Assembly (NCBI GenBank): GCA_039636795.1
Contig: CP143430.1
Location: forward strand, 930,001 to 994,000
DNA from: Micrococcaceae bacterium Sec5.1
GTDB lineage: Bacteria > Actinomycetota > Actinomycetes > Actinomycetales > Micrococcaceae
Direction of reading: 5' to 3'
Length of the DNA: 64,000 nucleotides
Made by a program: the position numbers and the translations under genes. Of the stretch, positions 1 through 64,000 are shown piece by piece. The first letter of the stretch is position 1. Every line of letters begins with the position of its first letter. A model generated the notes under the pieces. That model was not told where the DNA came from. It made no database searches and was given only the letters and a program-made list of their open reading frames with translations.

Positions 1-4
1 TTGA

Positions 5-3324
<3,320 letters not shown>

Positions 3325-3477
3325 CCGAACAACAAAACCCGTTGCTTCCAGGAACAAAAACCACAACTAAATACACAACACCACAGGACCCTCACACCGA
3401 GGGAACACACATGTTGTAACCACAAAGCTTCCCACCCCAAACCGGCACCAAACCGGCACGGGGGTTCGGGTAACAGG

Positions 3478-3594
3478 GTTACGGCGGTCATAGCGTGGGG
3501 GAAACGCCCGGTCCCATTCCGAACCCGGAAGCTAAGACCCACAGCGCCGATGGTACTGCACCCGGGAGGGTGTGGGAGAGTAGGACACCGCCGG
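3478..3594 (+). rRNA. 5S ribosomal RNA
   Basis: A 117-base 5S gene beginning GTTACGGCGGTCATAGCG and ending in the complementary ACACCGCC segment. The internal loop A/helix III sequence CCCATTCCGAACCCGGAAG (3514-3532) is diagnostic. It lies 185 bases after the 23S gene as in a standard 16S-23S-5S operon. End positions may be off by one or two bases. Confidence 0.95.
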
Positions 3595-3608
3595 ACACAC
3601 ATTAGGTC

Positions 3609-3643
3609 GAGACCCCCCAACCCACCACGGGTCGGGGGGTCTC
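3609..3643 (+). terminator. rRNA operon terminator hairpin
   Basis: GAGACCCCCC (3609-3618) pairs with GGGGGGTCTC (3634-3643), with an inner ACCC/GGGT (3620-3623 / 3629-3632). It is 15 bases past the 5S gene. The stem is very GC-rich; there is no long T tract, so termination may also rely on the next hairpin. Confidence 0.75.
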
Positions 3644-3680
3644 CCGCATTAACGGCACGATCACCAAACCAGAACCAGGC

Positions 3681-3707
3681 AAGCCCCGACCACCACGGCC
3701 GGGGCTT
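3681..3707. terminator. second hairpin, probable bidirectional terminator
   Basis: AAGCCCCG (3681-3688) pairs with CGGGGCTT (3700-3707), followed by TCCCCTATTT. It sits between the plus-strand rRNA operon and the minus-strand lipase gene ending at 3726, so it can serve both. Confidence 0.6.
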
Positions 3708-3725
3708 CCCCTATTTAAGCCCGGT

Positions 3726-4775
3726 TTAGCCGTTCCAGAACCCGTTGAGTTGGTCCGCGAGGGCCCGGCCTTGCTCGTAACCGGCCTGTGCAGCCGCCGG
3801 ACGCATGGAGACATCCATCGCATTGGCCCCGAACATGTGCTCGGAGCTGCTGTCGGGAATGACCGTTTCTACCCTGCTGCCGCCGGCACGTAATTCGGCG
3901 ACCTGTGTTTCGAGGTGCAGGCCCCACTCCAGCGGAGTCCGCGTTCTGCCCCCAAATGGTGACAGAACCAGGACGCGTGCGTATCCGGATGCCAAGTCGG
4001 CATTCTCGGCGTTGGATCGGTATCCGCCGTCAATGTATCGGTCGTCCCCGATGCCGTAGGCGAACCCACTGGCGCAGCTGGCTGCTACAGCATCCACCAG
4101 TTCCACTCCGCTGTGACGGTCGAATTGGACCGCGTTACCCGTCCTGGCATCCACGGCAGTGATCAGCACTTTTCGTTGCGGCCATTGCAAACTTGGCAGC
4201 CGGGAGGCGACGGTTTCCCGCCACTGTCTTTGCCTTGATTCGTCCGCTGTAGCCGCCAACTCGAGCGCTGCAGCGCCCATCCGGCGACGCATATCGGCAG
4301 GATCCGTAGAGGCCTCAATGATCTTCTGTGTTCTTTCCAAATGGTCCACCACTTGCCGCGCTGGGCCAGATTGTGCTGGCTGCGGCTGCATTGGACCGGA
4401 CTGCGTTGGACTGGTCTGCGTTGAATTGGCTTGCGGCGGCCGCTGCCGTTGTGGCTGGGGTGGTGCGGCAAGGACAGCTGCATATAGTTCTGAAGGACTC
4501 GCGCCAGCTATCTGTGCCGCTGCGGTGGAGCCGGCCGATGTGCCGACCGTCAAGTCGGATTTGGTCACATCCATGCCGGCGTCGAACATTCCGGCGATGA
4601 CGCCGATCAGCCAGGCATTGCCCGTGGATCCGCCGCCACCAAGCACCAGCGCCCGCTCGGCTGAACGCCCAGGAATCGCGGCGGAATTATCCTGTGGTTG
4701 ATTCTGGGGGGACGATGGCTGCCCGGAAGTGGTCGTCGATGTGACGGGCTGCGTTGGAAATGGTGTTGTGTTCAT
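3726..4775 (-). CDS. patatin-like phospholipase / serine acylhydrolase
   Basis: A 349-residue protein of the patatin family (cytosolic lipid acyl hydrolases using a Ser-Asp dyad). The oxyanion loop GGGGSTG is at residues 46-52, the nucleophile motif GTSAG at 78-82 (Ser80) and the catalytic Asp in DGG at 249-251. The first 40 residues are Pro/Thr/Gln/Ser-rich and non-conserved. Residues about 105-140, between the nucleophile helix and the rest of the domain, are a low-complexity Pro/Gln/Ser/Thr insert built of imperfect repeats, unusual for the family. The ATG at 4775 has only a weak AAAGGCG upstream. A 15-codon ORF with an ideal ribosome site lies just upstream (4834-4881). Substrate cannot be read from the sequence. 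Confidence 0.85.
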   Translation of the reverse strand: MNTTPFPTQPVTSTTTSGQPSSPQNQPQDNSAAIPGRSAERALVLGGGGSTGNAWLIGVIAGMFDAGMDVTKSDLTVGTSAGSTAAAQIAGASPSELYAAVLAAPPQPQRQRPPQANSTQTSPTQSGPMQPQPAQSGPARQVVDHLERTQKIIEASTDPADMRRRMGAAALELAATADESRQRQWRETVASRLPSLQWPQRKVLITAVDARTGNAVQFDRHSGVELVDAVAASCASGFAYGIGDDRYIDGGYRSNAENADLASGYARVLVLSPFGGRTRTPLEWGLHLETQVAELRAGGSRVETVIPDSSSEHMFGANAMDVSMRPAAAQAGYEQGRALADQLNGFWNG

Positions 4776-4833
4776 GGGAGTCGCCTTTCGCGAATTGCCT
4801 CTGTGGCGCTCCCGCTGGCGACTAGATCAGTCG

Positions 4834-4881
4834 CTAGATCGTGTACTGCGGGGGAGCACCCATTGCGGATACTGCGTTCAT
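4834..4881 (-). CDS. 15-codon leader ORF upstream of the patatin gene (putative)
   Basis: Reading the minus strand, an ATG at 4881 follows AGGAGGTGAGACCC, the best Shine-Dalgarno of the region, and runs 15 codons to a TAG at 4836-4834. The peptide would be MNAVSAMGAPPQYTI. Its stop overlaps a small hairpin (GCGACT 4818-4823 with AGTCGC 4829-4834), and the patatin ATG follows 58 bases later. It could be a translated leader peptide coupling or attenuating the lipase, or a relic of an older start of that gene. Translation is inferred only from the ribosome site. Confidence 0.4.
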   Translation of the reverse strand: MNAVSAMGAPPQYTI

Positions 4882-5028
4882 GGGTCTCACCTCCTGTTGT
4901 TAGATCACGATCAACGGGACTCTAACACCGCGCCAATGGGCTGCGCAACCAAGCCATCCCCCAGCACTCCGGGCTGGACATGGTTGCCGGAAGAAATGCG
5001 CGTTTCCGCACCGGTACAGTTGAGGGTC

Positions 5029-5523
5029 ATGGACAGTATTTTCAGTCATCCCGAGCCGGAGCCCGAGCCGTCGTCACAAGACACCAATGACCTTGAACCC
5101 CTGGTGCTGACAGTGGTGGTGCCAACCAGCGTTTCTCATGCCTTTTTGGGCTTTACGGACCATCCTCATCTGTGGTGGCCCCTCGAAGAGGAGAGTGTGT
5201 TCGGCGCGGGATCGCACGTTGAGTTCGAGGAGAATCTGATCCTGGAGACGGCCGAGGATGGACGCACTTCGGTGTGGGGAACCATCGATGACTGGCAGCC
5301 GCCGTTGTCCTTCCATGCGAGCTGGTATCCGGCGAGCACGCCCCTCTGGTCCACGGAAATTAGGGTCTCGTTCCGTGCGGTAGAGGGTGGCACGGAGGTC
5401 CGGTTGGTGCATGACGGTTGGGAAGGTGCAGAGGATCCTGCTGCCAGCCGGGCATCGTATGCGGAAGGTTGGCCTCGAGTCCTGGATCGCTACGTACGGT
5501 TCATGGGCGGGACAGTTGCCTAG
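5029..5523 (+). CDS. SRPBCC-fold (AHSA1/START-like) domain protein
   Basis: About 164 residues with the pattern of the SRPBCC helix-grip fold (AHSA1 branch): LEPLVLTVVVPTSVSHAFLG at the start, a WW motif near HPHLWWP, FEEN / WGTIDDWQPP strands and the C-terminal helix SYAEGWPRVLDRYVRF. Members bind small hydrophobic ligands; no specific function can be given. Two starts are possible: ATG 5029 (GAGGG just upstream) or ATG 4996 (GGAAG upstream), adding 11 residues; the domain begins after both. Its stop overlaps the GNAT gene by 8 bases, so the two are probably co-transcribed and translationally coupled. Confidence 0.75.
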   Translation: MDSIFSHPEPEPEPSSQDTNDLEPLVLTVVVPTSVSHAFLGFTDHPHLWWPLEEESVFGAGSHVEFEENLILETAEDGRTSVWGTIDDWQPPLSFHASWYPASTPLWSTEIRVSFRAVEGGTEVRLVHDGWEGAEDPAASRASYAEGWPRVLDRYVRFMGGTVA

Positions 5524-6040
5524 GGTCAGGCGACTTCGTGCTGAAGACTGGTGTCTGCTGAGGAAAGTCCGGCTGGAAATGCTTACGGATACGCCCATGG
5601 CTTATGTCGAAGGCCTGGAGGCCGCCCGGCGGCAAACGGATGCGCAGTGGCAGGAACGGGCTGCGGCTATGGCCGGCGATTCCAGCGTGACGTTGGTAGC
5701 TGACGGCGGCGTGGATGGAAGCCCGTTCTGTGGGCTGATGAGGGTTGTCCTGAAGCATCCTCAAGACCCGCAGAGGCCACTTCAAGCCATGCTGATAAGT
5801 GTCTATGTTGCCCCCGAACATCGAGGTTTGGGGTTGGCCGATGAACTCCTCCACCAGGCGTGCGAGGCCGCCCGGATGGACTTGGGTGCCAAGCTCCTGG
5901 AGTTGGGCGTCCACGAGGACAATACGAGGGCGTTGGCTTTCTACCGGCGGCACGGTTTCAACACCACTGGGGACAGCCGACCATATCCCCAGGACACGTC
6001 CAAGCAGGAACTCGTCATGGAAAAGGTCCTGGAGCAGTAG
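5516..6040 (+). CDS. GNAT family N-acetyltransferase
   Basis: A 174-residue acetyl-CoA dependent N-acetyltransferase. The acetyl-CoA binding motif is visible as VAPEHRGLGLADELL (V-x-P-x-x-R-G-x-G-x-A) and is followed by LGVHEDNTRALAFYRRHGF, the classic C-terminal motif B. Start choice: TTG at 5516 preceded at 5 bases by GGCGG, overlapping the SRPBCC stop; no ATG or GTG in frame falls nearby. The N-terminus VRRLRAEDWCLLRKVRLEML is the usual beta1-alpha1 of these enzymes. Substrate unknown (amine, aminoglycoside or protein N-terminus are all possible). Confidence 0.85.
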   Translation: MPRVRRLRAEDWCLLRKVRLEMLTDTPMAYVEGLEAARRQTDAQWQERAAAMAGDSSVTLVADGGVDGSPFCGLMRVVLKHPQDPQRPLQAMLISVYVAPEHRGLGLADELLHQACEAARMDLGAKLLELGVHEDNTRALAFYRRHGFNTTGDSRPYPQDTSKQELVMEKVLEQ

Positions 6041-6085
6041 CCGTTGGTTTAGGCAGTAGTCCCTGTTTCTGGAACGAGCGACATC

Positions 6086-7108
6086 CTAGGCGGCGTCGTT
6101 CTTGGGCACGGCCGTGCTCGAACGAACCACGAGCTTGGTGGGGTGTTCAGTATCGGCAGGTTCAAGGACCAGGCCATTGTTGATGGCGCCCAGCAAGGTG
6201 CGCACGGCCAGTGCTCCTTGTCCCTTCGCGTCCTGGTCAATCGTGGTGAGGCCCATGACCCTCCCGAGGTCGTGTCCATCGATGCCGATGACCGAGAGGT
6301 CCTCCGGAATCCGAAGGCCGAAGTCACGCGCAGCAAGAATGGTGCCAATGGCCATCTCGTCTGATGCAGCAAACACCGCTGTCGGCCGCTCAGGCGCGCC
6401 CCCCAGCAATTGCCGGGCAGCGGCGTAAGCGCCTTCGATAGTGAAGTCAGCGGAAACGATCCATTCGGGCCGAACCTGGCAGTCGGCGTCGTTCATTGCT
6501 TTCTCGAAACCACCGCGCCGTGTCCCGGGAAGCTGGAAGTCCTGCTCGTAGGCTTCTTCGCCGGTCATGTGGGCGATCTTGGTGTGACCCAGGCCGATGA
6601 GGTGGTTTGTGGCTTGCTGTGCAATCGCGGAATCATCGATCCGGATGGTAGAAGCACCCGGAAGGGGGCCGCCGATTCCAACGATCGGACGGTGCACCGC
6701 GAGGAGTTGCTGCATCTCGTCTTCGCTGAGTTCCAAGGAGACGGCGATGACCGCGTCCACGCGCTTGCGCAGCAGGAAGTCGTTGAACACGCTGTGCCGG
6801 TGTTGGGGGTCTTCGCCGATGTTGTAGAGGGTGAGGTCGTATCCGGCACTCAGGAGCGCAGCGGAGGCACCCTCGATCACCGCTGAATAGAACCAGCGGT
6901 GGACCGAGGGCACCACCAGGCCAACGTTGTGCGTACGGCCCGAGGCCAGGCTGGAGGCGTGATAGGAGAGCACGAAACCGAGCTCGGCTGCGGCTGCACG
7001 TGCGCGTTCCCGGCTGGCGGGGGAGACGTTGCCTTTGCCGCTGAGCGCGCGTGAAACTGTGGCAACGGAGAGCCCCGATCGCTCGGCTACGTCCTTGATG
7101 CCGGTCAT
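6086..7108 (-). CDS. LacI family transcriptional regulator of the maltodextrin-type locus
   Basis: A 340-residue repressor. The N-terminal helix-turn-helix and hinge are clear: IKDVAERSGLSVATVSRALS at residues 4-23 and the hinge helix SLASG at about 53-57. The rest is a periplasmic-binding-protein-like sugar sensor (NVGLVVPSVHRWFYS..., TAVFAASDEMAIG, LSVIGIDGHD). Start ATG at 7108 has GAGGAGCAGC in front. It is 20 bases downstream of the GH13 gene and probably in one transcript with it. Two LacI-type operators (8932-8945 and 9019-9032) in the divergent control region are its likely targets, giving autoregulation and substrate induction of both arms. The inducing sugar is not determined by sequence; a malto-oligosaccharide is inferred from neighbours. 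Confidence 0.92.
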   Translation of the reverse strand: MTGIKDVAERSGLSVATVSRALSGKGNVSPASRERARAAAAELGFVLSYHASSLASGRTHNVGLVVPSVHRWFYSAVIEGASAALLSAGYDLTLYNIGEDPQHRHSVFNDFLLRKRVDAVIAVSLELSEDEMQQLLAVHRPIVGIGGPLPGASTIRIDDSAIAQQATNHLIGLGHTKIAHMTGEEAYEQDFQLPGTRRGGFEKAMNDADCQVRPEWIVSADFTIEGAYAAARQLLGGAPERPTAVFAASDEMAIGTILAARDFGLRIPEDLSVIGIDGHDLGRVMGLTTIDQDAKGQGALAVRTLLGAINNGLVLEPADTEHPTKLVVRSSTAVPKNDAA

Positions 7109-7128
7109 GCTGCTCCTCGGTGGGAAAG

Positions 7129-8901
7129 TTAGCTGGTTGTGAGCCAGATGCTCTCCCCCGAGCTTAGTAGACCCGCGCTAAGTAGATCCGTGCCCTGCAG
7201 ATCGGAGCCCAGGGCAAGGGCACCGTCTGCCGTTGAACTGCGAAGGATTACCTTGCCCTCGGGAAGCGACAGGGGCTCGTTGCCCACGTTCATGATCACC
7301 AGGGTGTCGTCGTTGAGGTATGCGAGCGAGGACTCGGTGCAGTAATCCTCCACCCAGGCCAGGGAACCTTGGCCCAACCGACGTTCGGCGCGTTGGGCAA
7401 GCATTTCCCGGTAAAGGTTAAGGTGCGACGCCGGATCCTCCTGCTGCTTGTCCCTCGCCAATGACCCCCAGGACTCCGGTTGCGGCAGCCAAGGTTCATG
7501 GCCGTCGCCGAAACCGGCATGCAACTCCGAAGAACGCCACGGCAAGGGCACGCGGCAGCCATCGCGGCCTATCCTTTCTCCGCCAGTCCGGGCGAAGGTG
7601 GGGTCCTGGCGCATGCTCCCGGGAATGCTGGTGGAGTCAGGCAGCCCAAGCTCTTCCCCTTGGTACAGGTAGGCGCCACCGGGGAGGCCAAGCATGAACA
7701 TTGTGGCCGCGGCAGCCCGCCGTCGTCCGAGTTCTTCATTGGGCTGTACGTCGTCGGCGCCGATACCGTCGCCATCGCGGGGACCAGGCCCGTCATAACC
7801 GAATCGGGTGGCGTGCCGGACGACGTCGTGGTTGGACAGCACCCACGTGCTCGGTGCGCCAACCGCGTCCAGCGAGACCAGAGAATCGGTGATGATATGG
7901 CGGAGGCGGTTCACGTCCAGACCAGCGTGCAGGTACGGGAAATTGAAGGCCTGGTGCATCTCGTCAGGCCGGACCCACTGAGCCAGCCGGGGCAGGGGAT
8001 CGACATTGGCTTCGGCGCAGAGGATCCGGTCGGGGCCATATTCCTCCAGGATGGAGCGCCAGCGCCGGTAGATATCGTGCAGCGCGGGCTGTCCGAACAT
8101 GGGAGCCTCGTGGCCGGGGAAGCCGTACGAGCTGTTGCCATCCGCGCGTCCACCCCAGTTGGGCAGGCCGGCTGCCTTGACCAGTGCGTGGGCAACATCC
8201 ACCCGGAAACCGGAAATTCCCCGGTCCAGCCAGAAGCGGAGGACCCGCTCAAACTCGGCGTGCACAGCATCGTTGTCCCAGTTGAAATCCGGTTGCGAGG
8301 AATCAAAGAGGTGCAGGTACCACTGCCCGGGCCGGCCATCCGGTTCCACGATGCGGGTCCAGGCGGGGCCACCGAAATGGGACTGCCAGTTGTTGGGAGG
8401 CTCGCTTCCGTCAGGTCCTTGGCCGTCCCGGAAGATAAACATGTCACGCTCGCGGCTGTTCGCCGGAGCCGCGAGTGCGGCCTGGAAGGCGGCGTGTTGG
8501 TCCGAGCAGTGGTTGGGAACGAGATCTGCAATGACCCGCAGGTGCAGCCGGTTGGTTTCGTAGATCAGGGCGTCGAAGTCCGCGAGGCTTCCAAACAGCG
8601 GATCGACATCGCAATAGTCGCTGACGTCATAACCCGCGTCCCGCTGCGGTGAGCGGTAGAACGGCGAGAGCCAGACGGCATCAACGCCCAGTTCGGTGAG
8701 CTGGGCGAGTTCGTGCGTGATACCCGCGAGGTCGCCGATTCCGTCGCCATTGAGGTCCCGGAAGGACCGCGGATAAATCTGGTAGATGACCGCGGAGCGC
8801 CACCATCCGTGAGCCGCGGAGGCCGAGTGGACGGGCGTCAATGTAGCGAAAGCTGCAGAGGGCGCGGACGCCTCAACTGGGAGCAATGAATCAACAGACA
8901 T
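7129..8901 (-). CDS. glycoside hydrolase family 13, alpha-glucosidase type
   Basis: A 590-residue GH13 enzyme of the oligo-1,6-glucosidase/alpha-glucosidase branch (hydrolysis of terminal alpha-glucosides). From ATG 8901: GD/NGDGIGDL near residue 51-57, region I DLVPNHCS (127-133), nucleophile Asp235 in GFRVDVAHAL, acid/base Glu298 in AEAN and Asp359 in LSNHD. The calcium-type loop D51-G-D-G-I-G is present, as in oligo-1,6-glucosidases. No signal peptide, so it acts in the cytosol on imported oligosaccharides. An alternative GTG start at 8922 adds seven residues. The divergent position from malEFG and the following lacI gene point to maltodextrin, trehalose or isomaltose-type sugars. Confidence 0.9.
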   Translation of the reverse strand: MSVDSLLPVEASAPSAAFATLTPVHSASAAHGWWRSAVIYQIYPRSFRDLNGDGIGDLAGITHELAQLTELGVDAVWLSPFYRSPQRDAGYDVSDYCDVDPLFGSLADFDALIYETNRLHLRVIADLVPNHCSDQHAAFQAALAAPANSRERDMFIFRDGQGPDGSEPPNNWQSHFGGPAWTRIVEPDGRPGQWYLHLFDSSQPDFNWDNDAVHAEFERVLRFWLDRGISGFRVDVAHALVKAAGLPNWGGRADGNSSYGFPGHEAPMFGQPALHDIYRRWRSILEEYGPDRILCAEANVDPLPRLAQWVRPDEMHQAFNFPYLHAGLDVNRLRHIITDSLVSLDAVGAPSTWVLSNHDVVRHATRFGYDGPGPRDGDGIGADDVQPNEELGRRRAAAATMFMLGLPGGAYLYQGEELGLPDSTSIPGSMRQDPTFARTGGERIGRDGCRVPLPWRSSELHAGFGDGHEPWLPQPESWGSLARDKQQEDPASHLNLYREMLAQRAERRLGQGSLAWVEDYCTESSLAYLNDDTLVIMNVGNEPLSLPEGKVILRSSTADGALALGSDLQGTDLLSAGLLSSGESIWLTTS

Positions 8902-8931
8902 GAACACATGGTAGAAGACCACGCACCCGAT

Positions 8932-8945
8932 TGGAAACGCTTACA
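8932..8945. promoter_or_regulatory. LacI-type operator, site 1
   Basis: TGGAAACGCTTACA, which fits the common site TGGAARCGCTTRCA shared with the second copy at 9019-9032 and resembles the central-CG operators of LacI/CcpA-type proteins. It lies just upstream of the minus-strand GH13-lacI operon. Confidence 0.75.
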
Positions 8946-8988
8946 GTGAAAATGACCCTCCCATGACAACGTTACGGAGTGTCGTGGT

Positions 8989-9017
8989 TTAACAACTCGC
9001 ATTTAGACATGTACGCT
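8989..9017 (+). promoter_or_regulatory. candidate promoter of malEFG operon
   Basis: TTAACA (8989-8994) and TACGCT (9012-9017) are separated by 17 bases and would place the start of transcription inside operator site 2. Assignment is by motif only. Confidence 0.45.
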
Positions 9018-9018
9018 G

Positions 9019-9032
9019 TGGAAGCGCTTGCA
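9019..9032. promoter_or_regulatory. LacI-type operator, site 2
   Basis: TGGAAGCGCTTGCA; same consensus as site 1, 87 bases away centre to centre. The position right after a candidate -10 suits direct repression of malE, and the pair suits DNA looping by a tetrameric or bridged repressor. Confidence 0.75.
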
Positions 9033-9108
9033 GTTGTGAGCCGCATCACCGACGCTGCCGCTGGGCCTGGAGCCCCCGCCGTCGAAGCACATAAGGAAAG
9101 GGACACCA

Positions 9109-10407
9109 ATGAAGGTGCACAACACCCTCGCGACTCAGACCACCCGCCGCGTCTTCGCTACCGGCGCGATCTCCGTGGTCGCAGCCCTGGCCCTGAGCGC
9201 CTGTGGCGGCACTGCCTCCACCGCTCCCAGCTCGGAAGCCGCAAAGCAGGACCTCAAAGCAGCCGGCGCCGGCACCATCACTATGTGGGTGGACGCCGAA
9301 CGATCGCCGGCGTTGAAGGACATCACCGAAAAGTTCAAGTCCGACACCGGCATCGAAGTCAAGCTCGTAGTGAAGGACTTCGCTGCCGTCCGCGATGACT
9401 TCATCACTCAGGTTCCTACCGGCCAAGGCCCCGATCTGATCGTTGGACCGCACGACTGGATTGGAAAGTTCGTTCAAAACGGTGTGATCGCACCGGTGGA
9501 ACTGGGCGACAAAGCCAGCCAGTTCCAGGATTCCTCCATCAAGGCCATGACCTACAACGGCGCCGTCTATGGCGTCCCGTACGCCATCGAGAACATTGCC
9601 CTCCTCCGCAACACCAGCATCGTGGACAGCAAGGCGAACACCCTGGATGAGGTAGTGGCCAACGGCAAGAAGGCCGTTGCAGAGGGCAAAGCCACGTTCC
9701 CGTTCCTGGTGGGCATGGATCCCAAGCAGGGCGATCCGTACCACCTGTACCCGTTGCAGTCCTCCATGGGTTCGCAGGTTTTCGGTAAGAACGCCGACGG
9801 CGGTTACGATGCCAAGCAGCTTCTCATCGGTGACGCTGCCGGCGTCGAATTCGCCAAGAAGCTGGCGGCCTGGGGCGACGCCGGTGAGAAAATCATCAAC
9901 TCCAACATCACCGGCGACATCGCCAAGGAGAAGTTCCTTGCCGGAGAATCCCCGTACTTCCTGACGGGCCCATGGAACGTGCCGGACGTTCAGAAGAAGG
10001 GCATCAAGTTCGCAGTTGATGAGCTGCCCACGGCCGGTGGCGAAGCTGCCCAGCCATTCATTGGCGTCAACGGGTTCTTCATCAGCGCCAAGAGTGCCAA
10101 TGCCCTGGCCACCAATGAATTCGTCACCAACTACCTCACCTCCGAGTCCGCTCAGGACTCCATGTACACGGCAGGCGGTCGCCCGCCGGCACTCAAGGCA
10201 TCCTTTGAGAAGGCAGCCAGCGATCCCGTCGTGGAGGCCTTCGGCAAGATCGGCGCCACGGGCGTGCCCATGCCGGCCATCCCCGAAATGAGCGCCGTCT
10301 GGGCTGACTGGGGCGCCACGGAACTGGCCATCATCAAGGGCCAGGGCGATCCCGCTGAAGCGTGGACCAAGATGGCCGCGAGCATCAAGTCCAAGATCGG
10401 CGGCTGA
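9109..10407 (+). CDS. sugar ABC transporter, substrate-binding lipoprotein (MalE-like)
   Basis: A 432-residue extracellular solute-binding protein. The N-terminus is a lipoprotein signal with twin-Arg (TTRRVFATGA) and lipobox LSAC, lipidated Cys at residue 32. The body has family-1 solute-binding hallmarks: GTITMWVDAERSPALKDITEKF, TGQGPDLIVGPHDWIGKF, YNGAVYGVPYAIENIALLRN, FLTGPWNVPD, and a C-terminal VWADWGATELAIIKGQGDP. This layout is that of maltose/maltodextrin binding proteins. AAGGAAAGGGACACCA precedes the ATG. First gene of malEFG-GH13; a GC-rich hairpin after it may raise its level over the permease genes. Confidence 0.92.
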   Translation: MKVHNTLATQTTRRVFATGAISVVAALALSACGGTASTAPSSEAAKQDLKAAGAGTITMWVDAERSPALKDITEKFKSDTGIEVKLVVKDFAAVRDDFITQVPTGQGPDLIVGPHDWIGKFVQNGVIAPVELGDKASQFQDSSIKAMTYNGAVYGVPYAIENIALLRNTSIVDSKANTLDEVVANGKKAVAEGKATFPFLVGMDPKQGDPYHLYPLQSSMGSQVFGKNADGGYDAKQLLIGDAAGVEFAKKLAAWGDAGEKIINSNITGDIAKEKFLAGESPYFLTGPWNVPDVQKKGIKFAVDELPTAGGEAAQPFIGVNGFFISAKSANALATNEFVTNYLTSESAQDSMYTAGGRPPALKASFEKAASDPVVEAFGKIGATGVPMPAIPEMSAVWADWGATELAIIKGQGDPAEAWTKMAASIKSKIGG

Positions 10408-10437
10408 CGCCGCAACCGGTGATTCCCCCCGGTCTGC

Positions 10438-10471
10438 CCGGGGCCGGACGGTGCCCGCCGTCCAGCCCCGG
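10438..10471 (+). other. intercistronic hairpin between malE-like and malF-like genes
   Basis: CCGGGGC-C-GGACGG (10438-10451) pairs with CCGTCC-A-GCCCCGG (10458-10471), 13 pairs and one mismatch, in the 117-base gap. Without a T tract it more likely protects the malE message end or causes partial termination than full stop. Confidence 0.6.
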
Positions 10472-10524
10472 CCCCACCGTCCGGCCCGTGCCCGCCGCAA
10501 ACTGCTTTACTCCAAGGATCCAAA

Positions 10525-12198
10525 ATGCCAAAGCCAGATCTCCACGAACTGCCAGCCAGCACAGCGAGTACGACGCGGGTGCAGCCGCCTCGCGCTGCTG
10601 CCCACCAGAACGCTGTTCACCAGAACGCTGCCCGCCTCAATGTACGAAGCGGCCGCCGGGGCCCCGACTCCCTCAAGGGCACCATCCTTAAGATCGTGCT
10701 GTTGGGCCTGGTGGATGCCTTTGCTGTGTACGTGCTGATGATGCTGTTCCTGAGCCAATCGTGGGCAGCGCTGGTTGTGTCCTCACTGGTGGTCCTGGCT
10801 ATTAATTGGATCTATTTGCGCAAGGGCGGGCTGCCGGCGAAGTATCTGGCTCCGGGTGTGCTGTTCCTGCTGGTGTTCCAGGTCCTGGTGGTGTTCTTCA
10901 GCGGTTACATCGCCTTCACCAATTACGGCGACGGGCACAACAGCACCAAGGAAGACGCCATCGCGGCCATCCAGTTGACGGCTCAGAAGCGCGTCCCGGA
11001 TTCCCCCGCATACAAGGCAGCAGTGCTGACCAAGGGCGGCACGTTCTACCTGTTGTTTACGGACCCCTCCGGCAAAGCTCAGATAGGCAGCACCGAGGAG
11101 CCACTCTCTGAGGTCTCCGGGGCGGGAAAGGATTCCACCGGCAAGGCCAACTCCTTGCCTGGCTACGAAACACTGAAGTTCCAGGAGATCGTGGCCAACC
11201 AGCAGGAAATCCTGAAGATTACCGTTCCCGTTTCAGAGGATCCCGCTGATGGGACCCTGCGCACCGCGGATGGCAGCACGGCCTACCAGTTCAAGCCAGC
11301 ACTGAGCTACGACGCCGCCACCGATACCTTCACTGACAGCGAGACCGGCAAGGCCTACCGCGACAGTGGCAAGGGCGCCTTCGCGGACGCCAACGGAGAG
11401 ACGTTGGCCACCGGCTGGAAGATCGACGTCGGCATGGATAACTTCGCCCGGGCCTTCACCGATCCGAGCCTGCGCGGTCCACTCCTGGGCGTGATCCTTT
11501 GGACGTTCACCTTCTCCGTAGCGTCCGTTGCCCTGACCTTCGCCGTGGGGCTTTTCCTGGCCATCACCTTCAACCGTGAGGATCTCCGCGGCAAAAAGGT
11601 TTACCGGATCCTGATGATTTTGCCCTACGCTTTCCCGGCGTTCCTGTCCGGTTTGGTGTGGTCGGGCATCCTCAACCCCGAGTTCGGCTGGCTCAACCAG
11701 ACCCTGCTGGGCGGGGCGAACATTGGCTGGCTCACGGACCCAGTCCTGGCCAAGGTCAGTGTGCTGGTGGTCAATGTGTGGCTCGGATTCCCGTACATGT
11801 TTCTCGTTTGCACCGGGGCACTTCAATCCTTGCCAACAGAAATTGATGAGGCTGCCCGCATGGATGGAGCGTCCCCTTGGCGCGTCTTCCGCTCCATCAA
11901 GCTGCCGCTGCTGCTGGTCTCGGTGGCGCCCCTGCTGATCTCCTCCTTTGCGTTCAACTTCAACAACTTCAATGTCATCTACATGTTGACCGGCGGCGGG
12001 CCTCGCTTTGCAGACACCGATCGCGATATCGGAGCCACGGACATCCTGATCACGTTGGTCTACAAGGTGGCGTTCGGCCAAGGCACCGGTCGCGACTACG
12101 GACTGGCCAGCGCGCTCGCCATCATCATCTTCGTCATCGTGGCCACGATTTCGGCCATCAGCTTCAAGCAGACCAAAGCACTCGAGGACGTGAACTAA
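10525..12198 (+). CDS. sugar ABC transporter permease (MalF-like)
   Basis: A 557-residue inner-membrane permease. It has N-terminal membrane segments (about residues 50-75, 77-95, 108-132), a large extracytoplasmic domain of roughly 170 residues (about 133-305) comparable with the P2 loop of E. coli MalF, and then the transport core. The ATPase-docking EAA motif is EIDEAARMDGASPW at about 439-452. A P2-type loop argues for the maltose/maltodextrin subgroup. The first 50 residues are soluble and include a duplicated HQNA stretch. Overlaps the next gene by one base (TAATG). Confidence 0.92.
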   Translation: MPKPDLHELPASTASTTRVQPPRAAAHQNAVHQNAARLNVRSGRRGPDSLKGTILKIVLLGLVDAFAVYVLMMLFLSQSWAALVVSSLVVLAINWIYLRKGGLPAKYLAPGVLFLLVFQVLVVFFSGYIAFTNYGDGHNSTKEDAIAAIQLTAQKRVPDSPAYKAAVLTKGGTFYLLFTDPSGKAQIGSTEEPLSEVSGAGKDSTGKANSLPGYETLKFQEIVANQQEILKITVPVSEDPADGTLRTADGSTAYQFKPALSYDAATDTFTDSETGKAYRDSGKGAFADANGETLATGWKIDVGMDNFARAFTDPSLRGPLLGVILWTFTFSVASVALTFAVGLFLAITFNREDLRGKKVYRILMILPYAFPAFLSGLVWSGILNPEFGWLNQTLLGGANIGWLTDPVLAKVSVLVVNVWLGFPYMFLVCTGALQSLPTEIDEAARMDGASPWRVFRSIKLPLLLVSVAPLLISSFAFNFNNFNVIYMLTGGGPRFADTDRDIGATDILITLVYKVAFGQGTGRDYGLASALAIIIFVIVATISAISFKQTKALEDVN

Positions 12199-13136
12199 TG
12201 AGCGAGGCACAGGTACGCACCCTCCCCACCATTGAACAGGCTCACGTTGGCGGTCCCGCACCGTTGGTGCCAAAGCGGCGTCCCTTTGGGGTTTGGTTCA
12301 AAGACAAAGGCTGGCGGCACGCCGTCGGCATCGTAACCACCATCTTTGCCGTGTTCCCGCTGCTCTATGTTTTGTCGGCAGCACTGGACTCCAACGGCAC
12401 CTTGGTAGGCTCCAACGGTCTGTTCTCCAGGTTTGATACCGGCAACTTCACGGCGCTCTTCAACGATCCGAGCCGTCCCTTCGGGCGCTGGTTCCTCAAT
12501 ACCCTGGTGGTGGGCCTGGTGACGTCCGCCGCCACAGTCTTTCTGGGGGCGATGGCCGCCTACGCGTTCTCCCGCATGCGCTTCAAGGGCCGCCGGGTAG
12601 GACTGTTGACCCTGCTCCTGCTGCAGATGTTCCCGCAACTGCTGGCCGTCGTCGCGATCTTCCTCCTCCTCAGCGGTATCTCGCAGGTGATCCCGGCCCT
12701 GGGCCTTGGCAGCCAGCTGGGGCTCATCATGGTGTACCTGGGCGGGGCGCTGGGCGTGAACACATACCTTATGTACGGGTTCTTCAACACGGTCCCGCAG
12801 TCCCTGGACGAAGCTGCAAAGATCGATGGCGCCAGCCACATCCAGATCTTCTTCGGCATTATTCTGCGCCTGGTCACTCCCATCCTGGCGGTTGTTGGGC
12901 TGCTGGCATTCATCGGTATCTCCAGCGAGTTCGTGATCGCCAGCGTTGTCCTGACCGATCCTGACAGCCAGACACTCGCCGTCGGGCTCTATTCCTACGT
13001 GGCACAGCAGCGTTCCGAGAATTGGGGCGTCTTCGCCGCCGGCGCTGTTATCGCCGCTATCCCGGTCATGGCGCTGTTCCTCTTCCTGCAGAAGTACATC
13101 GTCAGCGGACTTACGGCCGGCTCAGTGAAAGGATGA
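12198..13136 (+). CDS. sugar ABC transporter permease (MalG-like)
   Basis: A 312-residue permease with about six membrane segments and the EAA motif SLDEAAKIDGASHIQIFF at about 202-219. The start is the ATG in TAATG that overlaps the malF-like stop; a longer upstream in-frame reading is out of register with the family. It forms the heterodimeric channel with the MalF-like protein. No ATPase gene is in the operon; the MsmK/UgpC-type ATPase at 21236-22318 is the nearest candidate to power it. Confidence 0.93.
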   Translation: MSEAQVRTLPTIEQAHVGGPAPLVPKRRPFGVWFKDKGWRHAVGIVTTIFAVFPLLYVLSAALDSNGTLVGSNGLFSRFDTGNFTALFNDPSRPFGRWFLNTLVVGLVTSAATVFLGAMAAYAFSRMRFKGRRVGLLTLLLLQMFPQLLAVVAIFLLLSGISQVIPALGLGSQLGLIMVYLGGALGVNTYLMYGFFNTVPQSLDEAAKIDGASHIQIFFGIILRLVTPILAVVGLLAFIGISSEFVIASVVLTDPDSQTLAVGLYSYVAQQRSENWGVFAAGAVIAAIPVMALFLFLQKYIVSGLTAGSVKG

Positions 13137-13138
13137 CC

Positions 13139-15094
13139 ATGACGCTTGTCATTCCACATCACGACGGATCCGCTCTTCATGTTTCGGGTCCTGCTCCCGG
13201 ACGGATTTCCCTGGGCAATATTGTTCGGCTCCGGCTGCGGGTTCCGCAGGAGTGGGGTTCCGCGTCCCGCGTTTGGGTCCGTTCCTTGCAGGACGGCGAA
13301 CCACGCTACGACGCCGCGATCCGGCTCGGCACCATTGATGGCTGGGACTGGTGGGAAGCAGCCATGCTGGTGGCCAATCCTGTGGCCAAATACCGCTTCC
13401 TCCTGGAAATCGAAGCAACCAGCCGTGTCGGAACCACGTCCGGTGCTCCCACCAGCAGCGCAAGTGGGCGGCACTACTGGAACCTCAACGCCCAAGGACT
13501 TTTCAACAGGGACGTTTCTGATTCAGCGGACTTTCGCCTGACCACATTTGCCCCGGCACCGCATTGGCTGCATCGGGCCACGATGTACCAGGTGTTTCCG
13601 GACCGCTTCGCCCGCTCTGCCCAGGCCGATGAGCACCCGCTATCGGACTGGGCTGTGGGCAGCTCGTGGGACGAGCCAGTGGTGGCTACGGGGCGGGAAA
13701 CGCCCATTCAGTTTTACGGCGGCGACCTGCCCGGAATTACGGACAAGCTGGACCATCTCCAGGAACTGGGCGTCGATGTTCTTTACCTGACGCCGTTCTT
13801 CCCTGCCCGTTCCAACCACCGCTACGACGCCTCTACCTTCGACTCCGTGGACCCTCTCCTTGGCGGGAACCAAGCGCTGGTGGAGCTGGTAGAGGCGGCG
13901 CATTCCCGGGGTATTCGTGTGATGGGCGACCTCACCGCCAATCACACTGGCGATGCACACGACTGGTTCGTGAAGGCGCTCGCCGATCCCGGCTCAGAGG
14001 AAGCGGGCTATTACTACTTCAACGAGGACCATTCGACGTACGAGTCGTGGTGGGGTGTGGCGTCGCTGCCCAAACTCAACTGGTCCTCGGATGCCCTCCG
14101 GCGGCGTTTCGTGACGGACGACGATTCAGTGGTTGGCCGCTGGCTCAAGCCGCCCTTCAACCTGGATGGCTGGAGGATAGACGTCGGCAATATGACCGGG
14201 CGCCTTGGCTCCGTGGACCTGAATCACGAGGTTTCACGGCTTATCGCGGAGCGGGTCCGTGAAATCAACCCGGATGCGGCTTTGTTGGCCGAGTCCACCT
14301 CCGACGCCGCGCCGGACTTCACGGGTGAGCACTGGCACGGTGCGATGACGTACTCCAACCTCACCCGGCCATTGTGGTCCTGGCTTGCGGGGGATGCGCC
14401 GCACGTAAACTTGTTCGGCTCGCCCCAGGCTGGGCCTAACAAGATCGAGGCCGAAGACTTCCTGGCCACGCATCAGGACCTCGTAGCCGGATTTAACTGG
14501 GGTGTGCGAAATAACACCATGAATGCGCTCAACACGCATGACACCGCACGTGCAGCGACAGTAATGATCGACGGCGGCCAGGAGGTTGGCGCTGTGCTCA
14601 CCTTCACCCTGCCCGGCATTCCCGTCTTGTTCGCGGGAGATGAGTTCGGCCTTGAAGGTTTCAATGGCGAGGACTCCAGGACGCCCATGCCGTGGGGTTG
14701 GCAGGAAGAAAAATCCGGCCGCCCGCCTGTCAAGGATCTGCTTTCCTTCTACTCTGCGCTGGGCCAGATCAGGCGTGAGCTGCCAGCCCTGACCGAAGGT
14801 GGGGTGCGCTGGATCCACGCCGAAGGAGATGCTTTGGTATTCGTGCGTGAAACGGCCGATTCCGCAGTCCTGGTCATGGCGGCCCGCGACTCGGCGCAGT
14901 TCCCCGTGGACAACGCCGTCCTTTCCACGGCTCAACTCGAATCGCTGTCCGCCGCACCGGTGCACTGCTTTGGGAACATCTCGACGAGCCGGGGGATAGG
15001 GGGCGATGTGCTTCTGTGCGCCGACGGGATTTCAGCTGGCATCTGGACCCTGCCAGGAACCGATGTTCCCACGGTGGCGGGGCCCGCTGACTAG
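13139..15094 (+). CDS. glycoside hydrolase family 13, maltodextrin glucosidase / cyclomaltodextrinase-like
   Basis: A 651-residue cytosolic GH13 enzyme. Residues 1-140 form an N-terminal beta-sandwich like that of neopullulanase/cyclomaltodextrinase and MalZ; the barrel starts at ATMYQVFPDRFARS (147-160). Catalytic residues: Asp348 in DGWRIDVGNM, Glu385 in LLAEST, Asp468 in NTHDTAR; region I is DLTANHTGD (264-272). It likely shortens imported maltodextrins or cyclodextrins. Start: ATG 13139 has AAAGGA five bases upstream, while ATG 13133 overlaps the permease stop as ATGA and is the alternative. Last gene of the operon. Confidence 0.88.
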   Translation: MTLVIPHHDGSALHVSGPAPGRISLGNIVRLRLRVPQEWGSASRVWVRSLQDGEPRYDAAIRLGTIDGWDWWEAAMLVANPVAKYRFLLEIEATSRVGTTSGAPTSSASGRHYWNLNAQGLFNRDVSDSADFRLTTFAPAPHWLHRATMYQVFPDRFARSAQADEHPLSDWAVGSSWDEPVVATGRETPIQFYGGDLPGITDKLDHLQELGVDVLYLTPFFPARSNHRYDASTFDSVDPLLGGNQALVELVEAAHSRGIRVMGDLTANHTGDAHDWFVKALADPGSEEAGYYYFNEDHSTYESWWGVASLPKLNWSSDALRRRFVTDDDSVVGRWLKPPFNLDGWRIDVGNMTGRLGSVDLNHEVSRLIAERVREINPDAALLAESTSDAAPDFTGEHWHGAMTYSNLTRPLWSWLAGDAPHVNLFGSPQAGPNKIEAEDFLATHQDLVAGFNWGVRNNTMNALNTHDTARAATVMIDGGQEVGAVLTFTLPGIPVLFAGDEFGLEGFNGEDSRTPMPWGWQEEKSGRPPVKDLLSFYSALGQIRRELPALTEGGVRWIHAEGDALVFVRETADSAVLVMAARDSAQFPVDNAVLSTAQLESLSAAPVHCFGNISTSRGIGGDVLLCADGISAGIWTLPGTDVPTVAGPAD

Positions 15095-15168
15095 ACTGGG
15101 AGCACTGAAAACTCTGCGAAGACTGCCGATTTGGCGTGTCCGCGGAGCTCATGTGTGAAGGGACCACC

Positions 15169-16635
15169 TTGTCGGACGAAACGGCTATGGCCGGAACAAC
15201 AGAGGAAAGCATCAAAGGCCGCACAGTCGGCCGCCAGGAAGCTGACCAGCAAACGGACGCGAGCCAGAGCGCCTTCTTGCAGAGCTTGGCCGCCGGACTG
15301 CGGCCAGGCCAGATCGCGGAAGATGAAGCCACCCGCACGGTCTACTCCGTAGATCAAGGGCCATTGCTGGAACGGCACTTGCCGCTCGCCGTGGTCTGGG
15401 CCGAATCCGTGGAAGACGTTCAACACATCGTTCGCACTTGTGCTGCCCACCAGGTGCCAATCGTCGCGCGTGGGGCCGGGACGGGTGTCTCGGGAGGCGC
15501 GCACGCCACCCAAGGCTGCATCGTACTCAGCCTGGAACGGATGAACCGCATCCTGGACCTCAACCCCGACGACGAGACCGCCGTCGTCGAACCTGGCGTC
15601 ATCAACGCCGACCTGAATGCCGCAGCCACCGAACACGGGCTCATGTATGCGCCGGATCCGGCGAGCTACAAGATGTCCACCATCGGTGGCAACGTAGCCA
15701 CAAACGCAGGTGGTCTGCGCTGTGCGAAGTACGGTGTGACACGGGATTCCGTGCTGGCCTTGGACGTTGTGTTGTCCAACGGATCACTGCTCCACACTGG
15801 GCACCAGACCTTCAAAGGCGTTGCCGGATACGACCTCACGGCGCTGCTGGTGGGCTCCGAAGGAACACTCGGAATCGTCGTGAGCGTGACGGTCCGCCTG
15901 AAGTACCTTCCCCGCGAAGTCCACACCATCGCGGCGTTCTACCAGGACTTCCGCAGCGCCGCCGCAGGCGTCCTGGCAGTAGGCAAAGCCCGGGTCCAGC
16001 CAGCCATCATGGAGCTCCTGGACAATGGAACACTCATACAGCTCGATGAGATGAACGGCTCAGACCTGCAAACCCGCGGCAAATCCCTGCTGCTGATCCA
16101 AACAGACGGCTTTGGAGCAGCCGCCGAGGCCGACGTCGTACGTCAAGTACTTGCCGAAGGCGGCGCCACCGTCACTACCGAAGCCAGCGAAGAAGCCGAA
16201 ATGCTCGTCGAACTACGCCGCAACAGCCGCGGCGTGGAAATGGACGACGAATTCAGGGTAGGAGAGGACATCGCTGTTCCACGCTCCCGGCTGGTGGACT
16301 TCGTCGCCGAACTCGAAGCCATGGCCGACCGCTTCCAAGTCAGCCTCAAAGTGGTGGCCCACGCCGGAGACGGAAACCTCCACCCCACCTTCTGGATGGA
16401 CCGGGTAGACCCCGCCACGGATGCCGACGCCCTGGTACGTCTCAACGCTGCCCTAGATGAATCGATCCGGGTCGGCCTCGAAATGGGTGGCACGATTACC
16501 GGCGAGCACGGCGTGGGGCAGTACAAGCTCCGATGGTTGGGACTGGAGCAACCTGAGCCCGTGCGGGAATTGCAGCGGCGGATCAAGGAGCTGTTCGATC
16601 CTGCGGGGATTCTGAATCCGGGGAAGGCTATCTAG
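15169..16635 (+). CDS. FAD-binding oxidase, GlcD-like (2-hydroxyacid / glycolate or D-lactate type)
   Basis: A vanillyl-alcohol-oxidase superfamily flavoprotein: FAD_binding_4 domain first (VVWAESVEDVQHIVRTCAAH, then IVARGAGTGVSGGA and the FAD loop MSTIGGNVATNAGGLRCAKYGVT), FAD-oxidase C-terminal domain after (VAHAGDGNLHPTFW and GTITGEHGVGQYK). Such enzymes oxidise glycolate, D-lactate or D-2-hydroxyglutarate. It lacks partner GlcE/GlcF genes here. Start is uncertain: TTG 15169 has GAAGGGA five bases upstream; ATG 15151 and GTG 15136 are in frame upstream; ATG 15187 downstream. It is followed by an 18-bp perfect palindrome. Confidence 0.85.
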   Translation: MSDETAMAGTTEESIKGRTVGRQEADQQTDASQSAFLQSLAAGLRPGQIAEDEATRTVYSVDQGPLLERHLPLAVVWAESVEDVQHIVRTCAAHQVPIVARGAGTGVSGGAHATQGCIVLSLERMNRILDLNPDDETAVVEPGVINADLNAAATEHGLMYAPDPASYKMSTIGGNVATNAGGLRCAKYGVTRDSVLALDVVLSNGSLLHTGHQTFKGVAGYDLTALLVGSEGTLGIVVSVTVRLKYLPREVHTIAAFYQDFRSAAAGVLAVGKARVQPAIMELLDNGTLIQLDEMNGSDLQTRGKSLLLIQTDGFGAAAEADVVRQVLAEGGATVTTEASEEAEMLVELRRNSRGVEMDDEFRVGEDIAVPRSRLVDFVAELEAMADRFQVSLKVVAHAGDGNLHPTFWMDRVDPATDADALVRLNAALDESIRVGLEMGGTITGEHGVGQYKLRWLGLEQPEPVRELQRRIKELFDPAGILNPGKAI

Positions 16636-16649
16636 CCGCGATTCATCCC

Positions 16650-16695
16650 CTAACGGACTATTCACCCTCGCATGCGGGGGTGAATAGTCCGTTAG
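16650..16695. repeat. long intergenic palindrome, copy 1
   Basis: CTAACGGACTATTCACCC (16650-16667) is perfectly complementary to GGGTGAATAGTCCGTTAG (16678-16695) around a 10-base loop. It begins 15 bases after the GlcD-like stop and may end its transcript. A related palindrome lies at 55830-55891; arms share TAACGGAC-W-ATTCACC and the right flank ACGGGGTT / GCGGGGTT. Confidence 0.85.
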
Positions 16696-16746
16696 ACGGG
16701 GTTCGGCCACTGTTGGCGGGCTATGCTCCGGCGTATCCTCTGCGAT

Positions 16747-17235
16747 ATGACCAACTCAACGTCTGGCGACAACACCCCCAATACCCCCGCCACTGAAGTC
16801 CTGGAGACCAACGAATGCTGGGAACTCCTCCGTGGAGTTTCCGTGGGTCGGCTTGCCGTGTGGGTGGATAATCACCCGGACATCTTTCCGGTGAATTACA
16901 AGGTGGACCACGGGACCATGGTTTTCCGCACGGGGGAGGGCACCAAGCTTCATGCCGCCCTTGGTGACGCTCCCGTTGCGATCGAGGCTGACGGTGTGGA
17001 TGCGGAAACCGGAGTGGCCTGGAGCGTGGTGGTCAAAGGGCAAGCTTCCGCCGTGAAGCTGACGCAGGATGTGCTGGATACCATTGGCCTCCTCCTGTTT
17101 CCTTGGGAAGCGGGGCAAAAGGACCAGTTCATCCGCATTGTTCCATCAGACGTATCCGGGCGCCGCTTCAAGGTGACGCCGCCCGCGACCTGGTGGACCC
17201 CGCTGGATGATGCACCAACCGCCAGGGGCGAGTAA
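16747..17235 (+). CDS. pyridoxamine-5'-phosphate-oxidase-like flavin-binding protein
   Basis: About 162 residues of the split beta-barrel flavin-reductase/PNPOx-like family (often FMN or F420 binding in actinobacteria). Signature: CWELLRGVSVGRLAVWVDNHPDIFPVNYKVDHGTMVFRTGEG, then AIEADGVDAETGVAWSVVVKGQA, and the terminal strand near ATWWTP. Start is ATG 16747; an upstream in-frame ATG at 16723 adds eight residues. Neither has a strong ribosome site; TATGCT at 16722-16727 could be a -10 giving a very short leader. Substrate unknown. Confidence 0.8.
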   Translation: MTNSTSGDNTPNTPATEVLETNECWELLRGVSVGRLAVWVDNHPDIFPVNYKVDHGTMVFRTGEGTKLHAALGDAPVAIEADGVDAETGVAWSVVVKGQASAVKLTQDVLDTIGLLLFPWEAGQKDQFIRIVPSDVSGRRFKVTPPATWWTPLDDAPTARGE

Positions 17236-17442
17236 CGCTCAACGCCGAAAGCCACTCTTGCCGGTTACTCAGGCCGTCGTACAATCAGGCGACGAACAAG
17301 TCAGGCGACGAACAACCGCGGGTCCAATGATGCCTTGAACCGCCCTCCGACGAGCTGTTTCCACCCGTGTATGCTCGGTTGGAACGCTGACCGGCGCCGG
17401 CCGGCGAATGGAGCGGACGCTGGCATGAAGGGAAGTTTGACA

Positions 17443-18126
17443 GTGGCTGAGGCGACGCCGGAAACCGGGAATGGCCGCGATGACGAGGCCCGCGCGGAAC
17501 AGGTCTACCAACTGGTGTTGGAGGGGATCGTCACGGGCACCTTCGCGCAGGGTGGGCGCCTGCGCGAACGGGAACTGTCCGACATGTACGGCGTCTCACG
17601 GATCCCGGTCCGTGAAGCCATTCAACGCCTGGAGCAGGACGGCTTCGTGGCCACCTTCCCGCGCCGCGGCGCCGTGGTCCGGCAACTCACACTCACCGAC
17701 GTCAACGAGCTCTTCGACGTTCGCCTTTGCCTGGAAACGTTCGCCGCGAGGATGGCTGCCACCCGCGTTGCCGAAGGCCATTCCGCAGGTCGGCTCGAGG
17801 AACTGATGGAAGCCTCCAATGCCGCCATCGACGAGGACCGCGCAGACGACGTCACTCTGATCAGTGCCGAGCTGCACGCCGAGATCGTGCGTCTCTCCGG
17901 CAACAGGCTGCTGATTGAGTCCGTGAAGCCGCTCTTCGGCCGCATGCGCTGGATTTTCGGATTGGCACACAACCGCAGCAACGAACTCCAACGGGACGAA
18001 CACAAAGAGCTGTGCAACGCCATCCTGAAAGGCCGGCCGGACCTGGCCTACTCACTGGCGTACACGCACATTGAGCTCGGCCGGGAACCCGTCCTGGCAG
18101 GCCTCGCGGAGACTCTGGAGCCCTGA
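17443..18126 (+). CDS. GntR family regulator, FadR/FCD subfamily
   Basis: About 227 residues. The N-terminal winged helix reads AEQVYQLVLEGIVTGTFAQG then LRERELSDMYGVSRIPVREAIQRLEQDGFV, and the C-terminal FCD ligand domain contains RLCLETFAARMAA, DEDRADD, ELHAEIVRLSGN and HKELCNAIL, with the His/Asp metal ligands typical of FCD (H in ELHAEI, H in DEHKEL). Start: GTG 17443 with AAGGGAAG seven bases upstream; ATG 17425 is an alternative. It converges with the DUF4032 gene, stops one base apart. FCD regulators usually respond to organic acids, so the GlcD-like oxidase upstream is a possible target (inference). Confidence 0.88.
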   Translation: MAEATPETGNGRDDEARAEQVYQLVLEGIVTGTFAQGGRLRERELSDMYGVSRIPVREAIQRLEQDGFVATFPRRGAVVRQLTLTDVNELFDVRLCLETFAARMAATRVAEGHSAGRLEELMEASNAAIDEDRADDVTLISAELHAEIVRLSGNRLLIESVKPLFGRMRWIFGLAHNRSNELQRDEHKELCNAILKGRPDLAYSLAYTHIELGREPVLAGLAETLEP

Positions 18127-18127
18127 G

Positions 18128-19543
18128 TTAGTCGTCCGCGTCCGGGTACTCGTCCACTTCGTCGTACCGGCCTGACTCCTCCACCTCAGCCTCAAGGATT
18201 TTGAGCATCTCGGTGTCGGGGTTCAACATGATGGCAGCCTCGTCCCTGCGGTGCTGCAACACGGTGTCCAGATAGGACTGCACGGTCTCCGCGAGCGGGA
18301 TGTAGCGATCCTGCTTCTGGCTCATGTACCAGCGGTGCTCCAGGACCTCGTGCACAACTTCGGCCGGTTCCAACTTGCCGGCAAGGTGCCGGGGAATAGA
18401 CCGCACGATCGGCTCGAAGATCTGGCTGACCCAGGCGTGGGCGCTGATTTCCTCGTCCAGGTCAGGGTTGTTGTCCGCCCTGAACTGGTCCATATCGTTC
18501 AGCAGCCGGCGGGCCTGGTTCTCCTGGGCGTCCAACCCGGTGAGGCGCAGCAAGCGCCTTTGGTGATGGCCGGCGTCGACGACTTTTGGCTGCAGCTGGA
18601 TGGTTGAACCATCCGCCGTGGTCTTGATGGCATATTCCTCGACGTCGAAGCCGAGCTCGTTGAGACGGCGGATGCGGGCTCCCACGCGCCAGCGCTCGCC
18701 GAGTTCAAAGGATTCCTTCTCCGTCAGCTCAGCCCAGAGCCTGCGGTAGCTGTCCATGATGAGTTCACTCGTGGCCACGGGATCGACCTTTTCCTCGATG
18801 AGCCCGCCGTCCAGGAGGTCCATGAGCTCACCGGCGATGTTGACGCGGGCGATCTCCAGATCGTACTCGCGCTGGCCCATGGACAGGTCAGGGTAGAGCT
18901 CGCCAGTTTCGGCATCCACGAGGTAGGCGGCAAAGGCACCGGCGTCGCGACGGAACAGCGTGTTGGAAAGAGAGACGTCGCCCCAGTAGAAGCCAATCAG
19001 GTGCAAGCGGACAAGCAGCAACGCCTGGGCATCGATGAGGCGCGTCAACGTGTCCTTGCGCAGCATCTGCGAGAAAAGTGCCCGGTAGGGCATGGAGAAT
19101 TTCAAGTGCCGGGTGACCAATACCGGGTTCAGGGGTTTGCCGTCGGCAGTGGTCCGGCCCGTGATGACTGCCACCGGCTCAACACACGGAACATCCAGGC
19201 GTGCCAGCTTCCGGAGCATGTGGTACTCGTGGCGGGCAACGTGCTCGGATGTTTCCTTGATGGCAATGACCGATCCACCCAAGTGCGCGAAACGCACGAT
19301 GTGCCGGGAAATACCGCGGGGGAGGGCAGCGAGGTTCTCGGCCGGCCAGTCCTCAAGCGCAATGTGCCAAGGCAGGTCCAATAGCTCCGGATCAGCTGCG
19401 GCGGCGGTGATGTTAAGGGACCCGATGACGCTGGCGGGCGGAGCGGTATCCTGCGCGCTGGCCGCTTCAGTCCTGGGGAGCTTGCCGATCTGCCCGTAGT
19501 CGGTCGGTTCGTCGTGCCACTGGGCTTCGTTTTGCTCGCTCAT
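18128..19543 (-). CDS. DUF4032 domain protein with kinase-like N-terminal half
   Basis: 471 residues. The N-terminal half resembles a lipopolysaccharide-kinase-like fold: an ion-pair lysine in SVIAIKETSEHVARHEYHML, a catalytic-loop-like HLIGFYWGDVSLSN and a metal-loop-like YLVDAETGEL. The C-terminal half is the DUF4032 region (VRSIPRHLAGKLEPAEVVHEVLEHRWYMSQ). Acidic tail. Function is unknown; a kinase activity is possible because key residues are retained in modified form. Its ATG overlaps the stop of the GH20 gene (ATGA), so the two are translationally coupled. Confidence 0.85.
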   Translation of the reverse strand: MSEQNEAQWHDEPTDYGQIGKLPRTEAASAQDTAPPASVIGSLNITAAAADPELLDLPWHIALEDWPAENLAALPRGISRHIVRFAHLGGSVIAIKETSEHVARHEYHMLRKLARLDVPCVEPVAVITGRTTADGKPLNPVLVTRHLKFSMPYRALFSQMLRKDTLTRLIDAQALLLVRLHLIGFYWGDVSLSNTLFRRDAGAFAAYLVDAETGELYPDLSMGQREYDLEIARVNIAGELMDLLDGGLIEEKVDPVATSELIMDSYRRLWAELTEKESFELGERWRVGARIRRLNELGFDVEEYAIKTTADGSTIQLQPKVVDAGHHQRRLLRLTGLDAQENQARRLLNDMDQFRADNNPDLDEEISAHAWVSQIFEPIVRSIPRHLAGKLEPAEVVHEVLEHRWYMSQKQDRYIPLAETVQSYLDTVLQHRRDEAAIMLNPDTEMLKILEAEVEESGRYDEVDEYPDADD

Positions 19544-21147
19544 GCTTCAATTGTTCCGTACTCGCCGGTGTTGGCGTTCATTGCTGCGGGAAAGGGAAAC
19601 TCAGATAGGGCGGACCATTCGACGTCGGGTGCTGCCTGGAACGTGACGCCCTGCCTCGTGAGGCGCTCACCCAAGGCGCCCAGCCGACGTCGGAAGTCAC
19701 CAAGGTCCCGCACGTCCTGGGCCGACCACGCCACTTCCGCCAAGGAAACCGCCCTGGGGTACAGGAGCCAGTAGGCCTGCTGGTTGTTGCGGACGGTCTC
19801 GGTCCACAGCGGACCTTCGACACCAAGGATCCTATTGTCCTGCAGGCCGCCCTGGGCGGGATTCCAGTCGTAGTACTCGGACCAGGTGAACGGCCCGCCG
19901 TCCACCCACTCAAGGCCGATGGGACTGGTTGCTTCATACTTCTGGTCCAGGTAGGTGTTTGCCGCTGGGGACATGATCATCAAGGACCCCATGGACTCTG
20001 CCTTCTGAACCAAAGGGGGGAGGTCGCCGAACCAGTACTGCACGACGTCGCCCTCACGGAGGTCCACGGAGGCGTACTCGTTCCAGCCGACCACTTTCTT
20101 GCCGGTTTCATCGGCAATCCGCACGAACTCCTGCGTCATGCTGACATAGTGCTCGTGGTCCGTTACCAAAGCTTCGTCGCCCCCGATGTGCAGGTAGGGG
20201 CCGATAGTCATCGCTGCCAATTGTTCAAGGACTTCCCTGACAAACTCATACGTCACAGGAAGGGCCACATCCAGCGTGGACCAGCCCACTGCTGCCGAAG
20301 TGCTCATACTTGCGGCACGGCCGTCCGGGTTGAGCTGCGGTATGGCTGCAAGGGCCGCATTGACGTGGCCAGGCAGATCGATTTCCGGGACCACCAGGAC
20401 GTTCCTCGCAGCGGCGTATTCCTGGATTTGCCTGTAGTCCTGTTGGGTGTAGAACCCATCCCGGCCACGGACTGGTACCGCAGTGGGGAACTCCACGGCG
20501 CCTGCTCCGCCGATTTCCGTGAGCTTCCCATAATCCAGGCCCGATGGATTAGCCTTGGGTGTCCGGATTTCGATACGCCAGGCCTGGTCATCCGTAAGGT
20601 GCAGGTGCAGGGCATTGAGCTTGAACTGGGTCATGACATCTATCTGCTCCTTCACCTCTTGGACCGTGAAGAAGTTCCGGGCGACGTCGAGCATGAGTCC
20701 GCGATACGCGAATCTGGGTGCGTCCTTAATCTCGACGGCGGGAACCACCCAGGTGCCGACGGTCCTGGTGTCCGATTCGTCCGCGCCGGTGATGGAGTGT
20801 TCAATGGCGGGCGGGATCAGCTGACGGAGCGTTTGGACTGCGTTGAAGAGGCCGGCAGGGGTTGTTGCCGTGAGGCGTGCACGGTCGACGGTGACCATCA
20901 GCTGGTACGCTTCCGGACCGCCGTCGAGCGTTTCCATGAAGTCCAGGGAGATGTCGCCCGCATTCGGCGTCTCGACGATGGGGAGAGCGAAACCTGTGCC
21001 GCGGCGAAGCAGCACAGCCAGTTGCTCTGCGACCGGGACGGCAGCTTGGCCCGCCGCGATCCGGGCAGTGGGTGCAAGCGTGAAGGCCTGACCGTCCGAG
21101 GGTGCGATGTGCGCGGGGCGGGGGATCAGGTTATCCGTGGTGTTCAT
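19540..21147 (-). CDS. beta-N-acetylhexosaminidase, GH20
   Basis: 535 residues with the GH20 N-terminal alpha/beta domain (NLIPRPAHIAPSDG...) and TIM barrel. The catalytic pair is Asp324-Glu325 in HIGGDEA; supporting motifs are FAYRGLMLDVARNFF (146-160), HLHLTDDQAWRIEI (181-194) and VVPEIDLPGH (252-261), and WNEYA for substrate binding. No signal peptide, so it probably processes imported chitobiose-type or cell-wall sugars in the cytosol. It sits downstream of the sugar ABC ATPase gene but separated by a terminator-like hairpin. Confidence 0.92.
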   Translation of the reverse strand: MNTTDNLIPRPAHIAPSDGQAFTLAPTARIAAGQAAVPVAEQLAVLLRRGTGFALPIVETPNAGDISLDFMETLDGGPEAYQLMVTVDRARLTATTPAGLFNAVQTLRQLIPPAIEHSITGADESDTRTVGTWVVPAVEIKDAPRFAYRGLMLDVARNFFTVQEVKEQIDVMTQFKLNALHLHLTDDQAWRIEIRTPKANPSGLDYGKLTEIGGAGAVEFPTAVPVRGRDGFYTQQDYRQIQEYAAARNVLVVPEIDLPGHVNAALAAIPQLNPDGRAASMSTSAAVGWSTLDVALPVTYEFVREVLEQLAAMTIGPYLHIGGDEALVTDHEHYVSMTQEFVRIADETGKKVVGWNEYASVDLREGDVVQYWFGDLPPLVQKAESMGSLMIMSPAANTYLDQKYEATSPIGLEWVDGGPFTWSEYYDWNPAQGGLQDNRILGVEGPLWTETVRNNQQAYWLLYPRAVSLAEVAWSAQDVRDLGDFRRRLGALGERLTRQGVTFQAAPDVEWSALSEFPFPAAMNANTGEYGTIEA

Positions 21148-21178
21148 GCAGTTCTTTCTGCGGAAAGGTTAACGCGAG

Positions 21179-21208
21179 AGCGGCCCGACCGGGAAGGGTC
21201 GGGCCGCT
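21179..21208 (-). terminator. hairpin terminator between msmK-like and GH20 genes
   Basis: AGCGGCCCGACC (21179-21190) and GGTCGGGCCGCT (21197-21208) form a perfect 12-bp stem with a six-base loop, 27 bases past the ATPase stop. No strong T tract on the minus strand, so read-through into the GH20 gene is possible. Confidence 0.7.
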
Positions 21209-21235
21209 GTCACACTGCGGATTTTTGCCGGTGGA

Positions 21236-22318
21236 TTAGTCGCCCAGGCGGAGTCCGGTCTTGGTGTCGAACAGGTGCACGTGGCCGGACTGCGGACGAA
21301 CGAAGATGGACTCGCCCTTCATCGGGGGGCGGCGACCGTCAACGCGGGCAACGATGTCGTGGCTCTTGCCATCCAGGATGGTGTGGCCGTAGACGTAGGC
21401 ATCGGCGCCGAGTTCTTCGACGACGTCAACCTCAACCTGCAGGCCTTCGCCGTTGCCGACCGTCTCGAGGTCTTCCGGACGTGAACCAACGGTAACCGTC
21501 TGTCCGTGTGCTTCTTCGAGGACGTCGCGCTTGACCGGGTAAACCGTGCCACCGAACTGGACGCCGCCGTCGACGACCGGCAGTTCCAGCAGGTTCATGG
21601 CAGGGGAGCCGATGAAGCCTGCAACGAAGACGTTCTGCGGGCGGTCGTACAGGTTGCGCGGGGTGTCAACCTGCTGGAGGAGACCGTCCTTGAGCACTGC
21701 CACGCGGTCACCCATGGTCATGGCCTCAACCTGGTCGTGCGTCACGTAAACCGTGGTGACGCCGAGGCGGCGGGTCAGGGATGCGATCTGCGTACGGGTC
21801 TGGACACGGAGCTTGGCGTCGAGGTTGGACAGCGGCTCGTCCATGAGGAAGACCTGGGGGTTACGGACGATTGCACGGCCCATGGCAACACGCTGGCGCT
21901 GACCACCGGAGAGTGCCTTCGGCTTGCGGTCCAGGTATGCCTCAAGGTCAAGAAGCTTGGCGGCTTCGCGAACACGCTCGGCGCGCTCTTCCTTGGAGAC
22001 GCCTGCAATCTTCAGTGCGAAGCCCATGTTGTCCGCAACAGTCATGTGCGGGTAAAGAGCGTAGTTCTGGAAGACCATTGCGATGTCGCGGTCCTTCGGC
22101 GGAACATCCGTGACGTCGCGGTCACCGATCAGAATGCGGCCGGCGTTCACATCCTCAAGTCCTGCGAGCATGCGCAGGGAGGTGGACTTACCGCAACCGG
22201 AGGGTCCAACGAGGACCAGGAATTCGCCATCGGCGATGTCGATGTTGAGTTTATCGACGGCGGGCTTATCTGTGCCCGGGTACAGACGCGTAGCGTTATC
22301 AAAAGTAACTGTAGCCAC
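21236..22318 (-). CDS. sugar ABC transporter ATP-binding protein (MsmK/UgpC/MalK type)
   Basis: 360 residues starting at the GTG of MATVTFDNATRLYPG. Walker A GPSGCGKST at 38-46, Q-loop VFQNYALYPHMTV, signature LSGGQRQRVAMGR, Walker B VFLMDEPLSNLD and H-loop VTHDQ, followed by the C-terminal MalK-type regulatory OB/TOBE region (VGSRPEDLE, GESIFVRPQSGHVHLFD). ATPases of this group are shared among several sugar importers in actinobacteria. It is alone, with no permease beside it, so powering the malEFG-type importer at 9109-13136 is a reasonable inference. An upstream GTG at 22336 is also in frame; the family start favours 22318. Confidence 0.92.
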   Translation of the reverse strand: MATVTFDNATRLYPGTDKPAVDKLNIDIADGEFLVLVGPSGCGKSTSLRMLAGLEDVNAGRILIGDRDVTDVPPKDRDIAMVFQNYALYPHMTVADNMGFALKIAGVSKEERAERVREAAKLLDLEAYLDRKPKALSGGQRQRVAMGRAIVRNPQVFLMDEPLSNLDAKLRVQTRTQIASLTRRLGVTTVYVTHDQVEAMTMGDRVAVLKDGLLQQVDTPRNLYDRPQNVFVAGFIGSPAMNLLELPVVDGGVQFGGTVYPVKRDVLEEAHGQTVTVGSRPEDLETVGNGEGLQVEVDVVEELGADAYVYGHTILDGKSHDIVARVDGRRPPMKGESIFVRPQSGHVHLFDTKTGLRLGD

Positions 22319-22524
22319 AGTTATCAATCCCTTCACCGGCAGGTACGTGCCGGACGATCCGTAGTGAATGGTTCATTTTCTTCAGTTGAACTCCCCGGCC
22401 GTGGGCCGGGGAGGATCGTGTGACGTCGCACGGTACTGTGCGTCACATCACGTCCTAGAGTATGTCAGACTTTTGGACTTACTGCCCAAATGTTACGAAG
22501 GTCACATGTGACGTTGATCCTGCT
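22319..22524 (-). promoter_or_regulatory. control region of the ABC ATPase gene with GTCACA palindromes
   Basis: 206 bases without a gene. GTCACATGTGAC at 22501-22512 is a perfect 12-bp palindrome. A second related pair, TGTGAC at about 22419-22424 and GTCACA at about 22441-22446, frames GCAC/GTGC. Recurrent GTCACA half-sites suggest an operator for a sugar or global regulator; the regulator is not identifiable. Confidence 0.45.
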
Positions 22525-23322
22525 TCATGCTTCGGCGGTGACACGGCGGCGCTCTCGCAGCAGCGCTTCCAGCAATTCCGCAACCTGCACTGGAGCTTCC
22601 ACACGGTACTGCGCCTGGGTGAAATCCAGTCCCACTTTGATGCCGACGTCGTCGCCCATGAGCCTGCCGAAGGCATCCTCATCGGTCACGTCGTCCCCAG
22701 CGAACAACATGGCCGTGGCACCGGTCGCCTGACGGAGGAACTCCACTGCCTCGCCCTTGGAGGCCTTGACCACGGATACCTCCAGCACCCGTTTGCCGGT
22801 CTTCACGTACACGCCAGGATGCTCGCGCAGCACCCGCGTCGCGGCTTCGACGGCGTCTTCCGCGACGTCGTCATCGGCCATCCTTGTGTGAAGGACGACG
22901 CCGGCGGGCTTGTCTTCGAGCAGCGTTCCAGGAGCAATGTTCACGATTTCGGCCAGGACTTCGCGTACGGCAGCCAACTTGCTGCGCTGATCCTCATCCA
23001 GTTCCAGGCCGAGGGAACCTTCGCCCAGCCAAACTTCAGCTCCGTGGCTGCCGATCAGCAGCGTGTCCACAGGAGGTGAGGCGACCAGCCGCAAACTGTC
23101 CAAGGCGCGGCCTGAGATGAGTGCCGTCGTCGTGCGTGGCAGTTCGGCGACGGCTTCCAAAGCCGCGGCAGCCCTGGGCAGGGGCCGTGCATCCTCTGCG
23201 CGGTCCACGATCGGGGAGAGCGTGCCGTCGAAGTCCAAGGCCACCAGGAGATGTTCGGTGCCGGAAATGCGCCGGATGGCGTCCAACAGTTCCGGGGACA
23301 GAGAAAGGTTCTCAGCTGTCAT
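22525..23322 (-). CDS. otsB: trehalose-6-phosphate phosphatase
   Basis: 265-residue HAD phosphatase that converts trehalose-6-phosphate to trehalose. HAD motif I is DFDGTLSP with Asp30 and Asp32, motif II is in ALISGRAL, and the metal motif is FAGDDVTDEDAF. Length fits OtsB. Its start overlaps the otsA stop by 11 bases, so the pair is co-translated. Trehalose is a compatible solute and carbon store in these soil bacteria. Confidence 0.93.
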   Translation of the reverse strand: MTAENLSLSPELLDAIRRISGTEHLLVALDFDGTLSPIVDRAEDARPLPRAAAALEAVAELPRTTTALISGRALDSLRLVASPPVDTLLIGSHGAEVWLGEGSLGLELDEDQRSKLAAVREVLAEIVNIAPGTLLEDKPAGVVLHTRMADDDVAEDAVEAATRVLREHPGVYVKTGKRVLEVSVVKASKGEAVEFLRQATGATAMLFAGDDVTDEDAFGRLMGDDVGIKVGLDFTQAQYRVEAPVQVAELLEALLRERRRVTAEA

Positions 23323-24814
23323 CGCGCACTACCTTCTCCTCGAGGGCGGCCAGGAACTCCGCTGACCAATGATCGACGTCGTGGTCCAGGATCTGCTTTC
23401 GCATCAGCTTCATGCGGCGGCGGGCTTCCTTGGGGGATAGGTTGACCGCCCGGAGAATGGCGGACTTGAGGCCGTCGATGTCATGCGGGTTGATCAGGAG
23501 CGCCTGCTTCAATTGGTCGGCAGCGCCTGCGAATTCGCTCAGGACCAGTGCGCCGTCGTCCTCGGAACGCGCCGTCACATATTCCTTGGCCACCAGGTTC
23601 ATTCCGTCGCGCAGCGCCGTGACCAACATGACGTCCGCGGCGAGGTAGAGCGCCACCATCTCCTCAACCGGGTAGCTGTGGTGCAGGTAGCGGACGGCAG
23701 TGTTCTGGATGGTGTCGTAGGTGCCATTGATATGGCCGACCGTGCCCTCGATTTCTTCACGCAGAAGCCGGTACTGCTCCACGCGTTCACGGCTGGGGCT
23801 CGCTACCTGTATGAGGGTGGCGTCCTCCACCTTGATGCTGCCCTCGCGCAGGAGTTCCTCGAAGGCCTTCAGGCGGTGGCCGATGCCCTTGGTGTAGTCC
23901 AGGCGGTCCACGCCAAGAAGGATGGTCTTCGGATTGCCAAGGTCCTTGCGGATCTGCTTGGCCCTCTCGATGATGTCCGGCCTCCCGGCCAACTCCCGGA
24001 TCTGGTCAACATCGATGGAAATAGGGAAGGCCTGCGCCCGGGCAATGTGGGTGACCTCGCCGTCAGGGCCCTTTACATGCACTTGCTGCTGCTTGACGCT
24101 GGCGCCCAGGAAGCGGCGGGCAGAGCGCATGAAGTTGCCAGCGTCGCTGGGACGCTGGAAGCCCAGCAGGTCCGCACCCAGAAGGCCATCAATGATCTCA
24201 CGGCGCCACGGCAGCTGCGCGAAGATCTCCGGAGGCGGGAAGGGAATGTGGTTGAAGAAGCCGATCTTCAGGTCCGGCCGTGCCTCGCGGAGCATGCGGG
24301 GAACCAACTGGAGCTGGTAGTCCTGGACCCACACCGTTGCGCCGTCCGCGGCATGGCGGACGACGGCGTCGGCGAACTTTTTATTTACCTGGCGGTACGC
24401 ATCCCACCACGTACGGTGGAATTCCGGCGGGGCGATGACATCGTGGTACAGCGGCCAGATGGTCGCGTTGGAGAAGCCCTCGTAATAAAGCTCGACCTCG
24501 TGGCTGCTTAACTGGACCGGGACAAGATCCATCGCTTCGTGGCTGAAAGGACGGACAGTTTCATCCGGAGCGCCGTGCCAACCCACCCACGCGCCGTCGG
24601 ACTTTGTCATCATCGGTGCAAGCGCAGTAACCAGGCCGCCTGGCGAGCGTCGCCACCCACCGCCACCATCGCCGTCACCATCGCTGTTGCACCGGTCGAC
24701 AGGCAGGCGGTTGGACACCACCATGAAGTCGAACTTGCTCGCCGTTGGCTTCCTGGTGGGAGAGGCCCTAACGCCGTCTTCCATCTTGAGTTTTTCGCTT
24801 GCCAAATCCTGCAT
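23312..24814 (-). CDS. otsA: alpha,alpha-trehalose-phosphate synthase
   Basis: 500-residue GT20 glycosyltransferase making trehalose-6-phosphate from (UDP- or ADP-)glucose and glucose-6-phosphate. Recognised by FMVVSNRLPVD, WVGWHG, WVQDYQLQLVP, IGFFNHIPFPPPEIF, LLGVDRLDYTKGI and LVAKEYVTA with the following ALVLSEFAGAADQL. The donor-loop glycine is preceded by an unusual Asp/Gly run (DGDGDGGGGW) near residues 45-54 in place of the usual short loop. GGGAGCAGTA precedes the ATG. Operon with otsB. Confidence 0.95.
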   Translation of the reverse strand: MQDLASEKLKMEDGVRASPTRKPTASKFDFMVVSNRLPVDRCNSDGDGDGGGGWRRSPGGLVTALAPMMTKSDGAWVGWHGAPDETVRPFSHEAMDLVPVQLSSHEVELYYEGFSNATIWPLYHDVIAPPEFHRTWWDAYRQVNKKFADAVVRHAADGATVWVQDYQLQLVPRMLREARPDLKIGFFNHIPFPPPEIFAQLPWRREIIDGLLGADLLGFQRPSDAGNFMRSARRFLGASVKQQQVHVKGPDGEVTHIARAQAFPISIDVDQIRELAGRPDIIERAKQIRKDLGNPKTILLGVDRLDYTKGIGHRLKAFEELLREGSIKVEDATLIQVASPSRERVEQYRLLREEIEGTVGHINGTYDTIQNTAVRYLHHSYPVEEMVALYLAADVMLVTALRDGMNLVAKEYVTARSEDDGALVLSEFAGAADQLKQALLINPHDIDGLKSAILRAVNLSPKEARRRMKLMRKQILDHDVDHWSAEFLAALEEKVVRDDS

Positions 24815-24992
24815 TACTGCTCCCTGGGGTTGCTGTGACTCACCTCCCAGCCTACCGGCGGAATCATAGACTGCAGTTGATCGTTCAACGACCGGGCAAG
24901 CATGTCAGCGGCAGAGCTCCTAGTTGGCTCCCGTAAACTGACCCCGTTGCCCCAAGCTATGCACTACCGACGTCGAGTAATCCGAGGAACTG

Positions 24993-25871
24993 ATGAGCCC
25001 CGCAAACGAACCCCGCCTCTCCAAGGCTGAACGCACCGCCCAGGCACGGGAGAAAGCGCGCGAAATCCGCGAAGCGCAGCTGAAAAAGGAAAAGCGCAAC
25101 AAGCTCCTGATCGGTTGGGGCATCGTCGTTGCGGTCGTGGCGATCCTGGCCGTCATCGCGCTGGTGGTGACCACCAGCATTCAGCAAAGCGCCCCGATCG
25201 CCGATCAGGGACCTACTCCCGCGAATGGCAACGTGCACGGCGGCGTAACATTGCTGGCCAACACCGACGTCGTAAAGTCCGATGCCTCGTCCGTGAACGT
25301 GGCGGATGTGCCTTCGGCTCCGGCAACCAAGCCCGCAACCGTGACTGTTCCTGGTGGTGAGCCCGAGGCCGGCAAGCCCGTCAAGGTGATCGCTTACGTC
25401 GACTTCATCTGCCCCGTCTGCAAGCGGTTCGAGACAACCTACGGGGAGTCGCTCACCAAGCTGCGCAACGACGGCAAGATTTCCCTCGAGTACCGCCCGC
25501 TCGGCTTCCTGGACCAGCAGTCCACCACCAACTACTCCTCGCGTGCAGCAAATGCTGCTGCATGCGTAGTGAACTCTTCACCTGAGAAGTACGCCGACTT
25601 CTTCAACCTCCTCTACGAACGCCAGCCGGCCGAAGGCAGTGCCGGTATCTCGGACAACGATCTCAAGTCCATGGCAAAGGAAGTTGGCGCGGCGAACATC
25701 GACTCCTGCATCGACAGCAAGCAGTACCGCCCCTATGTAAAGGTCGCCACGCAAGAAGCGGCAGCCATCGGCATCACGGGCACCCCCACCGTGTTCATCG
25801 ACGGCAAGCAGTGGGACGGATCCACCGACCTGAACGCTGAGATCCAGACCGCGGTTGACGCCAAGGGCTAG
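24993..25871 (+). CDS. membrane-anchored DsbA-like thiol oxidoreductase
   Basis: 292 residues: a charged cytosolic segment (1-36) with KAERTAQAREKAREIREAQ coiled-coil character, one membrane helix (about 38-61), a linker, then an extracytoplasmic thioredoxin fold. Active site CPVC at 140-143 in VDFICPVCKRFE and the cis-Pro loop ITGTPTVFIDGKQW. This is the actinobacterial DsbA_4/MSMEG-type family that forms disulfides in exported proteins. GAGGAACTG precedes the ATG. Divergent from otsA. Confidence 0.9.
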   Translation: MSPANEPRLSKAERTAQAREKAREIREAQLKKEKRNKLLIGWGIVVAVVAILAVIALVVTTSIQQSAPIADQGPTPANGNVHGGVTLLANTDVVKSDASSVNVADVPSAPATKPATVTVPGGEPEAGKPVKVIAYVDFICPVCKRFETTYGESLTKLRNDGKISLEYRPLGFLDQQSTTNYSSRAANAAACVVNSSPEKYADFFNLLYERQPAEGSAGISDNDLKSMAKEVGAANIDSCIDSKQYRPYVKVATQEAAAIGITGTPTVFIDGKQWDGSTDLNAEIQTAVDAKG

Positions 25872-25884
25872 GTTTCAGGAATTT

Positions 25885-25949
25885 ACGACGGCGGTTGGTC
25901 ACCTCGGGTTTGTGCCTTGCGTTCAACCCGGGTGGGCGGCCGCCGTCGT
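25885..25949 (+). terminator. long hairpin after the DsbA-like gene
   Basis: ACGACGGCGG (25885-25894) pairs with CCGCCGTCGT (25940-25949), with an inner CGGGTT/AACCCG pairing. It separates the gene from the tRNA. Confidence 0.65.
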
Positions 25950-26006
25950 GATTTCCGCGAAGGGGAGTCTCTGGGCTAACCTTATCTAGCGTCGTTTTCG
26001 GCGCAT

Positions 26007-26083
26007 GCCTCCTTAGCTCAGTTGGCCAGAGCACCGCTCTTGTAAAGCGGGGGTCGTCGGTTCGAATCCGACAGGGGGCTCCA
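26007..26083 (+). tRNA. tRNA-Thr (anticodon TGT)
   Basis: Cloverleaf with acceptor GCCTCCT / AGGGGGC (26007-26013 / 26073-26079, one G-U), D arm TTAGCTCAGTTGGCCAGAGCA, anticodon stem CCGCT / AGCGG with loop CTTGTAA, and T arm GTCGGTTCGAATCCGAC. CCA at 26081-26083 is encoded. Anticodon TGT reads ACA/ACG-type threonine codons. Confidence 0.96.
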
Positions 26084-26085
26084 CC

Positions 26086-26134
26086 AACCCCTCGATTCCG
26101 GCGATTTTGTTCGGGGCGAGGGGTTTCTTGTTTT
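26086..26134 (+). terminator. terminator after tRNA-Thr
   Basis: AACCCCTCG (26086-26094) pairs with CGAGGGGTT (26117-26125), then TTCTTGTTTT. Confidence 0.8.
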
Positions 26135-26187
26135 CCGGGAGGGCGCTGCGCGGACCACTATTTGGCGCTGCTCGTTTCTGCCACAGT

Positions 26188-26229
26188 AAAGGGCCGGGGA
26201 CACCCAAATCAGGGCGTCCCCAGCCCTTT
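26188..26229 (-). terminator. terminator of the antiporter gene
   Basis: AAAGGGC-C-GGGGAC (26188-26201) pairs with GTCCCC-A-GCCCTTT (26216-26229), 42 bases past the stop of the minus-strand antiporter. Confidence 0.7.
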
Positions 26230-26271
26230 GCCGTGGCTCCGAAGTATTTGCGCGTCGTCAGAGTCCCTGTC

Positions 26272-27477
26272 CTATGGCACCTCCCCCTGGGGCACAGGTG
26301 TCCTGCGTTGTCGTTCACGCTGACCCTGCCGAAGCGCCAGCAGCGGAAACAGGAGGACAGAGAGCATGCCGGCCCCAACGAGTGCTGACGAGATTCCGCT
26401 TGAGATGAACCCCTGATCCCGGCCAATGGCGGTGACGGCAACGATAATCGGCAGGCCGGTTGCCCCGAAAAGCATGATCGCCCGTTTCTCCGCGAAAGTG
26501 GACCTGGGCGGGGCAGCAAGCATCGACGGCAGGCCGCGGATGATCAGCAGGAGGAGCAGGAACAGAGGGAGCAGCACCAGTGCCATGGCGCTGGACGTGA
26601 GTGCGCCGAGATCGAAATCTATGCCCGTATCGATGAAGAAGATGGGCACCAGGAATCCGAACGCGACGGCGTCGAGTTTGGTCTCAATCACCTTCCGATC
26701 CCGTTCGGGTGCGCGCGCAATGGCCACCTTCCAGAGGACGCCCGCCGCGAATGCCCCCAGCAACATATCCAGTCCCAGGACCATGCTCAGCACGACGAGC
26801 ACGGTCAGGATGAACATGATGGAGCGGACAGCGAACTGGCCGCTCGTGTGGAGGGTCCTGGTGACCTGCGAGTGGAACAGCGTGTGCTGTGCCCTGGAGG
26901 CCAGGAAAATCGCAATGCCGGCAAGGAGCACAAATCCGAGCAGCACTGCCGTAGCCGGTCCCAGCTCCCTGCCGCTGAAGAACAGCGAGATTGCTATCAG
27001 GGGACCAAACTCGCCAGCTGCGCCCAATGCCGTGACGGCGGTCCCCATCGGGGATTTTGATTCACCGGAGTCGCGAAGAATGGGCAGCAATGCTCCCAAC
27101 GCCGTGGAGCACAGCGCCACCCCGATGATGACCGCTGCCTCCGGTGTGGGGGCCAGGAGAAAGCCTGCGCCAACGCCCGCGGCCAACGAGATCACCCAGC
27201 CAGCGGAGGCACGGATGGCGGGACGGCCCCGGATATCGGCGAAGTCAATCTCATTGCCGGCCACAAAGAAGAGCATCGCCAGCCCGAAATCAGCCAGCGT
27301 ATCCGTGAACTGGGTAGATTCGATCCACCCCAACACGCTGGGACCCAGCAGGATTCCGAGGACGATCTCGAACACCACCAGCGGCACCTTGACCGCCCGG
27401 TCAAGGAAGCGCACCGCAAGGGGTGCCGTCACAGCCAGGAGAGCGATCAGAACCAAGGATGTAGACAAGCCCTGCAT
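26272..27477 (-). CDS. cation:proton antiporter, CPA2 (KefB/NapA-like)
   Basis: 401 residues with about 12 hydrophobic helices. The CPA2 pattern is seen in LGILLGPSVLGWI (41-53), LADFGLAMLFFVAGNEIDF, GVALCSTALGALLPIL with the discontinuous-helix polar residues, and LGAFAAGVLWKVA. No RCK/TrkA-N nucleotide domain follows, so it is the membrane part only. A GGAGG site lies seven bases before the ATG. It should exchange Na+ or K+ for H+; the ion cannot be told. Confidence 0.87.
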   Translation of the reverse strand: MQGLSTSLVLIALLAVTAPLAVRFLDRAVKVPLVVFEIVLGILLGPSVLGWIESTQFTDTLADFGLAMLFFVAGNEIDFADIRGRPAIRASAGWVISLAAGVGAGFLLAPTPEAAVIIGVALCSTALGALLPILRDSGESKSPMGTAVTALGAAGEFGPLIAISLFFSGRELGPATAVLLGFVLLAGIAIFLASRAQHTLFHSQVTRTLHTSGQFAVRSIMFILTVLVVLSMVLGLDMLLGAFAAGVLWKVAIARAPERDRKVIETKLDAVAFGFLVPIFFIDTGIDFDLGALTSSAMALVLLPLFLLLLLIIRGLPSMLAAPPRSTFAEKRAIMLFGATGLPIIVAVTAIGRDQGFISSGISSALVGAGMLSVLLFPLLALRQGQRERQRRTPVPQGEVP

Positions 27478-27712
27478 CAGCGGTACCTCCGGTACCTCGG
27501 CCGCTTTTGAAGGACTCGGCCGCTTCGAAGGAAAAGTAATCCAAAGCTACCGCCACACCTTCGATGACGCCATGACACTGGTCTTTCTGTAGCTGGGCAG
27601 AGTTATCCACATGCAGGAAGAAGCGCACGACGGCGGGTCCCGGCCCGCGTTAGTCTGGTTACCTCGGCTGAAGCAAGCGGCCGCAACACCCACTGTGCGG
27701 AGTCGTTTTCCA

Positions 27713-29395
27713 ATGTCCGATGATCCAGACCTGGGCGCCCTTGCGGCGTCTTCCTTTTCCCTGCCTAGGCTGCGAGACGGTCAACTCGCGGCCATGAATG
27801 CCCTCGCATCCGGCCGCGACGTCCTGGCCGTAATGCCCACTGGGTACGGTAAATCAGCCACCTACCAAGTAGCAGCCATGTACCTCTACAACCAAACGGG
27901 ACGCCCCGCCGTCGTGGTTTCTCCGTTGATTGCTTTGCAGGAGGACCAGCTGGATGGGCTGAACGGGCAGTTGGGTGACGGCGTTGCTGTAGCCATCAAC
28001 TCCTCCCGTAGTGACTCGGAGGTGGAGGACGCCTGGGAGGCAGCGGAGTCGGGCAAAGCGACTTTCCTGTTTCTTGCCCCGGAGCAGTTGGCCAAACAGG
28101 AGACTGTGGACCGCATCGCCAAACTGGACATCACGATGTTCGTGGTGGACGAGGCCCACTGCGTCTCTTCCTGGGGTCATGATTTCCGCCCCGACTACCT
28201 CGACCTGGGAAATGTCCGCGAACGATTGGGAAACCCTCCGGCGGCAGCCCTTACCGCTACAGCCTCACCGCCCGTGCGTGACGAGATTCTTGAACGGCTG
28301 GGGATGAAAGATCCGCTGGTCCTGGTCCGTGGCTTTGACCGGCCCAACATCAGCCTTGACGTGGTCCGCCACCAAGAAGACAAAGGCAAGCGAAAAGCAG
28401 TCCTGGAGCAAGTTGCCACTCTGGCCAAGGGAGGCGAGCGGGGGCTCCTGTACGCCGCCACCCGCAAGGACACCGAAAAGTACGCCGCCAAACTGGCAAA
28501 GGAAGGACTCCGCGCCGAGGCATACCACGCGGGCCGGTCGGACGCCGACCGGGAGCGCATCCATGAGCGGTTCCTGGACGATCAGCTGGACGTCGTGGTT
28601 GCCACAACCGCTTTCGGCATGGGTATCAACAAACCCAAAGTGCGGTTCGTCGTCCATGCTGACATTCCGGAATCATTGGATGCCTATTACCAGGAAATTG
28701 GCCGTTCCGGACGCGACGGGAAACCGGCCACAGCCACACTGCATTACCGCGAAGAGGATCTTGGCCTGCGGAAGTTCTTCGGTACGCATTCACCGGACCC
28801 GGATTCGCTCCTGGCAGTACTGAAGATCCTGAAAGCCGCAGGCGCTCCCGCCCCCAAGGGCGCACTCGCGGAGTTGACCGGATTCCCTGTCCGACGCCTC
28901 ACCGGGCTCGTCAACCAGTTGGAGGAAGCCGGCGCTGTCACTACAGGCAAGCGCGGCATTCGGCTGGCATCCAAAGCCAAACTTTCGGCGCTCGTAGCCC
29001 GCGCCGTCGAACTGGCCGAGGCCCGACAGCGCGTCGACCAGTCCCGGCTCACCATGATGCGTGCGTACGCGGAGACGGACAGTTGCCGCCGGCAGTTCCT
29101 GCTGGGTTATTTCGGTGAGGAACTTTCGGAGCCGTGCGGCAATTGTGATGCGTGCGCCGCTGCTTCCAACGCCGGCAATGATTTCAGCAGTACAGAGGAA
29201 GAGCGCGGAGACGAACAGCATACTGGCGAAAGGGATCCATTCCCTCTGCAATCCGCTGTGATTCACAAGGAATGGGGTCCGGGACTGGTGATGAGGCATG
29301 AGGACGACGTCATCACCGTGTTGTTCGAGCAAGAGGGCTACAAGACGCTCTCCCGCAGGGCAGTTGTGGAACATGAACTTCTGAAGCCTGCTTAG
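27713..29395 (+). CDS. RecQ-family ATP-dependent DNA helicase with atypical C-terminus
   Basis: 560 residues from ATG 27713. Superfamily 2 motifs: Q/motif 0 LRDGQLAAMNAL, Walker A MPTGYGKSAT (41-50), DEAH at 146-149 followed by the RecQ aromatic loop CVSSWGHDFRPDY, motif III LTATAS, and motif VI QEIGRSGRDG. A four-Cys zinc motif (C-x16-C-x2-C-x2-C) follows in SCRRQF...PCGNCDAC. There is no HRDC domain; the last 50 residues (VIHKEWGPGLVMRHEDD...) look like the small beta-barrel seen at the C-terminus of UvrD/PcrA (DUF3553-like). Role in recombination/repair is inferred. Confidence 0.92.
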   Translation: MSDDPDLGALAASSFSLPRLRDGQLAAMNALASGRDVLAVMPTGYGKSATYQVAAMYLYNQTGRPAVVVSPLIALQEDQLDGLNGQLGDGVAVAINSSRSDSEVEDAWEAAESGKATFLFLAPEQLAKQETVDRIAKLDITMFVVDEAHCVSSWGHDFRPDYLDLGNVRERLGNPPAAALTATASPPVRDEILERLGMKDPLVLVRGFDRPNISLDVVRHQEDKGKRKAVLEQVATLAKGGERGLLYAATRKDTEKYAAKLAKEGLRAEAYHAGRSDADRERIHERFLDDQLDVVVATTAFGMGINKPKVRFVVHADIPESLDAYYQEIGRSGRDGKPATATLHYREEDLGLRKFFGTHSPDPDSLLAVLKILKAAGAPAPKGALAELTGFPVRRLTGLVNQLEEAGAVTTGKRGIRLASKAKLSALVARAVELAEARQRVDQSRLTMMRAYAETDSCRRQFLLGYFGEELSEPCGNCDACAAASNAGNDFSSTEEERGDEQHTGERDPFPLQSAVIHKEWGPGLVMRHEDDVITVLFEQEGYKTLSRRAVVEHELLKPA

Positions 29396-29415
29396 ATCCT
29401 GTGAGGCTCAACGTT

Positions 29416-30333
29416 TCAGGTGTTGAGCTCCAGCATCAGGGCGGGCAATTCGTCGGCGAGTTCGCGTGCAAGGAATCCGAGCGGGCCAAGCTTGCTGGCC
29501 AAGCGGTCGGCCGCGGCGGCGTGGAGGTGGGTTCCCCAGCAGACAGCCTGTGCGTCGCTGGTTCCACGCGCCCGGAGACCGGTGATGGCGCCGGCCAGTA
29601 CATCTCCACTGCCTGAGGTACCCAAGCCTCCGTACCCGGTGGTGATCTTCCAAAGGTCCGGCTCCCCAGGCGTGTCCCCAGACGGACGTGCAATCACGCC
29701 CTGGCAGCTCACCACCGCGCCGTACTGTTCGGCGACGGCGCCAACGTCATTTTCCAAGTGGTTTACGTCCCGTCCCAGCAGGATCCCGGCCTCTGTCGGA
29801 TTAGGGGTGAGAATCAGTCGGCCCCGCCAAGGTTCCAGCCTCTCCTTTATCTTCACCAGCCCGCCGAGGGCGTAGGCGTCGAGGACAATGGCCGGCCCTT
29901 CGCCTCCAAGCTCCTCCCGCTCCAACAACCTGGTGAGCAATTCCCCGGCCAGATCTGAATCATCCAGGCCGGGCCCGACCAACACGGCATCTGCCCTTTC
30001 CAAATACCTTGAGATCAGGTCCAACCCCTCACCGGTAACGGAACCATCGGCGGTCTCCGGCAAGCCCACCGCTCCACACTCCGGGAAAGCTACTCCCACC
30101 TGCACGGCCACGGACTCGGCGACAGCCAAGGTAATCTTTCCCGCCCCGGCGCGCAGGGCGGCGATGCCGGCCAGGATGGTGGCGCCTGGAGTGGTTCGCG
30201 CCCCGCCGATGATCAGCACAGCGCCGCGAGAGTACTTATCTTCCCCAGGAGCTGGCAGAGGCCAATCACGCAGAAGGGATGGCGTCACTTGCGTGGGGCC
30301 GCTGGTGCCGTTGGAATCACTGTGGGTGGACAC
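29416..30333 (-). CDS. nnrD: ADP-dependent NAD(P)H-hydrate dehydratase
   Basis: About 305 residues of the ribokinase-like YjeF C-terminal family, which repairs hydrated NADH/NADPH. Diagnostic are GEDKYSRGAVLIIGGA, LRAGAGKITLAV, LILTPNPTEAG and GTSGSGDVLAGAITGL. The epimerase (NnrE) half is not fused. Start is chosen as GTG 30333 because CGGAGATGCCA places a GGAG about six bases upstream; ATG 30348 and 30339 are alternatives. All overlap the end of the histidine phosphatase gene, implying coupling. Confidence 0.88.
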   Translation of the reverse strand: MSTHSDSNGTSGPTQVTPSLLRDWPLPAPGEDKYSRGAVLIIGGARTTPGATILAGIAALRAGAGKITLAVAESVAVQVGVAFPECGAVGLPETADGSVTGEGLDLISRYLERADAVLVGPGLDDSDLAGELLTRLLEREELGGEGPAIVLDAYALGGLVKIKERLEPWRGRLILTPNPTEAGILLGRDVNHLENDVGAVAEQYGAVVSCQGVIARPSGDTPGEPDLWKITTGYGGLGTSGSGDVLAGAITGLRARGTSDAQAVCWGTHLHAAAADRLASKLGPLGFLARELADELPALMLELNT

Positions 30334-31249
30334 TGGCATCTCCGGCATGCTCCGTAACCGTGACGCCCTGTTCGGTGAGATGGTCGGCCACATTGAAGCT
30401 CTCGAGCGTCCACGGTCCAGCACCAGACGGGCGCACGTACCGGGTAATCGAGGCGTTGAGCACAGTTGCACTGGCCGCGAGGTCCAGGATCTCCCGTTCG
30501 GACATCCCCTCCAGGACGTATCGGACCAGCAGGATCACCGCATCATGGCAAACGAGCATCACGCGGTGTCCCCGTCCCAGACTGTTCAGCTCGTCCAGGA
30601 CGGACCGCAGACGAAGCGCGACGTCAGCCCAGGATTCACCTCCCGGGGGCCGGTAGTACAGCTTGCCCAACCAAAGGCGACGTTCTGCCTCGTCGGGGTA
30701 ACGCGTTTCCACGCCTATGCGGGTAAGTCTGTCCAAAATGCCCAATTCCCGGTCCCGCAGGCGTTCATCCGTATGGACTTTCAGGGGCCAGCCAGCTGTT
30801 TGGACGGCAATTTCCGCTGTCTGAAGGGCGCGCGCATAGGGGGAGGAGACTACCGTGTCCGGGCGGATCTCCTCCGGAATCCTGGCCAGCGCCGTTCCCA
30901 GTGCCTTGGCCTGATCCTGGCCTGTACCCGAGAGGTTGACGTCCGGGTCCCGGGCGGGGACGTCAATGACCTCAGCCCGTGCCAGGCGAGCTTCCGTCGC
31001 GGCCACGTTGCCTTCGCTTTCTCCATGCCGGACCAGCAGCAATTCAACAGCCCCGGCCTCCTGCACCGCCTCTGTCAGGCCGTCGTCGTTCAAGAAAACC
31101 AACTCCTTCGCGCGCCTTGCCGAATGCAGAACACTACCCACTGCGTACCCAACGGACCAGAGAATAAACGCACGACGGCGGCCTTCCGCTCCCGCGCTGG
31201 CGGCCACCCGGCGTCGAAATTTTGTGGACAGGCGAAGAGCGTCAAGCAC
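30317..31249 (-). CDS. histidine phosphatase family protein
   Basis: About 310 residues. The phosphohistidine motif is LLLVRHGESEGNV; the second His lies in MLVCHDAVI. Other landmarks: VVSSPYARALQTAEI and RLRDRELGILD. Before the domain there is an extension with a possible membrane helix (RAFILWSVGYAVGSVLH). The start is uncertain: GTG 31249 is the most upstream that does not overlap the divergent NDH-2 gene. Substrate could be a phosphosugar, phosphoglycerate or protein phosphate. Confidence 0.8.
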   Translation of the reverse strand: MLDALRLSTKFRRRVAASAGAEGRRRAFILWSVGYAVGSVLHSARRAKELVFLNDDGLTEAVQEAGAVELLLVRHGESEGNVAATEARLARAEVIDVPARDPDVNLSGTGQDQAKALGTALARIPEEIRPDTVVSSPYARALQTAEIAVQTAGWPLKVHTDERLRDRELGILDRLTRIGVETRYPDEAERRLWLGKLYYRPPGGESWADVALRLRSVLDELNSLGRGHRVMLVCHDAVILLVRYVLEGMSEREILDLAASATVLNASITRYVRPSGAGPWTLESFNVADHLTEQGVTVTEHAGDASVHPQ

Positions 31250-31284
31250 TGTTGTCCGGACCCACGGTGAAGTAAGTTGCTGGC

Positions 31285-32598
31285 ATGGAGGACACATACC
31301 AAGTCATTGTTGTGGGTGCCGGATTTGCAGGTGTTGCGGCAGCCAAAAAACTAGGCCGGAAGGGCGTCCGCGTCCTGCTGATTGACTCGAATAACTACCA
31401 TCAGTTCCAACCGCTCCTTTATCAATTGGCTACATCCCAGATTGGGGTTTCAGCCATTACGCGCCCACTGCGCTCCGTTTTCCGCCGCTACAAGACCGTC
31501 AAAGTCCTGACTGCGAGCATTGCCTCTATTGATGCTGCGCAACGGTCAGTCACCACAGCCGATGGCGTGACTTTGCGGACGGAGATCCTGGTCATTGCGG
31601 TAGGTGCCGTTCCCAATTTCTTCAACACCCCCGGCGCCGAGCAACATGCTTTCCCGCTGTACTCCGTTACGGACGCCACCAGGCTGGGCACCGCCATTAC
31701 GCGGCTACTTGATCAGGCCGATAGAACTTCGGACGGTCTTGTTGATGTCGTAGTGGTCGGAGGAGGTCCCACCGGCGTGGAAACCGCCGGGGCCATGGCT
31801 GAAAACGTGAAGTATATGGTCCGCAAATACTTCTCTCCTGAGCTCGCTGCGCGCTGCCGTGTACACCTGGTGGATTTGGTTCCGAGAGTGTTGAACATGT
31901 TTTCCACGAAGTCCCAGCGCTACGCCACCGAACGTCTTCAGAAAGTGGGCGTCCAGTTGCACATGGGGGTGGGCGTTACCGAGGTGCGAAGCGATGGTGT
32001 GGCCCTGGCAGATGGAAGCTTCGTCCCCGCGCAGATCGTTGTATGGGCAGGCGGGTTGAAAGCTGGGGATCTCATCGCCAGTTCCGGGCTGACGCAGGGG
32101 AAAGGTGGACGTGTGGATGTTCGCCCAGACCTGACTGCCCCGGACGTGGATGGCGTGTACGTGATTGGGGATGCAGCGAACATCACCGATTCCACAGGCG
32201 CAAAGTTGCCCCAGCTCGGCTCCGTGGCCCAACAGGCCGGAAAATGGGCAGCCAGCAACATCCTCGCCGACCTTACTGGGGGTAGCCGTACTCCCTTCCA
32301 CTACGTCGACAAAGGCTATATGGCCATGGTTGGACGTGGTGCTGCTGTGGCAGAACTTGGCCGCAAGCGAATCCAGTTGCAGGGCCTTTTCGCTTTCTTG
32401 TCCTGGCTCCTGGTTCACTTGGCCCTGTTGTCCGGGGTACAGCAGAAGGTCCGTGCCCTGTTTTCCTGGCTCAACGGGTACCTCCTGCACAGCCCCGCGC
32501 AGGTTGTGGTCAGCGGTCCAACCGAGAAGGAGCTCGCTGGCGTAAGTCGTCCCGAGGTACCTCCGGCCACAACCCGGCCAAGTCTGGAAAAGGAATAG
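31285..32598 (+). CDS. type II NADH dehydrogenase (NDH-2)
   Basis: 437-residue FAD oxidoreductase that passes electrons from NADH to quinone at the inner membrane face without pumping. FAD site VVGAGFAGVAAAKKL (9-23); NAD site VVVGGGPTGVETAGAMAE (about 153-170); quinone-region PQLGSVAQQAGKWAASNI; the C-terminal hydrophobic/amphipathic stretch FLSWLLVHLALLSGVQQK anchors it. No good ribosome site lies before the ATG and the leader is at most 35 bases, so a leaderless message is possible. Converges with DUF3040, stops two bases apart. Confidence 0.9.
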   Translation: MEDTYQVIVVGAGFAGVAAAKKLGRKGVRVLLIDSNNYHQFQPLLYQLATSQIGVSAITRPLRSVFRRYKTVKVLTASIASIDAAQRSVTTADGVTLRTEILVIAVGAVPNFFNTPGAEQHAFPLYSVTDATRLGTAITRLLDQADRTSDGLVDVVVVGGGPTGVETAGAMAENVKYMVRKYFSPELAARCRVHLVDLVPRVLNMFSTKSQRYATERLQKVGVQLHMGVGVTEVRSDGVALADGSFVPAQIVVWAGGLKAGDLIASSGLTQGKGGRVDVRPDLTAPDVDGVYVIGDAANITDSTGAKLPQLGSVAQQAGKWAASNILADLTGGSRTPFHYVDKGYMAMVGRGAAVAELGRKRIQLQGLFAFLSWLLVHLALLSGVQQKVRALFSWLNGYLLHSPAQVVVSGPTEKELAGVSRPEVPPATTRPSLEKE

Positions 32599-32600
32599 GC

Positions 32601-32879
32601 TCAGCCGGGGATGTAACGGGACTTGTGAATGTGATGGGCCACTAAGCCCCACGCCATCAGAAGGAAGCCGCAGTATCCCAAGGGGGACGGACTAATCGGT
32701 ATGGCCAACAGCATCAGCAGCACGCCAAGTGCTACTCCAAAGACGTGGCGGGCCTGGGGTTCATAAGGGCGGCGCGCAGGGATTCCTGTTTCCAGTTGCC
32801 GGGCGAAGTCCGGGTCCTGGATGAAAAGTTCCCGTTCGAGTTGCTGCAGCACCCTGCGCTCCCTTTCGTTTAGATGCAT
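32601..32879 (-). CDS. DUF3040 small membrane protein
   Basis: 92 residues beginning MHLNERERRVLQQLERELFIQDPDFARQL, the hallmark of actinobacterial DUF3040, followed by two membrane helices (about 46-62 and 65-82). Start ATG 32879 has GGGAGGGACAACC in front; an in-frame ATG at 32894 is less well placed. Function unknown. Confidence 0.9.
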   Translation of the reverse strand: MHLNERERRVLQQLERELFIQDPDFARQLETGIPARRPYEPQARHVFGVALGVLLMLLAIPISPSPLGYCGFLLMAWGLVAHHIHKSRYIPG

Positions 32880-33081
32880 GGTTGTCCCTCCCATGTAGCG
32901 CTAAGGCTCCTCGGTGCGATCGGTGAGCCAGCCGGTTCCGTCCAGGAAATCCAGCGGCACAACAAGCTAAGCATGCTTACTAAATGCTCCGCAAGGAAAA
33001 TTTTCCGAACGGTCATTCCGGCCACCGTCGACCTTGAGGACTGACTACGATGGCAAGTAGGAACCCCACTCAAGGAGCACA
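32880..33081. other. intergenic region with two perfect 12-bp palindromes
   Basis: TAAGCATGCTTA (32968-32979) and GGAAAATTTTCC (32995-33006) are perfect palindromes in the divergent gap between DUF3040 and GatB/YqeY genes. They could be operators; no regulator is obvious. Confidence 0.4.
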
Positions 33082-33543
33082 ATGTCACTGAAAGACCGCC
33101 TCAAAGCAGACGTCGTAGGCCACATGAAGGCGGGCAACAAGACAGCGCTCACCACTGTGCGGAACGTCCTGGGTGAGATCACCACCCGGGAGAAGTCGGG
33201 CAAAACACCCGTCGAGTTGGACGACGCGCAGGTTACGTCACTGCTTCAAAAGGAAGCTGCCAAGCGTCGGGATACCGCGCGCATCTACACCGAAGCCGGG
33301 GAAGCAAGCAGGGCAGCCGCGGAAGTTGCGGAGGCTGAGATCATCGAGGCATACCTCCCCAAGCCACTAAGCCGGGAAGAAGTGGAAGGCATCGTCGACG
33401 AAGCCATCGCGGCCTTGAAAGCCGACGGGCAGGAACTCTCAATGCGTTCCATCGGCGCCGTCATGAAGCCGGTCACTGCCAAGGTTGCAGGACGCTTCGA
33501 CGGCAAGACCGTAAGCGAGATTGTGCGAGGTCGCCTGAGCTAG
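33082..33543 (+). CDS. GatB/YqeY domain protein
   Basis: 153 residues, almost the whole length being the YqeY-type tRNA-interacting helical domain: MSLKDRLKADVVGHMKAGNKTALTTVRNVLGEI, then AAKRRDTARIYTEAG, EIIEAYLPKPLSREEVEGIV and MRSIGAVMKPVTAKVAGRFDGKTVSEIVRGRL. The family is related to the tail of GatB amidotransferase; a role in translation or tRNA metabolism is presumed. AAGGAGCACA precedes the ATG. Confidence 0.92.
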   Translation: MSLKDRLKADVVGHMKAGNKTALTTVRNVLGEITTREKSGKTPVELDDAQVTSLLQKEAAKRRDTARIYTEAGEASRAAAEVAEAEIIEAYLPKPLSREEVEGIVDEAIAALKADGQELSMRSIGAVMKPVTAKVAGRFDGKTVSEIVRGRLS

Positions 33544-33549
33544 GACGGG

Positions 33550-33578
33550 CGGCTGGCTCACCCTTAGCGAGTCAGCCG
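33550..33578. terminator. bidirectional terminator hairpin
   Basis: CGGCTGGCTC (33550-33559) pairs with GAGTCAGCCG (33569-33578), one G-T pair, loop of nine. It lies between the convergent YqeY and DUF72 genes and includes the DUF72 stop codon. Confidence 0.65.
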
Positions 33579-34303
33579 ATCCCAAGCAGCCATCGCAAAG
33601 TGTCGGCATTGCGCACGGCGTTACCACCGCCATCGTTGTTGAAATAGGCGTACACGTCCTTGCCTGAGCCGTTCCACTCACGGATCCGATCCGCCCACCA
33701 GCGAAGATCCTCCTCCGAATACGAGCCGCCATAGAGGTGCTCAGGATCTGGTCCGTGAAGCCGGACGTAAACGAACGGCGCGGTGGCGCGGAGGATGCAC
33801 GGCAGATGGGCACCGCTCATGATGCAGTAGGCGGCCTCGTGGCGTTCAAGTAATCCGTATACGTCAGGGTGGTCCCAGCTTTCGTGCCGGAACTCCACCG
33901 CCACGCGAATCCAGTGGGGTAGGGCTGCCAGGAAGTAGTCGAGGCGGGCATCATCACGGGCAAAATCAGGAGGAAGCTGGACAAGCAGCACGGCTCGTTT
34001 GTCACCCAGCTCGTGCCAGCAGCGGGTAATGCGTTCCACCCACACCTCAGGGCTGTACAGCTTTTTCCCATGCGTGAGACCGCGGGGTGCCTTGACCGAC
34101 ATCGCAAATCCAGCAGGCAGGCGATCGTGCCAGCTTTTGAACGCGGTGTCCCGTGGCCAGCGGTAAAAACTTGCGTTGAGCTCAACCGTGTCAAAACGCG
34201 CCACGTAATGCGCCAGGCGCTTGGCCGTGGGCAGGCCCGGCGGGTAGAGCACATTTTCCCAGTGGTCGTAGCTCCAGCCCGAGGTACCGATGCGGATACT
34301 CAT
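33572..34303 (-). CDS. DUF72 domain protein (YecE-like)
   Basis: 243 residues with the DUF72 TIM-barrel pattern: IRIGTSGWSYDHWENVLYP at the start, YVARFDTVELNASFYRWP, FAMSVKAPRGLTH, LVQLPPDF, RVAVEFRHESW and the terminal VYAYFNNDGGGNAV. Function is unsettled in the literature; a phosphodiesterase or nuclease-like role has been suggested for the fold. Single gene. Confidence 0.92.
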   Translation of the reverse strand: MSIRIGTSGWSYDHWENVLYPPGLPTAKRLAHYVARFDTVELNASFYRWPRDTAFKSWHDRLPAGFAMSVKAPRGLTHGKKLYSPEVWVERITRCWHELGDKRAVLLVQLPPDFARDDARLDYFLAALPHWIRVAVEFRHESWDHPDVYGLLERHEAAYCIMSGAHLPCILRATAPFVYVRLHGPDPEHLYGGSYSEEDLRWWADRIREWNGSGKDVYAYFNNDGGGNAVRNADTLRWLLGIG

Positions 34304-34345
34304 GCTCTGGATGCTAGTCCTCGTGAACGCTCTTGCCGGGTCATG

Positions 34346-35218
34346 TCATGCGTCGGGTCGGACGCCAAGCACTACGTCGTAAGCCTCTACGCGGCGGTCC
34401 TTCACTGTGGTGGGCGACTCCAAATGGACGGCGCCCGAGGGAAGAATTCCTGCGCCCCCGTACCTCTCCATCACTTGCCACTGCGCCACCACATCCTCGC
34501 CAGCGTGGTCGGCGGGAAGCTTGGGCCAGAATGTGAAGCCTCCCGAATCCAGCAGAGCCTGCTTGTTGTAAAGGACGCATCCCCCAAGCCAAGCCACCCT
34601 GTAGGGCACCCATTCGCCTGGAGTCAGGGAAAGATCGGCGCTGAGATGGCTCAGATTGGCGGCATTATGAAGGGGCCAGCGGCCAAAGCCTGGAGTGTTC
34701 GGTCGAACCAGCTCCGCCGTTACAGGACCCTCCCATCGCTCAAATGCGGCGGTCTCCTCGGGTCTCCTGTCATCCAGATACGAGAGCCCCTGCGGTGCCA
34801 TGCCTACGAAACCGCAGCCAAGTTCATCCAATGCGTGGTTCAACCGCTCAAGGACACCCGGTTCGAGCCAGACGTCATCATCGAGAAACAGGCACCGGTC
34901 CGCTGTTGATTGCTCGAGTAGAAACTGCCGATGCTCAGCCAACCCGCGCCGTGGCATATGACGGAGCAGCCTGACCGGTCGCCCTTGCGCCCGGAGCACC
35001 CGAACCATTCCAGCGACGGCAGGATGGTCCCAGTCCGGAGTGTTGGAGGATTGGTCGCTGACCACCACGCTAAAGGAGGGTTCGGATTGTGCAGCCAACC
35101 CGGCAAGTGCAACCGCCACTTCGGCCGGGCGGTTGCAGGTAGGGATGAGCACGTCCACAGCCACCGTGTCGGGGGTGTCCAGAGGCCACGCCCAATGCTC
35201 GGATGATCTCCTGCTCAC
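34346..35218 (-). CDS. family 2 glycosyltransferase
   Basis: 290 residues with a GT-A fold: VAVDVLIPTCNRPAEVAVALAGL, SFSVVVSDQSSN, the metal motif FLDDDVWLE (DxD) and a C-terminal AGEDVVAQW acceptor-base motif. Start is GTG 35218: AGGAGG lies exactly six bases upstream (35225-35230), far better than the ATG at 35281 or 35326 of longer readings. No membrane segment. The acceptor (surface glycan or small molecule) is unknown; no other polysaccharide genes are nearby. Confidence 0.82.
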   Translation of the reverse strand: MSRRSSEHWAWPLDTPDTVAVDVLIPTCNRPAEVAVALAGLAAQSEPSFSVVVSDQSSNTPDWDHPAVAGMVRVLRAQGRPVRLLRHMPRRGLAEHRQFLLEQSTADRCLFLDDDVWLEPGVLERLNHALDELGCGFVGMAPQGLSYLDDRRPEETAAFERWEGPVTAELVRPNTPGFGRWPLHNAANLSHLSADLSLTPGEWVPYRVAWLGGCVLYNKQALLDSGGFTFWPKLPADHAGEDVVAQWQVMERYGGAGILPSGAVHLESPTTVKDRRVEAYDVVLGVRPDA

Positions 35219-35783
35219 AGCACACCTCCTGCCGTCAGGATCGGCATGGATTACGAAGGGTATGCCCGTATCTGTACCCATCCGGGTGGGATCTATTCCT
35301 GGCCGGCGGCGCCAGTTACCACCCATTTAGGATTGGATGGCGGCCCTGGCAATCAAAGCCTGGAGGTCTTCGGCAACCTTGGCTACTTCGCGCTGTCTGG
35401 TGTTCCGCGTCGACTTGGCTGCGTGGGGGGAGGGTCGCGTGGCGCGGGGAGAAATGCGTGTACGGGCTTCAGGACGGAACACGCCATCGCGTCCAATCCT
35501 TGGATCACGAACGGGTGCGTCGACGGTGACGCGGCCCTGGAGGGGGTCGTGGAAGAGTGGGAGATTCATGGTCCATTCCGGGTGACAGGATGTGAACCTT
35601 GATCCTGCCACATGCCCGAGCGCCGCGAAATGGACGGTTGCCTACCTGCGCTTCGGAAGACTGTGCACATGTCCATGCTGGCGTCATTCAGCCTATGGCC
35701 CGACTAATGGTCGCTATTACAACCACTGAGGCCGATAATGCCATGAGCATTATTCGCTCACTTTGACGATGCCCGGACTGGAA
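35219..35783. other. poorly coding gap
   Basis: 565 bases between the glycosyltransferase and the MarR gene. Apart from the ribosome site of the glycosyltransferase and one doubtful 80-codon ORF (35327-35569, minus) I see no RNA gene or clear repeat. Confidence 0.5.
35327..35569 (-). CDS. hypothetical small basic protein (doubtful)
   Basis: 80 codons starting MNLPLFHDPLQGRVTVDAPV, Arg/Ala/Pro-rich and ending in a helix-like REVAKVAEDLQALIARAA. The composition is not a shadow of another gene and the end looks like an amphipathic helix, but the ribosome site (GGAATGGACC) is weak and no family is recognised. Confidence 0.35.
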   Translation of the reverse strand: MNLPLFHDPLQGRVTVDAPVRDPRIGRDGVFRPEARTRISPRATRPSPHAAKSTRNTRQREVAKVAEDLQALIARAAIQS

Positions 35784-36242
35784 CTAGCCCCACAGAGCCT
35801 TCTTCAGCAATGCCCTGAGTTGAGCGTTCTCCTCTTCGCTTAACGGGGCGAGCTGGGTTTGCTCGCATACCTCAAGGGCGGCGCGGGCCTTCGTGTGGAT
35901 CCGACGGCCCTCGGCTGTGGAGACGATGATCTTGGCGCGCCTGTCTTGTTTTCCCTGTGCGCGCTCAACCAGGCCCCGGTGCTCCAGATCGTCCACGAGG
36001 CTCACAACCTGACTGGGGTCAAGGCTGAGGAAATCGGCGAGTTCGCGCTGGGTCGGTTCGAGTCCGCTGCAGGCGAGCGTCAGTACTGAAAAGGACCTTT
36101 CCCGCAGTCCAAAGTCGCTGAGCGCACGGTTATTCAGGACTGACCCTGTGGCGTGGAGCTTGGCGAGCAGCAGGCCGACGTCGTTCCCAATCTTCGCTGC
36201 CGCGAGGCGCGGTGTTTCGACGTTGGTGCTTTGCGGGCCCAT
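35784..36242 (-). CDS. couR: MarR family regulator, CouR-like
   Basis: 152 residues with a winged helix: ERSFSVLTLACSGLEPTQRELADFLSLDPSQVVSLVDDLEHRGLVERAQGKQDRRAKIIVSTAEG. It lies divergent to an SDR-amidohydrolase-acyl-CoA dehydrogenase-MaoC-MHS-CoA ligase row, which is the couR/couNOM/couHTL gene set of Rhodococcus jostii RHA1, where CouR is a repressor released by p-coumaroyl-CoA. Start ATG 36242 with GGAG five bases upstream; an upstream TTG/ATG reading (36269) would run into the operator. The operator 36269-36289 overlaps its own promoter, suggesting autoregulation. The symbol rests on synteny. Confidence 0.8.
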   Translation of the reverse strand: MGPQSTNVETPRLAAAKIGNDVGLLLAKLHATGSVLNNRALSDFGLRERSFSVLTLACSGLEPTQRELADFLSLDPSQVVSLVDDLEHRGLVERAQGKQDRRAKIIVSTAEGRRIHTKARAALEVCEQTQLAPLSEEENAQLRALLKKALWG

Positions 36243-36268
36243 GACAACTCCAATAATAAATAAAAACA

Positions 36269-36289
36269 ATCGTTGACTTTTTCAATGAT
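36269..36289. promoter_or_regulatory. candidate MarR/CouR operator
   Basis: ATCGTTGA, five bases, TCAATGAT: an inverted repeat with one mismatch in the divergent gap. On the minus strand TTGAAA (36285-36280) and TATTTA (36262-36257) are 17 bases apart and could be the couR promoter, so binding would block it. TTGACT (36273-36278) inside the site could be the plus-strand -35. Confidence 0.6.
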
Positions 36290-36381
36290 CCGTAATCTCA
36301 TTGATCATGACAAGGATCTCACGGGGTAGTGGGATCGGCCCCACCGGCTCCGGCCGGTTACTGCATGCGAAGGAGCACGCC

Positions 36382-37323
36382 ATGAGCTTGAACGGCAAGG
36401 TTGCAATCGTCACGGGGAGCGGACAGGGTCTTGGACTCGCTTACGCACGTGAACTCGCCCGCCAGGGTGCCGCCGTCGTGGTCAATGACGTGAACGCCGG
36501 GACCGCCGCAGAAGCAGTTGCGCTGATTGAGGCCGACGGCGGCCGGGCCACCGCCGTCGTGGTTCCGGTGGGCACCACGGATGCTGCGAAGGCGCTGGTC
36601 GCTGGAGCTGTTGAGGCCTTTGGACGGCTGGACATCCTGGTCACCAACGCTGGCATCCTGCGGGACAAGAGCCTGTTGAAGATGACCGACGAGGACTTCG
36701 ACCTGGTCATCAACGTCCACTTGAAGGGCACGTTCACGTGCGTGCGTGAGGCGTTCGCGTACTTCAAGGAAAACAACGTTTCGGGCCGCATCGTCACCAT
36801 TGGTTCGCCCACGGGCCAGCGAGGGAACTTCGGCCAGACCAACTACGCCGCGGCCAAGGCCGGGATCGTGGGCATGGTCCGGACGTGGGCCCTTGAAATG
36901 AAAAAGGCGGGAGTCACAGTGAACAGTGTGATCCCGGTGGCTGCCACTGCAATGACGAAGACCGTTCCCTACTTCCAGAAGGCCGTGGACGCCGAGGAAC
37001 GCGGCGAGGCCATGCCGTCCTTCTTCCGTCACGACCTCGGATTCGGCACCGCCGACGACGTCGCTGGGCTTATTGCCTTCCTCGCCTCGGACGAAGCTTC
37101 CGGGATTACCGGGCAGGCGATCGGCGCCGGCGGTGACCGGCTGCAGGTCTGGACGCACCCGACGGCGGCCAGCACCAAATACCGCGACGGCGGTTGGAGC
37201 TATGAGGCGCTCCGCGAAAACGCGGGGTCCCTCTTTGGAGCGGACGTCCTGCAGAGCTACGGTGAGGAATTCCTGCCGCTGCCTGAAGAACTCCAGCCCG
37301 AGCCTGCGGCTGTAACTGCTTAG
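36382..37323 (+). CDS. couN: short-chain dehydrogenase, CouN-like (3-hydroxyacyl-CoA oxidation)
   Basis: 313 residues. NAD(P) site TGSGQGLG at 11-18, NAG at 89-91, catalytic Asn111, Ser142, Tyr155 and Lys159 (YAAAK). The C-terminal 60 residues exceed a minimal SDR. In the cou pathway this step oxidises the beta-hydroxy thioester of a p-hydroxycinnamate to the beta-keto thioester. Start ATG 36382 with AAGGAGCACGCC; longer in-frame reading to 36301 lacks support. First gene of a row of six in one direction. Confidence 0.82.
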   Translation: MSLNGKVAIVTGSGQGLGLAYARELARQGAAVVVNDVNAGTAAEAVALIEADGGRATAVVVPVGTTDAAKALVAGAVEAFGRLDILVTNAGILRDKSLLKMTDEDFDLVINVHLKGTFTCVREAFAYFKENNVSGRIVTIGSPTGQRGNFGQTNYAAAKAGIVGMVRTWALEMKKAGVTVNSVIPVAATAMTKTVPYFQKAVDAEERGEAMPSFFRHDLGFGTADDVAGLIAFLASDEASGITGQAIGAGGDRLQVWTHPTAASTKYRDGGWSYEALRENAGSLFGADVLQSYGEEFLPLPEELQPEPAAVTA

Positions 37324-37336
37324 GGCCCCGCTGATC

Positions 37337-38227
37337 ATGGCCGACCGTTACGAACTTGGCATCGACGCATCCACAGTGGATGCGATCGACATGCACGTCC
37401 ATGTGGAGGTGGACAGTTGTGGGCACGGATCCCTGCCGGACGCGCTGACTGAGGCGTCGGCGAAGTACTTCAAGTCCGAGGATCGGACACCGTCCCTGGA
37501 CCGGATCGCGGAGGTGTACCGCGAACTGAACATGGCCGCCGTCGTCTTTACGGTCGACGCACGGACCCAGCTCAAGCATGAGCCCAACAGCATCCCGGAA
37601 CTGATTGCCGGTGCTGCCCGGAACAATGATGTGCTGATTCCGTTCGGCAGCGTGGACCCCCGTACGGGGGAGGACGCGATCACCGGTGCGAAGCATCAGG
37701 CCATTGAGCTTGGCGCCCGCGGTTTCAAGTTCCACCCCTCGTTGCAGGGCTTCGATCCGTCCAGTGAACAGTTCTACCCTCTCTGGGAAACGCTCCAGGA
37801 ACTTGGGCTGCCCTGTATTTTCCATACCGGGCAGAACGGCATGGGCGCGGGGCTCCCCGGCGGGTATGGCATCAAGTTGGCATTCTCGAATCCCCTGCTG
37901 CTCGACTCTGTGGCCGCGGACTTCCCAGGCTTGCAGATCATTATGGCCCACCCCTCGGTGCCGTGGCAGGAGGAGGCGAACTCGATTGCGACGCACAAGT
38001 CCAACGTGTTCATCGACCTTTCCGGGTGGTCGCCCAAATACTTCCCGGAGTCGCTGGTCCGGCTGTCCAATTCTGTGCTGCAGGACAAGGTGCTGTTCGG
38101 AACGGACTTCCCGCTGATCACCCCGCAAAAATGGCTCGGAGCGTTCGCCGACCTGCCACTGAAGGACGAAGTCCGGCCGAAGATCCTCAAGGGCAACGCC
38201 GTCCGGCTGCTCGGGCTGGGTGGCTGA
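37337..38227 (+). CDS. couO: amidohydrolase-superfamily beta-keto acyl hydrolase, CouO-like
   Basis: 296 residues of the amidohydrolase-2 (ACMSD-like) family. Metal ligands: His20 and His22 (DMHVHV), His163 (IFHTG), His205 (MAHPS) and Asp257 (FGTDFP). In R. jostii RHA1 CouO, as I recall the published work, Asp257 is the predicted metal ligand and a D257N variant fails; the same number here fits a close homologue. The enzyme replaces the thiolase and cleaves the acetyl unit from the beta-keto side chain, giving the benzoate (p-hydroxybenzoate or vanillate). It is 13 bases after couN. Confidence 0.82.
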   Translation: MADRYELGIDASTVDAIDMHVHVEVDSCGHGSLPDALTEASAKYFKSEDRTPSLDRIAEVYRELNMAAVVFTVDARTQLKHEPNSIPELIAGAARNNDVLIPFGSVDPRTGEDAITGAKHQAIELGARGFKFHPSLQGFDPSSEQFYPLWETLQELGLPCIFHTGQNGMGAGLPGGYGIKLAFSNPLLLDSVAADFPGLQIIMAHPSVPWQEEANSIATHKSNVFIDLSGWSPKYFPESLVRLSNSVLQDKVLFGTDFPLITPQKWLGAFADLPLKDEVRPKILKGNAVRLLGLGG

Positions 38228-38228
38228 G

Positions 38229-39458
38229 ATGACGGCGAGTGCTGTGGAACAGCGGCTCTACTCCGCAGCGGACTGGTATGACGCCGAGTCACTGTTGTCT
38301 GCTGACGAGCGTCAGGTGCTATCCCGGTTGCGGGACTTCCTGGACATCGAGGCCAAGCCCCTGCTGGCTGAGTATTGGGAACGGGGCGAGTTCCCGGAGC
38401 AGTTGGCGCAGCCCCTGATCGACCTGAACCTCATGGAACCTTTTGCGTCGCCTGCGCGTGGGATCTACCACGGCTTCCGGATCTTCGAGCTCGCACGTTC
38501 GGACGCTTCGTTGGCCACCTGGTACACGGCCCAGGCCGGGCTCTTCCGGACCGCGATCCAAGTGGGTGCCTCTGAGGAGCAGCAGCGCGAATGGCTACCC
38601 AAGGTCATCGAATTCTCGCTCAAAGGCGTGTTCTCCCTGACCGAACCGGACCACGGCTCGGACATCGCCGGCGGACTCTCCACTACAGCCCGTTTCGAAG
38701 CAGTCGCCGACGGCGGCGCTGGCCCCGATGGCGGAGCTGACGACGGCGGCTATTGGGTTCTGGACGGGGTCAAGCGGTGGATCGGGGGAGCCTCCACAGC
38801 TGACATGCTGTGCGTGTTCGCCCGTGACATCGCAGATGGGCAGATCAAGTCGTTCCTCGTGGACCGGGCCGCGCCAGGCGTCACCGTGGAGAAGATCCAT
38901 GGCAAGACGGCGCTGAGAATGATGCAGAACGCACACATTACCCTCGAACGCGTGCGGGTTCCTGAGGCCATGCGCCTGCAGAACGTGAACTCGTTTAAGG
39001 ACGTCGCCGCCATGCTCCGGGCTATGCGTTCGGATGTTGCATGGATCGCCACCGGCATCCAAGCTGGAGCGTTCGAAGCAGCTTTGGCCTACGTCAACGA
39101 ACGTCAACAGTTCGGCCGTTCCCTAGGCTCCTTCCAGCTGATCCAGGAAAAGCTTGCCAGGATGCTGGGCAATATCACGGCGTCCATCTCGCTCGTGATC
39201 CGGTTGACCGAACAGCAAGCCCTCGGTATGTACAGGGACCAGGACTCGGCCTTGGCAAAGATGCAGACCAGCCTGATGATGCGCGAAACCGTCGCGTTGG
39301 CCCGCGAAGTGGTGGGCGGTAACGGCATCACGCTCGCCGCCGACGTCGCGCGTTTCCACGCCGATGCGGAAGCCGTCTATTCCTACGAGGGCACCCACGA
39401 TATCAACGCCCTCATCGTCGGCCGCGCCCTTACCGGCGTCAGCGCCTTTACGCACTAA
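38229..39458 (+). CDS. couM: acyl-CoA dehydrogenase, CouM-like
   Basis: 409-residue FAD enzyme. Landmarks: FSLTEPDHGSDIAGGL, GVKRWIGGASTADMLCVFAR (FAD region), ERQQFGRSLGSFQLIQEKLA, and the catalytic Glu in YSYEGTHDINALIVGRALTG, a glutaryl-CoA-dehydrogenase-type end. In the cou context it probably desaturates dihydro-hydroxycinnamoyl-CoA (for example phloretate) to feed the hydratase; this is inferred. Start ATG 38229 with GGGTGG about six bases upstream; GTG 38220 overlaps the couO end and is the alternative. Confidence 0.8.
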   Translation: MTASAVEQRLYSAADWYDAESLLSADERQVLSRLRDFLDIEAKPLLAEYWERGEFPEQLAQPLIDLNLMEPFASPARGIYHGFRIFELARSDASLATWYTAQAGLFRTAIQVGASEEQQREWLPKVIEFSLKGVFSLTEPDHGSDIAGGLSTTARFEAVADGGAGPDGGADDGGYWVLDGVKRWIGGASTADMLCVFARDIADGQIKSFLVDRAAPGVTVEKIHGKTALRMMQNAHITLERVRVPEAMRLQNVNSFKDVAAMLRAMRSDVAWIATGIQAGAFEAALAYVNERQQFGRSLGSFQLIQEKLARMLGNITASISLVIRLTEQQALGMYRDQDSALAKMQTSLMMRETVALAREVVGGNGITLAADVARFHADAEAVYSYEGTHDINALIVGRALTGVSAFTH

Positions 39459-39499
39459 CAGACACCTCAACCAACAGACACCTCACCAAGGAGGCAACA

Positions 39500-39955
39500 A
39501 TGCCCAATCTCGTCGTCGATTTCGACACCCTGCTCACCATGTCGGGAAAGGATCTCGGCACTACCGATTACCGCGAGATCACCCAGCAGCAGATCAACCT
39601 GTTTGCTGACGCCACCGACGATCAGCAGTGGATCCACGTCGATCCTGAGCGCGCCAAGGACGGCCCCTTCGGCGCCCCGATCGCCCACGGATTCCTCACC
39701 CTGTCCCTGATCATCCCGTTCTGGGGCGAGCTGTTCGACGTCGACGGCGTCACCACCAAGGTCAACTACGGCCTGGACAAAGTCCGCTTCACTTCACCGG
39801 TGAAGGTCGGCTCGAAGGTCCGCATGAACGGCAGCATCGGCGAGGTCACCGAAGTCAAGGGCGGCGCCCAGATCAAAGTCAACGCCACCATCGAGATCGA
39901 AGGCCAGGAACGCCCCGCCGTCGTAGCCGAATTCCTGGCCCGCTTCTACAAGTAA
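39500..39955 (+). CDS. couH: MaoC-like enoyl-CoA hydratase, CouH-like
   Basis: 151-residue hotdog protein. The hydratase-2 motif is YREITQQQINLFADATDDQQWIHVDPERA with Asp/His catalytic residues, followed by GPFGAPIAHGFLTLSL. It would hydrate p-coumaroyl- or feruloyl-CoA to the beta-hydroxy thioester. AAGGAGG is seven bases before the ATG, the best ribosome site of the row. The 41-base gap from couM contains two nearly identical 12-mers (ACAGACACCTCA / AACAGACACCTC) near 39458-39485. Confidence 0.82.
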   Translation: MPNLVVDFDTLLTMSGKDLGTTDYREITQQQINLFADATDDQQWIHVDPERAKDGPFGAPIAHGFLTLSLIIPFWGELFDVDGVTTKVNYGLDKVRFTSPVKVGSKVRMNGSIGEVTEVKGGAQIKVNATIEIEGQERPAVVAEFLARFYK

Positions 39956-39998
39956 ACCCCTTTCAATAGACCCACCCCTCCTCTCCCAAGGAACAGCC

Positions 39999-41324
39999 AT
40001 GTCAGGACACACTGCACTCGCCACTCCGAGCACGGCCGCGAAGCGCAAAGAAGCGCGTACGGTCATTTTGTCCAGCTATCTGGGCAGCACCATCGAGTTC
40101 TACGACTTCCTGCTGTACGCAACTGCCGCTGCGGTCGCTTTCCCCAAAGTCTTCTTCGCGGGCACTGATGAGTGGGTTGGCGTCGTAGCCGCCTACGCTA
40201 CTTTCGCCGCCGGCTATGTTGCGCGGCCCCTGGGTGGCATCATCTTCGGCCACTTCGGAGACCGGATCGGCCGGAAGGGAATGCTCATCGTCTCCATGGC
40301 GATGATGGGCATCGCCTCTACCCTGATCGGCCTGATCCCTGGCGCGAGCATCATAGGCCCGTGGGGAGCTGTGATCCTGGTGGTCCTGCGCGTGTGCCAA
40401 GGTATCGCCGTCGGCGGTGAATGGGGTGGGGCTGCGCTGATGGCGTTGGAACACTCCGACCCCAAGCGGCGCGGTTTCGCAGCATCGTTCGTCAACGCGG
40501 GCGCGCCAACAGGGGCGGTACTGGGCACTATGGTCATGGGTATCTTCTCGGCGCTTCCGCAGGATGCGTTCCTGGCATGGGGATGGCGCGTGCCATTCCT
40601 GTTGTCCTTCGTGCTGCTAATCGTCGGCATGTTCGTGCGACTGCGGGTCTCCGAGAGCCCCATCTTTGCTGAAGCCGTGGCCAAGGAGGGGGCCCAAAGC
40701 ACCAAACGCAAGATCCCGTTGCTGGAAGTGCTGCGTCGCCCGAAGGCCCTCATCATGATCATGTTCGCAGGTGCCGCCGGCTTCGGCCTCCAAGTTGTGC
40801 TGCCTACCTTCTCGATCACGTATGCAGTCTCCAAGGGCGCACCGCAGCAAGGCGTTCTTTATGCCTTCGCAGGAGCCTCCGCCATCTCCATCGTGTTTGT
40901 GCTCCTGGGCGGCAGAATGTCGGACCGCTTCGGGCGCAGGCCAATCATGGTCACAGGGTTGACACTCTTTATCCTCTACCTGTTCCCGATGTTCGGCATG
41001 CTCAGCTCCGGCAACATCGCCTTGATCTTCCTGGCTTTTACGGTGGCACTCATTCTGCACTCGTCCCTGTACGGGCCACTTGCAGCATTCGTCTCCGAGC
41101 AGTTCGGAACCACCAACAGATACACGGGTGCCGCCGTCGGCTACCAGTTGGCGACCTTGATCGGTGCGGGTTTCACCCCGGGCATCGTGGCTGGCCTTTA
41201 CAAGGATTCTGCACAGAGCATTCTCCCCGTGGTGGTCTTCCTCTCCGTCATGTCGCTCGTCTCGATTGTGTTCATCCTGCTAACGCGGGAATCTAAGAAC
41301 AACGACCTCACCTCGGTCAGTTAG
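39999..41324 (+). CDS. couT: MHS-family (metabolite:H+ symporter) transporter, CouT-like
   Basis: 441 residues, 12 helices. MHS signs: SSYLGSTIEFYDFLLYATAAAVAFPKVFF at the start, ARPLGGIIFGHFGDRIGRKGML (loop 2-3 motif), CQGIAVGGEWGGAALMALEH and GAPTGAVLGT. These symporters import aromatic acids and related compounds with protons; a p-hydroxycinnamate is the likely cargo from its place between couH and couL. Confidence 0.82.
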   Translation: MSGHTALATPSTAAKRKEARTVILSSYLGSTIEFYDFLLYATAAAVAFPKVFFAGTDEWVGVVAAYATFAAGYVARPLGGIIFGHFGDRIGRKGMLIVSMAMMGIASTLIGLIPGASIIGPWGAVILVVLRVCQGIAVGGEWGGAALMALEHSDPKRRGFAASFVNAGAPTGAVLGTMVMGIFSALPQDAFLAWGWRVPFLLSFVLLIVGMFVRLRVSESPIFAEAVAKEGAQSTKRKIPLLEVLRRPKALIMIMFAGAAGFGLQVVLPTFSITYAVSKGAPQQGVLYAFAGASAISIVFVLLGGRMSDRFGRRPIMVTGLTLFILYLFPMFGMLSSGNIALIFLAFTVALILHSSLYGPLAAFVSEQFGTTNRYTGAAVGYQLATLIGAGFTPGIVAGLYKDSAQSILPVVVFLSVMSLVSIVFILLTRESKNNDLTSVS

Positions 41325-41336
41325 GAGCACCGCACC

Positions 41337-42887
41337 ATGGACAACAACGGAGTTGGATCCTGGCTGCACCGTCGCCGTGCCAAGTCGGGTCCCAAAACGG
41401 CCCTCGTTTCCGGGGATCGCATCCTGAGTTACACGGAGCTCGCCGACCGCACCGATTGCCTCGCCAACGCTCTGAACGAAAGAGGTGTGGTCATGGGCGA
41501 CAGAGTGGCATACCTCGGTGAGAACCATTCGTCGTTTGTTGAGACCTTCTTCGCTTGCGGGCTGCTGGGTGCGATTTTCGTCCCGCTGAACACCCGCCTC
41601 GCCGCCCCTGAGCTGCAGTTCCAACTTCAGGATTCAGGAGCACGGGTCCTGATCAGCGCCGGGGCGCTTGAAGCGGTGGCCGCTGCCTCGGTGGAGGACA
41701 CTGCGGTGACACACCGGCTTGTAGTGCTGCCCGACGCCGGAACCCAAGCTGCCGCGGTCAAGCCGCCATCCGGCGTCGAAAGTTATGACGAGGTACTTTC
41801 AGCGGCAGCCGGGACTCTGCTTGATGTAGCCGTGAGCCTGGACGACCCGGCGATGATCCTCTACACCTCCGGAACCACGGGCAAGCCCAAAGGCGCACTC
41901 CTCACGCACGGAAACATCACATGGAACTGTTTCAACACCGTGGTGGACATGGACCTGAGCAAGAACGACGTCGCGCTGATGATTTCACCCCTGTTTCACG
42001 TTGCCTCCCTGGATATGGGCCTGCTGCCGATGCTGCTCAAAGGTGCCACAGTGGTGCTCGAAACCAAGTTCGACGCCGGCCGCGTCCTCAAACTGATCGG
42101 GCAGCACAAAGTCACCACGCTCAATGGCGTGCCCACCACGTTCCAGATGCTCTGCGACCATCCCGAATGGTCGACGGCGGACCTCACTTCCCTGGACAAG
42201 CTCACCTGTGGAGGGTCTGCTGTTCCACAGCGCGTGTTGGACGCGTATGAGGAGCGGGGCATTGGTTTCACGAGTTGCTACGGCATGACCGAGACTGCCC
42301 CAGGCGCCACGATGCTCCCAGCCTCGAGGTCCAAGGAGAAAGCCGGTTCCGCAGGCCTGCCGCACTTCTTCACCGACGTCCGGATTGCCGACCCGATGGG
42401 TGGGCTCGCTCTTCCCGGTGCAGTGGGGGAGATCCAGATTTCCGGGCCAAATGTCATCAACGAGTATTGGAACAGGCCTGAAGCCACGGCTGATAGTTAC
42501 TCTGATTCGCTGTGGTTCCGTTCAGGGGACATGGGCTTCCAGGACGACGAAGGCTTCTTGTTCGTCTCGGACCGCATCAAGGACATGATCATTTCCGGGG
42601 GCGAGAACATCTATCCGGCCGAAGTGGAAGCCGTGATCGCGGAACTCCCGGAGGTGGGAAGTGTTGCGGTCATTGGGGTCGCCGACCCCAAATGGGGCGA
42701 GGTTCCCCGCGCCATCGTGACACTGCTGGAAGGTGCTTCCCTGACCGAGGAGCAGCTGCGCTCGCATCTTGAAGGACGGCTTGCCCGCTACAAGATCCCC
42801 AAGTCCGTGGTTTTCGTTGAGGAAATGCCGCGGACTGCCAGCGGGAAGATTCGCAAGGTGGAGCTCAAGAAGCAGTTCGCGTCCTGA
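41337..42887 (+). CDS. couL: acyl/aryl-CoA ligase, CouL-like
   Basis: 516-residue AMP-forming ligase. P-loop YTSGTTGKPKG at 176-186, adenine motif GFTSCYGMTETAPGAT, WFRSGDMGFQDDEGF, hinge SDRIKDMIISGGENIYPAEVE, and catalytic Lys in ASGKIRKVELK. It activates the hydroxycinnamate to its CoA thioester and would be the entry step. Starts 12 bases after the transporter with GGAGCACCGCACC before ATG. Directly followed (9 bases) by a 32-bp tandem repeat array. Confidence 0.84.
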   Translation: MDNNGVGSWLHRRRAKSGPKTALVSGDRILSYTELADRTDCLANALNERGVVMGDRVAYLGENHSSFVETFFACGLLGAIFVPLNTRLAAPELQFQLQDSGARVLISAGALEAVAAASVEDTAVTHRLVVLPDAGTQAAAVKPPSGVESYDEVLSAAAGTLLDVAVSLDDPAMILYTSGTTGKPKGALLTHGNITWNCFNTVVDMDLSKNDVALMISPLFHVASLDMGLLPMLLKGATVVLETKFDAGRVLKLIGQHKVTTLNGVPTTFQMLCDHPEWSTADLTSLDKLTCGGSAVPQRVLDAYEERGIGFTSCYGMTETAPGATMLPASRSKEKAGSAGLPHFFTDVRIADPMGGLALPGAVGEIQISGPNVINEYWNRPEATADSYSDSLWFRSGDMGFQDDEGFLFVSDRIKDMIISGGENIYPAEVEAVIAELPEVGSVAVIGVADPKWGEVPRAIVTLLEGASLTEEQLRSHLEGRLARYKIPKSVVFVEEMPRTASGKIRKVELKKQFAS

Positions 42888-42896
42888 GCCCGGATG

Positions 42897-43013
42897 TTCT
42901 CTCACGTCCTGCGGTGTTTTGCCGAACGTTCTCTCACGTCCAGCGGTGTTTTGGCGGTTCTTCTCTCACGTCCCGCGGTGTTTTGCCGAACGTTCTCTCA
43001 CGTCCTGCCGCTG
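42897..43013. repeat. 32-bp tandem repeat array, left copy
   Basis: Units begin with TTCTCTCACGTCC at 42897, 42929, 42961 and 42993, exactly 32 bases apart; the last is partial. Full units continue NGCGGTGTTTTGCCGAACG with few changes. On the other strand the core reads GTGAGAGAAC. The array starts nine bases after the couL stop. A second array with the same core, reversed, lies at 46351-46460 beyond the LuxR gene. Confidence 0.92.
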
Positions 43014-43026
43014 ATCCATGGCGGGG

Positions 43027-43251
43027 TTACTTTTGCTCCGGGATCCAATACGGCGCGTCTACGCCGGCGCCGGTGAGGTTATCGCAGCGAACAAGTTGCG
43101 TGCCGATCCGTTCGAGGAGGCAGTTGACGTAGATTGTGGGGGTTTTGTCCTCGGGGACGTCCGCGGTTGCCTGCCCTTGGGACAGAAAAACGAACGGGAC
43201 GAAGAGTAGGGCGAGGCAAAGACGCCGGGCTGGGCTAACAGGTTCACGCAT
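43027..43251 (-). CDS. small secreted protein with two cysteines (uncharacterised)
   Basis: 74 residues. A Sec signal peptide is clear: MREPVSPARRLCLALLFVP then FVFLSQGQATA, cleavage expected near residue 30 before DVPEDK. The mature part of about 44 residues has two Cys (YVNCLLERIG...RCDN), probably a disulfide loop, and ends WIPEQK. Start ATG 43251 with AAAGGA eight bases upstream; a longer in-frame reading to 43377 has none. It diverges from the LAL regulator across 143 bases. No family recognised. Confidence 0.68.
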   Translation of the reverse strand: MREPVSPARRLCLALLFVPFVFLSQGQATADVPEDKTPTIYVNCLLERIGTQLVRCDNLTGAGVDAPYWIPEQK

Positions 43252-43394
43252 GGCAAGGTTCCTTTGAGTGGTGCTTGTGGGTAACTTCACTCTGCGTCGT
43301 GCCCTCATACCGGGGCATCCGGACTTCACCCTTAAACTCACCGTAAATACCCTCGGATCTACCCCATGGGTCAGCAAGGTGCGAAGCTTGAACG

Positions 43395-46295
43395 GTGGCT
43401 ACTAGGGCCAAATCCAACGGAGCTGATCTGGTGGGCCGGGAGGATGAACTGGCTGAACTCGAGGGTATGGTCGACGCCGTGCGCGCTGGAGCGTCCAGGA
43501 CGTTTATCGTGTCCGGCGACGCGGGTGTAGGCAAGACGGCATTGGTAGGGCAGATCTGTGCCACGGCTTCCCTGGATGTACTTGTTCTCAGTGGGGCAGC
43601 ACTGCCGCTGACGACACTTAAAGTGCCATTTCAGGCCCTCCGTTCGGCCTTCCACGGTGCAGCCCAGCTGGGGACGCCAGTGCCCTTCGGCAGTAACGCA
43701 ATGGTCGAAGCACGGGTGGAAAGTCCGCTTTTCGTTGACGAGTGGCTGACCACGCTCAGCAGTTCCAGACCCGTGCTCCTGGTGATCGATGATCTTCAGT
43801 GGTCCGACCCACAAACACTGGATATCCTGATGTTCCTCATCGCGGGGCCCGCAGACCGTTCGTTGGGCATTGTGGCCACTGTCCGTTCGGACATCCCGAC
43901 GGAAAACCAGCCTCTTGAGCGATGGATGACGGACATCCGCCGGCTGCCGAGCGTGGAACTCGTGACACTTCGGCCTCTGGACAGGCCGGCAACTGCTACC
44001 CAAATCTCCCGGCTGCTGGGTGTGCCTCCGCCCCAGTCCCTGGTTACGGAGGTATACGCGCACTCCGCCGGAAACCCTTACTTCACCCGACTCCTGATCG
44101 AGGGCATGAGAGCCAACGGCAGGCGGTTCGAGGACGGCTTTCCGCCGGATCTAAGGGGTGCCGTCCTCAGATCCTGGAAGGGCCTACCTAAAGCTGCGCA
44201 ACAACTGACTCGGATTCTGGCTATTGCCGGACGATCGGTAGACGCTGCTGAACTACGCACGGTTGCCAGGGGAACTATCGCCCAGGAAACAGTTTTGCCT
44301 ATGCTGCAGACAGCTGCGACCGCGGGGATCGTGGACCTGCTGCCAGACGGCACTTACTGGTTTCACCATCCACTCATCGCGGAGATGCTCGAGCAGGGCA
44401 TGGACGGCGAGGAGAGGCGCTCTTGGCATTCAGCTTTTGCCGATGCTTATGAGAACTCCTTGTCATTGGGACCACAGCGTACTTCCGGGACGATCGCCTC
44501 CTTGGCCGAACACCACTACCACGCTGAACGATGGGCGTCCGCCTATCAATGGACCGTTCGTGCAGCCACGGAATATGTCCACCTCGGAAACTGGGGTGAT
44601 GCCCTGCGAATGTTCCGTCGGGCAGTGGAGCTCACGGACAAAGCGGGCATGGTGCCGGAGATTCTCCGTGAACTCTGGGAGCAGGTCAGGAATGCCGCAT
44701 TCCGCTCCGGTGACCAGAAAGCTGAACTGGAAGCTTTGGAATCATTGATCTCACTCACCAAACCCACCGCCCAACCCTTGGAGACTGCTGCTTGGCTGGT
44801 GAGGCGGATGCACCTGTCGATGTCCACGGGAAGGTCTTTCTTTGATCTGGCGGAGATGGAGCGGGCGGTTCAGCTTTCTGCGGCTCATCCTCAAAGCTGG
44901 CAGCACGCGCTGGTTTTGGCAGAGTATACGCACGCTGCGCTGTGGCTTGACCGCGATGCCGGAGCCGAAGGCGCGGCACAGGCGCTTACGCTTGCCCGCC
45001 TGACAGGAAACCCCATACCCATGTCCTACGCGCTGACAGCCGCTGCAATGGTGGAGCTCTTCGCCAGGCACCCGGAGGAGGCTTTCAGCCTGGCAAAATC
45101 CGCAGCGGACGAGGCGCTCCGAGCCAAGGATTACTGGGGGTACCTCCATGCCGTGGCTTGGCTGGCCAACTCCCAGGAGAGCTGGATCAGCCAAGAGTAC
45201 GCGGACGTTCTCCACATCGCCCGCGAGGAACTTGCCAGACACGAGGCTCCCCACTCCTACATCTCCAAGATCGCAGCGGATGAAGCCGGCAGCTTCCTCG
45301 GAATTGGCTCCTGGCGCGAGGCGCAGACGGCCTTGCGTATCGCCATCAGCCTGGACCCTGGTCCAATGGGGGATGTGAGCGCCCGATTGACGGCGGCACG
45401 GCTGGATGCATTGCAAGGACGGACGCAGGATGCTTTTGTCCATTTAGCCCGCGCTGGAGAAGTGAATGACAACACTGAGGCCTATCTCAACCTCAACTTC
45501 GCGGCGATCCGTTCAGAGGTCCATGCTCTTGCCGGCCAGCCGGAGGCCTCGCTCGAAGCTGCCATGACTGGCGCCCTGCGCCCCGGACCACCACCTACCA
45601 TGTGCGAGTGGTTGCTGCCCTTGGCGGCCAGGGCTCTCGCCGATCTCGTCCAAAATGCCAAGGACGAAGGAACGCCAACCGCTGGATTTCTGTCCGAAGT
45701 GGTTCAACTTGAAGAGCGCTTTCCTCATGTTTTCAACGAGCCTGGAGAACAATCGGAGCTGTATCAACGCCAAGTATTTGCCTTCGAAAGCCTCTATGCC
45801 GCGGAACTTGGCCGTGCACGGGGAGATCACGCCAATGCCGATGCTTGGATTCACACTGCTGATGCCTGCAGGGACGCTTCCCTGGCTTGGGAACATGCCT
45901 ATGCATGCCAACGCGCCGCCGAATCGCTCCTCCTGCAGGGCCACAGCGCCAAGGCCCAAGCCTCGCAGATCCTCCGCAGGGGACTTCAACTGGCGCGCGA
46001 TCTTCAAGCCGTTCCCGTGCAGAGGGTTTTGGAGCAACTCGCTGACCAAGCCAAGATCTCGCTAACGCCCATCACACGGCCCAACCCTGAAGTCAGCAAC
46101 CGCCATGGGTTGACGGCACGCGAGGCAACCATCCTCGACTATGTCGTTGCAGGCAGAACCTACAGGGAGATTGCTGAATCGTTGTTTATCAGCGAGAAAA
46201 CGGTGAGTTCGCACATTTCCAGTCTTCTGCGGAAAACCGGCGCCTCCAATAAGTTTGATCTGGCACGGCTGGAGCGTAAGAAATCTGACGGATGA
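43395..46295 (+). CDS. LuxR-family regulator of the LAL (large ATP-binding) type
   Basis: 966 residues. N-terminal AAA/NACHT-like ATPase: LVGREDELAELEG, Walker A SGDAGVGKTAL (40-50), Walker B PVLLVIDDLQWSDPQTLDIL. The middle is alpha-helical TPR-like repeats. The C-terminal LuxR helix-turn-helix is LTAREATILDYVVAGRTYREIAESLFISEKTVSSHISSLLRKTGASNK. Such MalT-like proteins are ATP- and effector-dependent activators. Start is GTG 43395 with a weak upstream AAGG. It is bracketed by two inverted 32-bp repeat arrays and diverges from a small secreted protein gene, which is its most likely target. Confidence 0.9.
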   Translation: MATRAKSNGADLVGREDELAELEGMVDAVRAGASRTFIVSGDAGVGKTALVGQICATASLDVLVLSGAALPLTTLKVPFQALRSAFHGAAQLGTPVPFGSNAMVEARVESPLFVDEWLTTLSSSRPVLLVIDDLQWSDPQTLDILMFLIAGPADRSLGIVATVRSDIPTENQPLERWMTDIRRLPSVELVTLRPLDRPATATQISRLLGVPPPQSLVTEVYAHSAGNPYFTRLLIEGMRANGRRFEDGFPPDLRGAVLRSWKGLPKAAQQLTRILAIAGRSVDAAELRTVARGTIAQETVLPMLQTAATAGIVDLLPDGTYWFHHPLIAEMLEQGMDGEERRSWHSAFADAYENSLSLGPQRTSGTIASLAEHHYHAERWASAYQWTVRAATEYVHLGNWGDALRMFRRAVELTDKAGMVPEILRELWEQVRNAAFRSGDQKAELEALESLISLTKPTAQPLETAAWLVRRMHLSMSTGRSFFDLAEMERAVQLSAAHPQSWQHALVLAEYTHAALWLDRDAGAEGAAQALTLARLTGNPIPMSYALTAAAMVELFARHPEEAFSLAKSAADEALRAKDYWGYLHAVAWLANSQESWISQEYADVLHIAREELARHEAPHSYISKIAADEAGSFLGIGSWREAQTALRIAISLDPGPMGDVSARLTAARLDALQGRTQDAFVHLARAGEVNDNTEAYLNLNFAAIRSEVHALAGQPEASLEAAMTGALRPGPPPTMCEWLLPLAARALADLVQNAKDEGTPTAGFLSEVVQLEERFPHVFNEPGEQSELYQRQVFAFESLYAAELGRARGDHANADAWIHTADACRDASLAWEHAYACQRAAESLLLQGHSAKAQASQILRRGLQLARDLQAVPVQRVLEQLADQAKISLTPITRPNPEVSNRHGLTAREATILDYVVAGRTYREIAESLFISEKTVSSHISSLLRKTGASNKFDLARLERKKSDG

Positions 46296-46606
46296 CGTAC
46301 GACGACGGCGCGTGGCTAGTGCCGCCGTCGAACCTCAATGGGAGTTCCATGAGAGAACATAGGCCAGAAAGGGCGGATATGTGAGAGAGCATGCCTCAAA
46401 ATCGGCAGTTATGTGAGAGAACGTTGGGTTAAAAGGGTTGGTATGTGAGAGAGGGATTGGTGCGACATAATCCGCCACCGAACTAAATCCCGGTTAATTT
46501 TGTCCATTGACCTGCATAAATACCGCGGAGAGCACTACGATGAGCAACGACTCATCACTGAGTTTGGTCTCATTGCATCATTCACACCTAACCCCGGGGG
46601 AACACC
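46296..46606. other. intergenic region carrying the right repeat array
   Basis: 311 bases. The first half holds the repeat array at 46351-46460. The second half is AT-richer and includes the leader of the DUF805 gene (GGGGAACACC ribosome site at 46597-46606). An 101-codon ORF from about 46507 overlaps DUF805 in another frame and is not credited. Confidence 0.6.
46351..46460. repeat. 32-bp periodic repeat array, right copy (inverted)
   Basis: Cores GAGAGAAC, GAGAGAGC, GAGAGAAC and GAGAGAGG start at 46351, 46383, 46415 and 46447, exactly 32 bases apart; three of the four are preceded by ATGT. The 20 bases between cores vary (unlike the left array), though GTTnGGnnAAAA is partly kept. Orientation is opposite to the left array. 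Confidence 0.85.
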
Positions 46607-47101
46607 GTGAGTTACCAGCAACAGCCACAGCACACCCAGCCGTATGGCGCACAGACCGGCGAACCGCCGCTGTGGGCTCCCTACTATGGCGCACCCATTG
46701 GCGCCGCTGTAAAGCGTTTCTTCAAGAAGTACACCGCCTTCACGGGCCGTGCGAGCCGCAGCGAATACTGGTGGGTGGCCCTCGCTTTGGGTGTCATCGG
46801 CCTCGTGCTTGAGTTCATTTTCCTTGGCCTGGGCACTGCTGGCGCAACCGTTTCAGCTGACGGAACATTAGTGCCTGGAGGTGGCTTTGTCGTGGGCATA
46901 ATTTTGCTCGTCATTTTCGGCCTGGCAACGATCATTCCGTCCATTGCGCTGATCGTCCGCCGTCTGCACGATGGCAACTTCAGCGGCTGGCTCGCCCTCA
47001 TCGGTCTGGTTCCCTTCGTGGGTGGACTGGGCCTGCTGGTACTGATGCTCCTGCCGTCCAACCCGGCCGGCCAGCGTTTCGACCAGCCCAGCGGTTTCTA
47101 G
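46607..47101 (+). CDS. DUF805 membrane protein
   Basis: 164 residues: a Gln/Pro-rich cytosolic head (1-30), FFKKYTAFTGRASRSEYWWV typical of DUF805, and about four helices including IALIVRRLHDGNFSGWLALIGLVP, the family's conserved RRLHD-SGW motif. GTG start with GGGGAACACC in front. Function unknown. Followed by a strong terminator. Confidence 0.92.
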   Translation: MSYQQQPQHTQPYGAQTGEPPLWAPYYGAPIGAAVKRFFKKYTAFTGRASRSEYWWVALALGVIGLVLEFIFLGLGTAGATVSADGTLVPGGGFVVGIILLVIFGLATIIPSIALIVRRLHDGNFSGWLALIGLVPFVGGLGLLVLMLLPSNPAGQRFDQPSGF

Positions 47102-47128
47102 CAGCTCATGCACCCATAAGCACCATCT

Positions 47129-47161
47129 AAAAGGGGCGGCACGCCAAGTGCCGCCCCTTTT
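47129..47161. terminator. strong hairpin terminator
   Basis: AAAAGGGGCGGCAC (47129-47142) pairs perfectly with GTGCCGCCCCTTTT (47148-47161); T-rich on both strands. Confidence 0.88.
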
Positions 47162-47198
47162 CATTCCCCAACGCAGAGGTCCCTAACGAGGAGTTCCC

Positions 47199-48416
47199 AT
47201 GTCCACGAACACAACTCCGAAAAACATCAGACGTTGCGCCGTCATAGGCGGCGGGATTATCGGCGTGGCTGTGGCCCGGGAACTGGCCAACAAACTCGAC
47301 GGCGTCCAGGTCACGGTTTACGAGAAGGAAGACCAGCTCGCCAAGCACCAGACCGGCCACAACTCTGGTGTAGTCCATGCGGGCCTGTACTACGAGCCTG
47401 GCGAGTTGAAGGCAACGCTGTGCCGCAGGGGAGTTGCCCTCCTTCAGGAATTCTGCGCCGCCAAAGATCTGCCGTACGAGGCCTGCGGGAAGTTGGTGAT
47501 CGCCCAGACCCCCGAAGAATCGAAGCGACTGGAGGACATCTTCGCGCGGGCAACGGCCAATGGGGTGCCGGGCGCACGCATGCTGCGCGGCGACCAAATA
47601 CACGAGGTGGAGCCGAACGCCGTCGGGCTTTCTGCTTTGCACTCGCCGGAAACGGCGATCGTGGACTACAGGGCCATCACGAATGCGCTCGCCGACGACG
47701 TCCGTGAGGCGGGCGGGCAAATCCGGCTTGGACAGGAAGTCGCCTCACTGGAACAGCAGGGGATCGGCGTTGTGGTCCAAACGAAGGACGGAGGCGAGCA
47801 CTACGACCTTGTGGTGGCCTGCGCCGGGCTTCAATCGGACCGGTTGGCGAAAGCGACCGGGGAGTCCGCAACGCCGCGAATCGTTCCCTTCTTTGGGCAA
47901 TACTTCCTCCTCGGGAAGGAAACCCGCGCACAAGTGAGGGGCTTGATTTATCCTGTGCCGGACCCCAAGCATCCGTTCCTTGGCGTGCACCTGACCAAAA
48001 GGATCGATGGCGAAATGATGCTGGGCCCCAACGCATTCATCTCCTTGGGACGCGAGGCCTATTCCTGGAAGGACGTCGATCTGCGGGACGTTCTGAATTA
48101 CGCGCTGTTTCCAGGCTTCTGGAATTTTGCCCGCCAGAATGTGCCGTCGGCGGTTCGCGAATTCCAGACCGTCGTCAGTAAGAAGAAGTTCATCAAGGAG
48201 GCCGTACGCTTTGTTCCCTCATTGGAGGGTGCCACTATTCTTCCCGGCACACGCGGTGTCCGTGCCCAAGCCATGAACGCTGACGGTTCACTGGTGGATG
48301 ATTTTGTGATTTCACGACGCCGGGACACGGTTTTGGTGCGGAATGCACCGTCGCCGGGGGCTACGTCGTCGATGGCGATTGCGGAGTACATCGTGCAGCA
48401 GGCCTTGCGGGACTAA
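47199..48416 (+). CDS. lhgO: L-2-hydroxyglutarate oxidase/dehydrogenase
   Basis: 405-residue FAD-dependent DAO-family enzyme. FAD motif CAVIGGGIIGVAVARELA; LhgO signs are HQTGHNSGVVHAGLYYEPGE and KATLCRRGV, and VHLTKRIDGEMMLGPNAF. It oxidises L-2-hydroxyglutarate to 2-oxoglutarate with electrons to quinone or oxygen. ACGAGGAG lies upstream of the ATG. Single gene between terminator and gap. Confidence 0.9.
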   Translation: MSTNTTPKNIRRCAVIGGGIIGVAVARELANKLDGVQVTVYEKEDQLAKHQTGHNSGVVHAGLYYEPGELKATLCRRGVALLQEFCAAKDLPYEACGKLVIAQTPEESKRLEDIFARATANGVPGARMLRGDQIHEVEPNAVGLSALHSPETAIVDYRAITNALADDVREAGGQIRLGQEVASLEQQGIGVVVQTKDGGEHYDLVVACAGLQSDRLAKATGESATPRIVPFFGQYFLLGKETRAQVRGLIYPVPDPKHPFLGVHLTKRIDGEMMLGPNAFISLGREAYSWKDVDLRDVLNYALFPGFWNFARQNVPSAVREFQTVVSKKKFIKEAVRFVPSLEGATILPGTRGVRAQAMNADGSLVDDFVISRRRDTVLVRNAPSPGATSSMAIAEYIVQQALRD

Positions 48417-48867
48417 GCAGGCTTTGCAGGACTAAGCCCAGCAAAGGGGGAGTTAACAAGCCCGTGACGCCGCAGAAACCAGCCCCACATGACGCCCGGA
48501 TAACTTTGCCGCATGAAAGCATCCTGGTTGGCTAAACAATGCGCGAAGATCGGCTCCAAGATCGGCCAATGGATTGAGGCCGCATACGTCCTGGATTGCG
48601 TGGAACCGGCAAACGATCCCGGCGACCGAGGGGGTCACGGCCGGCCCGCCGATTGGACGTGGCTTCCGGCGCTTAGTGGGGTCACGGTTGCCAGTGCGCA
48701 GGCCATTCAATCCCACTCGGGAATGACCCGTCGTAACCCCTGAAGGTTGGCTTGAAAGCTGCTGAATGTTGTTTTGGGCACACTTTTCGTCCAACGCGGA
48801 TGCTATGCCCTAAACTGCTTCACTGAGGTGCCTGAAATGGCACTATGCAGCAACGAAAGCGAACCCA
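48417..48867. other. non-coding or degraded gap
   Basis: 451 bases. The sequence TGC-R-GGACTAAGC occurs twice (about 48406 and 48424) just after the lhgO stop. An 76-codon plus-strand ORF at 48513 has no ribosome site or recognised domain. The last 60 bases hold the leader of the DUF4193 gene. Confidence 0.5.
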
Positions 48868-49170
48868 ATGGCTACTGATTACGACGCGCCCCGCAAGACA
48901 GAAGAAGAGACTCCCGCGGACTCGCTTGAGGCTCTTCAGGCGTCCCGCGGCACCGGTGCCCAGACTGCAGTCATCGACATCGACGAAAACGACACCGCGG
49001 AAGGCATCGACCTCCCGGGCGCCGATCTTTCCGGTGAAGAACTGACCGTTGTGGTGGTACCTGAACAGTCTGACGAATTCACGTGTTCTTCCTGCTTCCT
49101 GGTCCGCCACAGGTCCCAGGTTGCCTTGGAAAAGAATGGCCTCAAGTACTGCAAGGACTGCGAAGGCTGA
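48868..49170 (+). CDS. DUF4193 zinc-ribbon protein
   Basis: 100 residues, MATDYDAPRKTEEETPADSL at the start, acidic middle (DIDENDTAEGIDLPGADLSGEEL) and a C-terminal zinc ribbon CSSC...CKDC. This is the highly conserved actinobacterial DUF4193 (about 100 residues). Function unknown; composition suggests a regulator or transcription-associated factor. Confidence 0.93.
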   Translation: MATDYDAPRKTEEETPADSLEALQASRGTGAQTAVIDIDENDTAEGIDLPGADLSGEELTVVVVPEQSDEFTCSSCFLVRHRSQVALEKNGLKYCKDCEG

Positions 49171-49465
49171 TCCCAGGCACTGCAAAACGTTCGAGCCCCG
49201 TCAGGCCAGAGAATGGTCGGAAGGGGCTTTTGCGTGTCCGCGGCGCTTTGTAACGCCCAGGTATCGTTATCTTCGATTACGAACCTAGGCATGGAGACCC
49301 GCAATAGAGTCCCTGAACAGGCACAAATGTCCTTTTCCATGACTCTCTTGTGACCACTCTGGAGTCGATTTAACGGTTGTGCGCCGAAGCGGCCACAACC
49401 CATCCAAACCGCCCAACGCGCTCCTACTGTTGAAGTATCAACTTCGCCTGAAGGGGGCACAAAAA

Positions 49466-50011
49466 ATGAGGAAATTTGGAGCGGGTTTGGCAGCAGTCCT
49501 TGCGGCTGCCGGACTCGGTCTGGTGGCACCGGGGCCAGCCTCGGCATCATCATATTGCGGGATCATGTGGGGCTCGCTGGCCAAGGCCGACGCCGACATG
49601 AGCTCTGCCAACGTCACCAACGTACGTACGGGCCAGCAGACCTGTTACGACCGCCTGGTGATCGACATGACCGGCAAGGTGGCCGGCTATTCAGTGCAGT
49701 ATGTCCCGGTTGTGGTTCAGGATGCTACCGGCTATCCCATCCCGGTGCTTGGTGATGCTGACCTGCAAGTGGTGGTGACGGCGCCGTCGTACAACCAGAA
49801 CAACCAGCCCACGTACGAGCCGGCGGCAAAGGCGGAACTGTCCAACGTGTCCGGTTACCAGACGTTCCGACAGGTAGTTTTCGCGGGCAGCTTTGAGGGA
49901 ACCACGAGCATCGGTTTGGGTGTCCGTGCCCGGCTTCCGTTCCGCGTCTTCACTTTGGACGGGCCCGACGGCGGTTCGCGCCTTGTGGTGGACGTCGCCC
50001 ACCGTTGGTGA
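49466..50011 (+). CDS. exported AMIN-like domain protein
   Basis: 181 residues with a Sec signal peptide (MRKFGAGLAAVLAAAGLGLV, cleavage near ASA|SS at about 27). Mature part is beta-rich: CYDRLVIDMTGKVAGYSVQYVP, GYQTFRQVVFAGSFEGTTSIGLGVRARLPFRVF and a final RLVVDVAHRW, the pattern of AMIN-like proteins that may bind cell-wall glycan. Two Cys are present. AAGGGGGC is about nine bases before ATG 49466. Confidence 0.82.
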   Translation: MRKFGAGLAAVLAAAGLGLVAPGPASASSYCGIMWGSLAKADADMSSANVTNVRTGQQTCYDRLVIDMTGKVAGYSVQYVPVVVQDATGYPIPVLGDADLQVVVTAPSYNQNNQPTYEPAAKAELSNVSGYQTFRQVVFAGSFEGTTSIGLGVRARLPFRVFTLDGPDGGSRLVVDVAHRW

Positions 50012-50038
50012 ATTGAGGGAAGTCCGCCAAAACCTACG

Positions 50039-50083
50039 AAAGCTGCCAGTTCGCCCGGATCATTCCGGCGAACTGGCAGCTTT
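50039..50083. terminator. bidirectional terminator
   Basis: AAAGCTGCCAGTTCGCC (50039-50055) and GGCGAACTGGCAGCTTT (50067-50083) form a perfect 17-bp stem between convergent genes. Confidence 0.85.
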
Positions 50084-50105
50084 CCAGCGATTTCTGGCTA
50101 ACGAG

Positions 50106-51653
50106 CTACTCGGGCACCACCAGGGCAGGGGTGTCCTTGCGGATGGTCTCTCCGCGGAAGAAGCCGGGACGGACGCGGGACATGATGAGCATGAATACCG
50201 CACCCAGGGCAAGGATTCCGATGCCGAGCACGAACACGAGCCCCACTCCGAAGATTTCCGAGCCACTTCCAAACTCCGGGGCCCAGCTGTCTACAGCGGT
50301 CTGCAGGAAGACAACGAACAGGCCGACCCCACCCAGCAGCGGGCAGAGGAGACGCAGGAAGAAGTTGCGGGCACTGGAGAACACGCTGTTCCGGAAGTAC
50401 CAAACACACGCGATGGCCGTGAGCCCATAGTAGAAGCAGATCATCAAGCCAAGGGCCAGGATGGTGTCGTTGAGGACGTTTTCACTGATCACGTGCATCA
50501 CGGCGTAGAAGCCGGCAGACAGGACGCCGGCCGCGACGGTGGCGAAGCCCGGCGTCGAGAACTTCTTGCTCATGTGGCTGAACCGCTCCGGCAGGGCGCC
50601 GTAGTGCGCCATGGCCAGCAGGCTGCGTGACGGCGAGGTGAACGTGGACTGCAGCGATGCGGCCGAGCTGGACAGGACCGCGAGGGACATGAGGATCGCG
50701 AACGGACCCATGACCGGTGACGCGAGGGCCGTGAACACGTTGGCGTGGTTTTCCTCGTTGTTCAGGCCGATTCCAGTGTCTCCGACGCCTGCGAACATCA
50801 TGGTGGCGATGGTGACCAGGAGGTAGATGCCCAGCACGATGATGGCGGTCAGGGTGCCTGCGAGGCCGGCGGTCTTCTTTCCGTTGGCGGTTTCCTCGTT
50901 CACTGTGAGGCAGACATCCCAGCCCCAGTAAACGAAGATCGACAGGGAGATGCCGGCGGCGATCTGGCCGAAGGTCTCGATCTTGGTGACATCGAACCAG
51001 TCCCAGCTGAACGGAATGGCGGTCTCGGAGGTGGACCAGTTGGCGAACGCCATGGCCACGAAGAGGCCAAGGACCAGCAGCTGGAAGCCCACCAGCCCAT
51101 ACTGGACGATCTTGGTGGTGTGCAGGCCGCGATAGCTGACCCACACCGCCAAGGCAACGAAGATGAAGCATGTGGCAACGTTCAGGACCTTGTTCGAGGC
51201 GAGGTCCGCGAGCTCGGGGGAGCCCGTAACCTGTGCCAGGAAGAGGTAGAAGAAGTCCACTGCGACGCCGGCCAGGTTGGACAGGACGATGATGTTGGCT
51301 GCGAGCAGGCCCCAGCCACCCATCCAGCCCACCCACGGACCGAAAGCTTTCGTGACCCATGTGAAGGTGGTGCCGCTGTCCGGGGAATCTGCGTTGAGTT
51401 CCCGATATGCCAGTGACACCAGGATCATCGGAATGAACCCGATAAGGAAGATCACGGGCAGTTGCAGCCCGGCTTCGTTGACGGTTGGACCGAGCGCGCT
51501 GGTAAGCGTATACGCCGGGGCGATGGTTGAAATGCCAAGAACGACGACGGCGAGGAGCCCCAACTGCCCCGTCTTCAGTCCCTTGCCGCTGATCTCGTGC
51601 GACGTGCCGGCCGGGCTGCTGCCTGAGGCCGTGCTACGGATTGTCTGGCTCAT
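50106..51653 (-). CDS. APC-family amino acid / polyamine permease
   Basis: 515 residues, about 12 helices (LGLLAVVVLGISTIAPAYTLTSALGP, SLAYRELNADSPDSGTTFTWVTKAFGP, GISLSIFVYWGWDVCLTVNEETANGKK). The Gly/Ser-rich first helix and the GTxFxW loop are APC family signs. It is 12 bases after the agmatine deiminase gene; AAAGGG in its ribosome site overlaps that stop and lies in GAAAGG/CCTTTC. Likely imports agmatine or exports/imports putrescine. Confidence 0.88.
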   Translation of the reverse strand: MSQTIRSTASGSSPAGTSHEISGKGLKTGQLGLLAVVVLGISTIAPAYTLTSALGPTVNEAGLQLPVIFLIGFIPMILVSLAYRELNADSPDSGTTFTWVTKAFGPWVGWMGGWGLLAANIIVLSNLAGVAVDFFYLFLAQVTGSPELADLASNKVLNVATCFIFVALAVWVSYRGLHTTKIVQYGLVGFQLLVLGLFVAMAFANWSTSETAIPFSWDWFDVTKIETFGQIAAGISLSIFVYWGWDVCLTVNEETANGKKTAGLAGTLTAIIVLGIYLLVTIATMMFAGVGDTGIGLNNEENHANVFTALASPVMGPFAILMSLAVLSSSAASLQSTFTSPSRSLLAMAHYGALPERFSHMSKKFSTPGFATVAAGVLSAGFYAVMHVISENVLNDTILALGLMICFYYGLTAIACVWYFRNSVFSSARNFFLRLLCPLLGGVGLFVVFLQTAVDSWAPEFGSGSEIFGVGLVFVLGIGILALGAVFMLIMSRVRPGFFRGETIRKDTPALVVPE

Positions 51654-51665
51654 GAAAGGCCCTTT

Positions 51666-52691
51666 CTAGATGGCCGTAGGCTGCTGCTGCGTAATGCAGT
51701 GGATGCCGCCGCCCCGGGCAAAGAGCTCCCGCGCGTCAACACTGACTACGCGGCGTCCGGGGTAGGCGTCGGCGAGGATGCGGAGTGCTTTCTCGTCCAT
51801 GGGGTCATTGAAACTGCATGCGATGACCCCTCCGTTGACCACGAGGTGGTTGATGTAGCTGTAGTCCACATACCCTTCGTCGTCGGTAAGGGTTTCCGGG
51901 GCGGGAACTTCGATGATGTTCCAGTCCCGGCCTGCTGCGTCATGGGTGGTGCGCAGGAAGTCGATGATTTCCCGGGAGACGTTGTAGTCCGGGTGTTCGG
52001 GGTTCTGCTGGGAGTGGACCAACAGGGTGCCGGGGCTCGGGATCGCTGCCACAATGTCCACGTGGCCGCGGGTACCGAATTTCTCCGAGTCACGGGTGAG
52101 GCCGCGGGGCAGCCAGACCACATGGGTGGCGCCGATGGTGCGGGCCAGTTCCCCCTCGATGTCCGCCTTGGTCAGGCCCGGGTTGCGGCCTTGGTCAAGT
52201 TGTACGGTCTCGGTGACCAGGACTGTGCCTTCGCCATCAACCTGGATGCCGCCACCTTCGTTGACGATGCCTGACGGGATGTGGTGGGCATCGGCGCGAG
52301 CGCTGATCTCCGCTGCGATGAGGGAATCCTTGTCCCATGTGGCCCAATCCTGGCCACCCCAACCGTTGAAGATCCAGTCCACGGCACCCAGCTGCTTGTT
52401 GGCATCAAGCACGAAGGACGGCCCGATGTCGCGCATCCAGGCATCATTGAGTTCAGCGGTCAGTACCTCGACGCGAGGGTCGAGGTAACGCGCGGCGGTG
52501 TCGACGTCGTCGGGGTGTACCACCATGGTGACCGGCTCGAACTCAAGGATGGCGTTGGCAACGGCAGCCCACGTGGACCGCGCAGCGTGAGCTTCTTCCG
52601 CGGTGTCACCCAAGGTGTAGCCACCAGTGGGGAAGGCCATCCAGACGCGGTCCTGGGGAGCGGTCTCGGACGGCATCCGCCAGGCGCTCAT
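51666..52691 (-). CDS. aguA: agmatine deiminase family protein
   Basis: 341-residue Porphyromonas-type peptidyl-arginine/agmatine deiminase. Active-site pieces: WMRDIGPSFV, VNEGGGIQVDGEGT, HVDI and the nucleophile Cys332 in GGGIHCITQQQP near the end. It turns agmatine into N-carbamoylputrescine. Start ATG 52691 overlaps the amidase stop as ATGA; a much longer in-frame reading (to 53129) would run inside the next gene. The symbol rests on domain and neighbourhood. Confidence 0.88.
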   Translation of the reverse strand: MSAWRMPSETAPQDRVWMAFPTGGYTLGDTAEEAHAARSTWAAVANAILEFEPVTMVVHPDDVDTAARYLDPRVEVLTAELNDAWMRDIGPSFVLDANKQLGAVDWIFNGWGGQDWATWDKDSLIAAEISARADAHHIPSGIVNEGGGIQVDGEGTVLVTETVQLDQGRNPGLTKADIEGELARTIGATHVVWLPRGLTRDSEKFGTRGHVDIVAAIPSPGTLLVHSQQNPEHPDYNVSREIIDFLRTTHDAAGRDWNIIEVPAPETLTDDEGYVDYSYINHLVVNGGVIACSFNDPMDEKALRILADAYPGRRVVSVDARELFARGGGIHCITQQQPTAI

Positions 52692-53716
52692 GCGGACACA
52701 GCCTGGTATGGCGTGGCCTCGGCTGTGGAGCCCAGCGGGGCGTTGGGGTTGACGGGTTCCGTGAGGCGGCCGTACGTTTCCGGGCGGCGGGTGGCCAGGA
52801 ACGGGAAGAGCGTGAGCCAATCCTTGCGCTGGTCCAGGTCGAGATCGGCCACCAGGACGGCGGATTCGTCGCGGGGTGCCTGGACCAGGATGCGGCCGTA
52901 GGGATCGGAGATGAAGGATGAACCGTAGAAGTTCAGGGTGCCCTCGCTGCCGTAGCGGTTGGGGGCGATCATGAAGAGGCCGTTGGCGATGCCGTTGCCC
53001 ACGATGACCTGCTGCCAGAGCGGTTGAGTGTCGAAGTCGGGGTGGTCCGGCTCGGAACCAATGGCAGTGGGGTAGACCAGGATTTCGGCCCCACCCAGGG
53101 AGTACATACGGGCGAGCTCCGGGAACCATTCATCCCAGCAGGTGGGCATGCCAAGGCGTGCGCCGCCGAGTTCGGCAGGGGCGTGGACCGCATAGGCGTC
53201 CTCGGCGGCCGGGCCTTTGCGGAAGAACTTGTCCTCGTAATATCCGGCCGTGACGGGGATGTGCAGCTTGTGGGTGCGGGCCACGAGCTCGCCAGCGGGG
53301 GAGACGAGGATTGCGGTATTAAGTCCCAAGCCGTCGTCCGTGCCGTCCGGGTTCTCAGCACGCTGGTAGAGCGATGCGTGCACCGAGACGCCATACGTCC
53401 TGGCAGCCGCCGCGGCGAACGTGAAGGTGGGGCCCGTCAGCAGGTCTTCGGTGATGTCTGAGGGGCGTATACCTGCGGCCGGGTTGTTCTCCGGCCGGGT
53501 GTCTGCGGGGTAGCGGGAGAGCGTCAGTTCAGGCAGGAAAACAACACTGGCTCCCAGCTTGGCTGCGCGTTCGATTCCCTCGTTCAGATCGGCGTGCAGG
53601 ACTGCTTCATCAGCGTGCCAGCGGTGCTGAACGACGCCGACCCGCAGCGGGGTGCGGGTGGACGGCTCGGTGCGGGCCAGGGAAGTCGGTGCTTCGAGGC
53701 GGGTAATTTCAATCAT
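52688..53716 (-). CDS. aguB: carbon-nitrogen hydrolase, N-carbamoylputrescine amidase-like
   Basis: 342-residue nitrilase superfamily protein with catalytic Glu63 (LPELTLSRYP), Lys150 (RTHKLHIP) and Cys193 (GMPTCWDEWFPE). The PTCWDxWFPE form is that of N-carbamoylputrescine amidases. Product: putrescine, CO2 and ammonia. Start ATG 53716 begins the domain MIEITRL; the extension to 53821 would overlay two operator palindromes. First gene of aguB-aguA-permease. Confidence 0.87.
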   Translation of the reverse strand: MIEITRLEAPTSLARTEPSTRTPLRVGVVQHRWHADEAVLHADLNEGIERAAKLGASVVFLPELTLSRYPADTRPENNPAAGIRPSDITEDLLTGPTFTFAAAAARTYGVSVHASLYQRAENPDGTDDGLGLNTAILVSPAGELVARTHKLHIPVTAGYYEDKFFRKGPAAEDAYAVHAPAELGGARLGMPTCWDEWFPELARMYSLGGAEILVYPTAIGSEPDHPDFDTQPLWQQVIVGNGIANGLFMIAPNRYGSEGTLNFYGSSFISDPYGRILVQAPRDESAVLVADLDLDQRKDWLTLFPFLATRRPETYGRLTEPVNPNAPLGSTAEATPYQAVSA

Positions 53717-53746
53717 GGGGGCATGTACTCCGGTGAGACGACAGTC

Positions 53747-53771
53747 ACTAAATGAATAGCGTTCATTTAGT
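53747..53771. promoter_or_regulatory. operator palindrome 1 upstream of aguB
   Basis: ACTAAATGAA (53747-53756), five bases, TTCATTTAGT (53762-53771): a perfect 10-bp inverted repeat, 31 bases ahead of the aguB start. Confidence 0.78.
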
Positions 53772-53804
53772 ATGGCGGTAGTCACGGCTGGATGCAAGGG
53801 GCAA

Positions 53805-53823
53805 AAATGAATTCCCTTCATTT
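53805..53823. promoter_or_regulatory. operator palindrome 2 upstream of aguB
   Basis: AAATGAA (53805-53811), five bases, TTCATTT (53817-53823). Same AAATGAA-N5-TTCATTT as site 1, 55 bases away. Confidence 0.75.
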
Positions 53824-53841
53824 CCTGCCCTTAGGAGGCGA

Positions 53842-54423
53842 CTATCTCTTGGGCCGCGCCCTGACATGCATGCGCTCGCCTTGCTGCCCAAAGAGGGTAA
53901 GGAGCTCCACGGGTTCCTTAGTGGCGCTGGCGAACCAGTGCGGCGTCCGCGTATCAAACTCCGCCGCCTCACCTGCCTTGAGAATGAAGTCGTTTTCACC
54001 CAGGACAAGCCGGAGTTTGCCGTTGAGGATGTACATCCAGTCATAGCCCTCATGCGATTGGGGATCGGGGACTTCCTTGCCCGTGCCCCCCGGCAGGACC
54101 ATCTTGAACGCCTGGATGCCCCCCGCTCGTCGTGTCAGCGGCAAGGCTGTGCCCCACTCGTGCACATGCGGCTTGAGGTGAATCCGCGGATCACCGGTTT
54201 CGGGGGCGTCGATGAGTTCTTCGAGGGGGATTTGGTGAAGCCGGGCAATGGGCAGGAGTAGTTCGAGGGTGGGCTTCCGTTGCCCCGACTCCAATCGGGA
54301 GAGCGTGCTGACCGAAATACCCGTGGCTGCCGAGGCCTCCGCCAGCGTCACATTGCGTTGGGTCCGCAGCGCTCGCAGGCGAGGGCCGACGGCGTCGAGC
54401 ATTTTGCTGAAATCCGGAGTCAT
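53842..54423 (-). CDS. XRE-type regulator with cupin sensor domain
   Basis: 193 residues: XRE helix-turn-helix at about 11-66 (LRALRTQRNVTLAEASAATG...SVSTLSRLESGQRKPTLELL) and a C-terminal cupin (YDWMYILNGKLRLVLGENDFILKAGEAAEFDTRTPHWFAS). This architecture (PuuR-like) often controls polyamine or amino-acid use, so the aguB-aguA-permease row, which follows in the same direction, is the likely target. Start ATG 54423; the upstream reading to 54534 runs across the divergent promoter. Confidence 0.88.
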   Translation of the reverse strand: MTPDFSKMLDAVGPRLRALRTQRNVTLAEASAATGISVSTLSRLESGQRKPTLELLLPIARLHQIPLEELIDAPETGDPRIHLKPHVHEWGTALPLTRRAGGIQAFKMVLPGGTGKEVPDPQSHEGYDWMYILNGKLRLVLGENDFILKAGEAAEFDTRTPHWFASATKEPVELLTLFGQQGERMHVRARPKR

Positions 54424-54441
54424 GGCTTCAGTTTGCCATAT

Positions 54442-54459
54442 CAGCAAAATTTGTTGCTG
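54442..54459. promoter_or_regulatory. inverted repeat in the XRE / TrxB-like divergent gap
   Basis: CAGCAA, six bases, TTGCTG at 54442-54459, plus TTTGC-N7-GCAAA at about 54432-54448. Differs from the aguB palindromes, so it may answer to another regulator or be an autoregulatory site. Confidence 0.45.
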
Positions 54460-54525
54460 CTTTCGGCATCTCCGGTTGAGCATTGAACCAGGCCGTTGTG
54501 AGAACAAAGCGAACAGGAGGCAAAA

Positions 54526-55515
54526 ATGGAACAACAGTACGACGTCGTCATTGTGGGAGGTGGCTCAGCTGGGTTAAGTGCCGCCGTCACGCTGGGTAGG
54601 GCGTTGCGGTCCGTGCTGGTCATCGACGCCGGGGAGCCGCGGAACGCCCCTGCTGCAGGAGTGCACGGCTTCCTTTCCCGGGACGGGCTCAGCCCCAAGG
54701 AGCTCTTGGCGCTTGGCAGGGCGGAAGTTCTGCACTACGGCGGCCACATTGCTTCGGGCGTGGCTGTAGCGGCGCGTTCGACGCCGGATCCCACCAACGC
54801 TTCCGAACCCGCCTTTGAGGTGGACCTGGCTGATGGTCGGACTGTCGGGGCGCGTCGGATACTGGTGGCCACGGGCCTGACTGACATCCTTCCGGACGTG
54901 AAGGGCATCCGGGAGCGCTGGGGCAGGGACGTCCTGCACTGCCCGTACTGCCATGGTTGGGAGGTGCGGAACAAAGCAATCGGCATCCTCGGTTCCGTGC
55001 CGATGGCTCTGCACCAGACCCTGTTGTTCCGGCAGTGGAGCCCCGACGTCACGCTGTTCCTGAACGACGTCGTTGAACCGACTGAAGAGCAGTGGGAACA
55101 ACTGGCGGCGAGGTCCATCAGTGTGGTGGAAGGCAAGGTTCAGTCATTGGAAGTCACGGACGATGCGCTGAGTGGCGTCGTGCTGGAATCCGGGACGGTG
55201 ATACCCGTTGAAGCGGTGGTGGCTGGTCCCCGGATGGAGGCCCGATCCAGGGTGCTCGAATCTTTGGGCATTGAGGCCGTGGAACACCCCCAAGGCGTGG
55301 GACTTCATTTTGAAGCGGTTGCGCCGGGGGGAGCCACATTGGTGCCGGGCGTTTGGATAGCCGGCAACGTCACTGATCTCACTGGCCAGGTAGTGGCCGC
55401 AGCGGCGGCAGGAAACATGTCCGGTGCAGTCATCAACGCGGATCTCATGATGGCCGAAACCAAGCTGGCTGTGGCGTCGGCGGCCCGCCGCGATGAACGC
55501 CTTGTTTCACCGTGA
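54526..55515 (+). CDS. thioredoxin-reductase-like FAD/NAD(P) oxidoreductase
   Basis: 329 residues. FAD site VVIVGGGSAGLSAAVTLGRA (7-26), active-site CPYC at 139-142 in LHCPYCHGWEVRNK, C-terminal WIAGNVTDLTGQVVAAAAAGN. The NADP-site Rossmann glycines (GILGSVPMA) are degenerate versus classic TrxB (GxGxxA), so the electron donor or partner may differ. GGAGG five bases upstream of ATG. No thioredoxin gene adjoins. Confidence 0.87.
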   Translation: MEQQYDVVIVGGGSAGLSAAVTLGRALRSVLVIDAGEPRNAPAAGVHGFLSRDGLSPKELLALGRAEVLHYGGHIASGVAVAARSTPDPTNASEPAFEVDLADGRTVGARRILVATGLTDILPDVKGIRERWGRDVLHCPYCHGWEVRNKAIGILGSVPMALHQTLLFRQWSPDVTLFLNDVVEPTEEQWEQLAARSISVVEGKVQSLEVTDDALSGVVLESGTVIPVEAVVAGPRMEARSRVLESLGIEAVEHPQGVGLHFEAVAPGGATLVPGVWIAGNVTDLTGQVVAAAAAGNMSGAVINADLMMAETKLAVASAARRDERLVSP

Positions 55516-55589
55516 GTTGCATTAAATAACAGTCGACTTACGGCCCTCGTGCGAGGACGATTAAGGGACAGCCACTAAGGAGGTTGGGT

Positions 55590-55811
55590 ATGTGCTACTC
55601 GTACTATGAGGGCTATGAGAGGCGCTCGAAGAAGGACTCCGTGCGCACGCCTGAGATGCACAAGCCTGAGACGAGCAAGGATCAGGCACCTGAGGCCCCT
55701 GCCGAGAAGAGCCCGCAGACAGAAGGAACGTTGTGGACTTTCCTGGCCCGTCGTCGCAGGGAATTTGAGGTTTCAGAACCGAAGATCGACCGCATCCGCG
55801 AGAAGGTCTAG
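55590..55811 (+). CDS. small hypothetical protein
   Basis: 73 residues, MCYSYYEGYERRSKKDSVRT at the start, Pro/Glu/Lys-rich centre, and FLARRRREFEVSEPKIDRIREKV at the end. AAGGAGG is six bases before ATG 55590, so translation is likely. No family recognised. It ends 18 bases before a long palindrome that probably terminates it. Confidence 0.7.
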   Translation: MCYSYYEGYERRSKKDSVRTPEMHKPETSKDQAPEAPAEKSPQTEGTLWTFLARRRREFEVSEPKIDRIREKV

Positions 55812-55829
55812 GCGTCGGTCCGGGCAAAG

Positions 55830-55891
55830 AACCCCGCTTAACGGACAATTCACCACCGCTCGCGGCGGTGAATTGTCCGTTAAGCGGGGTT
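55830..55891. repeat. long intergenic palindrome, copy 2 (bidirectional terminator)
   Basis: Bases 55830-55854 pair perfectly (25 bp) with 55867-55891; one A-C mismatch then CCGC/GCGG closes a small loop. Arms contain AACCCCGCTTAACGGAC and AATTCACC. Ends in TTTCCTTT. Lies between convergent genes and is related to copy 1 at 16650-16695. Confidence 0.9.
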
Positions 55892-55895
55892 TCCT

Positions 55896-57119
55896 TTACT
55901 TCGGGACGTCCAGGAATTCGAGGGCGGCGGTAACCAGTGCTTCCGTGCCAAGGGTCAGTGTTGGCTGGATGATCGGGGCAAAGAAGGGCGAATGGTTCGA
56001 TGGAACGTCCTCCGGCAGGCGACCCGTCGTCGCCCAATCTTGAAAGTGGGTGGCCTCGATCCCGCCCAGGAACCAAAAAACCAAGGGCGCGCCCGCCGCC
56101 GTCGCGAGTTGCCCTACGTCTTCACTGCCTGAGACGGGGCCCGGGTCTATGATCCTTGCCGCCCCAAACCTATCGGAGAATGCTGAAGCCACCCTTCCCG
56201 CGGCCGATTCATCATTGACGGTTAACGGGAAGCGCTCCTCATAGTGGAAGTCGGGTTCCTTGAGGGAGCCTGAGGCGGCGGACTCACTTCGAACGATGCG
56301 CTCGATCGAGTTCAGGACTTTCTCCCGGGTGGGCTCGCTGAAGGATCGGATGCTGAGGCCAAGCGTTGCGGTCTCGGGAATGATGTTGTTCTTGGTTCCC
56401 GAATGGATTTGCCCAACCGTAACTACGGTGGAATCGCTGGCGGCGAGTTCGCGGGACACCACTCCCTGCAGGCGCATGATGGTTGCCGCGGCCATGAGCA
56501 CTGGATCAATGGTGGTTTCAGGCCGGGAACCGTGGCCGCCGCGCCCATGCAAAGTCACGTTGAGGGAATCCGCTGAGGCCATGGCCACGCCGGGACGGAT
56601 ACCGAACCATCCGGCAGGAAAGGGCGCCACATGCTGGCCGAGGACCACGTCCGGTTTGGGGACCAGGTCAAAGAGCCCATCCGCCACCATTGCCTGGGCA
56701 CCGCCGCCCCATTCTTCGGCTGGCTGGAAGACGGCGATCAGCGTACCCTGCCAGTCCTGCCGCTTTACCGCCAGAGCTTCCACTGCTCCCAGGAGGCAGC
56801 TGACATGTACATCGTGTCCGCACGCATGCATGACCGGCACCTCACGGCCTTCATGATCGACGCCGACTGCCGTACTTGCGTAGTCCAATCCGGTGGCTTC
56901 TTTGACGGGCAACGCGTCCATATCGGCACGAAGCATGACCACAGGTCCGGGGCCATTGTCCAGGACTCCTACGACCCCCGTCTTCCCGACGCTGCGGTGG
57001 ACCAACAATCCCAAGGCCTCAAGGTGTCCGCTGATGATCCCGCCGGTTCTGAGTTCTTGAAAGGAAAGCTCCGGGTTCGAGTGGAGGTCACGGTAGAGGG
57101 CTTCAAGATCAATGCTCAT
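55896..57119 (-). CDS. M20-family amidohydrolase (aminoacylase/hippuricase-like)
   Basis: 407 residues with the M20D pattern: RDLHSNPELSFQE, VVMLRADMDALPVKE, PVMHACGHDVHVSCLLGA, VFQPAEEWGGGAQAMV, and the dimerisation domain with HGRGGHGSRPETTIDPV. Metal ligands His/Asp/Glu are in place. Such enzymes cleave N-acyl amino acids or auxin-type conjugates. AAGGAAAA precedes ATG 57119. Single gene. Confidence 0.9.
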   Translation of the reverse strand: MSIDLEALYRDLHSNPELSFQELRTGGIISGHLEALGLLVHRSVGKTGVVGVLDNGPGPVVMLRADMDALPVKEATGLDYASTAVGVDHEGREVPVMHACGHDVHVSCLLGAVEALAVKRQDWQGTLIAVFQPAEEWGGGAQAMVADGLFDLVPKPDVVLGQHVAPFPAGWFGIRPGVAMASADSLNVTLHGRGGHGSRPETTIDPVLMAAATIMRLQGVVSRELAASDSTVVTVGQIHSGTKNNIIPETATLGLSIRSFSEPTREKVLNSIERIVRSESAASGSLKEPDFHYEERFPLTVNDESAAGRVASAFSDRFGAARIIDPGPVSGSEDVGQLATAAGAPLVFWFLGGIEATHFQDWATTGRLPEDVPSNHSPFFAPIIQPTLTLGTEALVTAALEFLDVPK

Positions 57120-57195
57120 GGGGAATTTTCCTTAACAGGTAGACGCCGCAGGGTCCGGCCAGTGTACCGAGGTCACCAGAGGGCAAACTTGATGC

Positions 57196-57846
57196 ATGGA
57201 ATCTTCACAAGAGATCACAACCCAACGCTCGACGGTCGAGGATTGGACCAAGGCTCTGGCGGAGTCCACTGGATCACCTGGTGGAGGCGCAGGGACCGGC
57301 GTGATGCTCGCTGTTGCAGCATCCCTGACGTCAATGGTTGCCGGTTACACGGAGGCCCCCGATGATCTGCTGGCCGAGCTGCACGCGCGGGCCCGCTCTC
57401 TCCGCGAAACCGCCCTGAAGTTGGCTGACGACGACGCGGCGGCGTCGAAGGCTTTCGGCGCGGCCTTCCGGCTTGATCCGGGCGCGGAGCGCGAGGATGC
57501 AATCCACCGTGCATCCGTCAACGCAGCCAAGGCGTCCGCGGTCCTTGGAGACCATGCCATCGAAGCCATCGAGGACCTGGGATGGCTGGCTGCCAACGGG
57601 AACCCGGCGCTCATTGCTGACGTGGTGGTGGGGTTCGGTGCCCTCAGGGCGGCCATCGCAGGAGCCCGCACCAACGTGAGCTTTGATCTTGGGTCGCTCA
57701 GATCCGCAGGCGCGTCGCTGGACGAGATCAAGGAACAGCACCCTGAATTGTGGGCCACGGTAGGCCGGCTCAGCGATGCCCTGGACCGGATTGACCAGCT
57801 GGTGGCCGCCGTAGATGCCAAGGCTGCACCTACGGACGGCCACTGA
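57196..57846 (+). CDS. cyclodeaminase/cyclohydrolase (FTCD_C-like) protein
   Basis: 216 residues, all-helical FTCD_C domain: VEDWTKALAESTGSPGGGAGTGVMLAVAASLTSMVAGY near the start is the family signature. Related domains act as formimidoyl-THF cyclodeaminase or methenyl-THF cyclohydrolase. It stands alone, without formiminotransferase or serine-cycle genes. Leader is short (gap of 76 bases to the M20 gene). Confidence 0.85.
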   Translation: MESSQEITTQRSTVEDWTKALAESTGSPGGGAGTGVMLAVAASLTSMVAGYTEAPDDLLAELHARARSLRETALKLADDDAAASKAFGAAFRLDPGAEREDAIHRASVNAAKASAVLGDHAIEAIEDLGWLAANGNPALIADVVVGFGALRAAIAGARTNVSFDLGSLRSAGASLDEIKEQHPELWATVGRLSDALDRIDQLVAAVDAKAAPTDGH

Positions 57847-57858
57847 TTCCCGCGGCCC

Positions 57859-59409
57859 CTACTGCGCTTTGGGCACCCTGCGGAGCACGACGGCGGCAAG
57901 CACTGCCGCGCCAGCCATCAATACCAGCCCAATCGCCGCAGTGATGTGGACGCCGGACTCGAAGGCTACCCGGGCGGCGGCTGTCAGCGCATCCGATAGC
58001 GGAGCGGGTAGGGCCGCAGCAGCATCCACTGCGCCCGCCAGGGTTTCACCCGACTTCCCGGCCGCCTGCGTGGACAACCCTTCCGGGATAACGAGGTTGT
58101 GTTGGTAGGACGCGGTGAGGATAGAGCCCAGCACGGCCGTTCCCAGGAGCGAACCCAGCTCGTAGCCGGTTTCGGAAATTGCGGACGCCGCTCCGGATTT
58201 GTCGGCTGGCACCGAGCCAAGGATGAGGTCGTTGGAGATAGTCTCCGCTGCGCCCACACCGACGGCCAGGATTGTCAAAGCTGACAAGAGGAATACGGGT
58301 CCACTGCCGTGGTCACCCACAGCCACCACCAAATAGCCCGCAGCGCTGAGGGTAAGTCCGCCGGCCACCACGAATCCTGGCCGGACGCGCTTTACCAGCG
58401 GGACCACTACCAGGCCGGCGATGACCGTTGCCAGGAGCGCCGGAATCATTGCAATGCCCGCTTCCATGGGGGACTGGCCCTCAACAAGTTGCAGGTGCTG
58501 GGCGAAGAAGTAGATGAAGCCCGTCATGGAGAACAGGGACAGGACGTTCGCCACGATTGCGGTACTGAACACTTTGTTCTTGAACAAAGAGACGTCCAGC
58601 ATAGGGCTATGGATCCGCCGCTGGCGCCGGACAAACAGAACTCCCATCACCAGGCCGAAGACCATAAAGGCCGCTGCCGACGCACCGAATCCGTGGACAG
58701 CGAATTCCTTGATGCCGTACACGAACGGAGCCATGGTGATCACGGACAGCGCGATGCTGGGCACGTCCACACGGCCGGGATTGGCGTCCTTGGATTCGGG
58801 AATGAGGACCCTGCCGAAGGCGAGGAGGGGCAGGAGGAGGAAGGTCGCTACCAGGAAGACCGCACCCCACCAGAAGTGTTCCACCAACCAGCCACCAAAG
58901 ATCGGGCCAAGGGCGGCGCCACCAGAGAATCCGGCAGCCCATACGGCGATCGCGAGCCGCCGACGGTTCGGATCAGCAAAGATGTTCCGGATCAAGGACA
59001 GCGTTGAAGGCATCAACATCGCGCCAAATACGCCAAGTGCGGCGCGGCCGGCAATCAGCCATTCCGCGGAAGGCGCGAATGCTGTAGCAGCCGAAATCGC
59101 GGCGAAGCCCGTGCTGCCGATCAGCAGCAGCCGCCGTCGTCCGATCCTGTCGCCGAGGTTGCCCATGGAAACCAGCAGCGCCGCCAACACGAGCGGGTAG
59201 GCGTCAATGACCCATAGGAGCTGCACGCCACCCATATCCAGGGAGCGGGCAATTGCCGGCAGGGCGAACGTGAGCGCGGTGTTATCGACGGCCACCAGCA
59301 GCACCGGGAACATCAGGAGTGCCAGGGCCGTCCAATCGCGCCACGGTGCTGCCTGACCCGTCAAGGTACGAGTGGAGCGGGGCGCTTGGGTTGAGGACGG
59401 CGTGAACAT
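57859..59409 (-). CDS. MFS drug exporter, 14-helix (DHA2/EmrB-QacA) type
   Basis: 516 residues with about 14 helices. Motif A LGDRIGRRRLLLIGS, motif C-like region GFSGGAALGPIFGGWL, N-terminal VAVDNTALTFALPAIARSL (motif D1). This is the family of multidrug/antiseptic proton antiporters. Start ATG 59409 lies eight bases from a perfect 24-bp palindrome with no ribosome site between. Divergent from a TetR gene, a classical efflux pump/repressor arrangement. Confidence 0.88.
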   Translation of the reverse strand: MFTPSSTQAPRSTRTLTGQAAPWRDWTALALLMFPVLLVAVDNTALTFALPAIARSLDMGGVQLLWVIDAYPLVLAALLVSMGNLGDRIGRRRLLLIGSTGFAAISAATAFAPSAEWLIAGRAALGVFGAMLMPSTLSLIRNIFADPNRRRLAIAVWAAGFSGGAALGPIFGGWLVEHFWWGAVFLVATFLLLPLLAFGRVLIPESKDANPGRVDVPSIALSVITMAPFVYGIKEFAVHGFGASAAAFMVFGLVMGVLFVRRQRRIHSPMLDVSLFKNKVFSTAIVANVLSLFSMTGFIYFFAQHLQLVEGQSPMEAGIAMIPALLATVIAGLVVVPLVKRVRPGFVVAGGLTLSAAGYLVVAVGDHGSGPVFLLSALTILAVGVGAAETISNDLILGSVPADKSGAASAISETGYELGSLLGTAVLGSILTASYQHNLVIPEGLSTQAAGKSGETLAGAVDAAAALPAPLSDALTAAARVAFESGVHITAAIGLVLMAGAAVLAAVVLRRVPKAQ

Positions 59410-59416
59410 AAAGGTT

Positions 59417-59440
59417 ACTGTACCGTCTAGACGGTACAGT
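59417..59440. promoter_or_regulatory. TetR operator (perfect 24-bp palindrome)
   Basis: ACTGTACCGTCT / AGACGGTACAGT, no mismatch and no spacer, between the divergent exporter and tetR genes. Binding would block both promoters. Confidence 0.88.
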
Positions 59441-59482
59441 TTCAAATTCAGCACCGCCAACCCCGTAGGGAATGATGTAGTC

Positions 59483-60022
59483 ATGCCACGAAAGCCAGTT
59501 GCCAGGGATGCAGTCCTTGATGCCTACGAAGCCCTCCTTATCGAAGTGGGGGAGCGGGCTGCCACGCTTGACGCAGTCGCCAAGCGGGCAGGGGTCTCCA
59601 AGGGCGGACTGCTTTACCACTTCCCCAACAAGGAATCGCTGATCAGCGCTCTGTTGGAGCGCTTGGATGAGTTGGCCCAGGCAGACATCGAAAAAATGAA
59701 GACGGCGCCAGATGGCAGCGCTGCTTACTTCATCCGGACCTCACTGTGGGCCGGAACTCCCATGGATCGGGCATTCGTTGCTGCCACGAGACTGGCCGAA
59801 GTTGCCCATGAGGAGACCCGCCACAGGTTTGCCGGAATCCAGCAGCAGTGGTTGGACGTCCTGGCTGAGGATGTTGGTCCGGAGGTTGCCAAGGCTGTCA
59901 GTTACATGGGCGACGGCCTGTATTTCAACGCCATGTTCGAGGGTGGCCGGGAAGGCGGCAAGGCCGGGCGGGAGGCCGACGTCGAGATCCTGCTGGGAGT
60001 CCTGGACCGGCTCCGCAAGTAG
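59483..60022 (+). CDS. TetR family repressor
   Basis: 179 residues. N-terminal HTH: RDAVLDAYEALLIEVGERAATLDAVAKRAGVSKGGLLYHFPNKESL, followed by a ligand domain (PMDRAFVAATRLAEVAHEE). Start ATG 59483; GTAGGGAATGATG lies upstream. The GGLLYHF form places it in the AefR/TetR_C_37-type group. Expected to repress the exporter and itself through 59417-59440. Confidence 0.9.
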   Translation: MPRKPVARDAVLDAYEALLIEVGERAATLDAVAKRAGVSKGGLLYHFPNKESLISALLERLDELAQADIEKMKTAPDGSAAYFIRTSLWAGTPMDRAFVAATRLAEVAHEETRHRFAGIQQQWLDVLAEDVGPEVAKAVSYMGDGLYFNAMFEGGREGGKAGREADVEILLGVLDRLRK

Positions 60023-60125
60023 CGGGTCATCCATTTGCGGCGACGCCCCCAACGTAGGACAATTGAGCCTTGTGGTGCGCCTTTACTGGGGCACGCAAAC
60101 AATTGAATATGCCTTTGATCTGCGG

Positions 60126-60345
60126 CGGGAGAGTCCTGCAAGCAAGTGATGCGGGCGCCGTAGGAGCAAACCCTCCCCAGGAATCTCTCAGGCCCACGCA
60201 CCGCCGCGGCGAGGCAACTCTGGAAAGTAGCAGGCCTTTTGCCGCGTCCTTTGGCGCGGAAAAGATGCTGTGCTCACCGACGGTGCAAGCGATGGTTGTG
60301 CAAGCAACACGCGGAAACTCTCAGGTCCAATACAGAGCGGGGAGG
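60126..60345 (+). ncRNA. tandem glycine riboswitch upstream of gcvP
   Basis: Two aptamers. First: GGGAGAG (60127-60133), GCCGTAGGAGCAA (60157-60169), CTCTCAGG (60185-60192), ACTCTGGAAAG. Second: CACCGACGGTGCAAGC (60275-60290), CTCTCAGGT (60318-60326), ACAGAGCGGGGAGG at the end. This is the standard two-aptamer glycine riboswitch, which turns on glycine cleavage genes. Between the second aptamer and gcvP, GCCA-CTG-TGGC (60352-60362) and GGCGT/ACGCC (60360-60375) share bases and could be alternative expression-platform stems. Confidence 0.92.
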
Positions 60346-60397
60346 AACCCAGCCACTGTGGCGTACCCAAACGCCGCCCAAGTAATGGAGTTCCTTC

Positions 60398-63244
<2,847 letters not shown>

Positions 63245-63258
63245 AGGACGCCCTGCAA

Positions 63259-64000
63259 ATGAACGAGAACTACACCGCTCTCTACGAAGAGCACAAGAAA
63301 CTGGGCGCGTCCTTCACCGACTTCGGCGGCTGGCAGATGCCCCTTAAGTACTCGTCCGAGTTGGCCGAGCACCACGCAGTCCGCAAGTCCGCTGGCTTGT
63401 TCGACCTCTCCCACATGGGCGAAGTCTGGGTCACCGGACCGGACGCGGCGGCGTTCCTGGACTACGCTCTGGTAGGCAAGATTTCCGCCATGGCCGAAGG
63501 CAAAGCCAAGTACTCGCTGATCTGCCAGGAAGACGGCGGCATCATCGACGACCTCATCACCTACCGTCGCCCCTCTCCCGAAGAAGGCCAGGACAAGTTC
63601 CTGGTGGTCCCCAACGCGGGCAACGCTGCGGTTGTGGCGGCGGCACTGCTGGAGCGCGCGGGTGGTTTTGACGTGGTTGTGGAGGACGCCTCTTCCGAGA
63701 CGTCGCTCATCGCCGTCCAGGGTCCGCGCGCCGAAGCCATTTTGCTGCGCCTTGTGCCCGCAGAGCAGCACGCCTTGGTCGCCGAACTGAAGTACTACGC
63801 CGCAGTTGAGGTGCCGTTCACGTTCGACGGCGGCACTCAGGACCTGCTCCTCGCGCGCACCGGCTACACCGGTGAAGACGGCTTCGAGATCTTTGTGTCC
63901 AACGACTCCGCTGCTAACCTCTGGCAGGCCATCACCGACGCCGCTGAAGAAGGCGAGCTCGTCCCCGCAGGCCTGGCTTCCCGCGACTCCCTGCGCCTGG
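63259..64000 (+). CDS. gcvT: aminomethyltransferase (T-protein), 5' part
   Basis: Open to the window end (247 codons seen). Reads MNENYTALYEEHKKLGASFT, then DFGGWQMPLKYSSELAEHHAVRKSAGLFDLSHMGEVWVTGPD, the canonical GcvT start. AAAGGA is ten bases upstream of the ATG. Transfers methylene from aminomethyl-H-protein to tetrahydrofolate. Continues beyond the window; a gcvH gene may follow. Confidence 0.95.
   Translation, partial: MNENYTALYEEHKKLGASFTDFGGWQMPLKYSSELAEHHAVRKSAGLFDLSHMGEVWVTGPDAAAFLDYALVGKISAMAEGKAKYSLICQEDGGIIDDLITYRRPSPEEGQDKFLVVPNAGNAAVVAAALLERAGGFDVVVEDASSETSLIAVQGPRAEAILLRLVPAEQHALVAELKYYAAVEVPFTFDGGTQDLLLARTGYTGEDGFEIFVSNDSAANLWQAITDAAEEGELVPAGLASRDSLRL

Follow-up and report, generated by a model that had tools for sequence, protein, structure and literature searches.

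Arrays of a 32-bp direct repeat at gene 3' ends in the Arthrobacter group

Two inverted arrays of a 32-bp repeat bracket a pair of genes in the window, the 64,000-nucleotide stretch of the Micrococcaceae bacterium Sec5.1 genome that we analyzed. Judged by identity and placement, both arrays are almost certainly members of a single interspersed family of the Arthrobacter group. This family is apparently undescribed, and the literature searched gave no name for a 3'-end array family. The best explanation overall, which we put forward as a serious but still tentative proposal, is that the arrays are putative sites at which a DNA-binding protein would terminate or insulate transcription.

Window arrays and their repeat unit

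The left array lies at the 3' end of a ligase gene, and a DUF805 gene provides the right-hand anchor of the locus (Table 1). The left array is also the window's best-scoring tandem repeat (42896-43008, period 32, score 177). Its TCTCTCAC cores lie on the + strand at 42898, 42930, 42962, and 42994 (span, 42898-43001), the first of them 10 nt past the ligase stop codon, and the array is sense to the ligase gene. A sequence-only reading of this DNA had listed the unit positions and an exact 32-bp period, and both were confirmed. The GAGAG starts that it had given for the right array (46351, 46383, 46415, and 46447, period 32) were found as described; the corresponding cores are ATGAGAGA at 46349 (one mismatch) and GTGAGAGA at 46381, 46413, and 46445 (span, 46349-46452). 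Its claim that the right array keeps only the core was mistaken, as the 50-nt units of that array are 66 to 74% identical to their reference copy. An Rfam scan of positions 42800 to 46700 returned no matches up to an E value of 1.

Table 1. Features of the window locus
Feature	Positions	Strand	Remarks
AMP-binding ligase	41337..42887	+	PF00501/PF13193; left array at its 3' end
Left array	42897..43008	+	Four TTCTCTCACGTCC units at 42897, 42929, 42961, and 42993
Small secreted-looking protein	43027..43377	-	No Pfam family; between the array arms
LAL-type regulator	43395..46295	+	AAA_16 and GerE/LuxR HTH; between the array arms
Right array	46349..46456	-	Four inverted units, between the LAL and DUF805 genes
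DUF805 gene leader (TAATCCG...TAAATCC...)	46469..46606	+	Outer edge of the right array
DUF805 protein	46607..47101	+	Right-hand anchor of the locus

Across the family, the element consists of two to seven direct 32-bp copies with the core YTCNNTCAC, preceded by a short GA-rich flank; an AT-rich block lies roughly two turns of the helix past the first base of the core. The spacing was 32 bp in 576 of 602 cases. Core and spacing stay fixed while the spacers diverge (57 of 272 adjacent spacer pairs differed at no fewer than 8 of their 24 positions), and both the spacer consensus and the core letters differ from genome to genome. The AT block retains A or T (0.89 to 0.90 at +19/+20); in the window's own genome 75 to 76% of it is T on the coding strand, and genome G020 uses either letter. 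A/T-rich peaks fall at unit positions 8-9, 18-22, and 28, giving an alternation of AT and GC near the helical period.

Facing arrays show stepped distances. Close facing cores were separated by 10 to 12, 21, or 31 to 32 bp in 56 of 58 pairs, although the 21-bp class accounts for 39 of the 58 and may be one ancestral palindrome. A count that tolerated one mismatch included 116 facing pairs, and in 3 of them the gap was 15 to 17 bp, outside the distance classes. These spacing and facing-distance counts were made with near-duplicates removed and loci L137, L203, L206, and L165 left out. An apparent long-range phasing (R of 0.71 at 10.67 bp over 65 pairs), calculated with near-duplicates removed but those four loci included, was discarded, being inflated by decayed inner cores that add 32 bp; with degenerate cores, only the close pairs were phased, and the 13 pairs more than 34 bp apart were not clearly so (P of ~0.1 at 10.67 bp, 0.03 at 11.0 bp, and 0.2 at 10.5 bp). 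The kept 32-bp spacing and the stepped distances of close facing cores make plausible the suggestion in the sequence-only reading that the arrays are iteron-like, with their sites on a single face of the DNA.

Spread and placement at gene ends

In the window's own genome, the pattern TCTCTCAC-N24-TCTCTCAC occurred 102 times without mismatches, versus 0 times for a reversed control pattern, and 179 versus 10 times with up to two mismatches. No exact pairs lie between ~1.82 and 3.14 Mb of this genome. Close facing pairs of exact cores were present in 99 of 206 genus genomes (own included), and a further genus-wide count of spread gave 104 of 206; the 107 genomes without such a pair indicate that the array system is not required by the entire genus. 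Among the matches listed, 116 of 120 fetched records were titled Arthrobacter, Paenarthrobacter, or Pseudarthrobacter, and the other 4 were simple repeats; records of Paenarthrobacter aurescens TC1 are among those with arrays. In a family-level sample, arrays were found in 25 of 245 genomes, belonging to 2 of 32 genera; the second genus carries the cores CTCCCTCAC, CTCGCTCAC, CTCTATCAC, and CTCTGTCAC, nearly always with a period of 32. A dispersed actinobacterial repeat family, one of the options raised from the sequence, thus proved to be the right one, at both genome-wide and genus-wide scales. A phage origin was rejected: six viral contigs matched the two-core pattern, and by eye three of them were CT-rich simple repeats and three carried one shared unrelated sequence. 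A CRISPR array, in which identical repeats of at least 20 nt alternate with unrelated spacers, does not fit a short conserved core, spacers that share a consensus, and two to seven units at dozens of sites.

The core TCTCTCAC lies mostly on the coding strand, directly behind stop codons. Among 183 arrays, the stop-to-array distance was exactly 3 bp in 31 and 0 to 2 bp in none, and 7 arrays started inside the called gene end. Arrays occupied 89 of 172 convergent, 79 of 435 tandem, and 18 of 158 divergent gaps, fractions that are relative only, since they rest on a simple gene caller and on loci chosen for their arrays. The 79 tandem gaps comprised 45 with sense-only arrays, 23 with arrays on both strands, and 11 with antisense-only arrays; 67 of the 89 array-bearing convergent gaps had an array on one strand only. 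The right array of the window, antisense to its LAL and DUF805 neighbors alike, is an exception to the sense-end rule. The gap and stop-distance counts leave out L137, L203, and L206 (simple repeats) and include L165 (also a simple repeat), and near-duplicates were kept in these counts and in the orthologue-position counts below.

Arrays recur at the same genes in different species. When a gene of the window's own genome had an array, its orthologue had one in 71 cases and lacked one in 44; when the gene had none, the orthologue had an array in 33 cases and lacked one in 304, a comparison biased by near relatives and by the fetching of most comparison loci for their arrays. At ligase loci, fetched regardless of arrays, 2 of 25 scored orthologues had an array. 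Six of the 26 array ends of G020, whose ligase orthologue is only 66 to 68% identical, are array ends in the window's own genome too. Ten conserved array ends lie at genes for metabolism, RNA modification, and regulation. At locus L043, an array lies behind the formate-tetrahydrofolate ligase gene, between two conserved convergent genes. The sequence-only reading had held that this would be only a generic repeat if identical arrays turned up by the hundreds in intergenic regions chosen at random; the arrays are indeed many, but their sites are far from random, and their positions recur across species.

Reading of the arrays and its alternatives

We propose that double-stranded array DNA would be read by a sequence-specific protein, with its copies all bound to the same face at intervals of three helical turns, and that the loaded protein would form a barrier ending or insulating transcription from the upstream gene. 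That the arrays are read at the DNA level is probable, because the AT block is kept as A or T, the facing distances are stepped, and no RNA structure was found within the unit. The barrier or terminator role is a more tentative step. It is conceivable, though we consider it rather doubtful, that a clade-specific protein polymerizes on the phased three-turn arrays and stops RNA polymerase one way, so that facing arrays would lock convergent ends; a dedicated system of this kind would be the bacterial equivalent of the TTF-I terminator arrays of eukaryotes. No array-binding protein was found. Iterons of plasmid and phage origins are direct repeats at whole helical turns that align an initiator on one DNA face; the arrays share the whole number of turns, but their unit spans three turns rather than two, and they lie at dozens of chromosomal gene 3' ends, not at a replication origin with a Rep gene. 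In eukaryotic ribosomal DNA, TTF-I/Sal-box arrays of protein sites behind the transcription unit halt polymerase in one direction. Those arrays are eukaryotic and confined to one locus type, whereas the arrays described here lie behind many bacterial genes and have a putative binder. The uptake signal sequences of Pasteurellaceae form dyad pairs at gene 3' ends that are probably terminators, according to PMC5217627; they resemble the core in being a short clade-specific motif and differ in that the arrays have two to seven direct copies.

Counting against the proposal are the distant facing pairs, which are not clearly phased, the few gaps of 15 to 17 bp, the antisense right array of the window, and the genus genomes without a close facing pair. 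Two further features count against DNA-level reading and fit RNA reading as well: the AT block is T-rich on the coding strand of the window's own genome, and tight facing pairs are palindromic with compensatory changes, as in an RNA hairpin. The array transcript, consisting of UCUCUCAC repeats with more C than G past the stop codon, might be a Rho loading site, with tight pairs adding a hairpin. The sense orientation directly past stop codons agrees with such an RNA-level terminator, as does a mild C excess like that of rut sites (sense spacers have C of 0.357 and G of 0.255, versus 0.311 and 0.298 at array-free ends). Moreover, 58 facing pairs with a gap of 13 form a 20-bp stem with changes on both sides at 12 of 20 base pairs, a result reached in 0 of 500 shuffles. 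We nevertheless regard this explanation as unlikely. Rho is not known to require an invariant 8-mer or a strict spacing of 32 nt, and the arrays differ from rut sites in having a conserved core and an exact period, in 2 of the 32 genera sampled. The AT block of G020 has A and T alike, facing distances step by 10 to 11 bp, and no hairpin is possible in the convergent gaps with an array on one strand only. Measured against their own shuffles, arrays were only slightly less structured than other ends (mean z of -1.85 for 60 sampled arrays and -2.19 for 60 other ends). A hairpin within each unit was rejected, as 169 spacers showed no covariation (top z of 2.4, versus shuffle maxima with a mean of 2.19 and a largest value of 3.73; near-duplicates, L137, L203, and L206 removed and L165 retained). 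Intrinsic-terminator-like sites, a hairpin plus T tract called by a crude predictor, were found at 27 of 141 ends with arrays versus 52 of 381 without and, at convergent ends only, at 18 of 90 versus 15 of 118, also by the crude predictor; replacement of intrinsic terminators by arrays is not seen in these counts, which is a point against the proposed barrier.

Alternatively, the arrays could be selfish or neutral repeats that spread within the genome and are tolerated behind genes, their recurring positions reflecting shared descent only. Genome-specific spacer consensus and core letters, patchy presence across genomes, and use as an insertion sequence (IS) target all favor this account. The arrays resemble REP/BIME elements, GTAG- and CGTC-tagged repeats whose unit is an imperfect palindrome of 20 to 40 bp with the tag unpaired at one end. 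According to PMC3733652 and PMC1525189, such elements are multicopy short intergenic repeats, mainly between convergent or tandem open reading frames; in two species shown there, convergent copies are mostly found less than 20 bp from 3' ends, and the elements are IS targets, including for IS3-family IS1397 and ISKpn1. The arrays are likewise multicopy, mainly intergenic, at 3' ends, and biased to convergent gaps, and they too are an IS3-family target, with all five full copies of an IS3-family element of the window's own genome lying in array loci. They differ in being direct, with an exact 32-bp period, and oriented by the gene; a single unit is not palindromic, and palindromy is seen only across tight facing pairs. 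GTAG is absent from the array logo; read on the opposite strand, the GACG of the flank gives CGTC, but in tight pairs these letters are paired. Neither of the two papers mentions Arthrobacter or Actinobacteria, and PMC2267715 has no mention of Arthrobacter, Actinobacteria, or Streptomyces. A RAYT-borne REP was rejected: the RAYT transposase of the GTAG class (Y1_Tnp, PF01797) was over the cutoff in 1 of 101 sampled genus genomes and 0 of 20 array-bearing genomes (the window's own and G020 included), with one below-cutoff match in G066. It also counts against selfish spread that spacers diverge while core and spacing do not, that arrays are oriented by gene and packed against the stop codon, and that positions are shared with as distant a genome as G020. 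Overall, we judge selfish repeats to be improbable, to about the same degree as the RNA-level terminator.

Less probable still is a topological element, in which a wrapping enzyme or nucleoid protein bound to the arrays would deal with the positive supercoils that build up between convergent genes, in the manner of the gyrase-binding BIMEs of Escherichia coli. REPs bind gyrase and IHF, and supercoiling is likely at convergent ends (PMC1525189). The strong convergent bias and the alternation of AT- and GC-rich sequence near the helical period agree with this model, but a general enzyme needs no asymmetric conserved core limited to so few genera, and the model gives no prediction of orientation relative to the gene.

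The enclosed gene pair and its relatives

The least probable explanation by far, which we reject on the empty and single-array sites of relatives, is that an array is the end of a mobile cassette carrying the LAL and secreted-protein genes, an idea suggested by the inverted arrays flanking the pair in the window. The G034 locus has both arrays and no cassette, so that the facing pair stands without the two genes; G008 has one array and no cassette; G175 has the cassette with the left array only; and G023 and G033 have neither arrays nor cassette. An array on the + strand also lies behind the ligase orthologues of G034, G008, and G175. The DUF805 gene adjoins the array or arrays in G034 and G008 (gene start read by eye), and its leader is identifiable by eye in these two genomes and, with changes, in G175. 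Of 203 other genomes of the genus, 8 carry a LAL homologue; among these eight loci, with fetched flanks of ~1.5 kb, only that of G175 had an array nearby, and the other seven had none. Many arrays elsewhere enclose other genes or none. The sequence-only reading had proposed checking whether arrays always flank the same genes, and they do not; its suggestion that the arrays are scars of a mobile cassette, or otherwise tied to the pair, is unsupported. Because relatives show every combination of array and cassette, the bracket in the window is a pair of facing arrays whose arms happen to enclose two genes, and the LAL and secreted-protein genes are chance guests there.

The family thereby explains many repeat pairs that could otherwise be read as cassette ends. 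Even if the arrays are only repeats, they constitute a 3'-end element whose geometry is fixed and whose positions recur, and which is an IS landing site. If they are indeed protein-bound terminators or insulators, a soil genus would end many of its genes outside the pair of intrinsic and Rho-dependent termination.

Two facing arrays of a genus-wide repeat family

Two inverted arrays with an exact 32-bp period had been proposed in the sequence-only reading, and we located four cores in each, on either side of the cassette formed by a LAL-type regulator gene and a small secreted-looking protein gene. The left array starts 10 nt past the stop codon that ends an AMP-binding ligase gene (PF00501).

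Arrays and genes of the window locus
Feature	Window position	Strand	Description
Left array	42898, 42930, 42962, 42994	+	TCTCTCAC cores exactly 32 bp apart
Small secreted-looking protein	43027-43377		between arrays; no Pfam family
LAL-type regulator	43395-46295		between arrays; AAA_16 and GerE
Right array	46349 (one mismatch), 46381, 46413, 46445	-	four inverted cores exactly 32 bp apart
DUF805 gene			right of second array

The suggestion that they belong to a dispersed actinobacterial repeat family held, as arrays occur throughout the Sec5.1 genome and across its genus and are not local. In Sec5.1 (one contig, 5.43 Mb), we counted 102 exact TCTCTCAC-N24-TCTCTCAC pairs and none for the reversed control; with up to two mismatches, there were 179 core pairs versus 10. 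A quarter of the chromosome (~1.82 to 3.14 Mb) is devoid of exact pairs. Such pairs were present in 21 of 59 genomes searched, all congeneric (Sec5.1 and 20 of 36 further genus genomes), and in none of 22 genomes from other genera of the order. A scan of named records for three-core arrays returned at least 120 loci; among the 120 listed, 116 were titled Arthrobacter, Paenarthrobacter, or Pseudarthrobacter, and the other four were simple repeats. A sequence-model search with stricter filters was positive for 25 of 245 family genomes, representing 2 of 32 genera. The second genus has the same architecture with other letters at the center of the core (CTCCCTCAC, CTCGCTCAC, CTCTATCAC, and CTCTGTCAC), so the core is YTCNNTCAC; similar variants also occur in Sec5.1.

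The unit approximates GAYSY-TCTCTCAC-RTCC...TT in Sec5.1 (181 cores) and RACGC-TCTCTCAC-TTCC in a congener, G020 (99 cores). Between GC-rich stretches, positions +18 to +22 are A or T in 50 to 90% of 521 distinct units, with the two letters about equal in G020 and T predominating in Sec5.1. Considering spacings between 20 and 44 bp, cores lay exactly 32 bp apart in 576 of 602 distinct neighboring pairs (33 bp in 12 and 31 bp in 11). This spacing was held even though adjacent spacers differed at a mean of 4.0 of 24 positions, and at 8 or more in 57 of 272 pairs.

Placement at gene ends and independence from the cassette

Using a simple gene caller on 158 loci, we found arrays in 89 of 172 convergent, 79 of 435 tandem, and 18 of 158 divergent gaps, counts that are meaningful only as ratios because the loci were picked for having arrays. 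Array-bearing tandem gaps held sense arrays only (45), both orientations (23), or antisense arrays only (11). Among 183 arrays with a sense gene close upstream, 31 began exactly 3 bp past the stop codon (TGA, 16; TAA, 13; TAG, 2), where the motif takes its GA/AA letters from the stop codon itself; none began at 0 to 2 bp, 7 began within the called gene end, and the remainder tailed off.

Of 387 Sec5.1 genes tested, 43 are followed by an array. Their orthologs carried an array in 71 cases and none in 44, a ratio inflated because most comparison loci were fetched for their arrays and near relatives were kept; for genes without an array, the counts were 33 and 304. Ten ends bear arrays both in Sec5.1 and in other genomes; their genes encode PEP carboxylase, formate-tetrahydrofolate ligase, inositol-phosphate synthase, an rRNA methylase, regulators, and other enzymes. 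At the ligase loci, fetched regardless of arrays, 2 of 25 scored orthologs were array bearing; G175 has an array as well but was left out of the score because its ligase is cut in the locus. In the reverse comparison, 6 of 26 array-bearing ends in 13 G020 loci were also array bearing in Sec5.1, with chance at ~2% as estimated from gene number.

The arrays had also been proposed as possible scars of a mobile cassette, a proposal that the same locus in congeners speaks against. In G034, the ligase is followed by a + array, a - array 13 bp on (by eye), and DUF805, with no cassette. G175 has the ligase, a two-unit + array, the secreted protein and LAL genes, and DUF805, with no right array. In G008, a + array with CTCGTTCAC cores separates ligase and DUF805; G023 and G033 lack arrays and have a longer stretch in the slot, which in G023 holds an open frame of 141 codons. 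LAL homologs were found in 8 of 203 other genus genomes, each beside a relative of the secreted protein, and arrays were absent from the fetched flanks at all of these LAL loci except G175 (seven loci). The array pair and the cassette are thus gained or lost independently, and what looks like a bracket in the window is a facing pair whose arms enclose two genes. The two genes themselves form a conserved divergent pair. Separately, two array-free ligase loci (L076 in G006 and L077 in G001) have a long inverted repeat, GGTATGGTTCCGCC...GGCGGAACCATACC, just past the ligase stop, possibly a second 3'-end repeat family, and the ligase ortholog of G035 (L081) contains a single in-frame TGA.

Geometry of facing arrays

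Facing cores occurred at close range in 99 of 206 genus genomes and at wider spacing in 104 of 206. Among the matches listed, close pairs had matched lengths of 18 to 20, 29, or 39 to 41 bases (16 to 46 allowed), with a single exception of 25. With degenerate cores, the core distance was 10 to 12, 21, or 31 to 32 bp in 56 of 58 close pairs (exceptions, 25 and 26); 13 more distant pairs had no clear phase. The 21-bp class (39 of 58) often shares a TTTCTT-N-AAGAAA center, so common descent may account for part of it. Allowing one mismatch per core, 116 facing pairs had gaps of 2 to 5 (18 pairs), 13 (62), 15 to 17 (3), 23 to 24 (7), and 31 to 44 (26, many of which span an inner core that had decayed or was skipped).

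In gap-13 pairs, the two inner arms of each locus agree with one another at -8 to -2 and not consistently farther out. Their stem (58 sequences) has 20 pairs, is 90.5% paired, and shows both-side changes at 12 pairs; none of 500 shuffles, which ignore relatedness, attained any of five measures. These palindromes fit a hairpin, a cruciform, or quasi-palindrome correction. The paired stem is the strongest evidence for a reading of the arrays as RNA. In 67 of the 89 array-bearing convergent gaps, arrays lie on a single strand only, so the family as a whole cannot work through hairpins. At -13/-12, the facing AT blocks of gap-13 pairs match at 0.31, versus 0.45 to 0.50 in re-paired controls; on the top strand, both blocks tend to show the same run of letters.

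Insertion sequences, known repeats, and a putative role

After meeting copies of an IS3-family element (HTH_Tnp_1 and rve) between arrays, we searched the whole Sec5.1 genome and found five full copies (99.9 to 100% identity) and no further one. All five lie inside an array or no more than ~50 bp from one, as judged by eye, and one of two partial matches lies between two arrays. A 119-bp remnant of the element (83% identical) between two facing arrays at 519507-519625 of Sec5.1 (L031) hints at repeated use of arrays as insertion sites. In this behavior and in their placement at gene ends, the arrays resemble REP/BIME elements: IS1397 and ISKpn1 are likewise described as targeting REPs (PMC1525189), and in two species, most convergent REP/BIME copies are found less than 20 bp from an ORF end (PMC3733652). 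Unlike REPs, the array unit lacks the defining palindrome, and no REP-associated transposase (RAYT, PF01797) exceeded the cutoff in 20 array-bearing genomes; we therefore class the arrays as a variant form of intergenic 3'-end repeats. A literature search, with subscription journals mostly outside its coverage, returned no paper on such arrays or pairing Arthrobacter with the 10-mer GTGAGAGAAC.

The arrays may load Rho, act as a topological element, or be a tolerated repeat; they are not markedly unstructured and do not substitute for intrinsic-terminator-like sites. The conserved but asymmetric core, a spacing fixed at three helical turns, the block of A or T, and the 10- to 11-bp steps of close facing pairs suggest DNA-level reading by a putative binding protein. 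Lying directly past stop codons, in sense and at convergent ends, the arrays would end or insulate transcription.
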